DNA of 45,788 bases, from the NCBI GenBank assembly GCA_913062955.1, contig CAJXZP010000026.1:1-45788 (forward strand), given 5' to 3'. This document shows positions 1 through 45,788 of the stretch, in pieces. Origin of the DNA: an uncultured Flavobacteriales bacterium (GTDB lineage: Bacteria; Bacteroidota; Bacteroidia; Flavobacteriales_G; Salibacteraceae). Made by a program: the position numbers and the translations under genes. The notes under the pieces were generated by a model. That model had not been told where the DNA came from. It saw nothing but the letters and a program-made list of their open reading frames with translations, and searched no databases. The stretch's first letter is position 1, and each line of letters opens with the position of its first letter.

Positions 1-1
1 T

Positions 2-553
2 TCTACCAATGATTATTCCGTCTCAGCCTATATGAATCAGGTTACTGGAATTGCAAATGCCACTTTATTTTGGAGTACCGATACCACCATTGGGTTTAAT
101 GCTGTTCCTATGTCCGCCCTTGGAGCAAATACCTTCGAAGGTCATATTCCAGCGCAACCCGAAAATACACATATATTTTATTACGTACATGGGGAAGCCG
201 TTTCGGGTAAAGAACAGGTGAGGCCCATGGTAGCTCCTACAGGAGCCTGGTCTTTTCATGTATTATCGCCTAATGGGCTAGCCGAATGGGAGATTGAGGT
301 TTCGATGGCAGATATTTTCCCTAACCCTTCGAGTCATATTGCATGTATATCGGTGAATTCTAATTGCAATAAGCCATGTAGAATAGTGGTATTGGATATG
401 TTAGGTAAAGAAGTTCAAAGGATTCACCAAGGGGCTATGAGTTTGGGGAATAGTAAGTATTACATCCAGTCCAACCAACTAGCATCAGGAATCTATTTTG
501 TGGAATTAACGGTGGGCAGCCAACGCTATGTGAAAAAAATGGTGGTGAAGTAG
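2..553 (+). CDS. C-terminal part of a secreted T9SS-sorted protein, possibly agmatine deiminase family (5' truncated)
   Basis: The reading frame is open to the left edge, so this is the 3' end of a longer gene; the Met codon at 32 is unlikely to be the true start. The last ~80 residues form a type IX secretion type A sorting domain: an IFPNPS motif near the start, a DMLGKEV strand, an LASGIYFVEL strand and a final KKMVVK. This domain directs export through the T9SS and is cleaved at the surface. The preceding ~95 residues form a beta-rich module (FWSTDTT, then YYVHGEAVSGK, then APTGAWSF). From memory, that arrangement occurs before the sorting domain in secreted agmatine deiminase-like proteins of Bacteroidota. 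The sorting domain is clear; the identity of the missing catalytic part is a guess. Confidence 0.85.
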   Translation, partial: STNDYSVSAYMNQVTGIANATLFWSTDTTIGFNAVPMSALGANTFEGHIPAQPENTHIFYYVHGEAVSGKEQVRPMVAPTGAWSFHVLSPNGLAEWEIEVSMADIFPNPSSHIACISVNSNCNKPCRIVVLDMLGKEVQRIHQGAMSLGNSKYYIQSNQLASGIYFVELTVGSQRYVKKMVVK

Positions 554-607
554 TTTGTATAAAAAGAAGATGAATACCAACGTGTAATGCACTAATAAAT
601 CAAATAA

Positions 608-1264
608 ATGAGCAGATTATTTACCTATTTAAAAAGAATCCTGGGTATAGGAGTGTTACTTGGTTTACTCGCTCTTTGTGCTATTTATATCGCCCACACA
701 GTCATTGTCAATAACGCCATAGGACGTACCTACACCAACGTAAAGGCCATTCCAAGCAATAAGGTCGGTTTGGTACTTGGAACCTCTAAACTCCTCCAAA
801 ATGGGCGAGTAAATTTGTATTTTACCTATCGGATCAATGCCACAGCCAATTTGTACCGAAATGGAAAAATCAAATACATATTGGTAAGTGGCGATAATGG
901 AAACTCCCAGTACGATGAACCGACCGATTTTAAAAATGCTTTGATAGAAAAAGGGGTTCCAGCCCATAAAATTTATTTGGATTATGCGGGGTTCCGTACC
1001 CTAGATTCAGTGGTGAGAGCGAAAGAAGTTTTTGGTCAAAATCAGTACACCATCATCTCTCAAAAATTCCATAATGAACGCGCTATTTATATTGCCAAAT
1101 CTAGAGGAATGGACGTAATTGGTTTCAATGCCAAGGATGTTTCTGCAAAGTTCGGATTAAAGGTTCGTCTCCGTGAGTACTTAGCCCGGGTAAAGGTTTT
1201 TGGGGATCACTTGTTTAATGTGCAACCAAAGTTTTTGGGGAAACAGATTGTGATTGGCGAGTGA
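608..1264 (+). CDS. SanA/YdcF-like (DUF218) membrane protein
   Basis: A 218-residue protein with one N-terminal transmembrane helix (about residues 11-32) followed by a DUF218 domain. Diagnostic features are VGLVLGTSK near residue 53, the LYFTYRINATANLYRNGKI stretch, YILVSGDNG around residue 90, the EP-TDFKNALIEKGVP region, and ISQKFHNERAIYIAKSRG near residue 150, as in SanA, ElyC and YdcF. In Escherichia coli SanA supports envelope barrier function and vancomycin resistance at high temperature; the biochemical activity is unsettled. The domain should face the periplasm. It starts 54 bp after the preceding gene and may be read through from it. Family assignment is strong, substrate unknown. 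Confidence 0.88.
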   Translation: MSRLFTYLKRILGIGVLLGLLALCAIYIAHTVIVNNAIGRTYTNVKAIPSNKVGLVLGTSKLLQNGRVNLYFTYRINATANLYRNGKIKYILVSGDNGNSQYDEPTDFKNALIEKGVPAHKIYLDYAGFRTLDSVVRAKEVFGQNQYTIISQKFHNERAIYIAKSRGMDVIGFNAKDVSAKFGLKVRLREYLARVKVFGDHLFNVQPKFLGKQIVIGE

Positions 1265-1774
1265 GTTAAGAAATGGAATCGGCAGCTTAATAATTGTGCT
1301 CGAAAGAAAGAGTAATGCTACTTTTATTCTTGAAAACTGAAGAGTGGAAAAGTCCCTTAATAATCACCCGGATTATTAAGGTAATTAGTTGTGTTTTTAG
1401 AAGGGCGACTTTACAGCTACCAACTGATTTTATTAACTGGTAATTATCACCTATTTGAGGGAAGGGGTAATTGTACGGTTTTCAGTTAGTTATAGGTGTG
1501 ATAAATTAGATTTCCAATACAAGGTATTTACATCTCAAATTTATTTCAACGATTCTTTCATGTTCTATTAACGTGTTGACAAATTTACCAAAACTCGGTA
1601 TGCTTCAATAGAATACTGGTTTTCTTTCCTAAACTACTGATTCAAAAGATTCTATAGTGATTGACCTTCAGACTTGTCATTGAATTTAAATAGGAGAATG
1701 GTAGGTATTAGGAATGTGAGTATCCCTGTATGTACCCATTGAGTAATCAATAATTCATCATTTAAATAAATATT
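1265..1774. other. 510-bp intergenic region, no gene seen
   Basis: No reading frame of useful length or recognisable protein relic was found on either strand. The main structure is a perfect 11-bp inverted repeat at 1355-1381. A second, imperfect dyad pairs the TATCAC/CTAT segment near 1442-1454 with ATAGGTGTGATA near 1491-1503. The region presumably contains the promoter of the amine oxidase gene, but no convincing TAnnTTTG element was found close to its start. Confidence 0.6.
1355..1381. promoter_or_regulatory. Perfect 11-bp inverted repeat
   Basis: CCTTAATAATC at 1355-1365 and its exact reverse complement at 1371-1381 are separated by five bases (ACCCG). There is no T-run after it on either strand, so it does not look like a standard terminator. 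It could be a protein-binding operator or an RNA hairpin in the 3' UTR of the SanA-like gene, which ends about 90 bp upstream. Confidence 0.4.
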
Positions 1775-3259
1775 ATGACAAACAAAAATTACGATGTAGT
1801 GATAGTAGGAGCTGGGTTTTCTGGCTTATCAGCGGCCTTGGCCCTAAAGAAAAAGAATAAATCATTTGTTGTTCTGGAAGCTCGAGACCGAGTGGGAGGA
1901 AGAGCTTGGACCAAGCAATATATAGACCATAAAACAGGAAAGACTTGTTGGATTGACATGGGGGCACAATGGATCGAAGGATCTCAAACTGCCATAAGAG
2001 GACTTGCACAAGAAATGGGTATACCTACCGATGTGAACGGAGCACCAACCCAGGGATGCCTACTTTTCATTTTCAAGGGAGAATTTTACAAAATTGATAT
2101 GAATAGTTTTAAAGATAAGAGCCCTTTTAATATGGTGTCCTTTTTTATGAAAGAAAATTTTGTGAAAGACTTTAATGAGTACAAGTCGGCTGAGAAAAAA
2201 ATGGATGACATGGCCGAATGTTTTGACCGTGGAACGCCTTGGAAAGTAAGTGAAAATATAGGCAAGGATATCGAGCAAACGCAACTAAATATCAATAGGT
2301 GGGACTCCATGACCGCCCAATCATGGATGGAAGAAAACATAAAAACGGATGGGGGAAAGTTTTTATTTCGAATTAAGAGTCTTCTTTGTTTTGCGGCACC
2401 TCCTTCTGACGTGTCTCTGTTACATATGTTACATTACATCCGTTGTGCCGGTTTGTCGAATAAACTGAACCAAGCAACCAGTTTTAGAGTGTCGGGTGGC
2501 ACTCAAAGTATTGCGAATGCGGTACACGAGACCTTAAAAAGTCATGTGCGATTAAATGAGCCCGTTCGAGAGGTTCAAATGCCGGATCCTAATCTCATTA
2601 AAAAGGGGAAGTCAAAACCCACTTTAGTAATTACGGATAACCATACGTATTCTGCAAAAAAGGTGATTATGGCGATTCCTCCCGCAATAATTTCTAAGAT
2701 AAATTTTAGTCCCCAACTTCCACCACGTAGATTACAATTCAATCAAAGAATGCCTATGGGCTCGTCCATTAAATGTCACTTAGTTTATGAGTATCCATTT
2801 TGGGAAAGCGAAGGATATTGTGGGATTGCAATGAGTGATCGTCATGAGGTGCCATTTATAGTTAACAATAGTGTTCCCAATACGGATGGTCCTGCGGTAT
2901 TGGGTTGTTTTGTGGATGCTAAAAAAGGACGCGAATTAATAAATGATTCCGAGGAAGAAATTGCAAAATATGTGACTCAGGTGGTTAAAGAGGTATACGA
3001 AGTTGCCCTGGGTAAAGGGAATGTACCGGAACCTAAAAAGGTGTATGTTGCCAATTGGAGTAAGGAAGAATGGTCGGGTGGATGTTATGCCGGAATCATG
3101 CCTCCAGGTGTTTGGACCGGATATAAAAACACCCTTCGAGAACCCGTGGGTGATATTATTCATTGGGCCACAACAGAAACGGCCTCGAAGTGGTTTGCCT
3201 ATATGGATGGAGCGGTAAGAGCAGGACAAGATGCGGCTAATAAAGTGATGGAATCCTAA
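1775..3259 (+). CDS. Flavin-dependent monoamine oxidase family protein
   Basis: A 494-residue FAD amine oxidase. The N-terminus carries the Rossmann dinucleotide motif (VVIVGAGFSGLSAALAL, residues 9-25), followed by the VLEARDRVGGRAWT motif and the GAQWIEG motif typical of monoamine and polyamine oxidases. GSSIKCHLVYEYPFW contains a lysine (residue 333) that matches the active-site lysine of the MAO family. The C-terminal FAD-contact segment is WFAYMDGAVRAGQ (residues 473-485). The expected reaction is oxidation of an amine to an imine or aldehyde with hydrogen peroxide release. No signal peptide is present, so it should be cytoplasmic. It is monocistronic, with an inverted repeat resembling a terminator just downstream. 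The substrate cannot be read from sequence. Confidence 0.93.
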   Translation: MTNKNYDVVIVGAGFSGLSAALALKKKNKSFVVLEARDRVGGRAWTKQYIDHKTGKTCWIDMGAQWIEGSQTAIRGLAQEMGIPTDVNGAPTQGCLLFIFKGEFYKIDMNSFKDKSPFNMVSFFMKENFVKDFNEYKSAEKKMDDMAECFDRGTPWKVSENIGKDIEQTQLNINRWDSMTAQSWMEENIKTDGGKFLFRIKSLLCFAAPPSDVSLLHMLHYIRCAGLSNKLNQATSFRVSGGTQSIANAVHETLKSHVRLNEPVREVQMPDPNLIKKGKSKPTLVITDNHTYSAKKVIMAIPPAIISKINFSPQLPPRRLQFNQRMPMGSSIKCHLVYEYPFWESEGYCGIAMSDRHEVPFIVNNSVPNTDGPAVLGCFVDAKKGRELINDSEEEIAKYVTQVVKEVYEVALGKGNVPEPKKVYVANWSKEEWSGGCYAGIMPPGVWTGYKNTLREPVGDIIHWATTETASKWFAYMDGAVRAGQDAANKVMES

Positions 3260-3287
3260 AATAGGTGGGTTCTCAGGATACAAAAAA

Positions 3288-3327
3288 GTTTGTCTAATCG
3301 TTTTACTGGGTTAGACAAACAATTTTG
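3288..3327 (+). terminator. Intrinsic terminator-like hairpin after the amine oxidase gene
   Basis: GTTTGTCTAA at 3288-3297 and its perfect complement TTAGACAAAC at 3311-3320 form a 10-bp stem with a 13-nt loop, followed by AATTTTGT. It lies 28 bp after the amine oxidase stop codon. Confidence 0.65.
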
Positions 3328-3502
3328 TAGGGTAAGTAATGAATGGAAAACAAGAACATTCCATAGTTACTTTGGATTCTTATTTTTTAACCTAAACCTT
3401 ACATCCAAAGAACAAGCAACGCTTAGATTTGCCGACTGGAGATTTTTGTAAGAATCAACATAGCCTACAACTCTCGTATTAAATGACAAATCAGCGACTC
3501 AA

Positions 3503-4297
3503 ATGAATAGAATACAGCACATTGAAAACGAAATATTAGATTTAAGAACTCAATTACAAAAGCATAAACTGTATGGGAGTTTACAGGATTTAAATGATAT
3601 TCAGGTTTTTACCAAAAATCATGTTTTTGCCGTTTGGGATTTTATGTCTTTACTGAAAGCGTTGCAACAAAAACTAACCAATGTTCAAATACCTTGGACC
3701 CCAAGAGAAAACCCAGTTTTGGCTCGGTTTATTAATGAAATTGTTCATGGAGAAGAAAGTGATATCAATGAATTAGGCGAAGCAAAAAGCCATTTTGAAA
3801 TGTACTTAGAGGCCATGCAGCAGGTGAATGCAGATACTCAACCCATGGATGCGTTTATCGGATGGATAGCGAAAGGAAATTCCGTAGAGTATTCGTTGAA
3901 TGAAATCAATATAGATGCAAGAGTGGCCGATTTTGTGCGGTTTTCATTTTCTATTATCGAAACCCAAAAAGCGCATTTAATTGCCTCTGCTTTTACTTTT
4001 GGTAGAGAAGATGTTATCCCAGATATATTTATTGAAATTCTTAAAAAAGCCGAAGGGAATAAGTCCAAATACAACAAGTTTATCTATTACTTAGAGCGTC
4101 ATATCGAATTAGATGGCGATGAACATGGACCTCTTTCCTTAAAAATGATTTCTGAACTTTGCGGAAATGATGAGGTGAAATGGAGAGAAACACTAGAGGT
4201 AGCTAAACAATCTCTTCAAAAAAGAATCGCCCTATGGGACGCTATTCATGATGCGATTGAGAAGGGGAAGATGGCAAGTATCGCTGAAATGGTGTAG
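3503..4297 (+). CDS. DUF3050 family protein (haem-oxygenase-like fold expected)
   Basis: A 264-residue soluble protein without signal peptide or membrane helix, matching the DUF3050 family along its whole length. Characteristic parts are [16 protein letters not shown] (residues 41-56), the [14 protein letters not shown] segment, [16 protein letters not shown], and [18 protein letters not shown] near residue 200. The many conserved His and Glu residues ([24 protein letters not shown]) suggest a metal-binding helical bundle of the haem-oxygenase-like type; that part is inference. The biological role is unknown. It stands alone between the amine oxidase terminator and the EthD-like gene, on the same strand. 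Confidence 0.85.
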
Positions 4298-4356
4298 GGA
4301 TAATCCGGTAGGTTCTTAAGCTAATGGTGTTGTAAATTTTGTATCTTGTAGAACCC

Positions 4357-4418
4357 AATTGCATTTCCCTCGAAAAGGAGCAATTAACCAATTCAAAGTG
4401 GAGTCTAGCCACCACTTT
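4357..4418 (+). other. Possible structured leader of the EthD-like gene
   Basis: Two adjacent hairpins can form in the ~175-nt gap. One pairs AATTGC (4357-4362) and TCC (4366-4368) with GGA (4377-4379) and GCAATT (4380-4385). The other pairs AAAGTGG (4395-4401) with CCACTTT (4412-4418). It matches no riboswitch class I recognise. Confidence 0.3.
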
Positions 4419-4472
4419 AAAAAACGGGGCGATACCGAAAAGCCACAAGAGTAGGGACCTAAGAATACAACA

Positions 4473-4796
4473 ATGAAAAAAGGAATGACTAAAGTGAGTG
4501 TACTTTATCCAAACGGAGAAGGTAAAACATTCGATATGGATTATTACTTAAATACACATATTCCATTGGTTGAAAAACTGTTGGGAGCGGAATTAAAAGG
4601 AGCCACAGTAGAGAAAGGCTTGGGTGGAGCCACTCCAGGATCCCCAGCTCCTTTTGCAAGTATGGGAAATATGTATTTTGAATCTCCCAAAGCTTTTGGA
4701 AATGCCTTTGGTCCCCATGCACAAACTATAATGGGCGACTTGCCTAACTTTACCAATATTGAACCTGTGATTCAAGTAAGTGAAGTATTGGCATAG
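4473..4796 (+). CDS. EthD-domain protein (dimeric alpha-beta barrel)
   Basis: A 107-residue protein with the EthD pattern: VSVLYPNGEGKTFDMDYYL at the start, then THIPLVEKLLG, then an internal AFGPHAQTIMGDLPNFTNIEP segment close to the C-terminus. EthD-type proteins form dimeric ferredoxin-like barrels and occur near redox and degradation genes; most have no defined reaction. It is cytoplasmic and has no close operon partner. A hairpin follows 24 bp after its stop, so it is probably transcribed alone from a promoter in the structured upstream gap. Confidence 0.85.
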   Translation: MKKGMTKVSVLYPNGEGKTFDMDYYLNTHIPLVEKLLGAELKGATVEKGLGGATPGSPAPFASMGNMYFESPKAFGNAFGPHAQTIMGDLPNFTNIEPVIQVSEVLA

Positions 4797-4819
4797 AACA
4801 CTTTTTCACATGAAATTAG

Positions 4820-4857
4820 TGGGGTAAAGGACATGCGTTTTTTACCCCATTTGCTTT
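4820..4857 (+). terminator. Terminator-like hairpin after the EthD-like gene
   Basis: TGGGGTAAA at 4820-4828 pairs perfectly with TTTACCCCA at 4841-4849 around a 12-nt loop, followed by TTTGCTTT. Its position just after the EthD-like stop supports a role in termination. Confidence 0.65.
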
Positions 4858-5007
4858 ATGTAGCGTTTGGGTTTAATGCATGCGAAGAGGTTTTTATTAC
4901 CAAACGGATTACCAACGCTTTATTCTGAAATGTGTTAGTATTGTTCTCGATAATTCCTTACTATTTATCGCGCTTTTGTATAACCAATTAGATGCCTTTC
5001 TTGACGT

Positions 5008-5709
5008 ATGAATGATGATTTTACAGGCTTTTTTGTTTTTGCAGTTCTTATTTTAATAGTCATTTTCCTATTTTACTTCTTTAATACCGAAGCCAAAATC
5101 AAACGAAAGTTTAAAAATGCAAATCCTAAAAAAATTGGAGATTTCAAAAATGGGGAGGTAGCTAAACTTCTGGGGGTAATTCACTCCGTTGATGATTACT
5201 TGATAGCCCCGCTTTCGGGTAGGCAATGTGTACAATATCATGTCACGGTAGAGAAAAAAACGAAAAGTAACAATGGAGGTAATTGGCACACGCTTATTAA
5301 CGATACAAATGCATGCAAATTTTTAATCAGGGACGAGAATCACCATGCAATGATCAATGACTCGAATATAAAATCGCTCATTTTTAAAGATGCGAAGTAT
5401 TCTTCGGGGTTTTTAAAAGATGCCAATCCGATGCATGAACACTATTTAAAATCTCATGATTTAAGTAGCGAGAATTTTTTGGGAATGAATAAAACATTAC
5501 GCTACAAAGAGGGTATTCTAGAACGAGATGAAGAAGTGGCCGTTTTGGGTATGGGGCATTGGAAACCAGCGAGCCATTTTGATATTCCCGAATCGTATAA
5601 CAACATATTGGAAATAACTTCTTATGAAAATGAACCAATATATATAAGTGATCATAAAGAGGTGGTTTCTTTGAATAAAGAAACGAAGTACGTGAGAATT
5701 AAAACCTAG
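5008..5709 (+). CDS. Membrane-anchored GIDE-domain protein
   Basis: A 233-residue protein with an N-terminal transmembrane helix (about residues 7-27) and a soluble region resembling the GIDE (BAM) domain: NGEVAKLLGVIHSVDD, APLSGRQCVQYHVTVEK near residue 75, the LRYKEGILERDEEVAVLGMG segment near residue 165, and ITSYENEPIYISDH near the end. In eukaryotes GIDE domains occur in mitochondrial E3 ligases such as MUL1; bacterial versions lack the RING and have no established function. Given the helix, the domain is anchored at the inner membrane. It appears monocistronic. Confidence 0.78.
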   Translation: MNDDFTGFFVFAVLILIVIFLFYFFNTEAKIKRKFKNANPKKIGDFKNGEVAKLLGVIHSVDDYLIAPLSGRQCVQYHVTVEKKTKSNNGGNWHTLINDTNACKFLIRDENHHAMINDSNIKSLIFKDAKYSSGFLKDANPMHEHYLKSHDLSSENFLGMNKTLRYKEGILERDEEVAVLGMGHWKPASHFDIPESYNNILEITSYENEPIYISDHKEVVSLNKETKYVRIKT

Positions 5710-5854
5710 ATCCTGACTCCATTTCCTGACTTTATATAGATCTGCAATTAATCAGTGTAAGTGATCTTAAGAATGCACAGAATATTAATTTACTTTTTCG
5801 TTAGTATCCCATTAAACTCTGGCATCCTTAAAATCGTTTCTAAATAATAATCCG

Positions 5855-7390
5855 ATGTATAAGTGCATTTCCGTTTTTGCTTTTCTGATAGCCATGCAGA
5901 CTTATGGCCAAAATAAATCTCCTTATGAACGATTGTATGGTTTTCAAAATGGTTTTGCACGGGTTGAAAAAGAGGGGCTTTTTGGGTTTGTGGATACAAA
6001 TTTGAAGGAGGTAATTCCGTGTTCCTACCCTTGGCTTAATAATTTTAACTCTGTTTCCGGGTTAGCCTCTTTTACGGATAATAATAGGCTTTTTGGTTAC
6101 CTAAATAAAAACGGGAAAGTGGTGGCCGAACCCAAGTATGAATGGGTCTATTTTTTTGATGAGCACACCCAATGGGTATACGTTAAAAGAGGCGGTAAAT
6201 ATGGCTTTATGGATAAAAATGGGAAAGAGGTAATTCCTTGTATTTATGACAAAACCAATAGAAGTGCAGAAACCATCCATAGGGGAATGATAAGAATGAA
6301 AAAGAATGGGAAATATGGCGTAATAAATAAAAGTGGAGAAGTCCTAATAAAATTTGAATATGATAGTTTTCAGGGGTTTAATAATACGAAGGGATTTCCG
6401 TATCCTTTTTTGGTAGCCATAAAAGGGGACCGGTATTTCGTCATTGATATCCGAACATTTGAAAGAACCGAAACTAATTTTGATTATGTAGGAGAATTTC
6501 ACCAAGGAATAGCCACCATTCTTCAAAATGATAAATGGGGATATATAGATACCAGTTTATCCATCCTAATTGCGTGTCAATATAAAGTGTGCCGAGCTTT
6601 CAATAATGGATTAGCTATTGTAACTGGTTTTTATGGAAAACAAGGAATGATAAACTCCTTAGGCGAAACGGTAATTAATTTAAAATATGATGGGATTTCT
6701 AATTTTAACGGAGGATTAGCATCGGTTCGATTAAACAATACAGGTGTGGTAGGTTATAGGGCTGATGCGAGTTATGGTTTTATAAATAAAAAAGGAAAGG
6801 AAGTCATTAAAGTAGCGTACAAGAGCCCCTCTATGACGAATGACGAGTTTACATATAAGCATATTAGTTTATGCATGGATTCAACGTATTTCTTGGTAAA
6901 TAAGAAGGGGAGGCGAAAATCAAAATATGAGTATTCATCTATTGGATTTGTGGATAGGTTTAGGTGGTATACCGATATTAAAATTGGATCTGATAATAAT
7001 TATTGTCAAGGGAAAAGAAATAATCTGTTCTATGCACTAAATAAAAAAGCAAAAGAAGTTAATAAAATGGGGTCTCAAGAAATGATTTTTTTTAATGAAG
7101 AATTGGCTATGATTCATGATTCCAATAATTGTGTAGGATTCATAAATCCGAAAGGGAAGGTCGTTATTCCCTTCATTTATGATTATTATTGGTATTATCA
7201 TTTTTTGAAAGGGTATTCCATTTTAAAATTTGATGGGAAACTAGGAATGATTGATTCCTTGGGGAATATTGTTATTCCCTTTGAATACCAAAAACTGCAG
7301 CATTTTAGTAATGGATATGCGCTTGGAAAAAAAGAAAATAAATATGTTTTACTTAATGTGAAAAACGAGGTGGTGTTTCATGCAGAGTAG
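5855..7390 (+). CDS. Secreted WG-repeat protein
   Basis: A 511-residue protein starting with a signal peptide (hydrophobic residues 5-18, cleavage likely after YGQ). The rest is made of about nine or ten WG (KWG) repeats of ~40 residues. Each has the pattern G-x-A-x-V-x-x-x-G-K-x-G-F-I-[ND]-x-x-G-K-E-V-I-P-x-x-Y; clear examples are KYGFMDKNGKEVIPCIYD, KYGVINKSGEVLIKFEYD and KLGMIDSLGNIVIPFEYQ. WG repeats fold into beta-structures thought to mediate protein contacts and have no catalytic role. It precedes two lipoprotein genes on the same strand (73 bp to the first), so the three may act together in the envelope. Confidence 0.9.
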   Translation: MYKCISVFAFLIAMQTYGQNKSPYERLYGFQNGFARVEKEGLFGFVDTNLKEVIPCSYPWLNNFNSVSGLASFTDNNRLFGYLNKNGKVVAEPKYEWVYFFDEHTQWVYVKRGGKYGFMDKNGKEVIPCIYDKTNRSAETIHRGMIRMKKNGKYGVINKSGEVLIKFEYDSFQGFNNTKGFPYPFLVAIKGDRYFVIDIRTFERTETNFDYVGEFHQGIATILQNDKWGYIDTSLSILIACQYKVCRAFNNGLAIVTGFYGKQGMINSLGETVINLKYDGISNFNGGLASVRLNNTGVVGYRADASYGFINKKGKEVIKVAYKSPSMTNDEFTYKHISLCMDSTYFLVNKKGRRKSKYEYSSIGFVDRFRWYTDIKIGSDNNYCQGKRNNLFYALNKKAKEVNKMGSQEMIFFNEELAMIHDSNNCVGFINPKGKVVIPFIYDYYWYYHFLKGYSILKFDGKLGMIDSLGNIVIPFEYQKLQHFSNGYALGKKENKYVLLNVKNEVVFHAE

Positions 7391-7462
7391 TGTCTCATGT
7401 TAGATGTAGGTCAATTCCTATTACCCCTGTTATCTATGACGTTTTAATCTTGACAAGAAATA

Positions 7463-8389
7463 ATGAAAACGAATAATTGCATGGCTTTATTTAGCCTAGT
7501 GGTTCTCTTAATGAGTGCCTGTTCGGTTCATCGAAAGATGACCGCTATCCATTATCGTGACTACATAAATCCGCCCAATCAAATAGTAGTAGATTCTAAT
7601 TTATACTGTGATGAAACGGAAATTAAAAATCTCGACTGGTTAGAATATCTGTATTGGATATCTAGAATCTATGGTAAAACATCTATGGAATACAAAGAGG
7701 CTTTACCGGATACATCCGTTTGGGGAATGGATTCTTGCAATATCCCCTATGTCGATTATTATTTACGTCACCCAGCTACTCGAGATTATCCTGTAGTTGG
7801 CGTTTCTCAAGAACAGGCCTCCTTATTTTCGGTGTGGCGATCGGATAGGGTATTCCAACAAATACTATTAAAAACAAATATCATTGAGTTTGATACGAAT
7901 CAAACCTTTGAAAATTTTTTTACAATAAAAAAATACTATTCCGGAAATTATAAAGGGGTAGAGCCCAATTTTGAAATCCCATACCCAAATTTTCGTCTTC
8001 CCACAATAATTGAACGAAAACGAATCTTAAGTTATTCTGATAGTCTTCGAAAGGAAAATAAAGTGCCTAGAAAACAAAAAAAGGAGTATTCATTAAAGTA
8101 TGGAACCGTCAATTACAAAAGGGAAAACGATTTAATTCCTGGGGGGAATAACCGTCATTTTTTGAGCTTTGTATGGGAAGAATATGCATCTAATACCAAA
8201 GAACCTTTGTTACATTTAAGAGGTAATGTAGCGGAGTGGTCATCCGAGCCAAATATTTGTTTTGGAGGATCATGGAAAGATTCTTTTGAAACCATCATTA
8301 GCAATGATATATACGAGGTATCGGACTCGGTTAATACGTTCACCGGATTTAGAAATGTTTGTGAATGGAAATATTGGAATGATAAATAA
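7463..8389 (+). CDS. Lipoprotein with a SUMF1/formylglycine-generating-enzyme-like fold
   Basis: A 308-residue protein with a lipoprotein signal peptide (lipobox LMSAC, Cys about residue 20). The mature part matches the SUMF1 (FGE-sulfatase) fold as found in Bacteroidota lipoproteins: YCDETEIKNLDWLEYLYW near residue 49, HPATRDYPVVGVSQEQA near residue 106, FRLPT near residue 178, LRGNVAEW near residue 252, then FGGSW and FTGFRNVCEW at the end. T9SS component GldK belongs to the same superfamily, but this protein is not an obvious GldK. The canonical catalytic cysteine pair of true formylglycine-generating enzymes is not evident, so a structural role is more likely. Its last 53 bp (8343-8395) recur exactly downstream of the next gene. 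Confidence 0.8.
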   Translation: MKTNNCMALFSLVVLLMSACSVHRKMTAIHYRDYINPPNQIVVDSNLYCDETEIKNLDWLEYLYWISRIYGKTSMEYKEALPDTSVWGMDSCNIPYVDYYLRHPATRDYPVVGVSQEQASLFSVWRSDRVFQQILLKTNIIEFDTNQTFENFFTIKKYYSGNYKGVEPNFEIPYPNFRLPTIIERKRILSYSDSLRKENKVPRKQKKEYSLKYGTVNYKRENDLIPGGNNRHFLSFVWEEYASNTKEPLLHLRGNVAEWSSEPNICFGGSWKDSFETIISNDIYEVSDSVNTFTGFRNVCEWKYWNDK

Positions 8390-8395
8390 TTGAAT
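8343..8395 (+). repeat. 53-bp direct repeat, copy 1 (end of the SUMF1-like gene)
   Basis: This segment covers the last 15 codons, the stop and a few following bases of the SUMF1-like gene. The identical sequence is found at 9267-9319, offset by 924 bp, on the same strand. Confidence 0.97.
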
Positions 8396-8470
8396 TTTGT
8401 CCTTTTAACGTAAAATATTTTCAAACCTAAGGAATATTAAAAAGAAATGATTTTCCGTAATAAAACTAAA

Positions 8471-9208
8471 ATGAAAAACTATTTTTTACTTGGATTAAGT
8501 ATCATTCTTATGGGGGGGTGTAACAACACTTCGAATGACTTTAAATCGAAGACCACAAATTATCTGCTAAATGAAAAAGCACGCCTTTATGAGAAGGTGA
8601 AAATGAATAGAGATTTTGTGTTGCGAACTAGAACTGATCGGGTGAATAGACCCCATTTATTGGATTTCTCTCAAAAAACAGAAGTTTTATTAGAAAGAAT
8701 GGAGCGAGAGATCAAAGGTGGTATTTATGCAAATAGTGATTTGAAAAAGGTATATGAAGAAGCAAATAAATTATACCCTTATATTTCCAATTCCTTGATT
8801 TCGGTTACTCGTTTTGAAGATCCCGATTTAGATGATCTCCAACGTCACGTGGCATACTTGAGGCTTTTCAATGAAGTTTTGAGTAGCTATTATCAAAGAA
8901 CATTGGGATGTGCCTCATTTTCAAAAGCAGATTTGTTTTCGTTTAATTCTGGTAAAGAAGTTTCCTTGTTTTATGGGGTTTATGACACCTCCAATTTAAA
9001 AGACAAGCTGGTAATTCATTCTGTGCATTTAGAGGGTAAAGAGATAGAAGCAACTTATTCCTCACATTTATACAAAGGAAGTGTGAATGTTATATTTGAT
9101 GTGGAAGAATCAGGAACCTACAAATGGAGGGGTGAATATTTTTTAAAACTTCATATGAATTTCTATGATACCCTTCAAGTTTCTGGCGAGTTTACCGTTC
9201 AGGAATAA
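8471..9208 (+). CDS. Lipoprotein of unknown function, faintly GldM-like
   Basis: I choose the ATG at 8471 rather than 8447 because it gives a clean lipoprotein signal peptide (MKNYFLLGLSIILMGGC, lipobox GGC with Cys at residue 17). The 245-residue product has a helical N-terminal half (residues ~25-145) and a beta-rich C-terminal half containing KEIEATYSSHLYKGSVNV and GTYKWRGEYFLKL. That order (helical bundle, then Ig-like strands ending in a G-x-Y-x-x-x-G-E-Y pattern) is reminiscent of the periplasmic part of GldM/PorM, but similarity is weak and GldM has a transmembrane helix instead of a lipobox. It lies 81 bp downstream of the SUMF1-like gene in the same orientation, probably co-transcribed. 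Confidence 0.7.
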   Translation: MKNYFLLGLSIILMGGCNNTSNDFKSKTTNYLLNEKARLYEKVKMNRDFVLRTRTDRVNRPHLLDFSQKTEVLLERMEREIKGGIYANSDLKKVYEEANKLYPYISNSLISVTRFEDPDLDDLQRHVAYLRLFNEVLSSYYQRTLGCASFSKADLFSFNSGKEVSLFYGVYDTSNLKDKLVIHSVHLEGKEIEATYSSHLYKGSVNVIFDVEESGTYKWRGEYFLKLHMNFYDTLQVSGEFTVQE

Positions 9209-9266
9209 GTTAGATTAATGGTTTATTTACGTAGGTTTTTATATTGTTGTTTGTATGATGTCCATC

Positions 9267-9319
9267 CCGGATTTAGAAATGTTTGTGAATGGAAATATTG
9301 GAATGATAAATAATTGAAT
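9267..9319 (+). pseudogene. 53-bp direct repeat, copy 2: orphan tail of a SUMF1-like gene
   Basis: Exact duplicate of the final codons, stop and first trailing bases of the SUMF1-like lipoprotein gene, now isolated between the GldM-like lipoprotein gene and the MtfA-like gene. Bases upstream of it (9241-9266) do not match the sequence upstream of copy 1, so only the tail remains. It is best explained as the scar of a tandem duplication followed by deletion, or of a gene-conversion event. It encodes nothing by itself. Confidence 0.85.
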
Positions 9320-9343
9320 GACTAACCTATATTCGCTTTCCTT

Positions 9344-10231
9344 ATGAATCCACTTATTTATTTTGTCCTTATCGGTTTTTTTGCATTTGTCATTTGGAGT
9401 ATTTATCGAAAAATCAAGGGATCTTGGAAATCTCCAACCGAACAATTTCCAAAAGAATGGCGAATCATTTTAGTTCAGGAGATCGCTTTTTACAATTCCC
9501 TTACTTCTGAGGAGAAAGCTCGGTTTGAGTTTAAGGTACACGAGTTTTTATTGAATTGTAGGATTACGGGTATCAAAACCCAAATCGATACGACAGATAG
9601 AATTTTGGTGGCTGCCAGTGCCATCATTCCCATTTTTGCTTTTGAAGATTGGAAATACCTCAATATTCATGAGGTATTAATTTACCCAGATACCTTCAAT
9701 GCCAACTTTGAAGTGGAAGGCGATGGGCGGTCCATCCTCGGCATGGTTGGTACGGGATATATGGAAGGGAAAATGATTTTGTCCAAATCGGCTTTGAAAC
9801 ATGGGTTTGAAAATGAATCGGATAAAAAAAATACCGCTATTCATGAATTTGTTCATTTAATCGACAAAGCAGATGGGGTGATTGATGGGGTTCCTTCTAT
9901 TTTATTAGAAAAGCAATATTCCATCCCGTGGATTGATTTGATGAATAAAAAGATAGCAGAAATCTATTCCGAACAATCAGATATTAACCCCTATGGAGGT
10001 ACCAATAAAGCCGAGTTTTTCTCGGTAACGAGCGAGTATTTCTTTGAACGGCCCAAACTACTGAAGAAAAACCATCCGGAGCTCTATGCTTTACTGGAGC
10101 AGATTTTTAACCAAGATATGTCTCAGCGTAATTTAAGTACCCCTAGCCACCGGATTGGACGTAATAGCCCATGCCCATGTGGGAGCGGTAAAAAGTTTAA
10201 ACAGTGTTGCGGTTCATCGCATTACAACTAG
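9344..10231 (+). CDS. MtfA-like zinc peptidase family protein with C-terminal SEC-C motif
   Basis: A 295-residue protein with an N-terminal transmembrane helix (about residues 4-21), an MtfA (M90-type) domain and a C-terminal SEC-C zinc knuckle. The zinc-peptidase signature is HEFVH (His167, Glu168, His171) within IHEFVHLIDKADGV, with a downstream TNKAEFFSVTSEYFFERP segment supplying the remaining conserved Glu region. The SEC-C motif uses Cys277, Cys279, Cys288 and Cys289. In E. coli MtfA binds the repressor Mlc and has aminopeptidase activity; targets in Bacteroidota are unknown. The gene converges on the LytTR regulator gene with only two bases between their stop codons. Confidence 0.88.
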   Translation: MNPLIYFVLIGFFAFVIWSIYRKIKGSWKSPTEQFPKEWRIILVQEIAFYNSLTSEEKARFEFKVHEFLLNCRITGIKTQIDTTDRILVAASAIIPIFAFEDWKYLNIHEVLIYPDTFNANFEVEGDGRSILGMVGTGYMEGKMILSKSALKHGFENESDKKNTAIHEFVHLIDKADGVIDGVPSILLEKQYSIPWIDLMNKKIAEIYSEQSDINPYGGTNKAEFFSVTSEYFFERPKLLKKNHPELYALLEQIFNQDMSQRNLSTPSHRIGRNSPCPCGSGKKFKQCCGSSHYN

Positions 10232-10233
10232 GA

Positions 10234-10986
10234 CTATAAAACAAACTTCTCCAAAAAGGCAGCCTTACGGGTAGGGGATAGTTTTAGATGAGTTCCATTA
10301 TTTAACGTGATTTCACCACCTTTTCCTTTTCGGTAGAGTTTCACCGCATTGAGATTAATAATATGCGACTTATGGATTCGGATAAAGTCGTAATCACGCA
10401 ATACATTTTCATAAAACTTTAAGGTTCGACACACCGTCCTTTTGGTGCCATCTACAAAGTGTAATTCCGTTAAATTGTCGTTGGCTTCACACCACACAAT
10501 ATCTTTCAGTACCACCACCTCAAAGCCATCCAACATAGGGAGTACCATTTTTTTTAATTGCTTATTTTCAATCGCTAAGTTTTCCAGTAAAATAGCAGAG
10601 CTCTTGACCATTGATCGCTGGTCCTTTCCCGTTTGAACTTTCTCCACCGCTTCTATTAATTGATCAATATTCAAGGGTTTTAAAAGATAGTTGCTTGCGC
10701 TTAAATTCAACGCTTCCAAAGCATACTTACTAAATGCGGTCACAAAAATGACTTCAAAATCCAATTGTTCAAATTTCTCTAATAAATCAAAAGCATTTCC
10801 ATAGGGCATTTCTATATCCAGAAATACAACATCGGGTTTCTTTTGTACAATTAATTGATAGCCTTCATTTACGTTAGCGGCTTCGCCTAATAAGGTAACG
10901 GTTGGGCAATACTTGGCGAGGTAGTTTCGAAGTGTAACTCTGCTGGCTTCTTCGTCTTCTACCAATATAGCTTTCAAGGTTTTCAT
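10234..10986 (-). CDS. LytTR-family response regulator
   Basis: A 250-residue two-component regulator. The receiver domain (residues 1-125) has the acidic pair Asp11/Glu12, the phospho-acceptor Asp57 in VVFLDIEMP, the VTAFSKYALEAL switch segment and the LLKPLN lysine. The LytTR DNA-binding domain (about residues 150-250) includes EVVVLKDIVWCEANDN, FIRIHKSHIINLNAVK and the terminal beta-strands. LytTR regulators bind short direct repeats with spacing of about one to two helical turns. The start codon overlaps the stop of the upstream sensor kinase gene by four bases (ATGA), so the two are translationally coupled and form a pair. Confidence 0.95.
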   Translation of the reverse strand: MKTLKAILVEDEEASRVTLRNYLAKYCPTVTLLGEAANVNEGYQLIVQKKPDVVFLDIEMPYGNAFDLLEKFEQLDFEVIFVTAFSKYALEALNLSASNYLLKPLNIDQLIEAVEKVQTGKDQRSMVKSSAILLENLAIENKQLKKMVLPMLDGFEVVVLKDIVWCEANDNLTELHFVDGTKRTVCRTLKFYENVLRDYDFIRIHKSHIINLNAVKLYRKGKGGEITLNNGTHLKLSPTRKAAFLEKFVL

Positions 10987-12950
10987 AGTTCAGGTTGAGG
11001 AATCAATAAAGTAACCACGGTACCGGTACCATTGTCATGTAAATTTTCAATTTGAACCGCCACTTTTAAGTCGTGTAATTGGTTAAATAACGTAACTCGT
11101 TCTTCAATATTCTTTAATGCCGTACTGGAAGTCTTACGTTGGTTTTTGGTTTTTATTTCTTCACTTTTTCCACGTCCAATACCATTGTCCTGAACTACAA
11201 TTTTTAAGTTGTCAAACTCCATTGAAATCGAAATATGCAACATCCCTTTGGTCTCGGTGTAACGGAGTCCATGCCATATAGCGTTTTCTACATAGGGTTG
11301 AATTAGCATAGGTGGAATTACCAAATCATCGGTATCTAAAGAAGAATCAATGGTTAAATCGTAATCAAACTTATCCTTAAATCGAAAATGCTCCAATCCG
11401 ATATAAATTTCGAGTATTTCAATTTCCTTAGCTAAGGGAATAAAGTCGTGTTCAGAGTTTTCCATCACCGCACGCATCAAGGTCGAGAATTCGGTAAGGA
11501 ATTGATTAGCCGAACGTTCATCACTTACCGAAATAAAACTGTTGACCGAGTTTAACGCATTAAAAATAAAGTGTGGATTCATCTGCGTTCGTAACGATCG
11601 TAGGGCCAATTGTTGATGAGCAATTCTACGTTGTCGGGAAACTTGAATAATATATATCAGAGCTATGATGACAATTAGAACCACCGCCCCTAAAAGGAAT
11701 ATTATCGTTTTTTGAGATTTTAAATTATCTTCCTTTAGGGCACTTTGACGCATTAATAAAGCAATGGTATTATCCGATATTTCTTTGTTTTTGCGTAAAA
11801 TTTCTAATTGCAAGAAGTTTTGGTAACCCATGGTACCCAAACGGGAAGAGGTTTGCGCTAAAGTGGCCAAGCGATTCCGAATGGTGTCTGAAAGTTCTTC
11901 AAATCGAACTAAATATTGAAATGCCTTTTCGGGGTTATTTTGCTTCTGTAGAACCAATGCCATTTCACGGATCACTTCAATTTCTTTGGCGTCAATCAAG
12001 TGGTAGGAAATGTGACTGAAATAATGATCCAGCGATTTTTCAGTTTCGCTTTCATCGCCTTCTTTCAAATAGAGTTGGGCCAAACGCAAATGCTCCATAC
12101 TATCATCTATAAGGGTAAGAGCATTACTTCTAAGTTCCAGTTCTTCCGCTATTTTGTTTTGTTTACGAAGCGCCTTAGAAACCACTTCTTTGTTTTTGGA
12201 TAGGGTGTTGTAACCGATGGATTTTTTCATATCCTCACTTTGGAATTGAATCTGCTCATCAATTCCTTGGATAGATTTATTGTAGTAGACTAATCCTTTT
12301 TCTGTATCATCTAGGGAAATGTAACAAGCCGCTAATCGGGAATAACACACCCGTATTTGGATTTCATTGGTTAAGTGGATTTCTTCCTGTAATAATTCTT
12401 GGTACCATAAAATGGCCTGGGTATAATTTTCTGAGGCATATTCATTTTGGGCAATCGCATAATTGGCTTCTCGAATTAATGCCGGACTGTGGCTCAATTC
12501 CTTAAACGTAGTGTAGGTCTTATTGGCTTCTTCATATTGGCTGAGTTGCGTATAAATAGCGCCCATCACTCGGTAATAATTAATGGGGAGACTTGGGGAA
12601 AAGGTCCCCTTGGTATTTTTGAATTTATCCTTAGGCTTGGCATAATTTTCTTTTGCCAAACTCATAAAGTGTAACGCCAGTTGGGGTTGCTGCAATTCGG
12701 TATAGGCAATCCCCATCAAGTAATAGGAGTAGGATAGGGAGCCTTGTAAATCTTTTTGAATGGAATACTTAATGATCCCATCCAATTTTGTGATGGCCTG
12801 CTCTGGGTTTAGGGTTAGGGTTTGCTCCAGGTTATGTAATTTTTTACTCTGTTCTTTTTCTAAAACGAATTTTTGGTATTCAGGACCGCCTGCAAATCCT
12901 GCACCTATTATAAAAAGGCTCAAGGCCCAAGTGAGTAACCATTTTAACAT
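10983..12950 (-). CDS. LytS-type sensor histidine kinase with N-terminal TPR region
   Basis: A 655-residue kinase. It has an N-terminal signal sequence (ending near AGFAGG), a long helical TPR region outside the membrane (residues ~30-400), one transmembrane helix (416-437), then the His_kinase (LytS/AlgZ-type) domain with LRTQMNPHFIFNALN; the phosphorylated His is residue 460. The C-terminal HATPase domain has a DNGIGRGKSEE N/G box and a final GTGTVVTLLIP. TPR plus one helix plus His_kinase is a common Bacteroidota design for sensing envelope conditions. It is coupled to the LytTR regulator by an ATGA overlap. A promoter-like -7 element lies four bases before its start. Confidence 0.95.
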   Translation of the reverse strand: MLKWLLTWALSLFIIGAGFAGGPEYQKFVLEKEQSKKLHNLEQTLTLNPEQAITKLDGIIKYSIQKDLQGSLSYSYYLMGIAYTELQQPQLALHFMSLAKENYAKPKDKFKNTKGTFSPSLPINYYRVMGAIYTQLSQYEEANKTYTTFKELSHSPALIREANYAIAQNEYASENYTQAILWYQELLQEEIHLTNEIQIRVCYSRLAACYISLDDTEKGLVYYNKSIQGIDEQIQFQSEDMKKSIGYNTLSKNKEVVSKALRKQNKIAEELELRSNALTLIDDSMEHLRLAQLYLKEGDESETEKSLDHYFSHISYHLIDAKEIEVIREMALVLQKQNNPEKAFQYLVRFEELSDTIRNRLATLAQTSSRLGTMGYQNFLQLEILRKNKEISDNTIALLMRQSALKEDNLKSQKTIIFLLGAVVLIVIIALIYIIQVSRQRRIAHQQLALRSLRTQMNPHFIFNALNSVNSFISVSDERSANQFLTEFSTLMRAVMENSEHDFIPLAKEIEILEIYIGLEHFRFKDKFDYDLTIDSSLDTDDLVIPPMLIQPYVENAIWHGLRYTETKGMLHISISMEFDNLKIVVQDNGIGRGKSEEIKTKNQRKTSSTALKNIEERVTLFNQLHDLKVAVQIENLHDNGTGTVVTLLIPQPEL

Positions 12951-12954
12951 GCCC

Positions 12955-12982
12955 TAAAAGTAGCCTTTTTCACCTGAAGCAA
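12955..12982 (-). promoter_or_regulatory. Promoter of the LytS/LytTR operon, very close to the start codon
   Basis: Reading the minus strand, TTG (12980-12982) is followed by 17 bases and then TACTTTTA (12955-12962), a one-mismatch version of the Bacteroidota TAnnTTTG -7 element. Only four bases separate it from the ATG, so the transcript should be leaderless or nearly so. Confidence 0.55.
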
Positions 12983-13155
12983 GAGTTTATATTTCAAAAC
13001 TAAGGGGCGAATAGCAGCACTTTAAAGAGTCAAATATTAGCTTAACTAAATGAGATGCCCGGTTCCCTAAATGGAACGGGGGGTTGACTAACTCTTACTT
13101 TTATTCCCCTTTTTTCTGGGTGACCTTTGGGGTATAAACCAATACATATACCACC

Positions 13156-14334
13156 ATGAAAAATTTGATCAAAACAGTTTCTTACGGATTATTAATCGGA
13201 TTAATGGCTTGTGAGTCCAACGAAGTCACCCAACAACTCACGGCAACAGAACCAATAATTAACGCACAAAATACTCCGGAGGAAAGTCCCAAACGAACCA
13301 AAAAAATAAAGTTGGCTATTTTGTTAGATACCTCTGGAAGTATGGAGGGCTTACTTGCCCAAGCGAAGAACCAGTTATGGAAAATTGTGAACCAATTGGC
13401 ACTGGCCAAAGATGCGGATGGGGAGGATCCGGAAATAGAATTGGCCCTATACCAATATGGAAATGATGGGCTTTCGGCTATGGATGGGTATGTGCAGCAA
13501 ATTAGTGGGTTTACTTCCGAGTTAGATGAAATTTCGGAACAGTTGTTTGCTTTACGTACCAATGGCGGTTCGGAGTATTGTGGTACGGTGATTAATGAGG
13601 CGATCGGGAATTTGGAATGGAGTGCTAACGAAGAGGATTTACAAATCATTTTTATTGCGGGTAACGAAGCCTTTAGTCAAGGTCCACAAGCCTATGCAGA
13701 GGCCTGTAAAGCAGCTGTCAATAAACATGTGATCGTGAATACTATTTTTTGTGGGGATTACAATGAAGGAGCTAGAACGCATTGGAACGATGGTGCTTTA
13801 ATAGGACATGGTAAATACATGAATATTGATCATGATGCTAAAATTGTACATATCAAATCCCCTTACGATGAAAAAATTATTGCATGCAATGCCCGATTGA
13901 ATAAAACCTATATCCCCTATGGAAAGCAGGGAAATCTTAAAAAGGAAAAACAATTGGTTCAAGATGAAAATGCCATGCAGTTAAGTAGTGCCAATGCTAC
14001 CAAAAGATATATGTCAAAAGGGAGTAAGGTATATAAAAATACCAGTTGGGATCTGGTGGATGCTTCCGATAAAAAGGGGTTTGATATTACGAAAGTGAAT
14101 AAGTTACCCGAGAATATGCAATCGATGAGTTCCATTGAAAAAATGACATACATCGAAACGCTCAAAACCCAACGAAATGAAATTAAAAGTGAAATTGCCA
14201 AATTAAGTAAAGAGCGAATCGTGTTTGTTCAAAATGAAAAACGTAAAAATAACTCCGGTACATCTCAACTTGATGAGGTAATCGTGGCGGCTATAAAAGA
14301 ACAAGCCATTCAAAAATCATATCGTTTTGAATAA
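13156..14334 (+). CDS. VWA-domain lipoprotein
   Basis: A 392-residue protein with a lipoprotein signal peptide (lipobox LMAC, Cys19) and a von Willebrand factor A domain (residues ~50-240). The MIDAS motif is DTSGS (Asp58, Ser60, Ser62), and the domain continues with ALYQYGNDG, a Thr-containing LRTNGGSEYCG segment and IIFIAGNEAFSQG. The C-terminal third (residues ~250-392) is Lys/Glu-rich and largely helical, with a likely coiled coil near residues 330-370. VWA lipoproteins usually bind partner proteins through the metal site. It is the first gene of a tight three-gene operon with two cell-wall-type enzymes (3-bp gap to the next), which suggests a role in peptidoglycan processing. Confidence 0.9.
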   Translation: MKNLIKTVSYGLLIGLMACESNEVTQQLTATEPIINAQNTPEESPKRTKKIKLAILLDTSGSMEGLLAQAKNQLWKIVNQLALAKDADGEDPEIELALYQYGNDGLSAMDGYVQQISGFTSELDEISEQLFALRTNGGSEYCGTVINEAIGNLEWSANEEDLQIIFIAGNEAFSQGPQAYAEACKAAVNKHVIVNTIFCGDYNEGARTHWNDGALIGHGKYMNIDHDAKIVHIKSPYDEKIIACNARLNKTYIPYGKQGNLKKEKQLVQDENAMQLSSANATKRYMSKGSKVYKNTSWDLVDASDKKGFDITKVNKLPENMQSMSSIEKMTYIETLKTQRNEIKSEIAKLSKERIVFVQNEKRKNNSGTSQLDEVIVAAIKEQAIQKSYRFE

Positions 14335-14337
14335 GGA

Positions 14338-14994
14338 ATGATTAAAGCAATCATCCAAATTGTAGTGTTATGGGGAGGTATGCTGTGTTTTAGTTTTACC
14401 CAAAAAACGCAAGATACTTCCGCCTACCAAAGGTCAGTTACCAAATTGCTGATTTTACGAAATACGAAAATGGGGAGCGATACGTTACAAGGGGCAGACT
14501 CTTTATTTGCGATTTTGGACAATGAGATTTTCCCTGCTTGGTATGGTACACCTTGGGACTTTAACGGGATTTCAAATGTTCCGGGTAAAGGACAAATAGC
14601 TTGTGGGTATTTTGTAAGTACCACGTTAAAACATGCCGGTTTTAATTTGAATCGTTACCATTTGGCACAACAAGCTTCCGCTATAATCACAAAAGAGATT
14701 TGTGGCGAGGCAAATACACAAACGTTCCATGGGTTTGACCATTTAATAGCGTACTTGAAATCTAAGAATAACGCCTTTTTCGTGGTCGGTTTAGATTACC
14801 ATGTGGGATTTATTGTTGTAAAGAATGGGGAACCCTTTTTTGTGCATTCCGATTACCTGGGGGGTAACGTAATCCGAGAAAGGGTGGCAACTTCAGAATC
14901 TTTGAAATCCTCTCAAGGATTTGTTTTAGGGGAATTATCAAATAACCCAGAGCTCCTCAATAAATGGCATAAGGGAGTGAAAATTTATGAATGA
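14338..14994 (+). CDS. Secreted NlpC/P60-like (papain-fold) protein
   Basis: A 218-residue protein with an N-terminal signal or anchor segment (residues ~4-20). I see an NlpC/P60-like arrangement: GQIACGYFVSTTLKHAGF contains the candidate catalytic Cys89 followed by the usual helix, YHVGFIVV contains the candidate catalytic His155, and FFVHSDY follows with a third polar residue. This matches the Cys-then-His order and the HVGI-type strand of cell-wall endopeptidases, but the family is divergent and no database match could be run. It starts 3 bp after the VWA gene and overlaps the L,D-transpeptidase-like gene by four bases, so it is probably a periplasmic peptidoglycan hydrolase or amidase. 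Confidence 0.7.
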   Translation: MIKAIIQIVVLWGGMLCFSFTQKTQDTSAYQRSVTKLLILRNTKMGSDTLQGADSLFAILDNEIFPAWYGTPWDFNGISNVPGKGQIACGYFVSTTLKHAGFNLNRYHLAQQASAIITKEICGEANTQTFHGFDHLIAYLKSKNNAFFVVGLDYHVGFIVVKNGEPFFVHSDYLGGNVIRERVATSESLKSSQGFVLGELSNNPELLNKWHKGVKIYE

Positions 14995-15596
14995 AAAAAA
15001 CAAAAAGGAATATGAACATAAAATTATTAGGTTGTTTCGTAATAGGAATGAGTCTGAGTATCCACCTCTTTTCACAATCCTTTGAACAGAAAGCGGGCCA
15101 AGCCTTGGCCTATTGCCAAGCGAATGGGATGGATACGACTTATTGTATGCTAATAAATATGGCTATTCATTCGGGTAAAAACAGATTAGTTTTATGGGAC
15201 TTTGATGCTAATACGGCTCGGGAGACGGGTATTTGTTGTCATGGTAGCTGTGATGGTAATTCGAGAGTAATTGGCTCTTACGATACCGCCCAATTTAGTA
15301 ATGTGCATGCGAGTTATTGTAGTTCCAAGGGAAAATATAAAATTGGAAATCGAGGATACAGTAATTATGGAATCCATATCAATTATAAACTTCACGGACT
15401 TGAGTCTACCAATAACCACGCATATAAACGAATTATTGTATTACACTCCTGGGGGGAGGTACCCGAAATAGAAGTTTTCCCACAATACGCTCCAAATAGT
15501 TTGGGATGTCCTATGGTTTCCGATTCCATGATGCGGTTTCTCGATTCCACTCTTCAATCTGCTACTTTACCGGTATTGCTTTGGATATATAATTAG
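14991..15596 (+). CDS. Murein L,D-transpeptidase-like protein (YkuD_2 type)
   Basis: A 201-residue secreted protein. The ATG at 14991 overlaps the previous stop (ATGA); an internal ATG at 15012 gives an equally good signal peptide. The mature domain follows the YkuD_2 pattern: WDFDANT near residue 69, QFSNVHASYCSSKGKY (101-116), HGLESTNNHAYKRIIVLHSW (135-154) with His152, and PNSLGCPMVSDSM with the candidate catalytic Cys173. L,D-transpeptidases make 3-3 peptide cross-links in peptidoglycan or attach proteins to it. Translational coupling to the NlpC/P60-like gene supports a joint cell-wall function. A hairpin terminator follows 25 bp downstream. Confidence 0.85.
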   Translation: MKKTKRNMNIKLLGCFVIGMSLSIHLFSQSFEQKAGQALAYCQANGMDTTYCMLINMAIHSGKNRLVLWDFDANTARETGICCHGSCDGNSRVIGSYDTAQFSNVHASYCSSKGKYKIGNRGYSNYGIHINYKLHGLESTNNHAYKRIIVLHSWGEVPEIEVFPQYAPNSLGCPMVSDSMMRFLDSTLQSATLPVLLWIYN

Positions 15597-15620
15597 TTGA
15601 GCAAGTGTATCCCGTCATAT

Positions 15621-15656
15621 CCTCCGTCCTACTTTTGGATGGGGGATTTTGTGTTT
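15621..15656 (+). terminator. Terminator of the VWA/NlpC-like/L,D-transpeptidase operon
   Basis: CCTCCGTCC at 15621-15629 pairs with GGATGGGGG at 15637-15645 in RNA (nine pairs including two G-U wobbles) around a 7-nt loop, followed by ATTTTGTGTTT. Confidence 0.65.
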
Positions 15657-15712
15657 GGAAACGTATGTACTCAAATAAACAAAACGACACGTCCTATGGG
15701 TTTTTAAATAGG

Positions 15713-15750
15713 TTAACCGTTAAGTGTTAGCCGTGGAGTAAAACGGTTAA
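15713..15750 (+). promoter_or_regulatory. 9-bp inverted repeat just upstream of the helicase gene
   Basis: TTAACCGTT at 15713-15721 and its perfect complement AACGGTTAA at 15742-15750 are separated by 20 bases. The second arm ends nine bases before the helicase ATG, so the dyad could be an operator for an autoregulator or an RNA hairpin masking translation initiation. Confidence 0.45.
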
Positions 15751-15759
15751 TATCTCCTA

Positions 15760-18630
15760 ATGTTTCGGTATTTTAAAACACAGAAAAAATACTATTTTCA
15801 CCCATTCATTTCAAGCTCTTCCATGGCCAATACTTTAGCAAACATTGTTTCCTATTTTCATGATTGTTACCGTTCGGATAATAGGGATTTATTTATCTAC
15901 GATTTTTTAGATAGAAAAGTAGAAGATAAAATGTTTTTTGAAGGTCGAGAAGAACTAGTCACCGGAGAACATCCCATCATTCCAATTAATTCCGAAAAGG
16001 CCATTCGGATTGAGAAGAAATTAGAGGTTTTCCAAAAGGAAAAAGAGTTGTTATTTGGAGCGTTTTTTATATGCGGACATTACATCGATTTCCGGGGCGA
16101 AACCAAAAGGTTATGTTCTCCTTTATTTTATTACCCCGCAGAAATTGAACATAAAGAGGAATACCATTATTTATCGATTAAACAAGAGGAACGTAGAATA
16201 AATCACCCCTTAATTCAATGGCTATCCAAGGACTCGGAATCCGACATTTTACACGATCCCCTTTTCAAGCAGTTACCCAAAGGTTTTATTGAATTTGGAC
16301 ATATCGGTACGTTGGTGAGCCTCTGTAAAAAGTATTTTACCGGTGTCGATTTTGAAAACGTTTACAGTTATCCGGATAATTTCACTATTAAATCGCTTAA
16401 GCAAAAATGGGCAAGTCTGGATAAAGAAAATATATCCAATACGCTATTGATACCTAGCAGTATGTTAGGTATTGTTTCCAAATCGACTAATACCCGAGGG
16501 GTGTTGAATGAACTTTCTCATTTGGCATCCTCCAACAATTTTTCCGAACCCTTACGCTCTTTGTTAACGGATGAACGAATTCCTACGAATGAAAACGTTT
16601 ACCAAAAGTGTGAATTACCAATGGTGCTAAGTGAAGCGCAACAAGCCATACTTAAATCAAGTTCTATTCATCCATTAACTTTAATTGTGGGTCCTCCTGG
16701 TACTGGGAAATCGTATACTATTGGAGCCATAGCTATTGAACACATGAGCAGGGGAGAGTCTGTTTTAATTGCCTCTAGAACCCATGAAGCCGTGGATGTT
16801 ATTGTAGCAAAAATTACTGACCAAATTGGGATTAATAAATGTGTAGTCAGGGGAGGGAAGAAACGAGCCTATAAAACACCATTAAGTAGGTATTTAAAGG
16901 CACTAATAACACGTGTGAATCCCATGCGTTATTTGCTTAAGGAGTTTGCGATGGATCCAAAGTTAAATTTGCAGAAGATTGAAAAATCACTGAGCGATTT
17001 GAATCATTCCATTTCTTCTCTTAGAAATAAAATCACGCAGTTGGAACAGTCTTTTGAAGATGAGGTAGAAAATGAGGTGACTTGGGGTAAACATTTGGGA
17101 GCTAGTAAATCTGGGATGTTTAACCAATTGAAGACGTATTATTTAGAAGTTCGAAATAATTTTCAAAAACCACTATGGGAATATAGTAAAGAATTACGTC
17201 TAGCGGATGAATCCCAAATGAGAATGGTCTTGCAAGTCATTAAATTGAAATACATCTACCAAGTGGTTAAAACCATACATCATCAATGGCAAGATCTAAA
17301 GAATTTTCATGAAGCACTAAAACTATCGAGTGATACCGAAAAAATGAAGTCTTTTGAGGACATAGATTTTAAGGTGGTTTTAAAAGCATTTCCAATTTGG
17401 CTGACCAATTTGTCGGAGGTAAAAGATGTATTACCCTTTCGTAAGGAAATGTTTGATGTGGTGATTATTGATGAAGCCACACAATGCGATATAGCCAGTT
17501 GTTTACCATTGATGCAAAGGGCCAAACGAGTAGTTTTTGCCGGAGATCCCAATCAGCTTCGCCATGTATCATTTTTATCAAGAGGAATCCAAAACTTATA
17601 TAAAACTAAATATCAGCTTAATGGTATTCCAGACTCCAAGTTAAATTACCGAGATAAAAGTGTTCTCGATGTTGCTATGGGGGCTCTACAATCAGGAACG
17701 CAAGTGGCTATGTTGGATGAACATTACCGAAGTATAGCTCCAATAATTGCCTTTAGTAATTCCCATTTTTACGATAATGATTTACGAGTTATGACCGAAC
17801 GACCCGATGAAACCGAACGGGGTGTTTACCTTATTCAATGCAATGGAGTTAGAGGGAAGAACGGGACCAATAGTAAGGAAGCAGAAAAACTTTTGGAGGA
17901 TGTTAAAAAATGCATTCTAATGGAAAAGGAATTGCGCCCCGGGCTTTGTTCTACAATCGGTATTCTTTCGCCATTTAGAGCGCAAGTAGATTTGTTAGCC
18001 AAAATGGTATTGGATAACCTGCAAATAGAGGATATAGAAAAGCATCATATCCGTGTGGGTACGGCATATAGTTTTCAAGGAGAAGAGCGTGATGTGATGT
18101 ATCTTTCCTTTGCCTTAGATGCACAAAGTCATCATTCGGCATTTATTCATATTAACAAACCGGATGTTTTTAATGTAGCCATTACTCGTGCTCGTAAACA
18201 GCAGCTGGTTTATGTATCCGTAACAAAAAAAGAAGTGAAGGGTGATTCATTGTTGCGATCCTATTTAGCAAATCCAACCAAAGCAATAATTCAAAAATAT
18301 GAGAATTCCCCTGCCCATGATTCATTTTTGGAGGAGGTAAAGGTCGTTTTAGATAACTGGGGAATGAACGCACATTGGTCAAACTTTTCAATAGCGGGTC
18401 TGCATATTGATTTATTGCTAAAATACGAAGGACGTTATATCGGTATCGATTTGGTGGGGTATCCTGGAGAATTGGAGGATGTATTTGGAGTTGAACGATA
18501 CCGCATATTAAATAGGGCAGGTGTGCAAATATTTCCTTTACCTTTTTCGGATTGGTATTTTGAAAACGAGGCAACGAAAGCGGTTTTGAAGCAAGTAATA
18601 GGTCTAAAATTACCTTCATTTAAAGGGTGA
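15760..18630 (+). CDS. SF1 (Upf1-like) helicase with C-terminal nuclease-like domain
   Basis: A 956-residue protein. The N-terminal ~290 residues are unassigned. The helicase core starts with Walker A GPPGTGKS (311-318) and motif Ia IASRTHEAVDV, is split by a coiled-coil insertion (~395-560), continues with motif II DEAT (571-574) and VVFAGDPNQL, then LDEHYRS, YSFQGEERDV and FNVAITRARKQ. This is the AAA_11/AAA_12 organisation of Upf1-like helicases. The last ~110 residues resemble a restriction-endonuclease-like fold of the Vsr/MTES_1575 type: SFLEEV (855-860), HIDLLL with Asp884, and GIDLVG with Asp897; the usual catalytic Lys is replaced by Val899. Helicase plus such a nuclease in one protein occurs in known and suspected phage-defence proteins. 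It stands alone, with a dyad just before its start. Confidence 0.9.
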   Translation: MFRYFKTQKKYYFHPFISSSSMANTLANIVSYFHDCYRSDNRDLFIYDFLDRKVEDKMFFEGREELVTGEHPIIPINSEKAIRIEKKLEVFQKEKELLFGAFFICGHYIDFRGETKRLCSPLFYYPAEIEHKEEYHYLSIKQEERRINHPLIQWLSKDSESDILHDPLFKQLPKGFIEFGHIGTLVSLCKKYFTGVDFENVYSYPDNFTIKSLKQKWASLDKENISNTLLIPSSMLGIVSKSTNTRGVLNELSHLASSNNFSEPLRSLLTDERIPTNENVYQKCELPMVLSEAQQAILKSSSIHPLTLIVGPPGTGKSYTIGAIAIEHMSRGESVLIASRTHEAVDVIVAKITDQIGINKCVVRGGKKRAYKTPLSRYLKALITRVNPMRYLLKEFAMDPKLNLQKIEKSLSDLNHSISSLRNKITQLEQSFEDEVENEVTWGKHLGASKSGMFNQLKTYYLEVRNNFQKPLWEYSKELRLADESQMRMVLQVIKLKYIYQVVKTIHHQWQDLKNFHEALKLSSDTEKMKSFEDIDFKVVLKAFPIWLTNLSEVKDVLPFRKEMFDVVIIDEATQCDIASCLPLMQRAKRVVFAGDPNQLRHVSFLSRGIQNLYKTKYQLNGIPDSKLNYRDKSVLDVAMGALQSGTQVAMLDEHYRSIAPIIAFSNSHFYDNDLRVMTERPDETERGVYLIQCNGVRGKNGTNSKEAEKLLEDVKKCILMEKELRPGLCSTIGILSPFRAQVDLLAKMVLDNLQIEDIEKHHIRVGTAYSFQGEERDVMYLSFALDAQSHHSAFIHINKPDVFNVAITRARKQQLVYVSVTKKEVKGDSLLRSYLANPTKAIIQKYENSPAHDSFLEEVKVVLDNWGMNAHWSNFSIAGLHIDLLLKYEGRYIGIDLVGYPGELEDVFGVERYRILNRAGVQIFPLPFSDWYFENEATKAVLKQVIGLKLPSFKG

Positions 18631-18871
18631 AGCATTGGCGTAAAACCAAGACCATTGTCCGATATTTTTTCTAAAATGTGCTTTTTATCTTCTCATTTAT
18701 GTCGGTAGTTATTAATAATGACAAGAGTAATACATCGTCATTTATGTCTTGATATCCCCGGAAAACACCCTGATTTCGGCTCTTACAAGGTTGCCGTGTT
18801 TAATATTGCATGAAAAGTAAATAGATTATTTCTAGTTTGTTAATTTTCAAGTTTTATTTTTAGCTTTTAAT

Positions 18872-18890
18872 TACGGTTTAAAACCGTAAA
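18872..18890. promoter_or_regulatory. Perfect palindrome upstream of the SulP gene
   Basis: Two 9-bp arms, TTACGGTTT and AAACCGTAA, surround a single central base. No T-run of terminator type follows. It may be an operator; it lies about 170 bp before the transporter start. Confidence 0.4.
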
Positions 18891-18944
18891 TTAAGCGTTG
18901 TCTTGTCGGTCACTCGCTCTCGCTCCTTTCTGCGTATTTTAGAT

Positions 18945-18958
18945 TGCAAACGTTGGCA
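18945..18958. promoter_or_regulatory. LacI-family-like operator candidate
   Basis: TGCAAACGTTGGCA is a near-perfect 14-bp palindrome centred on CG. The shape (A/T-rich half-sites around a central CG) resembles operators of LacI-family regulators. No LacI-type gene is present in the window, so the assignment is tentative. Confidence 0.25.
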
Positions 18959-19060
18959 AACATTTTAAATATTAATGTAATTGAAAGAAAATTCAACGAA
19001 CAACCAAGCGTATGATCAAACGTTCCGTTTTAAAACACAAATCTTAAAATATTTCTATAC

Positions 19061-21298
19061 ATGAGGAACACCAACAACTCCATTCCCTCCAGTGGAATAC
19101 TGGGATTGAAAGAAAATTGGCGAAACGATATATTGGCTGCTTTAAGTGTGTCTTTGGTTGCTTTACCGCTCGCTTTGGGTATTGCGGTTGCTTCAGAAGT
19201 GTCTCCCATGGCGGGTATACTTTCTGCAATTATTGGGGGAGTGGTGACCACTTTCTTTCGAGGTGGGCATGTGTCCATTAACGGCCCTGCAGCTGGATTA
19301 ATTGCCGCTATCTTGGGTGGTCTTATTGCTTTAGAAGGAAACATCAACTATGTGTTGGCAGCCATAGTAGTGTCAGGTGCCATTCAAATTTTATTGGGCG
19401 TTCTAAAAATGGGACGTTTTGCCAAGTTATTACCTACATCGGTACTCCACGGTATTTTGGCGGCTATTGGTGTGATTATCATCGCAAAACAAGTGCGTTA
19501 TGCACTGGGGGTAACTTCCAATGCCGACACTATTATTGGCACCTTAGCAGATACTTTCTATCAACTGCCAGCAGCCAATCCCTTTGTTTTTATAATTGCA
19601 CTCGTTGGTATTTTGGTACTTGTTTTTCACAATAAAATAAAAAATAGATTTATTCGGATTATACCTGCCCCAATGTGGGTTTTGATGTTAACCTTACCCT
19701 TGGTTTTTGTGTTTGATTTTTTCAACGAACATCCCATTTTTTTCATGGGTAATTCATATGGAGTAGGCCCAGATTTACTTATTAATATTCCTGAAAATCC
19801 TCTGGATAGTATTATGCATCCAGATTTTGCAATGATTGGTACTTCGGCTTTTTGGCTAACCGTTTTATCCATTACAACGATTGCCACGGTGGTAACCTTG
19901 GCAAGTGCTCGTGCTATTGATAAACTAGATCCATTTAAACGTACCACTGACCTAAATAAAGATCTGGTTGGTGTAGGGTTAAGTACCATGGTTTCTGGAG
20001 CTTTAGGCGGGCTTCCAATCATTACAGTAATTGTTCGAAGTACAGTAAACGTAAATAGTAATGCCAAGACCAAGTGGGCCAATCTTTACCACGGAATCTT
20101 TCTCATACTTTTTATCCTAATTTTTGCCCCTGTTCTAAGAAGCATTCCCTTGGCGGCCTTAGCAGCCATATTATTACACACCGGTTTTAAATTGGCATCC
20201 CCCAAGGTATTCAAATTAGCCTATGATCAAGGAGTAGAACAATTATTATTCCTTTCATCTACACTCATTATTACCTTATTTACAGACCTGCTGTATGGAA
20301 TCGTAGGTGGTATTCTCATTACTCTAGCCTTACACATGCTCTTAGCAAAGGTGGGTTTTATTCGTTTCTTTAAAATGATTTATAGATCTGGATCGAAATT
20401 ACGCCAGTTAGACAATGGTACCTATGAGGTTAAATTGAAAGGGATTGCCAATTTCTTGTATGCATTGCAGTTGGACAAACTGCTGCAAGAAATCCCTAAA
20501 GGATCTTCGGTACGTATTGATTTGTCCCGAACACGTTTGGTAGACTTGTCTATCATGGAAAATATGATCGATTTTAAGCGCATTCAAGAGAACAATGGAG
20601 GCGATGTAAAGCTAATAGGGTTGGATAGTCACGTGGCTTCAACGAGTCATAACCGAGCCTTGAAAATTATCACTGGGCGCGTGAGTCAACGATTTACTCA
20701 ACGTCAGATACGTTTACATAAAATGGCTATTTTAAATGGCTGGTCTTTCGATCGGGATGTAGATTGGAATACTTCCTATTTGAGAAACTTCCGTTTCTTC
20801 GATACACGCCCCATTGAAATGAAGAGTAATTCCCTTCAAGGACATCATGAAGAAAATAATGCGCAATGGGAAATTGCCGACATTGTATTTGATGAAGGGG
20901 CAATGCTTGCACTGGAAGTATATCAAACCACCGTACATATTGTCCGTCTGCCATCCCAAATACCCCGATTTATTATTGACAAAGAAGGACTCTTTGATAA
21001 AATATATGAACGAGTAAGAGCTTTTTCCCGATCAAATCGAGATATTGATTTTAATAAACATCATGGATTCTCCCGTAAATTTCATTTGAGTGGCGAAGAC
21101 GAGGATGCCATCCGGAACTTTTTTACCGATGATCTCATCCATTTTTTAGATGAAAATGAAATTTATCATATTGAAAGCAACGGAGAGGCACTTATGATTT
21201 TTAAATATGTTCGTATTGCTCGTACCGAAGAGGTGCAAAATATACTCGCCTTTTCATCCCGTTTATTGAAATATATGGGATTTGTAAATAAGCTCTAA
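19061..21298 (+). CDS. SulP-family inorganic anion transporter with STAS domain and extra C-terminal domain
   Basis: A 745-residue membrane protein. The SulP transport domain (residues ~18-420) opens with ALPLALGIAVASEVSPMAGI and FRGGHVSINGPAAGLIAAIL, the classical SulP signature region, and has about a dozen hydrophobic segments. A STAS domain follows (about 440-550; SSVRIDLSRTRLVDLSIMEN). The last ~180 residues are an extra soluble domain with FSRKFHLSGEDEDAIRNFF and IYHIESNGEALMIFKYVRI that is not part of the usual SulP-STAS layout. SulP proteins carry sulfate, bicarbonate or other anions; bicarbonate is plausible because a beta-carbonic anhydrase gene is 8 kb away, but nothing in the sequence fixes the substrate. 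Confidence 0.93.
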   Translation: MRNTNNSIPSSGILGLKENWRNDILAALSVSLVALPLALGIAVASEVSPMAGILSAIIGGVVTTFFRGGHVSINGPAAGLIAAILGGLIALEGNINYVLAAIVVSGAIQILLGVLKMGRFAKLLPTSVLHGILAAIGVIIIAKQVRYALGVTSNADTIIGTLADTFYQLPAANPFVFIIALVGILVLVFHNKIKNRFIRIIPAPMWVLMLTLPLVFVFDFFNEHPIFFMGNSYGVGPDLLINIPENPLDSIMHPDFAMIGTSAFWLTVLSITTIATVVTLASARAIDKLDPFKRTTDLNKDLVGVGLSTMVSGALGGLPIITVIVRSTVNVNSNAKTKWANLYHGIFLILFILIFAPVLRSIPLAALAAILLHTGFKLASPKVFKLAYDQGVEQLLFLSSTLIITLFTDLLYGIVGGILITLALHMLLAKVGFIRFFKMIYRSGSKLRQLDNGTYEVKLKGIANFLYALQLDKLLQEIPKGSSVRIDLSRTRLVDLSIMENMIDFKRIQENNGGDVKLIGLDSHVASTSHNRALKIITGRVSQRFTQRQIRLHKMAILNGWSFDRDVDWNTSYLRNFRFFDTRPIEMKSNSLQGHHEENNAQWEIADIVFDEGAMLALEVYQTTVHIVRLPSQIPRFIIDKEGLFDKIYERVRAFSRSNRDIDFNKHHGFSRKFHLSGEDEDAIRNFFTDDLIHFLDENEIYHIESNGEALMIFKYVRIARTEEVQNILAFSSRLLKYMGFVNKL

Positions 21299-21386
21299 CA
21301 TGCATAATTGGTCTTTTGAATAGATTCATTTCTACTTCTGTACATTAATGGCAATAAACCGCCTTTTATTAAGGATACCTTTTTTT

Positions 21387-21935
21387 ATGAAAGTTTATAT
21401 AGAAACAGATAGATTGTTGCTCCGAGATATAGAAGAATCGGATGCTGCAGGAATTTTCGCTTTAGATTCCGATCCTGAAGTGCATCAGTATTTAGGAAAT
21501 CATCCCATTACAAGCATGCAGCAAGCCGAAGAAATGATTTGCCTAATACGTCAACAATATGTGGATAAGGGCGTGGGTCGTTGGGCAGTGATTGATAAAG
21601 CAAGTAATGAATTTGTGGGATGGAGTGGATTAAAATATGAACTAAATTTACGTAAAGAATTTAGTTATTTTGACTTGGGTTTTCGTTTGCGACCAAAATA
21701 TTGGGGGCAAGGTATCGCTACCGAATCTGCCAGAGAAAGTTTGAAATTCGGTTTTACAAAAATGAATCTCACTCAAATTTGTGCGGCTGCTGATATTGCT
21801 AATTTTGCGTCAAATGCGGTTTTGAAAAAAGTAGGCTTGCAGTTTAAAGAGGTATTCCAATATGAAGAAATACCCGTAAATTGGTATGTTTTGAATCGAG
21901 AGGATTGGTTAAAACATGTCAGTAGAACCCCCTAG
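21387..21935 (+). CDS. GNAT-family N-acetyltransferase (RimJ/RimL type)
   Basis: I choose the ATG at 21387 because it yields the standard family N-terminus MKVYIETDRLLLRDIEESD; the upstream in-frame ATG at 21348 would add 13 hydrophobic residues not typical of the family. The 182-residue enzyme shows the GNAT features: DLGFRLRPKYWGQGIATES with the acetyl-CoA binding loop (R-x-x-x-x-G-Q-G-I-A), then ICAAADIANFASNAVLKKVG. It should transfer acetyl from acetyl-CoA to an amine, possibly a protein N-terminus or small molecule. It is followed 35 bp downstream by a DHFR-like reductase gene on the same strand. Confidence 0.88.
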   Translation: MKVYIETDRLLLRDIEESDAAGIFALDSDPEVHQYLGNHPITSMQQAEEMICLIRQQYVDKGVGRWAVIDKASNEFVGWSGLKYELNLRKEFSYFDLGFRLRPKYWGQGIATESARESLKFGFTKMNLTQICAAADIANFASNAVLKKVGLQFKEVFQYEEIPVNWYVLNREDWLKHVSRTP

Positions 21936-21970
21936 TTTTGATACCTTCTCTCCAATTAGAATAACAAAAT

Positions 21971-22522
21971 ATGATTAAAAGAAACAAAGTATTCATTGCC
22001 GTTAGTTTGGATGGTTTTATTGCCGACAAAAACGGAGGTATTGATTGGTTAACGGAAACACCAAACCCCGAACAATCTGATTTAGGTTATGCGAATTTCT
22101 CTGCTAATATAGATGCCATTGTAATGGGCCGAAATACCTTCGAAACCGTATGTGGATTTGATATGGATTGGCCCTATACCATCCCTGTTTTTGTATTGAG
22201 TAATTCACTGACTAAAGTTCCTGTGGAATATGCCGGAAAGGCATTTGTGGTAAATGGTCCGTTAACCGAGGTTATTGCTAAGATTCACACACTGGGTCAT
22301 GGGCAATTATACATGGATGGGGGAGGAACGGTACAGGGCTTCTTGAAAGAAGATCTTATTGATGATTTGATCCTAACCCAGATCCCCGTTGTTTTAGGAG
22401 AAGGTATTCCCTTATTTAAAGCAATGTCCAAACGTTTGGATTTTGAATTGGTGAAAACAGAAACATTCATTGGTGAATTGGTACAATCGCATTACCAAAG
22501 AAAAGCGGTTCCCATTAATTAA
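21971..22522 (+). CDS. Dihydrofolate reductase/RibD C-terminal family reductase
   Basis: A 183-residue soluble protein of the DHFR-RibD_C family: NKVFIAVSLDGFIADKNGG at the start, AIVMGRNTFETV near residue 54, IPVFVLSN, LYMDGGGTVQGFLKEDLID near residue 116 (nucleotide-binding glycines), and IPVVLGEGIPLF near residue 139. Members are usually annotated as NADPH-dependent reductases; this group is not true folA and the substrate is unknown. It lies between a GNAT gene and a zinc-ribbon membrane protein gene, all on the plus strand. Confidence 0.9.
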   Translation: MIKRNKVFIAVSLDGFIADKNGGIDWLTETPNPEQSDLGYANFSANIDAIVMGRNTFETVCGFDMDWPYTIPVFVLSNSLTKVPVEYAGKAFVVNGPLTEVIAKIHTLGHGQLYMDGGGTVQGFLKEDLIDDLILTQIPVVLGEGIPLFKAMSKRLDFELVKTETFIGELVQSHYQRKAVPIN

Positions 22523-22679
22523 ATGGATTCTTTGAAAAGTTATTTTATTTGGATTTTAGTCAAATACGGAATGATAAACAGGAAATGGTGGTTTTATTCA
22601 TTCCCAAATGAATCCTTGGGATTGAAAGGAATAAAAATTCCATATTGGATCTCCAATAAACGCAAAAAGCAAAATAAAT

Positions 22680-23288
22680 ATGATTATTCCCTACGGAGTT
22701 TTTTCATCTGTGAGCTCAAGTAATCGTCCCAAGGGGCTGACCTGTGATTCCTGTGGTCAAAATGGGCAAATAGTGGTAGAGAAACATATCGTATCCGTTC
22801 ATGTATTTTACGTTCCGCTTTTTCCTATCAAAATTTCGGATGAGTTTAATTGCTTGAATTGTAATGAATCTGTAAGTTACCAAGAAATGGGGCCTCAACT
22901 AAGAAAGTACTATAAGCCTTTTAAATCGAATCAGTTTCCTAGGTTTTGGCATTTTTCAGGAGTTCTTATGCTCGTTTTGGTGGGGATTTGGTGGGGATGT
23001 AATAGGTATTCAAATAGACGCATCAACGTAGATAGATTAGAACGTTTATCCATAGGTCGGATTATTGAGTATCAATCGGATAATTCGTCCTATTCGTCCA
23101 TGAAGGTTTGTGGAATTTCCCGTGATTCCTCTATCTTACTCGTTCATAATTCTTTTGAAGTAGCTTCTTATTCCGAAATTAATAGGATTTTGTTTTCTTC
23201 TTATTATTCAACAGACACGCTTGAGATGAAACCGAAAGTACTGATCGATATGGCTTGGAATGGAGAAATAAAAAGTGTGCATTGGTAG
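22680..23288 (+). CDS. Zinc-ribbon membrane protein of unknown function
   Basis: A 202-residue protein with an N-terminal zinc ribbon (CDSCG near residue 22 and CLNC near residue 58) enclosing a FYVPLFPIKI segment, as in the zinc_ribbon_15-like family. One transmembrane helix follows (FSGVLMLVLVGIWWG, about residues 93-107). The C-terminal ~90 residues are a soluble beta-rich region with ERLSIGRIIEYQ and SSILLVHNSFEVASYSEI. No catalytic motif is visible. An overlapping frame that begins directly after the DHFR stop (22523) was rejected as non-coding. Confidence 0.75.
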   Translation: MIIPYGVFSSVSSSNRPKGLTCDSCGQNGQIVVEKHIVSVHVFYVPLFPIKISDEFNCLNCNESVSYQEMGPQLRKYYKPFKSNQFPRFWHFSGVLMLVLVGIWWGCNRYSNRRINVDRLERLSIGRIIEYQSDNSSYSSMKVCGISRDSSILLVHNSFEVASYSEINRILFSSYYSTDTLEMKPKVLIDMAWNGEIKSVHW

Positions 23289-23350
23289 GTGTTAGCCATT
23301 AATTTATTTACGACTTCTAATATGTATTACTTTTACTTAAACTTCCAAAC

Positions 23351-23728
23351 ATGAATCTAAATCAAATTACCGTCCCGTCCTTAAACGTGGATCAAGCGGT
23401 TTCCTTTTACGAATCCTTGGGATTGCAATTAATTGTGAAATCTACGGCACATTATGCCCGGTTTAGATGTCCCGATGGAGCCAGTACGTTTTCAATACAA
23501 GAAGTAGAATCCTTACCCTTGGGAGATGGCGTTCATGTTTATTTTGAATGCGATGACTTGGATCAGCAAGTAACCCATTTACAATCCAAGGGAATTATAT
23601 TTGACGAATTACCGAATGGCAAACCGTGGTTATGGCGAGAAGCTCACTTACGTGATTTGGATGGCAATCATTTAATACTGTATTATGCCGGTAAGAACCG
23701 TTTAAATCCACCTTGGAAATTGAAATAA
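23351..23728 (+). CDS. VOC-superfamily (glyoxalase/bleomycin resistance-like) protein
   Basis: A 125-residue single-domain protein with the vicinal oxygen chelate fold: NQITVPSLNVDQAVSFYESL at the N-terminus, GVHVYFECDDLDQQVTHLQS in the middle and HLRDLDGNHLILYYAGKNR at the C-terminus. The metal ligand pattern includes an acid near the end of the last strand (the usual E is absent here: NHLILYY). Functions in this superfamily range from glyoxalase to antibiotic binding; no specific one can be assigned. Confidence 0.87.
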   Translation: MNLNQITVPSLNVDQAVSFYESLGLQLIVKSTAHYARFRCPDGASTFSIQEVESLPLGDGVHVYFECDDLDQQVTHLQSKGIIFDELPNGKPWLWREAHLRDLDGNHLILYYAGKNRLNPPWKLK

Positions 23729-23818
23729 TTACAATTTTTCCTTTTCTAAAAGTCATTTGACTCTTCACAAAACCGTACCATTGCATTTCATTGTAACACC
23801 AAGAAATCTGCATCGTTT

Positions 23819-24895
23819 ATGGACCAGTCTAGCTACCAATTAAAGAGATATGATTTATCTGAAGATAGATCGTTAAAACCATGGAGTGCCGCAGATGAAT
23901 TATTGGTGCAATCCTTTTCTGATTCCGAAATGACCTCTTCTTCCATCGGGATTTATGGCGATCGTTTTGGGTATTTGACGTGTCATTTAAATGAGAAAAA
24001 CCCTACCGTAGTTTCCATTCATAAAAGTGAGGAATTGGCTATTTCAGCCAATTTGAAAGCGAATAATTTACCCACTATAGAATTTCATCATCCCATAACA
24101 ACCCTACCTACACAAATGGATGAGGTGTATGTGAAGGTCCCTAAATCACTCGATTTGTTTCATTTGTATTTGGAGCATCTAGCGGATAATAGTACGGATG
24201 AGGTGCAAGTACTTTGTGGGTTTATGACCCGTCATTTTACGCCTGCTATTATCAAAATAGCGGAACAGTATTTTGAAGAAGTCACGCAAAGTAAAGCGGT
24301 AAAAAAAGCCCGATTGGTGTATTTACGTAAAAAGAAATCAGGGACTAAACAAAATATTAGAAAAACAATTTCGTACAATAATCAAGACTTTCATCAATAT
24401 TGGGGCGTATTTTCCGCCAATCATATTGATTATGCCACTCAGTTCTTTATCGAACATATGGATTTGTCGAGTCAACCAGAAATTGTATTGGATTTGGCAT
24501 CCGGTAATGGTGTTATTGCGGCAGAAGTTCAGAACCAACTTCCAAATTCAGAACTTCATTTGATGGACGATTCCTTTCTAGCGGTGGCCTCTGGCCAACT
24601 AAATGTGAGAGGAGAAAATGTCCATCATCACTACCATAATGATTTATCTGTTTTTGAGGATAATTCCTTGGATATAATTGTTTCCAATCCACCGTTTCAT
24701 TTTGAACACGAAATAAATATTCAAATCCCATTGGCCCTTTTTAAAGGATGTCACCGAAGTTTGAAAGTAGGAGGGAGCCTACAATTGGTGGCCAACAAAC
24801 ATTTAAACTACAAGGTGCATTTAGACCCATTATTTGCCCAAGTAAAGATTTTGGCACAAGACGAAAAATTTGTGGTGTACGCTTGTGTGAAGTAA
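23819..24895 (+). CDS. RlmG/RsmC-like rRNA guanine-N2 methyltransferase
   Basis: A 358-residue protein with the two-domain layout of RlmG and RsmC: a degenerate N-terminal Rossmann-like half and a catalytic C-terminal half. Motif I is VLDLASGNGVIAAEVQNQLP (near residue 223). The catalytic motif is NPPFH (290-294), typical of guanine-N2 methyltransferases. The C-terminal LVANKHLNYKVHLDPLFAQV resembles RlmG, which methylates 23S rRNA G1835. The exact target base in this organism is inference from similarity. It is cytoplasmic and stands between a VOC gene and a GNAT gene. Confidence 0.85.
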   Translation: MDQSSYQLKRYDLSEDRSLKPWSAADELLVQSFSDSEMTSSSIGIYGDRFGYLTCHLNEKNPTVVSIHKSEELAISANLKANNLPTIEFHHPITTLPTQMDEVYVKVPKSLDLFHLYLEHLADNSTDEVQVLCGFMTRHFTPAIIKIAEQYFEEVTQSKAVKKARLVYLRKKKSGTKQNIRKTISYNNQDFHQYWGVFSANHIDYATQFFIEHMDLSSQPEIVLDLASGNGVIAAEVQNQLPNSELHLMDDSFLAVASGQLNVRGENVHHHYHNDLSVFEDNSLDIIVSNPPFHFEHEINIQIPLALFKGCHRSLKVGGSLQLVANKHLNYKVHLDPLFAQVKILAQDEKFVVYACVK

Positions 24896-24976
24896 GAACC
24901 ATCGGTGATTCTTAAAGTATGGATTGTGATTCTGCTTTAGTATATCTTAGGGCTTTATTATTTCATTCATTAAAAT

Positions 24977-25477
24977 ATGGAAAGCAACCGACTAAAATAT
25001 CGTCTTGTTCAAGACTCTGATGCCGAATTTATTTACGAATTGATGAATACCAAAGCATGGTTTCAATTCATTGGCGATAGAGGTATTCATTCCCCAGAGG
25101 ATGCGGTGAAGTACATGAAGGATAAAATGCATCCGGATTTGGATGTAAAGGGGTTCGTTAACCACGTGATGGTAGAGAAATCCAGTGGGGCTCTTGTTGG
25201 AACCTGTAGTGTACATGATAGAGCAGGAGTAAAAGGAATGGATATTGGGTACGCTATATTATCCCAATTTGAAGGAATGGGATATGCTACGGAAGGTGCA
25301 ATAGAAATGGTGGATTTGGCTTTCAATACATATCAACAAACTCAAATTAGTGCCATTACCAATGATGATAATTGGGGTTCGGCTAGCGTATTAGAAAAGA
25401 TCGGGTTTACGCATCAAGGCTATGTAAAACTGCCTAACTTAGATTTAGATTTAAAATTATATGTGCTAAATAAGTAG
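24977..25477 (+). CDS. GNAT-family N-acetyltransferase
   Basis: A 166-residue protein with the RimJ/RimL-like GNAT fold: RLKYRLVQDSDAEFIYELMN at the start, KGMDIGYAILSQFEGMGYAT near residue 88 with the acetyl-CoA loop (Q-F-E-G-M-G-Y-A), and NWGSASVLEKIGFTHQGYV near residue 134. Substrate unknown. A short possible gene remnant follows it. Confidence 0.88.
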   Translation: MESNRLKYRLVQDSDAEFIYELMNTKAWFQFIGDRGIHSPEDAVKYMKDKMHPDLDVKGFVNHVMVEKSSGALVGTCSVHDRAGVKGMDIGYAILSQFEGMGYATEGAIEMVDLAFNTYQQTQISAITNDDNWGSASVLEKIGFTHQGYVKLPNLDLDLKLYVLNK

Positions 25478-25497
25478 ATAAATAATGGGTATCACTA

Positions 25498-25635
25498 ATT
25501 ATTACAGATTATCCAGATCCGTTTGAAGTGAAAAAAGATCCATCATTAAATTCAATATTTAAAACTCTTTGGCAAGAACAAAATGGAAGGTTTAGCTTTC
25601 ATTTTGGTCGTAATACAGCGCTATATTCTAATTAA
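25498..25635 (+). pseudogene. Possible remnant of a gene's 3' end
   Basis: A 45-codon open stretch without a start codon reads ITDYPDPFEVKKDPS and later QEQNGRFSFHFGRNTALYSN before a TAA at 25633-25635. The amino-acid composition looks protein-like, but no family is recognised and an in-frame stop lies just upstream at 25483. It may be the decayed end of a lost gene or chance. Confidence 0.3.
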
Positions 25636-25665
25636 CTCTAACAAATTTAACTTTAAAATAATTAT

Positions 25666-26685
25666 ATGAAATTACTTGTTACCCTTGTTTTTATCTGCCT
25701 CTGTCATGGAGCATGGAGTCAAAAAGTTGGCGTCATTGCCAATACATATAGCCATTTTGAATTGGGTCATAAAAATGGAAAGATTGACTTTGTGGTAGCT
25801 GATACCCAGCTCAACCAAACAAAGCCCATACTTTTATTTTGCCAAGGTTCTCAGCCTGTACCTCTTTTTGTAGATCTGGGTATGCGAGGAATAGTACCAT
25901 TAACATTAAATAATTTTGATGTCGATGAAATGAATCGGTATTTCCATGTGGTAGTAATTTCAATGCCATACACACCGGTGAAAGTGGTTCCCCTAAATTT
26001 GAACAGATCTTTTAATTATGTATTAGATACGGCAATTAACCAAAGTTTCGATTCGAATTATGTGAGGTCCGATAATTTGGATAATTATATTTCAAGAGCC
26101 AATAAAGTACTTGAATATTTGCAGCAACAACCATGGGTTTCCAAATTAGGTACAGTGGTGGTAGGGCATTCTCAAGGAGCTAGGGTAGCCGTTGGTATTT
26201 CGACATCTAATACGATCGTTTCTCAATTGGGCTTATTTGGATATAATCCAATGCGTAGAATAGATCAGTTGATATGGCAACAACGGAATAGGGCGAAAGA
26301 AGGAAGAATTACTTGGCAAGAGGCCGATTCGGTTCAACAAAACCTCTATACTTTTTATAAAGATGTTCAAAATCCTGATTCACTTGAGAAGCACCCAGAA
26401 TATCGTTCGTGGAAATCCTTTTCAAAAAGCTCTTTGGAAAGTTTAGCTAATTTGGTAATACCTGTATATATTGGCTACGGGTCTGAAGATGAAATTGCGC
26501 AATATTGCGATCAAATTCCCTTAAGCTTTATCGAAAAACAAAAGACCAATTATGTTTTGAAAAGATATGTTGGTTTGGATCATGATTTTTTTCCGGTGAG
26601 AGCTAATGGAAGAACAGATCATGCAAATGGTAAATGGAAAAACGTAATGAATAATTTCATTTCATGGACCTTGGGTGAGGATTGA
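25666..26685 (+). CDS. Secreted alpha/beta-hydrolase family protein
   Basis: A 339-residue protein with a signal peptide (residues 1-18, ending GAWSQ). The nucleophile elbow is GHSQG (VVVGHSQGARVAV, Ser169). A late His lies in the GLDHDFFPV segment near residue 306, and an acidic residue lies in YGSEDEIAQ near residue 271, completing a plausible Ser-Asp-His triad. It belongs to the alpha/beta-hydrolase superfamily; the substrate (ester, peptide or other) is unknown. The gene is flanked by independent lipoprotein and GNAT genes. Confidence 0.82.
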   Translation: MKLLVTLVFICLCHGAWSQKVGVIANTYSHFELGHKNGKIDFVVADTQLNQTKPILLFCQGSQPVPLFVDLGMRGIVPLTLNNFDVDEMNRYFHVVVISMPYTPVKVVPLNLNRSFNYVLDTAINQSFDSNYVRSDNLDNYISRANKVLEYLQQQPWVSKLGTVVVGHSQGARVAVGISTSNTIVSQLGLFGYNPMRRIDQLIWQQRNRAKEGRITWQEADSVQQNLYTFYKDVQNPDSLEKHPEYRSWKSFSKSSLESLANLVIPVYIGYGSEDEIAQYCDQIPLSFIEKQKTNYVLKRYVGLDHDFFPVRANGRTDHANGKWKNVMNNFISWTLGED

Positions 26686-26821
26686 TTCATTCCCATTATC
26701 TCCCCTGGTAGTTCCATTCCCTTTAAACAAAAAAAATGTTAATCAAACTTCAAGGGATGGATAAACCCTGTATCTTCGATTGGTATTTTAAAGTCCTACT
26801 GAAATAAAAAATCTACCTAAA

Positions 26822-27511
26822 ATGACTAAATTCTATCTTTCCATTATCGTTGTTCTTTCTTGTTTTACCAGTTGTAGTAATGTCGAATTTAAAAAAGCAC
26901 AACCCAAAGGAATTAAAACCCTTTCCTCCTTTCCGGTTGAATTACAAGGTACCTATGTAGCTGAGAAGGGGCATGAATTGGATACCCTGATTATTAGAAA
27001 TGATAAATACTTACAAGGAGGTAAGCGAAGTGGTAAATTATCCAATCAAGAATTGGAAAATGACTCTTCCATTTATATTAAAAATGGGTTGCTATATGGG
27101 GAGAACTTATCCATTTCAAACGGAGTTCCTTTTACGATTGAGAATGATACCATTTTTTATGATTATTCGCATTACAACTCTATGGACTTGTCCAAGGCTT
27201 TAGTTATTAAGCCATTCAATAACTACCATGTTTTAAGTAAACAAGAGGAAAACAAAACATGGGAAGTTTTATTGATAGAACAAAAAGGGGAGGAGCTCAT
27301 TATATATACAGAAGGTAATTTTTATGGGGATGGGAAAATCGATAAGAAGTTAGAATACGATGGTGCATTGGAAGACTTTTTTAAAATCACAAAATTCAAA
27401 AAGATCAAAAAGGGCAAATATCGAATTAATCCGTCCCCAGAAGAATTTGAAATGTTGGTGGAAGCCCAATTTTTTAGACCCTATATTGTGTATAAAAAAA
27501 TAAAGATTTAA
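26822..27511 (+). CDS. Lipoprotein of unknown function
   Basis: A 229-residue protein with a lipoprotein signal peptide (MTKFYLSIIVVLSCFTSC, Cys18). The mature part is rich in beta-strand-forming and charged residues, with no motif I recognise; ELQGTYVAEKGHELDTLII near residue 41 and IIYTEGNFYGDGKIDKKLEY near residue 160 are notable. A possible promoter is TTC, 19 bases, then TATCTTCG ending at 26778. It is anchored in the envelope, next to the CsgG-domain gene but with a separate promoter-like element between them. Confidence 0.75.
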   Translation: MTKFYLSIIVVLSCFTSCSNVEFKKAQPKGIKTLSSFPVELQGTYVAEKGHELDTLIIRNDKYLQGGKRSGKLSNQELENDSSIYIKNGLLYGENLSISNGVPFTIENDTIFYDYSHYNSMDLSKALVIKPFNNYHVLSKQEENKTWEVLLIEQKGEELIIYTEGNFYGDGKIDKKLEYDGALEDFFKITKFKKIKKGKYRINPSPEEFEMLVEAQFFRPYIVYKKIKI

Positions 27512-27552
27512 TCAAAAGGATTATTTTCATAGGAAAGAAAATTTAACCAAAA

Positions 27553-27585
27553 TTTCCCTTTATTCGATTGCTACTCTTATATTTG
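27553..27585 (+). promoter_or_regulatory. Promoter of the CsgG-domain gene
   Basis: TATATTTG at 27578-27585 is an exact TAnnTTTG -7 element of Bacteroidota. TTTC at 27553-27556, 21 bases upstream, approximates the -33 TTTG. The ATG chosen for the gene (27607) lies 21 bases after the -7 element, which argues against the upstream Met at 27568. Confidence 0.55.
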
Positions 27586-27606
27586 AGAAGAACTAAACAA
27601 TTAATT

Positions 27607-28965
27607 ATGAAAAAATTCTTCTTACTTGCTTTTACTGCTTTTTCTTTACTAATTCTACCTCAATTGGGACACGCGCAATTAAACTGTTACAGTTTAAAAG
27701 CACCCACATTTATGGTGGAAGGAATGGAGAAGGTGGCCATTTTAAATTTTCAGAATAGAAATGACCAGTCTTGGCATTATTATAAGCAAAATGATTATGG
27801 TTCTCAATTAGCCGATTATATGGTTGGGATGCTTTTGGAGGAGCACAGAGGAGTGTATACCGAAGAGAAAAATAAAGCAACTAAGGTTACGGGTGATGAT
27901 TTCACCATGAAGAAGCTGATGGCTCAAAAGAAGGCTAAGAAATTTGCCAAAGGCACCAATTTTATGGATCGGTATCATACGGATGTATATACGGTGGTAG
28001 AACGTGGCCAATTGGATAAAATAATGAAAGAGCAATCCCTAGGGGCAAGTGGTGCGGTTTCGGATATGGATGCTGCAGAAGTGGGTAAATTATTAGGCTT
28101 GGATGTTATTATTACGGGGGGGTATTCCTCAGATGTGAATACTACGATTAAAGGTTCCAGTAAAGGGTCTAGTTATAATGGGAAAAAGAAAGCTAACGTG
28201 GATGTAACCATGAAAATTATTTCTATTGAAACGGGTGAAATCTTAACGATGGTGAATAAAAGAGCATCTACTAAAAGAAGTTCTAGTGGACAAAGTTACT
28301 CCGAAGCGGCAGGTGGCTTACCCTCCGATGATTACCTGGTTCGTGAATGTTTGAAAATGGTAGCGAAAGAGTTAGTATCCCATTTTACGCCTATGTTTGT
28401 TTACCAGGAATTGGAAGTGGAAAAACCCGTAGGGAAAGACTATAAAGAAGAGTTTAAAGAAGCCCGTGAATTGGTGGCTAATAATGATCTTTCCGGAGCT
28501 TTTTCTGTATTGAAGGAAGTGTATGACGCAGATCCATATGATGCCTCCATGGCACATAATATGGGAGTGGTTTATGAAGCCGTGGGTAATTTTGAGCAGG
28601 CCATTGAATACCATAAAGCCGCCTATGAAATTGATCCATCTAAATCACATACAGCATCGTTAGAACGTGCCTTAGATAGTAAAGAGGCATTAAACGAGTT
28701 GGGTAGATTGGGGGCAGATATAACGCCCTATAAATTTGATCCCAAAGCCAAAGAACGTTTGAATATTATTAAAGTGAAAACTAAAGGCAAAAAGAACGAC
28801 CGAATAAACGTGTACATTGATGCCAATAAAGGGAGTGACGTAGTTGCTAAAGTACCCGGAGACACCGAATTTGTTATGCTAAGTGAGGAAGGTACCTGGT
28901 ACAAAATTAAATTGCTAGGGGGTAAAGAAGGCTTTATCAATAAGGAGCATTTGAATATGAAATAA
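27607..28965 (+). CDS. Secreted CsgG-domain protein with TPR and SH3-like C-terminus
   Basis: The start at 27607 gives a standard signal peptide (MKKFFLLAFTAFSLLILPQL, cleavage after HAQ) and follows the promoter; the ATG at 27568 overlaps the -33/-7 spacer. The 452-residue protein contains a CsgG/HfaB-like domain (KVAILNF, VVERGQLDKIMKEQSLGASG, KLLGLDVIITGGYSSD), then a TPR pair (residues ~300-365; AHNMGVVYEAVGNFEQAIEY) and a C-terminal SH3-like domain (GSDVVAKVPGDTEFVMLSEE, WYKIKLLGGKEGFI). CsgG itself is a curli secretion pore in the outer membrane, but this protein lacks a lipobox, so an envelope-associated homologue is more likely. It ends at a strong bidirectional terminator. Confidence 0.88.
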   Translation: MKKFFLLAFTAFSLLILPQLGHAQLNCYSLKAPTFMVEGMEKVAILNFQNRNDQSWHYYKQNDYGSQLADYMVGMLLEEHRGVYTEEKNKATKVTGDDFTMKKLMAQKKAKKFAKGTNFMDRYHTDVYTVVERGQLDKIMKEQSLGASGAVSDMDAAEVGKLLGLDVIITGGYSSDVNTTIKGSSKGSSYNGKKKANVDVTMKIISIETGEILTMVNKRASTKRSSSGQSYSEAAGGLPSDDYLVRECLKMVAKELVSHFTPMFVYQELEVEKPVGKDYKEEFKEARELVANNDLSGAFSVLKEVYDADPYDASMAHNMGVVYEAVGNFEQAIEYHKAAYEIDPSKSHTASLERALDSKEALNELGRLGADITPYKFDPKAKERLNIIKVKTKGKKNDRINVYIDANKGSDVVAKVPGDTEFVMLSEEGTWYKIKLLGGKEGFINKEHLNMK

Positions 28966-29011
28966 GATTATTAAATAGGATTTTTTGAGTGATTTAATCA
29001 ATTTTATGCAT

Positions 29012-29047
29012 AAAAAAACGCCATTCGTTTAACGAATGGCGTTTTTT
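29012..29047. terminator. Strong bidirectional intrinsic terminator
   Basis: CGCCATTCGTT (29019-29029) and AACGAATGGCG (29031-29041) form a perfect 11-bp stem with a single-base gap, flanked by a seven-A run (29012-29018) and a six-T run (29042-29047). It serves both the CsgG-domain gene (plus) and the convergent carbonic anhydrase gene (minus). Confidence 0.92.
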
Positions 29048-29062
29048 CTTTTGTTAAAAAGA

Positions 29063-29629
29063 CTACATCAAGTCTACTTTACCTGAATCTAAATTATAGT
29101 ATCCGGAAACAATTTTTACTTTCCCTTCGTTTACTGCATTACTAATAATGGTGGAACGAATGGTTAATTCCTTGGCATTTAATTGGGCATTGGTTTTCAC
29201 CACCTCATTTACATCCGCATCTGTTCCACAGGCAGAAACAGCAGGAGTAACATGTGCCAATAACATGTTCAGGTTGTACCCATTATCCCCTCCTTTTATG
29301 GCAGCCGTAACTGCGCCACAATTTTGATGTCCGAGAACTACAATAACAGGAGATCCTAAATTTGCAACCGCATATTCAATACTGGCCAAGGAAGAGGTGT
29401 TGGCTATGTTTCCTGCCACTCTAATTACAAATAATTCACCTAATCCGGTATCAAACATGAGTTCCGGAACTACACGGCTATCCGCACAGCTTAAAATTAT
29501 GGCCCAGGGATTCTGTTCATTTATTAGTTCCTTTCTACGCGAACCGTCTTGTAATTTATGTTCTAATTGATCACTGACAAATCGTGCATTCCCGTCTTCT
29601 AATCTTTTTAATACTTCGTTGGCATTCAT
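29063..29629 (-). CDS. Beta-class carbonic anhydrase
   Basis: The ATG at 29629 is preferred because it gives the standard family start MNANEVLKRLEDGNARFVSD; an upstream in-frame ATG at 29659 adds ten residues. The 188-residue enzyme has the beta-CA zinc ligands Cys48 in SCADSR, His101 and Cys104 in GHQNCGA, and the Asp50-Arg52 dyad. It interconverts carbon dioxide and bicarbonate. No signal peptide is present, so it is cytoplasmic. It may supply the SulP transporter encoded 8 kb away, but that is inference. A bidirectional terminator lies 16 bp past its stop codon. Confidence 0.94.
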   Translation of the reverse strand: MNANEVLKRLEDGNARFVSDQLEHKLQDGSRRKELINEQNPWAIILSCADSRVVPELMFDTGLGELFVIRVAGNIANTSSLASIEYAVANLGSPVIVVLGHQNCGAVTAAIKGGDNGYNLNMLLAHVTPAVSACGTDADVNEVVKTNAQLNAKELTIRSTIISNAVNEGKVKIVSGYYNLDSGKVDLM

Positions 29630-29841
29630 GTATTTGAGTATTTTATATAACTGATTCAATTGTTGAATAGCTAAGGTACAAAAAACGAAGTTGTTTTCTG
29701 CAGGAATCCACGCAAATGGATGAAAATCGAGAAGTAGGTTTACCTCATGGGTCGTTTTAATCCCGCAAATAACTTATACTTTATCATTGGTGATTTTTTC
29801 CCCAAGCTAAGAGATCGTAAATGGAGTAGGAATAATAGTTA

Positions 29842-30278
29842 ATGTGCGTTGTATGTATTCCTCCTTCATCGAAGGAACTCGATTCAGAATCCACCTATCA
29901 TGTTTCTATGGATGATTTGATCCCTCAATTACAGAGTCAATATCCTAAAGCGGTAAGTTTTGAGCTTCATTATCCAGCTACTGATACTTCCTCAATTTAT
30001 GTGGAGACTAAGTTTAATGAAGGGATTCATTACAATGTGGATTACCTGTTTTTTGATCAATACAGTTTAAAAGAACTGGAAACCGCTTGTATTTACGTGT
30101 AATATAAGGACACTAATTTGCCGATAAAATGATACGAATGAACTAGGATATCCATGTAGGAGCTATCGGTGGTATTTGGGGAAAGGTAATCGCCTTTTTT
30201 TCTAGTCTACTAATGGCAAGTTTACCGTTAACTGGTTTTTTACTGTGGTATGGAAAGAGAAATATAACCAAACACTAA
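29842..30278 (+). pseudogene. Decayed C-terminal part of a PepSY-associated TM-helix protein
   Basis: Three pieces can be joined. Frame A from 29842 reads DSESTYHVSMDDLIPQLQSQ and NVDYLFFDQYSLKELE, then hits TAA at 30100-30102. Frame A continues with YKDTN, and a one-base loss in the T-run at 30117-30119 shifts to frame B, which reads ADKMIRMN, a TAG at 30144-30146, then DIHVGAIGGIWGKVIAF and SLPLTGFLLWYGKR, ending at TAA 30276-30278. This matches what I remember of the family C-terminus (FDQYTLKE, RMNYDIHVGAI, GK, PLTGFLIWWGR). So at least two nonsense changes and one frameshift are present. Sequence upstream of 29842 does not show the N-terminal part. Intact members sit in the inner membrane and are often linked to siderophore or iron uptake. 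Confidence 0.75.
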
Positions 30279-30301
30279 TGGAACACTAATGGAACACTAA
30301 T
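30271..30301. repeat. 11-bp tandem repeat, about 2.8 copies
   Basis: The unit AACACTAATGG occurs at 30271-30281 and 30282-30292, followed by a partial third copy AACACTAAT at 30293-30301. The stop codons of the PepSY pseudogene (plus) and of the GT9-like gene (minus, TAG at 30286-30288) both lie inside it. Slippage here would alter the end of the GT9-like protein. Confidence 0.9.
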
Positions 30302-31167
30302 TTTGATACTTCCAATTTTTCTTTTAAGACTTCCTCCATTTTATTTACTACCGCTCTAGGGTTGAGCATATACAACGCTTGACATCCATTATTACAGTTA
30401 TTCCAATACCCCTTTTCTTTTGAAAAATTACATGCCACACAATCCACTTGTGTTTTAGATACACTTAGAGGATGGACAAATTCATCATGACCAAAAACAA
30501 CATCTCCTATAGTGGGGCCTTGCAGGGCAATTACATGCGTTTTTAAAGTGGCAGCCAAATGAGCACCTCCAGAATCTCCGCTTATTACAATATCAGCCTG
30601 GCGTAACAATGCAGCGAGCTTAAAAAGGTCCAATCCCCAATAATGATACGTATCAAATTGTCGTGCAATTCCACCATCTAAAGTCAATACACAGGTATTG
30701 TAATTCTCTTTAATACGGTTATTTAGATCTATCCAATACAATATCGGCCACGTACGTGTTACACGAGTAGCTTCGGGAAGCATCACTACTTTGGGCGCAT
30801 CTTTATGACACATCTTTTCCCATTCTTGTCTAGCCCAACAATCGGCATCTTCATTATTTCCGTATACGGGTCTTACTGGCTTTAGGTTTTCTAGTCCAAC
30901 GCTACGACTCCAGAAATCAAATCGATTCCGCTTGGTTTTATGTGCTTCTTTAAGTTCATGGTTAAAACCACTTTCTTCCATTTGGGTCCAGTTACCACCA
31001 GAGTTTTCGGTGATATTCTCATCTGGCATACTCAGAATTTGAGTAACCGCTCTATGATTGCGAGGATTAACCTGAATCATTTTGTTTTGTTGCCGCGCAC
31101 TTTCAATAATCCAACATCCTAAAATGACATCTCCTAAACCATTGTTTTGAATATCAATTATTTGCAT
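30286..31167 (-). CDS. Glycosyltransferase family 9-like protein (heptosyltransferase-like)
   Basis: A 293-residue protein with the GT9/ADP-heptose transferase layout: NNGLGDVILGCWIIESAR near the N-terminus (the GD motif), VVMLPEATRVTRTWP in the middle (residues 126-140), then ISGDSGGAHLAATLKTHVIA and LQGPTIGDVV. A C-terminal cluster of four cysteines (CVACNF, then WNNCNNGCQAL) is typical of many GT9 proteins. It should add a sugar to a lipopolysaccharide or other surface glycan. It is the last gene of the DUF2589/GH25 operon, 21 bp after the muramidase gene, and its stop codon lies in a tandem repeat. Functional link to the DUF2589 genes is inference from position. Confidence 0.82.
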   Translation of the reverse strand: MQIIDIQNNGLGDVILGCWIIESARQQNKMIQVNPRNHRAVTQILSMPDENITENSGGNWTQMEESGFNHELKEAHKTKRNRFDFWSRSVGLENLKPVRPVYGNNEDADCWARQEWEKMCHKDAPKVVMLPEATRVTRTWPILYWIDLNNRIKENYNTCVLTLDGGIARQFDTYHYWGLDLFKLAALLRQADIVISGDSGGAHLAATLKTHVIALQGPTIGDVVFGHDEFVHPLSVSKTQVDCVACNFSKEKGYWNNCNNGCQALYMLNPRAVVNKMEEVLKEKLEVSKLVFH

Positions 31168-31188
31168 CGTATTCGTTTTTGAGTTTTA

Positions 31189-32190
31189 TTACTGAATAAG
31201 AAGAGATTTTAGTTCATAGCTGGGAATAAAATTTAAATCAACGTTACCGATAATGCCGTTAATTCGACCCTTGCTAGAAAATTGCCACATGGCTACATCT
31301 GGTGGTTGAGCCGTGGAATCGGTTTCGGTAATACGCATTCCTGGAGGTGGATTTATTGCATATTGAGCCATCCAAAAGGTATAGTCCGAAAAATGTTTTA
31401 GCAGATACGAATCGTAGAAATAGGTGTATGTATAAAGAATCGGTTGTACTTGATAATGGGATTCTATTTTCGCTAAGAAAAGTTTCAAATCTCGAATCAT
31501 TTTGGTTTTTGAAACTCCTGGTTTATTACAGGAGGCACAAGCTAACTCTATGTCAATAACAGGCCGTAAATTTCCGCTCGATAAGGAAACCGTGTGAATT
31601 AAATTTTCTGCTTGAGCATCGGGTGTAGCTTGGTATTCGTAAAAATGATAAATGCCTACAATAAATTTTGTTTTCGCTTGTTTCCAATTGTATTCAAAAT
31701 ATGGGTCCACAATCGAGTCACCCTGAGTCGCTTTCATGATGACAACTTGTAGTGGGTGAGGGGCTGTATCTAGTTTTACATCATCCCAGTTTATTTTGGA
31801 TTGCCAACGAGAAACATCTATGCCATATATTGCAGCCATGTTTCCGGTAGTGCTATCTTTTAATTTTACGGAATAATGGGCTAAATGCTTTTGAAAGTTA
31901 ACGGTATCCATTAAACTATCGGTAGGATACGAATGACCCAAATAATAGCTAGAAACCGGAATAAATGGAGCTACTATTGAATCGGTTACTTCGATATTTT
32001 CAGGAAACACCTTATCCCATTGAGACCTGACAGAAACCCAGTTTCCACCTAGCATAAAAAAAGAATGGATCCCAATTACCACTAGGTTTAAGGTTACCGC
32101 AACAATAACCCACCTTTTAATTTTGTGAATTTGAATGGTCGATTTCTTCCTTTTTTTTTGAGGGGTGAATTTTATGTTTAAGCTGCTCAC
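31189..32190 (-). CDS. Membrane-anchored GH25 muramidase (lysozyme)
   Basis: A 333-residue protein with a basic N-terminal tail, one transmembrane helix (about residues 27-48), a ~70-residue linker and a GH25 domain (residues ~120-333). Catalytic-type residues are Asp125 in YGIDVSRWQ, and Asp213 and Glu215 in VIDIELACASC. KATQGDSIVDPYF and IVGIYHFYEY are further GH25 landmarks. GH25 enzymes cleave the MurNAc-GlcNAc bond in peptidoglycan. The anchor places the domain in the periplasm, attached to the inner membrane. Its start overlaps the preceding small-protein gene by four bases (ATGA), so it is translationally coupled to the DUF2589 operon. Confidence 0.9.
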   Translation of the reverse strand: MSSLNIKFTPQKKRKKSTIQIHKIKRWVIVAVTLNLVVIGIHSFFMLGGNWVSVRSQWDKVFPENIEVTDSIVAPFIPVSSYYLGHSYPTDSLMDTVNFQKHLAHYSVKLKDSTTGNMAAIYGIDVSRWQSKINWDDVKLDTAPHPLQVVIMKATQGDSIVDPYFEYNWKQAKTKFIVGIYHFYEYQATPDAQAENLIHTVSLSSGNLRPVIDIELACASCNKPGVSKTKMIRDLKLFLAKIESHYQVQPILYTYTYFYDSYLLKHFSDYTFWMAQYAINPPPGMRITETDSTAQPPDVAMWQFSSKGRINGIIGNVDLNFIPSYELKSLLIQ

Positions 32191-32522
32191 GGTTTGCGTT
32201 TAATTTTTGAAAGAAGTAGATGTACTGTATTTGAAATACCTAGTTTGATCTCTGTGAAAATGGGATATATAATATTTAACAGATAGCCAAAAACAAGATT
32301 TCCCATGGATTTTGATGCGATGTTATCCGGTATGGGAATAACGACCCGTAATGGTGCTTTTACCAATAAGGGGTTGTAATCCAATGAATAAGGCGCATAT
32401 GGTTTGGTATGTACCCTTTCCGAGTCATAGGGATCATAATCAAACCATTGATCCTTGTTCTTGGCCTCATGTGTTTTTAAGGAATAGGAGGTTTTATTTG
32501 GCGTATATTTTCCGTTGGCCAT
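32187..32522 (-). CDS. Small protein with C-terminal hydrophobic helix, DUF2589 operon
   Basis: A 111-residue protein I do not recognise. The N-terminal half is polar (KNKDQWFDYDPYDSERVH), the middle contains NPLLVKAPLRVVIPIPDNI, and a hydrophobic helix (about residues 73-90, MGNLVFGYLLNIIYPIF) is followed by a basic tail ending KIKRKP. It could insert into or lie on the membrane. The PLLxxxPLRVVIPIP wording resembles the PLLTIIPIN strand of the neighbouring DUF2589 proteins, perhaps a distant relation. It is 7 bp after the third DUF2589-like gene and overlaps the GH25 gene by four bases. Confidence 0.72.
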   Translation of the reverse strand: MANGKYTPNKTSYSLKTHEAKNKDQWFDYDPYDSERVHTKPYAPYSLDYNPLLVKAPLRVVIPIPDNIASKSMGNLVFGYLLNIIYPIFTEIKLGISNTVHLLLSKIKRKP

Positions 32523-32529
32523 AGGGCGG

Positions 32530-33144
32530 TTATGGAATCTGGCTTTTTAAGGCTTTTTCATATCCATCAATTATTTTTTTTAAACCTTCCGAATTTTCTT
32601 GAGGAGTAATGGAGATTTCTAAACTACCCCTAGTCACGTTGTTTTTTCCTTTTCTGGTCTTACTATCAGTAAAGTTTAGTTGAACTTCATCATTCACAAT
32701 CTCTAAGTCAAATTCGGCTGTTAAAACGGCCTTTTCTATTTGCGACATCGATATAGGAGTGAGCGTTAGAAGGGGGACATGGACTTCTATAGATTCCATT
32801 CCGTTTTCAGTTTCTCGAGGATATTCAATGACCACGGTTTTGGGCGACAATGTACCCGGAGTTTGTGCACTTTCCGGAGTAATTGATCCACCACTCAAGG
32901 CATCTTTGGCCTTTTGAAATACATCAGATGCATTTTGTAAGTCCTCTTGGGTTACGGCACCCTTTTTAGTTGAAATAGAATGAGAAATTTTTAAGGCATC
33001 ATCTAAAGTGTTTTGTAAATCTTCTTTATTGCCAGTGTCAATAAAATACTTATCTAACATGGCCAAGTTCTGATCCATTAATTGGTCGTTAGCTGTTAAA
33101 ATCGCCTGATGAATAGAGGTGACAAATGATTTAAAACTTATCAT
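32530..33144 (-). CDS. DUF2589-like protein, divergent third member
   Basis: A 204-residue soluble protein. The N-terminal ~90 residues are helical (FKSFVTSIHQAILTANDQLM). The C-terminal half keeps the DUF2589 plan: EVHVPLLTLTPISMSQIEKA matches the central PLLTIIPIN strand of the two clear members, AEFDLEIV matches FEMEV, and GLKKIIDGYEKALKSQIP matches the final GVNTIIxxxxxxIQPI helix. It lacks the Gly-x-Asn of the clear members, so it may have a modified role. No membrane helix. It lies between the zinc-ribbon gene (3 bp) and the small hydrophobic protein gene (7 bp). Confidence 0.78.
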   Translation of the reverse strand: MISFKSFVTSIHQAILTANDQLMDQNLAMLDKYFIDTGNKEDLQNTLDDALKISHSISTKKGAVTQEDLQNASDVFQKAKDALSGGSITPESAQTPGTLSPKTVVIEYPRETENGMESIEVHVPLLTLTPISMSQIEKAVLTAEFDLEIVNDEVQLNFTDSKTRKGKNNVTRGSLEISITPQENSEGLKKIIDGYEKALKSQIP

Positions 33145-33147
33145 ATT

Positions 33148-33366
33148 CTAATCTTCTTGGGTGGCACTTTTCATTGCAGATACTTCTTTACGAAGCTCAT
33201 CAAATTCATTTATGGCATGCTCTACCAGAGGTGCGCTTTTTGCCGATAAACCAATGGCTGCACTACAACTTGGACATGAAAATTGGATTCCTGTTAATAA
33301 TAAATTTGAATCGGCCGGTATTTGTGTTTGACATACCGGGCATGGAATTTGAATATTGAATTGCAT
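33148..33366 (-). CDS. Zinc-ribbon mini-protein in the DUF2589 operon
   Basis: A 72-residue protein with two CPxC knuckles: CPVC (residues 9-12) and CPSC (residues 31-34), the classic four-cysteine zinc ribbon. The C-terminal ~30 residues (LVEHAINEFDELRKEVSAMK) form a likely coiled coil. It starts with a one-base TAATG overlap with the upstream DUF2589 gene and ends 3 bp before the next one. It is probably a cytoplasmic adaptor for its operon partners; no nucleic-acid-binding evidence beyond the zinc ribbon. Confidence 0.82.
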   Translation of the reverse strand: MQFNIQIPCPVCQTQIPADSNLLLTGIQFSCPSCSAAIGLSAKSAPLVEHAINEFDELRKEVSAMKSATQED

Positions 33367-34004
33367 TAGGAATTATTTATTGGATTGGATTTTTTATTAG
33401 AATCTAACTGAATCGGTTGAATGGATTTTTGATATAAATCAATAATAGTATTCACGCCTACGGGAAGAGGGAGTGGAGATACATTTACGAGCACTTTCAA
33501 GGAGGAACTATTTTGTCTACGATATGGAGAGGTGGCGGAGGTATCTTCACGCGAGTCGTAACTTATTTTTCCTTTTAATTGGGTGTTATTTGTAGGTTGA
33601 CCAAATGAGTTGGTGGAGTTTTTACAAGTGGAGGTGTTCCGATTAATCTGTTCATGGATCTCCATTTCAAACTGTACATTCACTTGATCTACCGCTAAGG
33701 AGTTTAATGGGATTATGGTAAGAATAGGTAGATTGAACGTAGTTTCTATGGTTTTCATAACAGGCTTTCCATGTGCATCTGTGGTGTCCTCCAGCACGTT
33801 TTGAATCAATACCATTTCAATCATTAGGGGTTCAAATCGCCCATTTACTTCGTTAAATCCTGTATCCATCATAAAAGTGGTTTGTTCTCGTTGCATCATT
33901 GAATTGGCATGAGCAGCAGCCACCAATGGGGCACTAATTATATTTTCAATCGCATGTGAATTAGATTTACCGGGTTTAAAAGAACGTATTTTATTGTGAA
34001 ACAT
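33366..34004 (-). CDS. DUF2589 family protein, second member
   Basis: I choose the ATG at 34004 because the upstream in-frame ATG at 34046 would add 14 hydrophobic residues (MNFSPFFSIIFQPT) not seen in its paralogue. The 212-residue product keeps the plan of the first DUF2589 gene: ENIISAPLVAAAHANSMMQ near the start, FMMDTGFNEVNG, FEPLMIEMVLIQN, then TFNLPILTIIPLNSLAVDQV followed by VQFEMEI, and a C-terminal PLPVGVNTIIDLYQKSIQPI. No signal peptide or membrane helix. Its stop codon overlaps the start of the zinc-ribbon gene by one base (TAATG), suggesting translational coupling. The molecular role of DUF2589 is unknown to me. Confidence 0.83.
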   Translation of the reverse strand: MFHNKIRSFKPGKSNSHAIENIISAPLVAAAHANSMMQREQTTFMMDTGFNEVNGRFEPLMIEMVLIQNVLEDTTDAHGKPVMKTIETTFNLPILTIIPLNSLAVDQVNVQFEMEIHEQINRNTSTCKNSTNSFGQPTNNTQLKGKISYDSREDTSATSPYRRQNSSSLKVLVNVSPLPLPVGVNTIIDLYQKSIQPIQLDSNKKSNPINNS

Positions 34005-34063
34005 AGTTGGTTGGAATATTATTGAAAAAAATGGACTGAAATTCATCAGCCCATTTAGAATGT

Positions 34064-34750
34064 TTAGGATACCTCTATCGGTTGAATTGCATTGGTAAAT
34101 GCCTCAATAATGGTATTTACCCCTTTAGGTATGGGTAACTGTCCGGCATGTACGTTAACCGTGTACTTGGCCGAGTTACTTTTTTGATAATGGGTACTGT
34201 GTGTTTCAGAATCCTTATGATCATAACTCGCACTTCCTTTTATCGTTGCCGAAAAAGGGCCCCAACCCATCTTAGCTTCAAAGCTGGCTTGTCCTGCCGT
34301 GCTATTAGAAATGGTTTTGTTTGTGTCTTCCGAGAAACTAGATTTCACTTCCATTTCAAACGTAATATCTACGTTATCTACACCCAAAGAGTTTATTGGG
34401 ATGATGGTTAATAAAGGAAGGTTAAACTGAGTCGTTACATTATTAAAAGTAACATTGTTTCCAGAACCGGAACCCGATCCTTGAGCTCCGCCCGATTGGA
34501 CGATTACAGGTCTTGACAAAGACATTTCAATCATTATTGGAGAATAGCTCACACTAGCAGTACCCGACCCTGTTCCAGAACCTGGTGAAGCCGTCACTTT
34601 GTTAAAGCATGTGTCCAATAAAAAACTTGTCTGTGTCAAAGCCATTGAAGCATTACCCTTAGCCGCTGCATTTAACGGTGCTCCTATTAAGGAGTCCATC
34701 GGTAACCCAGAAAATTGCTGGGCCATCGATACTAAATCTCTGTCTGCCAT
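34064..34750 (-). CDS. DUF2589 family protein, first member of operon
   Basis: A 228-residue soluble protein. An N-terminal helical segment (LPMDSLIGAPLNAAAKGNAS) is followed by a Gly/Ser-rich insert (residues ~52-90), the core strands NLPLLTIIPINSLGVDNVDI and TFEMEV, and the C-terminal PIPKGVNTIIEAFTNAIQPI. This wording is characteristic of DUF2589, a bacterial family with no function known to me. It opens a seven-gene minus-strand operon (DUF2589, DUF2589, zinc ribbon, DUF2589-like, small hydrophobic protein, GH25, GT9). An intact -7 element and a 21-bp dyad lie just upstream, so this gene sets the expression of the whole unit. Confidence 0.85.
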   Translation of the reverse strand: MADRDLVSMAQQFSGLPMDSLIGAPLNAAAKGNASMALTQTSFLLDTCFNKVTASPGSGTGSGTASVSYSPIMIEMSLSRPVIVQSGGAQGSGSGSGNNVTFNNVTTQFNLPLLTIIPINSLGVDNVDITFEMEVKSSFSEDTNKTISNSTAGQASFEAKMGWGPFSATIKGSASYDHKDSETHSTHYQKSNSAKYTVNVHAGQLPIPKGVNTIIEAFTNAIQPIEVS

Positions 34751-34781
34751 TATTTTGACGTTTTAAAAATTAATAATTAGG

Positions 34782-34861
34782 AGTAGGTTTCGCGAATCTA
34801 CTGCTCAAATCTATTTATTCTTACTCCTGAAATAACACGTATAAATACCTGTTTAACAGGT
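34782..34861 (-). promoter_or_regulatory. Promoter and operator region of the DUF2589 operon
   Basis: On the minus strand TAGATTTG (34806-34813) is an exact TAnnTTTG -7 element, 55 bp before the ATG. Immediately downstream lies a 21-bp dyad (34782-34802) centred on the palindrome TTCGCGAA with AGTAG/CTACT arms. Upstream, ACCTGTTTAACAGGT (34847-34861) is a perfect palindrome with a one-base centre. TAAATACCTG at 34842-34851 recurs at 34875-34884. The -33 box is weak. Confidence 0.5.
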
Positions 34862-35304
34862 GTTTTGGTAAGGGTAAATACCTGAATAATCCTGCTGTAA
34901 TAATTACCTAGTAGAGAACTGTTACGATAGGCGTACACGGAAATCATTCTTTTTATGGCTATTTACACACGACTTGTTCCGGGTTTCACTAATTTACTTA
35001 GGGTAGAGTGTACGAATGAAAATGGGGGGTATTACTAAAAAACTATTTTATACGCTAGTTGAAACACGAGGTAAGTTGTTGTTGTTAACTTTCGTTTCTC
35101 CTAAATGAGGTGCATTCGTAATTAATATATAGCCAAAAAGCCTATAATAAAATACTTAGTAATTTCCCGGGTGCTTTTTTTCCTGGGTTTCCCAATTATT
35201 GGTAGGGATATAGCTCGCTAACCAACGATGTGGTTATTTTAAAATGTCTAGTCCAGATTAAATATGTCAGGAGGATTACCTACCGGTAATTTTGAACTGG
35301 ATAA
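34862..35304. other. Non-coding stretch between the operon promoter and the gene relic
   Basis: No intact gene on either strand. Stops are dense in all frames. The only items noted are the second TAAATACCTG copy at 34875-34884 and short protein-like fragments without continuity. It is part of ~950 bp without an intact gene between the DUF2589 promoter and the DEAD-box helicase stop codon. Confidence 0.6.
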
Positions 35305-35341
35305 GAGTTTATACTAAAAGAGTTTATACTAAAAGAGTTTG
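35303..35341. repeat. 15-bp tandem repeat, about 2.6 copies
   Basis: The unit AAGAGTTTATACTAA is present at 35303-35317 and 35318-35332, then a partial AAGAGTTTG at 35333-35341. In the plus frame starting at 35305 the repeat encodes EFILK pentapeptides without a stop, so it may be an in-frame duplication in a former gene. Confidence 0.9.
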
Positions 35342-35633
35342 TTTCCGTCTTTTTAACCGGGGCTAAGCATAAGGGTAACGGTGCTATCACCCATATGTTC
35401 GTTGGTTTTAGATTCAATGATGACCTGGCCTATATCCATGGCTACCTTTCAAGAATAAAAAAAATACGGGCAAGGAGGATTTTCGCTACAAAAGAGTGTG
35501 CACCAACCCGGATACCGAATTAATTGTAAATGGAATTAAATACTTTTCTGTGATTGAATCGTGTCACTCTGGTATTTAGGGTATTATCCGTAGCTATTTC
35601 GATTATTTTGCTCAAAATTCGGATTGGATATAA
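35305..35633 (+). pseudogene. Relic of an unidentified protein-coding gene
   Basis: From 35305 an open plus-strand frame reads EFILKEFILKEF, then FLTGAKHKGNGAITHMFVGF and RFNDDLAYIHGYLSRIKK, up to an eight-A run (35457-35464). If one A was lost there, the frame continues as NTGKEDFRYKRVCTNPD, ELIVNGIKYFSVIESCHSGI, a TAG at 35577-35579, then IIRSYFDYFAQNSDWI to TAA at 35631-35633. The joined ~108 codons have natural composition, but I recognise no family and no start codon is present. It could also be chance; the length and continuity across one repairable frameshift argue for a decayed gene. Confidence 0.45.
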
Positions 35634-35707
35634 CGAGATTAATTGGACACCAATGATTCAACCCTCCACTTGGAAAGTTCAAACCTAGACGAGCACCTCA
35701 ATCGAAA

Positions 35708-36844
35708 CTAGATCAGTTTATCACTCTCAATCATATCCACCCGTTTCTTCATTTTCTTTTGAATGATTTTGAAATGATGGGCATCTTCTGGTGTCACAAA
35801 TGTAATGGCTTCCCCTGGGTTTTCGGCACGACCGGTCCGACCAATACGGTGAACAAAATCTTTTGGAGACCGGGGTAATTCGTAGTTTATCACAAAGGGT
35901 AAAAATTCAATATCAATACCACGAGCCAATAAATCGGTAGCGACTAATACATTAATGTTTTTGTTTTTAAACTTCACCAAAGAATCGGTTCGAGAACCTT
36001 GACTCTTTTTACCATGAATGGCAGCCGCTTTTATTCCGTTTTTTGTTAATTTTTTAACTAAGTGATCTGCTTTAAAAATAGACGATACAAAGACCAATAC
36101 TTGATCCATATCCTTTTCGTCCAATAAGTAACGGAATAGGGGACCTTTGTTTTCTTCGTTTACAAAATATCCGGTTTGGTTAATTAACTCTATATTGTTT
36201 TCCTGTTCCTCAGGAGCTACATTAATGACCTCTGGATTGTTAAGAATAAGCTTGTTAACTTGATCTACATTTTCATCCAATGTAGCCGAAAATAGAAGGT
36301 TTTGACGTTTTTTAGGTAGTAAGCCAAAAATACGGTTCATTTCTTCCTGAAAACCTAAGTTCAATAATTTATCAGCCTCATCCAGTACTAATGTCTTTAC
36401 CGAATCTAAATGGATGGCTTTGTTTTCTGCCAATTCTAGTAACCGACCAGGAGTTGCTACTAATACATTCACTCCAAACAAACCTTTCATTTGCGGATTG
36501 ATGGATACCCCACCAAATACGGCCATTGTTTTCACAGGACGTGGTAAAAACTCACCTAAAGATTGAAAAACCTCCTGGACTTGAACCGCTAATTCACGGG
36601 TAGGAACAATAACTAAGGTAGCTACATGACGGTCACGCAATTCTTGTTGACCTTGGGTGGCCATTAAAATTGGCAGAACATAACTGGCGGTTTTACCCGA
36701 ACCTGTTTTAGCAATTCCGAGTACATCTCTACCAAAAATAATGCTTGGAATAGCTTTTTCTTGAATAGGGTAGGGTTTGGTAATGTTTTGACCTTCTAAT
36801 GCACGAAGCAATGATGGAGCAAGTCCTAAATTTAAAAACGACAT
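35708..36844 (-). CDS. DEAD-box RNA helicase (RhlE-like)
   Basis: A 378-residue helicase core with all motifs: Q motif (ITKPYPIQEKAIP), motif I AKTGSGKT, Ia PTRELA, Ib TPGR, II DEAD, III SAT, and motif VI HRIGRTGRAENPG. It ends shortly after the core, without the long basic tail many RhlE proteins carry. DEAD-box proteins of this type unwind short RNA duplexes in ribosome assembly and RNA decay. It follows the miaE gene with a 21-bp gap, so both are likely transcribed from the promoter upstream of miaE. Confidence 0.95.
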   Translation of the reverse strand: MSFLNLGLAPSLLRALEGQNITKPYPIQEKAIPSIIFGRDVLGIAKTGSGKTASYVLPILMATQGQQELRDRHVATLVIVPTRELAVQVQEVFQSLGEFLPRPVKTMAVFGGVSINPQMKGLFGVNVLVATPGRLLELAENKAIHLDSVKTLVLDEADKLLNLGFQEEMNRIFGLLPKKRQNLLFSATLDENVDQVNKLILNNPEVINVAPEEQENNIELINQTGYFVNEENKGPLFRYLLDEKDMDQVLVFVSSIFKADHLVKKLTKNGIKAAAIHGKKSQGSRTDSLVKFKNKNINVLVATDLLARGIDIEFLPFVINYELPRSPKDFVHRIGRTGRAENPGEAITFVTPEDAHHFKIIQKKMKKRVDMIESDKLI

Positions 36845-36865
36845 AGAAAATCTTTTAAGTTTGTA

Positions 36866-37468
36866 TTAATGTACCAATCCGTTTAACGGAAGATTTTTAC
36901 AGATTTCAGCTTCAATTTGAACCATTTCGTCCAAACGTTTCAATACTTCATCCTTTTCGTAGTATACCAAAGCCATTTCCACAAAAATGTTTCCATGACG
37001 GTCTTCACTTTTATACAACATGGTGTAAAAAGCTTCCATTTCTGGTTCTGGATGGTTTTCGGCAATTAAACGAAAACGCTCAGCACCCCTAGTTTCCACA
37101 ATAGACGCAATAATTAAACGATCCATGAAACGTTCTCTCCATCCTGATCGACAGGCTTTTATTAGTCTATTTACATATAAATCCTTTTCAATTTCTTTAG
37201 GAAACGAAAGCCCACGTTTCGTCATGATTTTATACACTTGTTTGAAATGCACTAATTCTTCCAAAGCAATATCAATCAATTCAGGAATGATCTCTACTTT
37301 TTCTGGAGCCTTGGCAATAAAACTTAAGGCCATGTTGGAAGCTTTACGCTCATTATCGGCATGATCAATTAAAAATCCGTCAAAATTTTCGATAGCTGCT
37401 TCCACCCATTCTTTAGGGGTTTCAAATGCTAACTGAATTTTATAATCTTTTGGTAATTGCTTTTCCAT
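36866..37468 (-). CDS. miaE: tRNA-(ms[2]io[6]A)-hydroxylase
   Basis: A 200-residue non-haem diiron protein of the MiaE family. Metal-ligand segments are IDHADNERKASNMALSFIA (Glu near residue 41), ALEELVHFKQVY (Glu and His), SIVETRGAERFRLIAENH and KSEDRHGNIFVEMA. MiaE hydroxylates the isopentenyl side chain of ms2i6A37 in tRNA. The protein is cytoplasmic. A -7 element is only four bases before its ATG, so the mRNA is probably leaderless. It is followed by a DEAD-box helicase gene in the same operon. Confidence 0.92.
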   Translation of the reverse strand: MEKQLPKDYKIQLAFETPKEWVEAAIENFDGFLIDHADNERKASNMALSFIAKAPEKVEIIPELIDIALEELVHFKQVYKIMTKRGLSFPKEIEKDLYVNRLIKACRSGWRERFMDRLIIASIVETRGAERFRLIAENHPEPEMEAFYTMLYKSEDRHGNIFVEMALVYYEKDEVLKRLDEMVQIEAEICKNLPLNGLVH

Positions 37469-37472
37469 GCCG

Positions 37473-37502
37473 CAAAAGTAACTCGAAACTGTTTTTATGC
37501 AG
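37473..37502 (-). promoter_or_regulatory. Promoter of the miaE/DEAD-helicase operon, adjacent to the start codon
   Basis: On the minus strand TACTTTTG (37473-37480) is an exact TAnnTTTG -7 element, with CTG (a partial -33) 19 bases upstream (37500-37502). Only GCGG separates it from the ATG, implying a leaderless or nearly leaderless mRNA. Confidence 0.55.
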
Positions 37503-37569
37503 ATGTATTTTTAAAAAAACTGTGGATAGTTTTCCAATTGTTTTAAACCTTAATCTATCTTTTTTAAGA

Positions 37570-37577
37570 TACATTTG
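37570..37577 (+). promoter_or_regulatory. -7 promoter element of the xrtF operon, adjacent to a GTG start
   Basis: TACATTTG is an exact TAnnTTTG element. It ends five bases before the GTG at 37583, with the bases CGGAC between, echoing the GCGG that follows the divergent miaE element. The -33 is not clear. Confidence 0.45.
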
Positions 37578-37582
37578 CGGAC

Positions 37583-38110
37583 GTGCAACTTCTCAGGAAA
37601 TACAAGGCAGTCTGGCTATTTCTACTTCGGTTTTTTGGAGTATATCTACTTGGCGTTTTGGTGTATAACACTTATTTGGATCAATTCGGCTCCCAATTGG
37701 ATGACATAACCCGAAGGGTTACCGAACAAGTGGCCGTCATGTTCTCTTGGACCTTACCCGAAATTAGTTGTGTATATTCGGAGGTGAATCCAATGTCCGA
37801 GATTAGGTATTTTGATTCCATATTATTACTTTTAATAGAAGGGTGTAATGCGGTGAGTGTGATGATTCTATTTATGTCCTTTTTATTCGCATTTAAAGGG
37901 AGTTTTAAAAATTATCTATGGTTTGTCCCTCTAGGATTGGTGGTGCTCTATGTGTCTAACTTACTTCGGATTTACCTTATTGGGATGATCCGCTTATATT
38001 TTCCAGATTACACAAACATGGCGCATGACTTTATTTTTCCTGGAGTAATATATGGAACCACATTTTTGCTTTGGATGATTTGGGTCAAGTTTTTAGTTAA
38101 AAAAGATTAG
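37583..38110 (+). CDS. xrtF: Exosortase family protein XrtF
   Basis: A 175-residue polytopic membrane protein with a GTG start; no in-frame ATG comes before residue 53. It has the exosortase catalytic set: Cys88 in IEGCNAVSV, Arg129 in SNLLRIYLIG and His148 in AHDFIFPG. Exosortases are thought to cleave and process surface proteins with PEP-CTERM-like tails; XrtF is the flavobacterial form. The next gene encodes the typical XrtF-associated protein, and pdxH and a GT2 gene follow in the same tight operon. No target protein with a recognisable sorting tail was seen in the window. Confidence 0.92.
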   Translation: MQLLRKYKAVWLFLLRFFGVYLLGVLVYNTYLDQFGSQLDDITRRVTEQVAVMFSWTLPEISCVYSEVNPMSEIRYFDSILLLLIEGCNAVSVMILFMSFLFAFKGSFKNYLWFVPLGLVVLYVSNLLRIYLIGMIRLYFPDYTNMAHDFIFPGVIYGTTFLLWMIWVKFLVKKD

Positions 38111-38111
38111 G

Positions 38112-38567
38112 ATGAGTACGAGAGAAATCATATTTGCGGTGTTCGGAGTCCTTGGCTTAATGGCCGTTCGGTTTTTGGCTCCAATGGTATTTTATGATCC
38201 ACTTATTGCTTTTTTTCACCAAGTGGATTATCAGATAAACGTATTACCCGAAATCCAATATTTCACATTGTTTATTTCTCTTCTGATTCGATTTGTAGTG
38301 AATAGTGTGTTATCACTTGTCCTCATCAAATCTTTATTTAAAAGAAGCGAAATTTTAGAAGTTACGGCTGTTTTATTTGGGATTACGTTTTTGATATTGA
38401 CCCCCATCTTGTTTTATTTGATATGGGACGGTTCACCAAATAACTATCAGTTTCTGTTTTATGTACGTAGAATATTAATACATCCGATACTCACATTGGT
38501 TCTAATTCCTGCATATCTGTATCATCAAAATAGATCAAAGTCGAAGTCTAAAAAAGAAATGGAATGA
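38112..38567 (+). CDS. Exosortase F system-associated membrane protein
   Basis: A 151-residue protein with about four hydrophobic segments, including ALIRFVVNSVLSLV-like and LTLVLIPAYLYH stretches. The start is two bases after the xrtF stop and its own stop overlaps the pdxH start by four bases (ATGA), so it is co-translated. This partner protein is known from flavobacterial xrtF loci, where it is required to define the family; its activity is unknown. Basic C-terminal tail (NRSKSKSKKEME). Confidence 0.88.
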   Translation: MSTREIIFAVFGVLGLMAVRFLAPMVFYDPLIAFFHQVDYQINVLPEIQYFTLFISLLIRFVVNSVLSLVLIKSLFKRSEILEVTAVLFGITFLILTPILFYLIWDGSPNNYQFLFYVRRILIHPILTLVLIPAYLYHQNRSKSKSKKEME

Positions 38568-39217
38568 TTGAAGAAGTTTCAAATTACCTCAACCAAATTC
38601 GTCATGAATTTACCTCTCAAGCTTTGAATGAGAAAGCAGCAGGGGATAGTCCCGTGAAATTGTATGCGAAATGGTTGGAAGAAGCAGTAGGGGCTCAGGT
38701 ATTGGATCCTAAGGCCATGGTGGTTTCTACCGTATCTAAAAATGGTAAACCTTCCTCTCGCGTGGTGTATAACCGTGGAATAAATGAAACGGGATTTAAA
38801 TTTTTCACGAATTATGATAGCCGTAAAGGACATGATTTAGAGGCTAATCCATTTGTTTCGGTCAATGTGTTTTGGTCGGAAATGGAACGTCAAATACGGA
38901 TGGAAGGAAAGGTTTCTAAATTATCGGAAGAAGACAGTGATACTTACTTTCACGATCGTCCTCGGGATAGTCAAATTGGAGCATGGGCTTCGGCTCAAAG
39001 CCAAAAGGTGGTAGATAGAACCGAATTAGAAAAATGGGTGAAACATTTTAATAAAAAATTTGATGGAGTAGACGTGCCTCGTCCACCACATTGGGGGGGG
39101 TATTTAATAGAAGCAACCTATTTTGAATTCTGGCAAGGTCGCCCTGCTCGTTTGCATGATCGAATTGTTTTTGAAAAAACGGATTCTGACTGGAATAAAT
39201 ATAGAGTAGCTCCCTAA
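38564..39217 (+). CDS. pdxH: Pyridoxamine 5'-phosphate oxidase
   Basis: A 217-residue FMN enzyme with the PdxH layout: AMVVSTVSKNGKPSSRVV near residue 49 (FMN-binding strand), FFTNYDSRKGHDLEANPF, VFWSEMERQIRMEGKV (substrate and FMN contacts), SQIGAWASAQSQ, and the C-terminal PHWGGYLIEATYFEFWQGRP signature ending RLHDRI. It oxidises pyridoxamine or pyridoxine 5'-phosphate to pyridoxal 5'-phosphate. It sits between the exosortase F associated gene (4-base overlap) and a GT2 gene (1-base overlap), an arrangement recurrent near XrtF in flavobacteria. Confidence 0.97.
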   Translation: MIEEVSNYLNQIRHEFTSQALNEKAAGDSPVKLYAKWLEEAVGAQVLDPKAMVVSTVSKNGKPSSRVVYNRGINETGFKFFTNYDSRKGHDLEANPFVSVNVFWSEMERQIRMEGKVSKLSEEDSDTYFHDRPRDSQIGAWASAQSQKVVDRTELEKWVKHFNKKFDGVDVPRPPHWGGYLIEATYFEFWQGRPARLHDRIVFEKTDSDWNKYRVAP

Positions 39218-40476
39218 TGAATAATATTGAAAAGTATGTGGCTAGGCAAACCTTTTTGCCTCCCATTTTTACTGAGCATCCAAGCCCTAACGTGGGGTTG
39301 ATGATTACTTTACCTGCATTTTCTGAACCAGACTTACTCGAATCCTTAGAAAGCTTGAAGGCCTGCGAACTTCCTATTTGTCCGGTAGAGGTGATTGTAC
39401 TGATCAATCATCCCGTAACAGCCACCGACCAGCAAAAGCAATTAAATAATCGTATAAGTTTGGAGGCTCAAAATTGGGCTAAGAAAAACAATACGAAACA
39501 ATTGCAGTTTTTAGTATCGCATCCTATTGAATTACCAAAGAAACATGCGGGAGCTGGATTGGCCCGTAAAGTGGCGATGGATGAAGCTACCGTAAGATTA
39601 CAATATTCGGAAGTGGAGAATCCCGTCATTGCTTGTTTTGATGCAGACGCTACGTGTTCATCTAACTACCTTAAATCCATTGAGCTTCACTTTACTCATC
39701 ATCCTAAATCATTGGGGTGTTCCATAAATTTCGAACATCCTCTAACGACTAATACCGATGATTTTTTAAATGAATGCATCGTCCAATACGAACTGCATTT
39801 ACGTTATTATCAAGCGGCTTTGGTATATGCTAAACATCCACAGGCTGAGTTTACCGTGGGTTCTTCTATGGCTGTTACACGTAATGCCTATGTGGCTCAA
39901 GGGGGAATGAATAGACGAAAAGCTGGGGAGGACTTTTGGTTTATGCTCAAACTGATGATGGCCGGTGATATTTCGGCCATTGAAGAGGCAACGGTATATC
40001 CATCTTCTAGAGAATCTTTTAGAGTTCCTTTTGGAACCGGAAGAGCAATGACGGAAATGAACGAGAAAAAGGACCATACCTTTTTTACAGCTCCATTTTC
40101 CAGTTTTGAACGATTACGTGTGTTTTTGGAAGGCGTGGATGCTTTATTTGACGGATCTGTCACCATTAGAGATGAATTGACGTTGAAATTCTTGGTGAAA
40201 GAAGATTGGCAGGAAATTTTAAAAGAAATTAGAACTTACACTACGGATTTACCCAGTTTTCAAAAACGGTTTTACCGGTGGTTTAATGTGTTTATGGTCA
40301 TGAAATTCTTTCATTTCATTAGGGATGAAGGCGTAGCGGATGTACCTGTATTGAAGGCATCTAATGCATTAGGCCCTAAGTTAGGTTTGGCTTCTGATTT
40401 TATTACCGCTAATCAGGCTTTGTTGTTTTTTAGAACAAAAAAAAGAGTGCAACCATCCGATTACACTCGTCATTAA
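39217..40476 (+). CDS. Family 2 glycosyltransferase
   Basis: A 419-residue GT-A type protein. Its N-terminal region includes NVGLMITLPAFSEPDLLES, VEVIVLINHP, and the metal-binding CFDADATCSSNYLKSIE (DxD-like Asp) near residue 142; EDFWFMLKLMM near residue 234 supplies the catalytic ED pair of GT2 enzymes. No membrane helix is visible, so it acts on the cytoplasmic face. The start overlaps pdxH by one base (TAATG), making it the fourth gene of the xrtF operon. The sugar and acceptor are unknown; a link between exosortase and glycan assembly is plausible but inferred. Confidence 0.85.
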   Translation: MNNIEKYVARQTFLPPIFTEHPSPNVGLMITLPAFSEPDLLESLESLKACELPICPVEVIVLINHPVTATDQQKQLNNRISLEAQNWAKKNNTKQLQFLVSHPIELPKKHAGAGLARKVAMDEATVRLQYSEVENPVIACFDADATCSSNYLKSIELHFTHHPKSLGCSINFEHPLTTNTDDFLNECIVQYELHLRYYQAALVYAKHPQAEFTVGSSMAVTRNAYVAQGGMNRRKAGEDFWFMLKLMMAGDISAIEEATVYPSSRESFRVPFGTGRAMTEMNEKKDHTFFTAPFSSFERLRVFLEGVDALFDGSVTIRDELTLKFLVKEDWQEILKEIRTYTTDLPSFQKRFYRWFNVFMVMKFFHFIRDEGVADVPVLKASNALGPKLGLASDFITANQALLFFRTKKRVQPSDYTRH

Positions 40477-40500
40477 ATTACATAGGTATACGTAGTCTTT

Positions 40501-40707
40501 TTATTTGGATTCGGCCTTTTTGGGAGCTGCCTTTTTAGCCGCAGGTTTTTTAGCCGCTGCTTTTTTGGGAGAAGCATCTTTCTTTTCAACCGCTTTTTTT
40601 ACGGGAGCAGCAGAGGGTACATATGTGTTTTTTATTTTTTGTCGGGTAACTCCAGCAGAGCCCATTACCCTTTTGCCTTTGGCCGTTTTTTTATCACCTT
40701 TTCCCAT
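40501..40707 (-). CDS. Ribosomal protein bTHX with extended basic tail
   Basis: A 68-residue protein whose first 26 residues match bTHX: MGKGDKKTAKGKRVMGSAGV followed by TRQKIK. THX binds in the head of the 30S subunit and is normally about 26-45 residues. Here residues ~27-68 add a Lys/Ala/Pro-rich tail (KKAAAKKPAAKKAAPKK) like histone H1 tails, likely disordered and able to contact RNA. The gene converges with the GT2 gene, 24 bp away. The tail is unusual in length but the core match is clear. Confidence 0.85.
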   Translation of the reverse strand: MGKGDKKTAKGKRVMGSAGVTRQKIKNTYVPSAAPVKKAVEKKDASPKKAAAKKPAAKKAAPKKAESK

Positions 40708-40802
40708 AATTTTATTCTGTTTTTTGGTTTAAGAAACTTAAACCTGATATATGAAATAATTCGGTTTAAAGGTAACAAAGTTTTTGAATTACTTCCCTCT
40801 CC

Positions 40803-40845
40803 AAAAAAAGGCTGTTTTTAAGCGAATGACGTTAATAACAGCCTT
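40803..40845 (-). terminator. Terminator of the RmlD-like gene
   Basis: On the minus strand AAGGCTGTT (40837-40845) pairs perfectly with AACAGCCTT (40808-40816) around a 20-nt loop; the second arm runs into a seven-T run (40803-40809). It lies 30 bp after the RmlD-like stop codon. Confidence 0.8.
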
Positions 40846-40875
40846 GAAATAGTTAATTGGGTTAGAATATCTCTA

Positions 40876-41751
40876 TTATTTCATCTTTTCAGATAAAAAT
40901 TCACTCACGTTTGCAAATTTAAATTCGGGATATTCAGCTAAAAACTTGGCGCTAATCAAACCGCCCATTAACGGTCTGTTGGCAGGAGGATTTAATTCAT
41001 TGGTACTAATGGGTTCTGTGGTTACCTTATGATTAGGAACGCTATTTAATACCAATTGTGCTAACTGCATTCGGTTTACAAAATCGGTAGATGCGATGTT
41101 ATATATACCCGTCTTTTTATCCTTCAGTAAAAGATAGGCCGCCTTAGCAATATCCATTGCATTTACTGGGGTTGCGTATTGGTCGTATGGAAGTTTTAAA
41201 TGATGATGTTCGCCACTTTGTGCCAAATTGAATAATCGGGATACAAAGTTTTTATTCCGAATTTCGTTTCCATAGACATTCGTAATACGAAGGGACAAAG
41301 CTTCTTTGTTATGTTTGAAAACCAAGTTTTCAGCTTCTAGTTTATGACGGGCATAAACATTAAGTGGATGTACTTCTGCATCTTCTGTATACGGCCCTTT
41401 CTTTCCGTCAAAAACATAATCGGTTCCAATATACAGGTACTTGGCATGAAGTTTTTTTGCAATTTTCAGAGTGTTGATGGTAGAAACCACGGTCTTCTGA
41501 TAGCTCTCATCTATATTTTCTTCACAGTAGTCCACCCATGTTAAGGCACCACAATTAATAATAATATCTGGATTAAAACTGGCGACATCAAAGTTAGTAC
41601 TCGCCTCTAAGTCCAAGGTGTTAAAAGGGACCGTTTCTTTGGTTTCGAAGGAGAAATGGGTTCCAACAACTTCCATATCTTCTTTTTGACTAAAAAATTT
41701 CAACATATTTCCCCCCACCAATCCAGAGGCTCCAAAAATTAATATTTTCAT
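40876..41751 (-). CDS. RmlD-like NAD(P)-dependent sugar-nucleotide reductase (extended SDR)
   Basis: A 291-residue protein with the Rossmann motif GASGLVGGN (residues 7-15), the NCGALTWVDYCEEN segment, YIGTDYVFDG near residue 107 and the YxxxK active-site motif YARHKLEAENLV (Tyr and Lys) near residue 133. This matches dTDP-4-dehydrorhamnose reductase (RmlD) and related extended SDR enzymes such as MAT2B. No other rhamnose genes are in the window, so the exact substrate is open. A terminator follows. Confidence 0.88.
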   Translation of the reverse strand: MKILIFGASGLVGGNMLKFFSQKEDMEVVGTHFSFETKETVPFNTLDLEASTNFDVASFNPDIIINCGALTWVDYCEENIDESYQKTVVSTINTLKIAKKLHAKYLYIGTDYVFDGKKGPYTEDAEVHPLNVYARHKLEAENLVFKHNKEALSLRITNVYGNEIRNKNFVSRLFNLAQSGEHHHLKLPYDQYATPVNAMDIAKAAYLLLKDKKTGIYNIASTDFVNRMQLAQLVLNSVPNHKVTTEPISTNELNPPANRPLMGGLISAKFLAEYPEFKFANVSEFLSEKMK

Positions 41752-41914
41752 AATCTTTTATTTTGTATTCAGGCTATCCAAGCTTTTATTGGCTAATGCC
41801 ATTGTCTTCAATTATTTGGAAGTCCTTCTAACAACAAAGGATTTCCACTCAAAAGTAGTTTTTATGCGGATATAATAGAATGGTAAAAAAGAAGTTTTAT
41901 ATCAAAAAGTAAAT

Positions 41915-41922
41915 TAATTTTG
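41915..41922 (+). promoter_or_regulatory. -7 promoter element of the AsmA-like gene
   Basis: TAATTTTG is an exact TAnnTTTG element 26 bp upstream of the AsmA-like ATG. The -33 is only T-rich (TTTT at 41895-41898). Confidence 0.4.
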
Positions 41923-41948
41923 AAAGAGAAAACCTCACAAGAATTACT

Positions 41949-44921
41949 ATGAAAAAGTTTCTAATTATCCTAGGTGTATTAATGTTGTTAATCATTGGTG
42001 CCCTAGTAGCTATCCCAATGATATTCCAGGCCGAATTGCAACAATTGGCATTGGATGAAGCCAATAAAACCGTGAAGGCAGAAGTGACCATGGGCAATTT
42101 TGATTTAAGCTTAATCCCAAATTTTCCTAAGTTGACGGTTGAAATAACCGATTTGGCTGTCAATGGAAAAGGTGATTTTTCAGAAATTTCATTGTTTAAA
42201 GCCCAAACAATTACCACCACATTGGATTTAGCCAAGCTATACAATGGGGAGATTGAAATTCAGGAAATAGGTTTAAGTGGAGTACATGTATATGTATCGG
42301 TTTTAAAAGATGGAACAGCTAATTACGATATTACTTTACCCGAAGAAGTAGAGCCCATTGCCGGGGAGGATGCTTTAATGGAATCGGTGCCTACCCCAGA
42401 GGTAGCCACAGGTGAAACGGAAGAAGAAACAGAATTTCAAATGAAGTTGCAGCGTTACTTTATTCATGATTTCAATTTGATCTATGAAGATCAGCAAGGG
42501 GATATGTATTTTGAAATGAAAAACTTGAATCACGAAGGGAAAGGAGATTTCACCTTGGCTCAATTCATTTTAGAAACAAGTACCCAGATTGAATCCATGA
42601 GTTTCAAAATGGACGGAGATGCGCTTTTGAAAAAGGCAAGTTTAAATTCCGAAATCAACATGGCTATGGATATGGATCAAATGCGTTTTCAGTTTGATAC
42701 TACTTTTATTCAATTAAATGCGTTGATTTTGAACATAGATGGTTGGTTGGCCATGCCAGGTGATTCGATGGATATGGATTTAAAAATGGCGTCACGTAAC
42801 AACTCCTTTAAAGAACTATTTTCTTTAATACCCAATGCATATATTGCCGATTATCAAGATGTAAAAGTCAAGGGAAGCATGTCGTTTCATGCGGACTTTG
42901 ATGGGGTGTATTATGAGGAATTGATGCCTGCATTCGACATCGGGTTAGAAGTGAAAAATGGATCCGTTCAATACCCGGATTTACCAGCTACTGCAAAAAA
43001 TATTGGGATTGATCTACGTATTAACTCTCCAGCTGGTGATATGGGTAGAATGGAAGTGAATTTGAAAAAGGCACATTTAGAATTGGCAGATAATTTCTTT
43101 GATATGTCGTTGTTGGTAAAGAAAACCATTACCAATCCAACGATGACGGGTAATTTCAAAATGGACTTTGATTTAGCGACTATCCCTACTATGATGCCGG
43201 TGGAAGAAGGGGAGTCCTATTCAGGAAAACTGAAAACCGACTTAAATTTTAAGGCCGATTTGAATAGTTTGGATAATGAACACTACGATAAAATGGAAGC
43301 ACATGGTTCATTTGAAGCTTGGAATATCGAGTATGATGATGGTACGGGTGGTATACCGATGGAGATTCAACATGTGGCCATGAATTTTGATATGAATAAA
43401 GTGGATTTAATGGCTTTTGATGCCTTGGTAGGTAAAAGTGATATTCATGCTACTGGAATTTTAGAGAATTTTATTCCTTGGTACATGAGCGATGAAACCA
43501 TTTTGGGAGTAGTTGATTTCCATTCCAATTATTTTGATGCAGATGAATGGATGGAGGATGAACCTGAAACGGCTGAAGAAATGGTGGTTACTACCGAAGA
43601 AAATTCAGTGTCATCCAACCAAACTGGGGAGCAGAATACGGGTACTGAAATAGCTTCGACAGATACTGCTGTGGCTGAAACCTATGAGATCCCTACCAAT
43701 ATTCAATTTGTGATGAATTCAAATATGAAGAGAATCGCTTATGATAGTATGGATATTCAAAACCTACTGGGTACCATTAAAATTGAAAATGGCCAGGTGT
43801 TTTTTGAAGGTGTATCTATTGAAATGTTTGAAGGGAAGGCTTCTATGGATGGGGTTTTTGACCCAACAACTCATCCTGCAGCACCTAGTTTTGATTTTAA
43901 AATGGGAATCCAGGATTGGTCGATTAACACCTTAGCGAATACCTATAACTCGATAGCCAAATTGGCCCCTTTACTGCAAGATGCGAAGGGAACCTTTTCT
44001 TCGAGTGTACATACACACGGTATTCTAGATGGAAATTTAGAACCCATAATGGAGAAACTGTCTTTCGCTGGGGATGCAAGTACAAACAAAATTGAAATTA
44101 ATAACAAAAACTTAGAACGCCTAAATACGGTAACGAAATCTAAAAACTTTAACCCCATGAAAGCGGAGGATATGAAAATATCCTTTAAGTGTTTAAATGG
44201 CGTTTTAGAGGTAGACCCATTTGATGTGAAACTAGGAACACAGTTGGCCAATGTTTCGGGGTATTCTAATCTGGATCAAGACATCAATTATTTGATTAAA
44301 ACCAAATTAAAAACGTCTGAAATGGGAGCTGGTGCAGATGCATTGATTGGTCAAATTAATAAGGCCTTATCAAGTAACGGAGTGAAGGCAGAAGTTCCAG
44401 ATTTGATTCCTGTAGTGATTTCGGTTACGGGTAAAATGGATGACCCACAATTTAAACCTGTTTTTGGTGAAGGAGAACAGTCAGATGTGGTGAAAAACCA
44501 AGTAAAGGAATTAGTCAAAGAAAAAATTGAAGAAGTAAAAAAGGATCTAAAAAAAGAAGCGCAAAAGGAAGCAGATCAAATAATGAAGGATGCCAAAAAA
44601 CAGCAAGCTGTTTTAATGGCAGAGGCCCAAAAACAATCAGAAAATCTTAAGTTAGAATCAAAAAAACTAGGAACTCAATTGCGAAAAGAAGCGGAAAAAC
44701 AAGGCAAGGAATTAATCAAACAAGCAACTAATCCATTAACTAAAATTGCCGCAAAAAAAGGAGCGGAACAGATGAAGAAAGAAGCCGATAAAAAGGCGAA
44801 GCAACTAGATGTAGAAGCGGATAAACAAGGCAAAAAACTAGTGGCAGAAGCTAAAAAGCAATCCGATAAAATCCTGGAAGATGCGAAGAAAAGAGCCGAT
44901 GCTGAGATAAAAGATTTTTAA
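41949..44921 (+). CDS. AsmA-family envelope protein with long coiled-coil tail
   Basis: A 990-residue protein starting with a signal anchor (residues 2-25, FLIILGVLMLLIIGALVAI) and an AsmA-type N-terminus (EVTMGNFDLSLIPNFPKLTV, then ITTTLDLAKLYNGEIEI). The middle is a long beta-rich array, as in AsmA/TamB/YhdP proteins thought to bridge the periplasm and move lipids between membranes. Asp/Glu-rich linkers at ~138-156 and ~535-580 break the array. From about residue 841 the tail is a Lys/Glu/Ala/Gln-rich coiled coil (KKEAQKEADQIMKDAKKQQ), which is not usual for AsmA. A TAnnTTTG element precedes the gene. It converges with the response regulator gene 18 bp away. Confidence 0.9.
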   Translation: MKKFLIILGVLMLLIIGALVAIPMIFQAELQQLALDEANKTVKAEVTMGNFDLSLIPNFPKLTVEITDLAVNGKGDFSEISLFKAQTITTTLDLAKLYNGEIEIQEIGLSGVHVYVSVLKDGTANYDITLPEEVEPIAGEDALMESVPTPEVATGETEEETEFQMKLQRYFIHDFNLIYEDQQGDMYFEMKNLNHEGKGDFTLAQFILETSTQIESMSFKMDGDALLKKASLNSEINMAMDMDQMRFQFDTTFIQLNALILNIDGWLAMPGDSMDMDLKMASRNNSFKELFSLIPNAYIADYQDVKVKGSMSFHADFDGVYYEELMPAFDIGLEVKNGSVQYPDLPATAKNIGIDLRINSPAGDMGRMEVNLKKAHLELADNFFDMSLLVKKTITNPTMTGNFKMDFDLATIPTMMPVEEGESYSGKLKTDLNFKADLNSLDNEHYDKMEAHGSFEAWNIEYDDGTGGIPMEIQHVAMNFDMNKVDLMAFDALVGKSDIHATGILENFIPWYMSDETILGVVDFHSNYFDADEWMEDEPETAEEMVVTTEENSVSSNQTGEQNTGTEIASTDTAVAETYEIPTNIQFVMNSNMKRIAYDSMDIQNLLGTIKIENGQVFFEGVSIEMFEGKASMDGVFDPTTHPAAPSFDFKMGIQDWSINTLANTYNSIAKLAPLLQDAKGTFSSSVHTHGILDGNLEPIMEKLSFAGDASTNKIEINNKNLERLNTVTKSKNFNPMKAEDMKISFKCLNGVLEVDPFDVKLGTQLANVSGYSNLDQDINYLIKTKLKTSEMGAGADALIGQINKALSSNGVKAEVPDLIPVVISVTGKMDDPQFKPVFGEGEQSDVVKNQVKELVKEKIEEVKKDLKKEAQKEADQIMKDAKKQQAVLMAEAQKQSENLKLESKKLGTQLRKEAEKQGKELIKQATNPLTKIAAKKGAEQMKKEADKKAKQLDVEADKQGKKLVAEAKKQSDKILEDAKKRADAEIKDF

Positions 44922-44939
44922 GCAACTGGCCTTTTTTTG

Positions 44940-45311
44940 TTAGTTTTCAAGAATTTGGTCAATTTCATGAAAGGCCTGATCCCCTTTTATTACATATTGT
45001 ATGGCGCCATTCGAAATGGTTTGAGCTGCTTTACCGTAATGTTCTTGAGAAGATAACATAATGACGTTTACGTCTTTATTGAGATTTTTCACCTCTTTCA
45101 AAATGGCTAAACCATCTTGCGCATTTGCTTCGATACTGTTTAGTTGGTAGTCTAAAATGATAGTGTGCGGATTGTTACCGAGATGTTCAATGCATTGTTC
45201 GCCTGTTTCAAAACATTTGACGATGTTCATGGGGTTTTGCTCCAGGTGATCTTTTAGCATTTCTAACATCATTTGGTCATCGTCAACCACGAAAATTAAT
45301 TTTGAGTTCAT
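44940..45311 (-). CDS. Single-domain response regulator
   Basis: A 123-residue receiver domain alone (CheY-like). The acidic pocket is VVDDDQ (Asp10-Asp12), the phospho-acceptor is Asp54 in TIILDYQLN, the switch segment is VIMLSSQEHYGKA and the lysine is in YVIKGDQ. No output domain. It begins 29 bp after the stop of a receiver-Hpt protein gene on the same strand and is probably the phosphate acceptor in that relay. Confidence 0.92.
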   Translation of the reverse strand: MNSKLIFVVDDDQMMLEMLKDHLEQNPMNIVKCFETGEQCIEHLGNNPHTIILDYQLNSIEANAQDGLAILKEVKNLNKDVNVIMLSSQEHYGKAAQTISNGAIQYVIKGDQAFHEIDQILEN

Positions 45312-45340
45312 CGTTGTTTTTTTTGTTGGTTATTAAAATA

Positions 45341-45788
45341 TTAAGATAATTCAAGAATAGATTGGTGACAGTTATCAATCAATTCAGAGATTTGTAATTT
45401 ACTTTTTTTAGTTATTTTTTTTGTTTTTAAAGAGGATTCTAATTCTAATGCCAAATTAGAATTGACGTTCATACCCATAAATATGAAATGCGGTTTACAG
45501 GTATGAATGATGCTTTTTACTTTGGATACATTGGAGTTTTTTAAAGCTATTTGGAGTTCTTTAATATTGGATTTCATTGATTTCAAATACAAGCCAACAT
45601 ATTTATGTTCTCTTTTTTTATCCCCATTACAAAATTCTCGTAAGTAGGATAAGTTGGTAACCTGTGTATTTGGACTCAGAATAGGAGGGGAGGTTTCTTT
45701 TTGATGGTTTTTATTTACGACATAATCACTTTTGGTATACACCCGAGTTATTTCGGAAAGTAATTCGTTACGACTAAATGGTTTAGGG
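45341..45788 (-). CDS. C-terminal receiver end plus Hpt domain of a hybrid signalling protein (5' truncated by the window edge)
   Basis: The frame is open to the right edge. The first residues read PKPFSRNELLSEITRVYTKS, the final helix of a receiver domain after its conserved Lys-Pro, so the apparent GTG start at 45742 is internal. An Hpt domain follows (about 85 residues); the phospho-accepting His lies in IIHTCKPHFIFMG, in place of the classical HxLKG. Such a receiver-Hpt tail is usual for hybrid histidine kinases. The single-domain regulator downstream would receive the phosphate. The kinase part lies outside the window. Confidence 0.8.
   Translation of the reverse strand, partial: PKPFSRNELLSEITRVYTKSDYVVNKNHQKETSPPILSPNTQVTNLSYLREFCNGDKKREHKYVGLYLKSMKSNIKELQIALKNSNVSKVKSIIHTCKPHFIFMGMNVNSNLALELESSLKTKKITKKSKLQISELIDNCHQSILELS

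What the first reader, a model, noticed from the sequence alone, without database searches (positions are those of the whole stretch)
30286..34750. Compact seven-gene operon: three DUF2589-type proteins, a zinc ribbon, a small membrane protein, a GH25 muramidase and a GT9
Seven minus-strand genes are packed with gaps of 3-59 bp and two overlaps. Two are clear DUF2589 proteins and a third shares their core (PLLTIIPIN-like strand, FEMEV-like strand, final GVNTII...IQPI-like helix). A four-cysteine zinc ribbon sits between them, and a small hydrophobic protein is translationally coupled to a membrane-anchored GH25 muramidase. I know of no described function for DUF2589 or for this combination. 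A paralogue set, an adaptor-like zinc ribbon and a tethered cell-wall enzyme would fit a multi-subunit assembly that acts on the envelope, for example a stress or defence machine or a cell-wall remodelling complex. This is inference.
Basis: partly seen in the sequence, partly recalled or inferred. Interest (0 to 1): 0.75.

Follow-up and report, generated by a model that had tools for sequence, protein, structure and literature searches.

The report
DUF2589 gene cluster with tethered muramidase
A four-gene set of unknown function, shared by distant bacteria, has repeatedly acquired wall-cutting enzymes as neighbours, which suggests a little-known protein assembly that has to get through the cell wall.

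Summary
The seven genes exist as described. All three paralogues exceed the Pfam DUF2589 cut-off; the 'small hydrophobic protein' is only marginally hydrophobic. The real unit is four genes: A-B-Zn ribbon-D. The Zn ribbon lies in all 19 loci examined of this type (Bacteroidota, Acidobacteriota, Pseudomonadota). A and D are each one clade, so the paralogue set is old.

The GH25 link is real but variable: GH25 adjoins the core in six lineages, is the commonest Pfam family among 113 neighbours, and in the window's genus and two other genera forms a clade apart from other Bacteroidota GH25s. Other DUF2589 loci carry different peptidoglycan enzymes (PF11860, CHAP, M15, pesticin-type). GT9 is essentially genus-level.

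New here: a stem-loop between A and B in 12 of 16 loci (19% of background gaps), suggesting A is made in excess; and a 54-residue Ser/Thr-rich insertion found only in A.

Best guess (0.4): a cytoplasmic DUF2589 assembly, A its main subunit, whose release or export depends on a dedicated, here membrane-tethered, muramidase. It works like an endolysin-assisted release cassette but has no recognisable holin. No structure, fold match or experiment supports the mechanism. No described function was found; one transcriptome paper mentions the domain.

The parts
34064..34750 (-). Gene A: DUF2589 paralogue 1, proposed major subunit; most conserved paralogue
   Evidence: PF11655 E=3.7e-26; 52-63% identical to orthologues outside the genus, including Acidobacteriota and Colwellia; one clade, 100/99
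34178..34339 (-). Codons 138-191 of A: 54-residue Ser/Thr-rich insertion with GWGPF core, only in A-type paralogues
   Evidence: Length 54 in 18 of 19 A proteins, 24-38% S/T; lacking in B and D
34029..34056 (-). Stem-loop followed by T-run between A stop and B start (terminator- or attenuator-like)
   Evidence: Terminator-like scan hit; dinucleotide z -3.4 here, z<=-2.5 in 12 of 16 loci against 19% of background gaps
34806..34813 (-). TAGATTTG, a possible Bacteroidota -7 element upstream of A; weak
   Evidence: Pattern match, no more frequent in the window than chance; no other minus-strand match between 30286 and 34750 except one inside A
33366..34004 (-). Gene B: DUF2589 paralogue 2 (start chosen by orthologues; longest ORF starts at 34046)
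   Evidence: PF11655 E=2.3e-20
33148..33366 (-). Gene C: 72-aa four-cysteine zinc-ribbon protein with C-terminal helix
   Evidence: Counterpart found in 19 of 19 type-I loci
32530..33144 (-). Gene D: DUF2589 paralogue 3 with N-terminal helical region
   Evidence: PF11655 E=2.3e-10; one clade, 100/100; AlphaFold2 pLDDT 75, pTM 0.45
32187..32522 (-). Gene E: 111-aa protein, basic C-terminal helix, coupled to F by a GTGA overlap
   Evidence: Homologues only in the genus; loosely similar small proteins precede GH25 in L020 and L164
31189..32190 (-). Gene F: GH25 muramidase with basic cytosolic tail and N-terminal TM anchor; D and DxE catalytic motifs present
   Evidence: PF01183 E=8.6e-41; PHROG endolysin 3.8e-35; TM segment and motifs; clade 100/99
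30286..31167 (-). Gene G: GT9 (heptosyltransferase-like) glycosyltransferase
   Evidence: PF01075 E=9.4e-14; below all NCBIfam heptosyltransferase cut-offs

Best explanation
The core (A, B, zinc ribbon C, D) encodes a cytoplasmic multi-subunit assembly in which A is the main building block and B, D and C are minor or accessory parts. The assembly, or a cargo it carries, must leave the cell or cross its wall, and a dedicated peptidoglycan hydrolase opens the way. In this genome that enzyme is F, held in the inner membrane with its catalytic domain in the periplasm and a short basic tail in the cytosol where the assembly (or E) could dock; G would glycosylate a surface or particle component. It would work like an endolysin-assisted release or export cassette built around an undescribed core. 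Shown: gene content, conservation, enzyme families, GH25 association, predicted A-B stem-loop. Inferred: excess of A, assembly, docking, release.
For: Paralogue set conserved as a set across phyla. A is the most conserved, and a stem-loop separates it from B-C-D in 12 of 16 loci (T-run in about 8), a usual way to make one operon product in excess. GH25 within 4 kb in 3 of 6 type-I lineages of the genomes where 0.017 were expected (P=8e-7), then in G724, G1023 and Pedobacter; top family among 113 neighbours. The GH25 of the window genus, G012 and G724 form a clade apart from unlinked GH25s and share the linker motif Y[LA]GHS. Other DUF2589 loci carry other peptidoglycan enzymes without a hydrophobic N-terminus: PF11860, CHAP, M15, pesticin-type, DUF5675, i.e. 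phage-endolysin-like. A, B, C and D lack TM segments. Rare in phages. Endolysin-dependent release of a large protein complex is known: Yersinia entomophaga Tc (PMC10847048, title and abstract).
Against: No holin-like protein is recognisable. No structure: A modelled badly (pLDDT 48); D gave no PDB fold match and one unnamed viral match of unclear meaning. Most type-I loci have no peptidoglycan enzyme beside them. F's TM segment is strongly hydrophobic, so it may stay tethered and trim rather than lyse. Unlinked Bacteroidota GH25s are often also membrane-anchored with basic tails. Excess of A rests on a predicted RNA structure; the 16 loci are not all independent.
Confidence: 0.4

Rival explanations
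1. DUF2589 proteins are carriers or adaptors of an effector-delivery system; the neighbouring hydrolases, proteases, nucleases and lipases are cargo used against other cells.
For: Neighbours at DUF2589 loci include subtilase, trypsin, patatin, M91, endonuclease-phosphatase, SLATT and SpvB/TcB-type proteins besides peptidoglycan enzymes; Vibrio plasmid loci carry M91 and TcdA/TcdB-type genes within about 10 kb; many of the wall enzymes lack signals.
Against: No shared targeting domain or immunity-gene pattern was identified; window F is membrane-anchored in its own cell; contractile sheath genes never lie beside DUF2589 in the hits listed and track it only weakly (4/5 vs 11/55; 8/23 vs 4/18). 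The neighbour list was chosen by eye, without a random-locus control.
Confidence: 0.25
2. Abortive-infection or defence system: DUF2589 proteins sense infection and trigger a lytic effector (here GH25).
For: Patchy distribution (3-7% of species); interchangeable effectors; SLATT at one locus.
Against: No PADLOC match for the core beyond a chance-level hit on the Zn ribbon (E 0.024); defence models among neighbours are scattered single matches.
Confidence: 0.12
3. Ordinary cell-wall remodelling or sizing complex: tethered GH25 trims peptidoglycan under control of the cytosolic proteins; GT9 modifies surface glycans.
For: Window F is membrane-anchored and operonic with GT9 in three genomes.
Against: Does not explain distant loci with wall enzymes without a signal, patchy distribution, or absence of GH25 from most loci.
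Confidence: 0.12
4. GH25 and GT9 are incidental operon passengers of an unrelated DUF2589 complex.
For: GH25 is missing at 11 of 17 lineages of type-I loci.
Against: Repeated recruitment and far more proximity than chance; dedicated clade.
Confidence: 0.1

Closest known systems
DUF2589, PF11655
   Same: A, B and D are members over the curated cut-off
   Different: The family has no described function; here it is split into A, B and D types with separate features
Holin/endolysin release (type 10 secretion), e.g. Yersinia entomophaga Tc release (PMC10847048)
   Same: A wall hydrolase of endolysin type paired with a putative large protein assembly
   Different: No holin or spanin recognised; core proteins match no known lysis family
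SAR endolysin with pinholin (e.g. phage HP1, PMC7312051)
   Same: Muramidase with an N-terminal TM anchor and periplasmic catalytic domain
   Different: GH25 fold; anchor strongly hydrophobic; no pinholin; chromosomal, not phage
Aerolysin-like beta-pore-forming proteins
   Same: A has a Ser/Thr-rich insertion around an alternating hydrophobic hairpin (resemblance by eye, from memory)
   Different: No sequence match in the PDB and no usable fold; amphipathicity not above background

Membership tests
DUF2589 (PF11655) | Profile match over curated cut-off | tested here: met
   A 92.7, B 73.9, D 41.5 bits against 23
GH25 muramidase | Full-length domain with Asp and Asp-x-Glu catalytic motifs | tested here: met
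   Residues 124-313 cover profile 1-180; GIDVS at 123, DIE at 213
Type 10 (holin/endolysin) secretion | Peptidoglycan hydrolase in the cluster | tested here: met
   GH25
Type 10 (holin/endolysin) secretion | Small membrane-spanning holin in the cluster | tested here: not met
   No TM-strength segment in A-D; E borderline; no PHROG holin match
Type 10 (holin/endolysin) secretion | Enzyme needed for export of a cargo | not testable with these tools
   Needs a deletion experiment
SAR endolysin | N-terminal signal anchor | tested here: met
   19-residue mean 2.25 at residue 28
SAR endolysin | Anchor can leave the membrane (weakly hydrophobic, Gly/Ala-rich) | tested here: inconclusive
   Hydropathy is high, which argues against, but release was not measured
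Contractile injection system cargo or part | Sheath genes at the locus | tested here: not met
   Sheath hits of the genome are on contigs C25 and C31, not C26; none near DUF2589 among the hits listed
Known anti-phage defence system | Match to a PADLOC model | tested here: not met
   No match for six of seven proteins at E<=0.1; C only LmuB at 0.024, chance level
Beta-pore-forming protein | Amphipathic insertion hairpin and homologous fold | tested here: inconclusive
   Insertion present, but beta-moment not above other proteins; no confident model of A

The most novel reading that the evidence does not exclude
A is a pore-forming or tube-forming protein that acts on the membrane of the cell that makes it: its fixed-length Ser/Thr-rich hairpin inserts into the inner membrane in an oligomer capped or regulated by B, D and the zinc ribbon, and the tethered muramidase opens the wall under the pore. 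That would be a chromosomal holin substitute, or export channel, unrelated to any known one.
Probability: 0.12. Interest if true: 0.88.

Novelty: new variant of a known kind. Interest (0 to 1): 0.6.

Why it matters
DUF2589 is a widespread family without a described function; only one paper in the open library mentions it, as a transcriptome remark. Showing that it comes as a fixed A-B-Zn-D set, with A separated by a stem-loop and with wall-cutting enzymes recruited several times, gives a concrete and testable idea of what these genes do: build something that has to pass the cell wall.

Tried and rejected
Structure route: A model too poor to search; D model has no PDB match and one unnamed viral match with poor superposition. 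PDB sequence search with the A profile: nothing. Phage origin: one weak hit in 50,697 phage records and four loci in IMG/VR. Contractile injection system: rejected on distance. Defence. Amphipathic-hairpin pore idea: the statistical test did not separate A from background, so it is kept only as the novel case. Promoter motif scans give no more hits than shuffles. Reading L022 and L154 (transglycosylase-like) and L150 (YkuD-like) as wall enzymes is by eye; Pfam finds only DUF5675 in L022 and nothing in the others. Surveys of whole genomes outside Bacteroidota were not possible with the tools.

Full report
What is there. The seven minus-strand genes are real and placed as stated. A, B and D are DUF2589 (PF11655) proteins over the curated cut-off, C is a four-cysteine zinc-ribbon protein, E a 111-residue protein, F a GH25 muramidase and G a GT9 glycosyltransferase. 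F has a strong N-terminal transmembrane segment after a basic tail; E does not reach the hydropathy of a TM helix. The genome has no other DUF2589 gene and a second, unlinked GH25 gene on another contig.

Which part is the unit. All seven genes recur in the same order in both other genomes of the genus that are held (L018, L019; the zinc ribbon of L019 was found by tblastn). Outside the genus the conserved unit is A-B-C-D: the zinc ribbon is found in all 19 loci of this type, B in 18 and D in 18 (D was not called at L025, where my ORF caller chose the other strand, and B is missing at L032). The loci come from Bacteroidota, Acidobacteriota (L024, L025) and a Colwellia relative (L028). In a tree of 54 paralogues A is one clade (100/99), D one clade (100/100) and B falls into two lineages, so a three-paralogue set predates the spread. 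Carriage is patchy: 28 of 395 Bacteroidota genomes, 14 of 395 and 13 of 391 in two class samples. A second arrangement exists in which one or two DUF2589 genes alternate with other small genes.

The muramidase link. Genomes with DUF2589 carry at most two GH25 genes. Among six type-I lineages in that set, GH25 lies within 4 kb in three (window genus, G012, G396); the expectation is 0.017, Poisson P=8e-7 (the 4-kb limit was chosen by me after seeing the loci). Later loci added G724 and the distant G1023, and Pedobacter has GH25 with a peptidoglycan-binding domain just upstream. In a scan of 113 neighbours of type-I loci GH25 was the most frequent Pfam family, six members. In a GH25 tree, those of the window genus, G012 and G724 form a clade of their own (100/99) apart from unlinked GH25s, while G1023, G396 and Pedobacter branch elsewhere: several recruitments. 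The clade shares the linker motif Y[LA]GHS, and several of it and G1023 share a cytosolic tail of the type FxPxKKGK (loose or absent in L018 and L020). The position of GH25 varies: downstream in the same operon, upstream, or divergent.

Other wall enzymes. DUF2589 loci elsewhere neighbour PF11860 muramidases (L069, L151), CHAP (L087), M15/VanY (L078), a pesticin-type muramidase with a Mor-type activator (L033, Pseudomonas), DUF5675 (L022) and PG_binding_1 proteins (L081, L094). These lack a TM-strength N-terminus. Other enzymes seen are subtilase, trypsin, patatin, endonuclease-phosphatase, M91, SLATT and an SpvB/TcB-type protein. I chose these neighbours by eye and have no random-locus control for them; only GH25 was tested against chance.

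Stem-loop after A. The A-B gap contains a stable stem-loop in 12 of 16 loci (z<=-2.5 against dinucleotide shuffles), compared with 19% of 116 co-directional gaps of similar length in the same loci (Fisher P=1.4e-5; Mann-Whitney P=1.7e-5). A T-run follows the stem in the window, L018, L019, L020, L030, L088, L153 and roughly in L093 (read by eye). The window and its two genus mates are close relatives, so the tests overstate independence somewhat. The simplest reading is partial termination or 3'-end protection that makes A more abundant than B, C and D. A is also the most conserved paralogue (52-63% identity to orthologues outside the genus; B and D are mostly 26-49% and 31-39%, best local alignments).

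The insertion in A. Only A-type proteins carry an insertion of 54 residues (56 in one), 24-38% Ser/Thr, around SFEAKMGWGPFSATIKGSASY. It resembles the insertion hairpins of pore-forming proteins by eye, but its beta-moment is not above that of other proteins, so I make no claim beyond the novel case.

Mechanism. I commit to a cytoplasmic assembly with A as main subunit whose exit needs a wall-cutting partner, confidence 0.4. Shown: genes, conservation, enzyme families, proximity and predicted stem-loop. Inferred: stoichiometry, complex formation, docking of F, export. It resembles holin/endolysin release, which is known to free large complexes (PMC10847048, title and abstract), but the holin criterion is not met, so it is not filed there. 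Rivals are effector delivery (0.25), defence (0.12), wall remodelling (0.12) and incidental linkage (0.1).

GT9 is genus-level, with one remote, below-cut-off GT9 domain at L154 and a GT2 at L164.

Noticed in passing
L033 6808-9326 (Pseudomonas sp. Au-Pse12): Two DUF2589 genes beside a Mor-type transcription activator and a pesticin-type muramidase without signal peptide; the set recurs in several Pseudomonas, and Mor-like small proteins also stand near DUF2589 on two Vibrio plasmids (Vibrio ones by eye).
   Followed up: partly
L097 186-6818 (G148:C30): DUF2589 locus followed by a large SpvB/TcB-type protein (PF03534, PF12256, PF12255).
   Followed up: no
G000:C25:15359-16018 and G000:C31:30842-31111 (L108, L109): The window's genome has two weak contractile-sheath matches, possibly an injection system or prophage tail, away from this locus.
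   Followed up: no
L164 8876-15863 (G1023): Two large proteins (631 aa without Pfam match, and 1690 aa not scanned) with similar basic N-termini downstream of a type-I DUF2589 locus.
   Followed up: no
window 37583-38567: Pair of small membrane proteins that look like exosortase F and its partner (by eye).
   Followed up: no
window 30262-30292: Short tandem repeat (attagtgttcc) across the stop of the GT9 gene.
   Followed up: no
L077 9495-10751, L079, L091: Subtilase-type gene (Pfam S8 in L077) in the same operon as DUF2589 genes in three genomes of one genus.
   Followed up: partly
Archaeoglobus fulgidus AF0414-AF0417 (literature): Only literature mention found: DUF2589-related genes up-regulated on lactate (PMC3949148), so archaea carry them too.
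   Followed up: no
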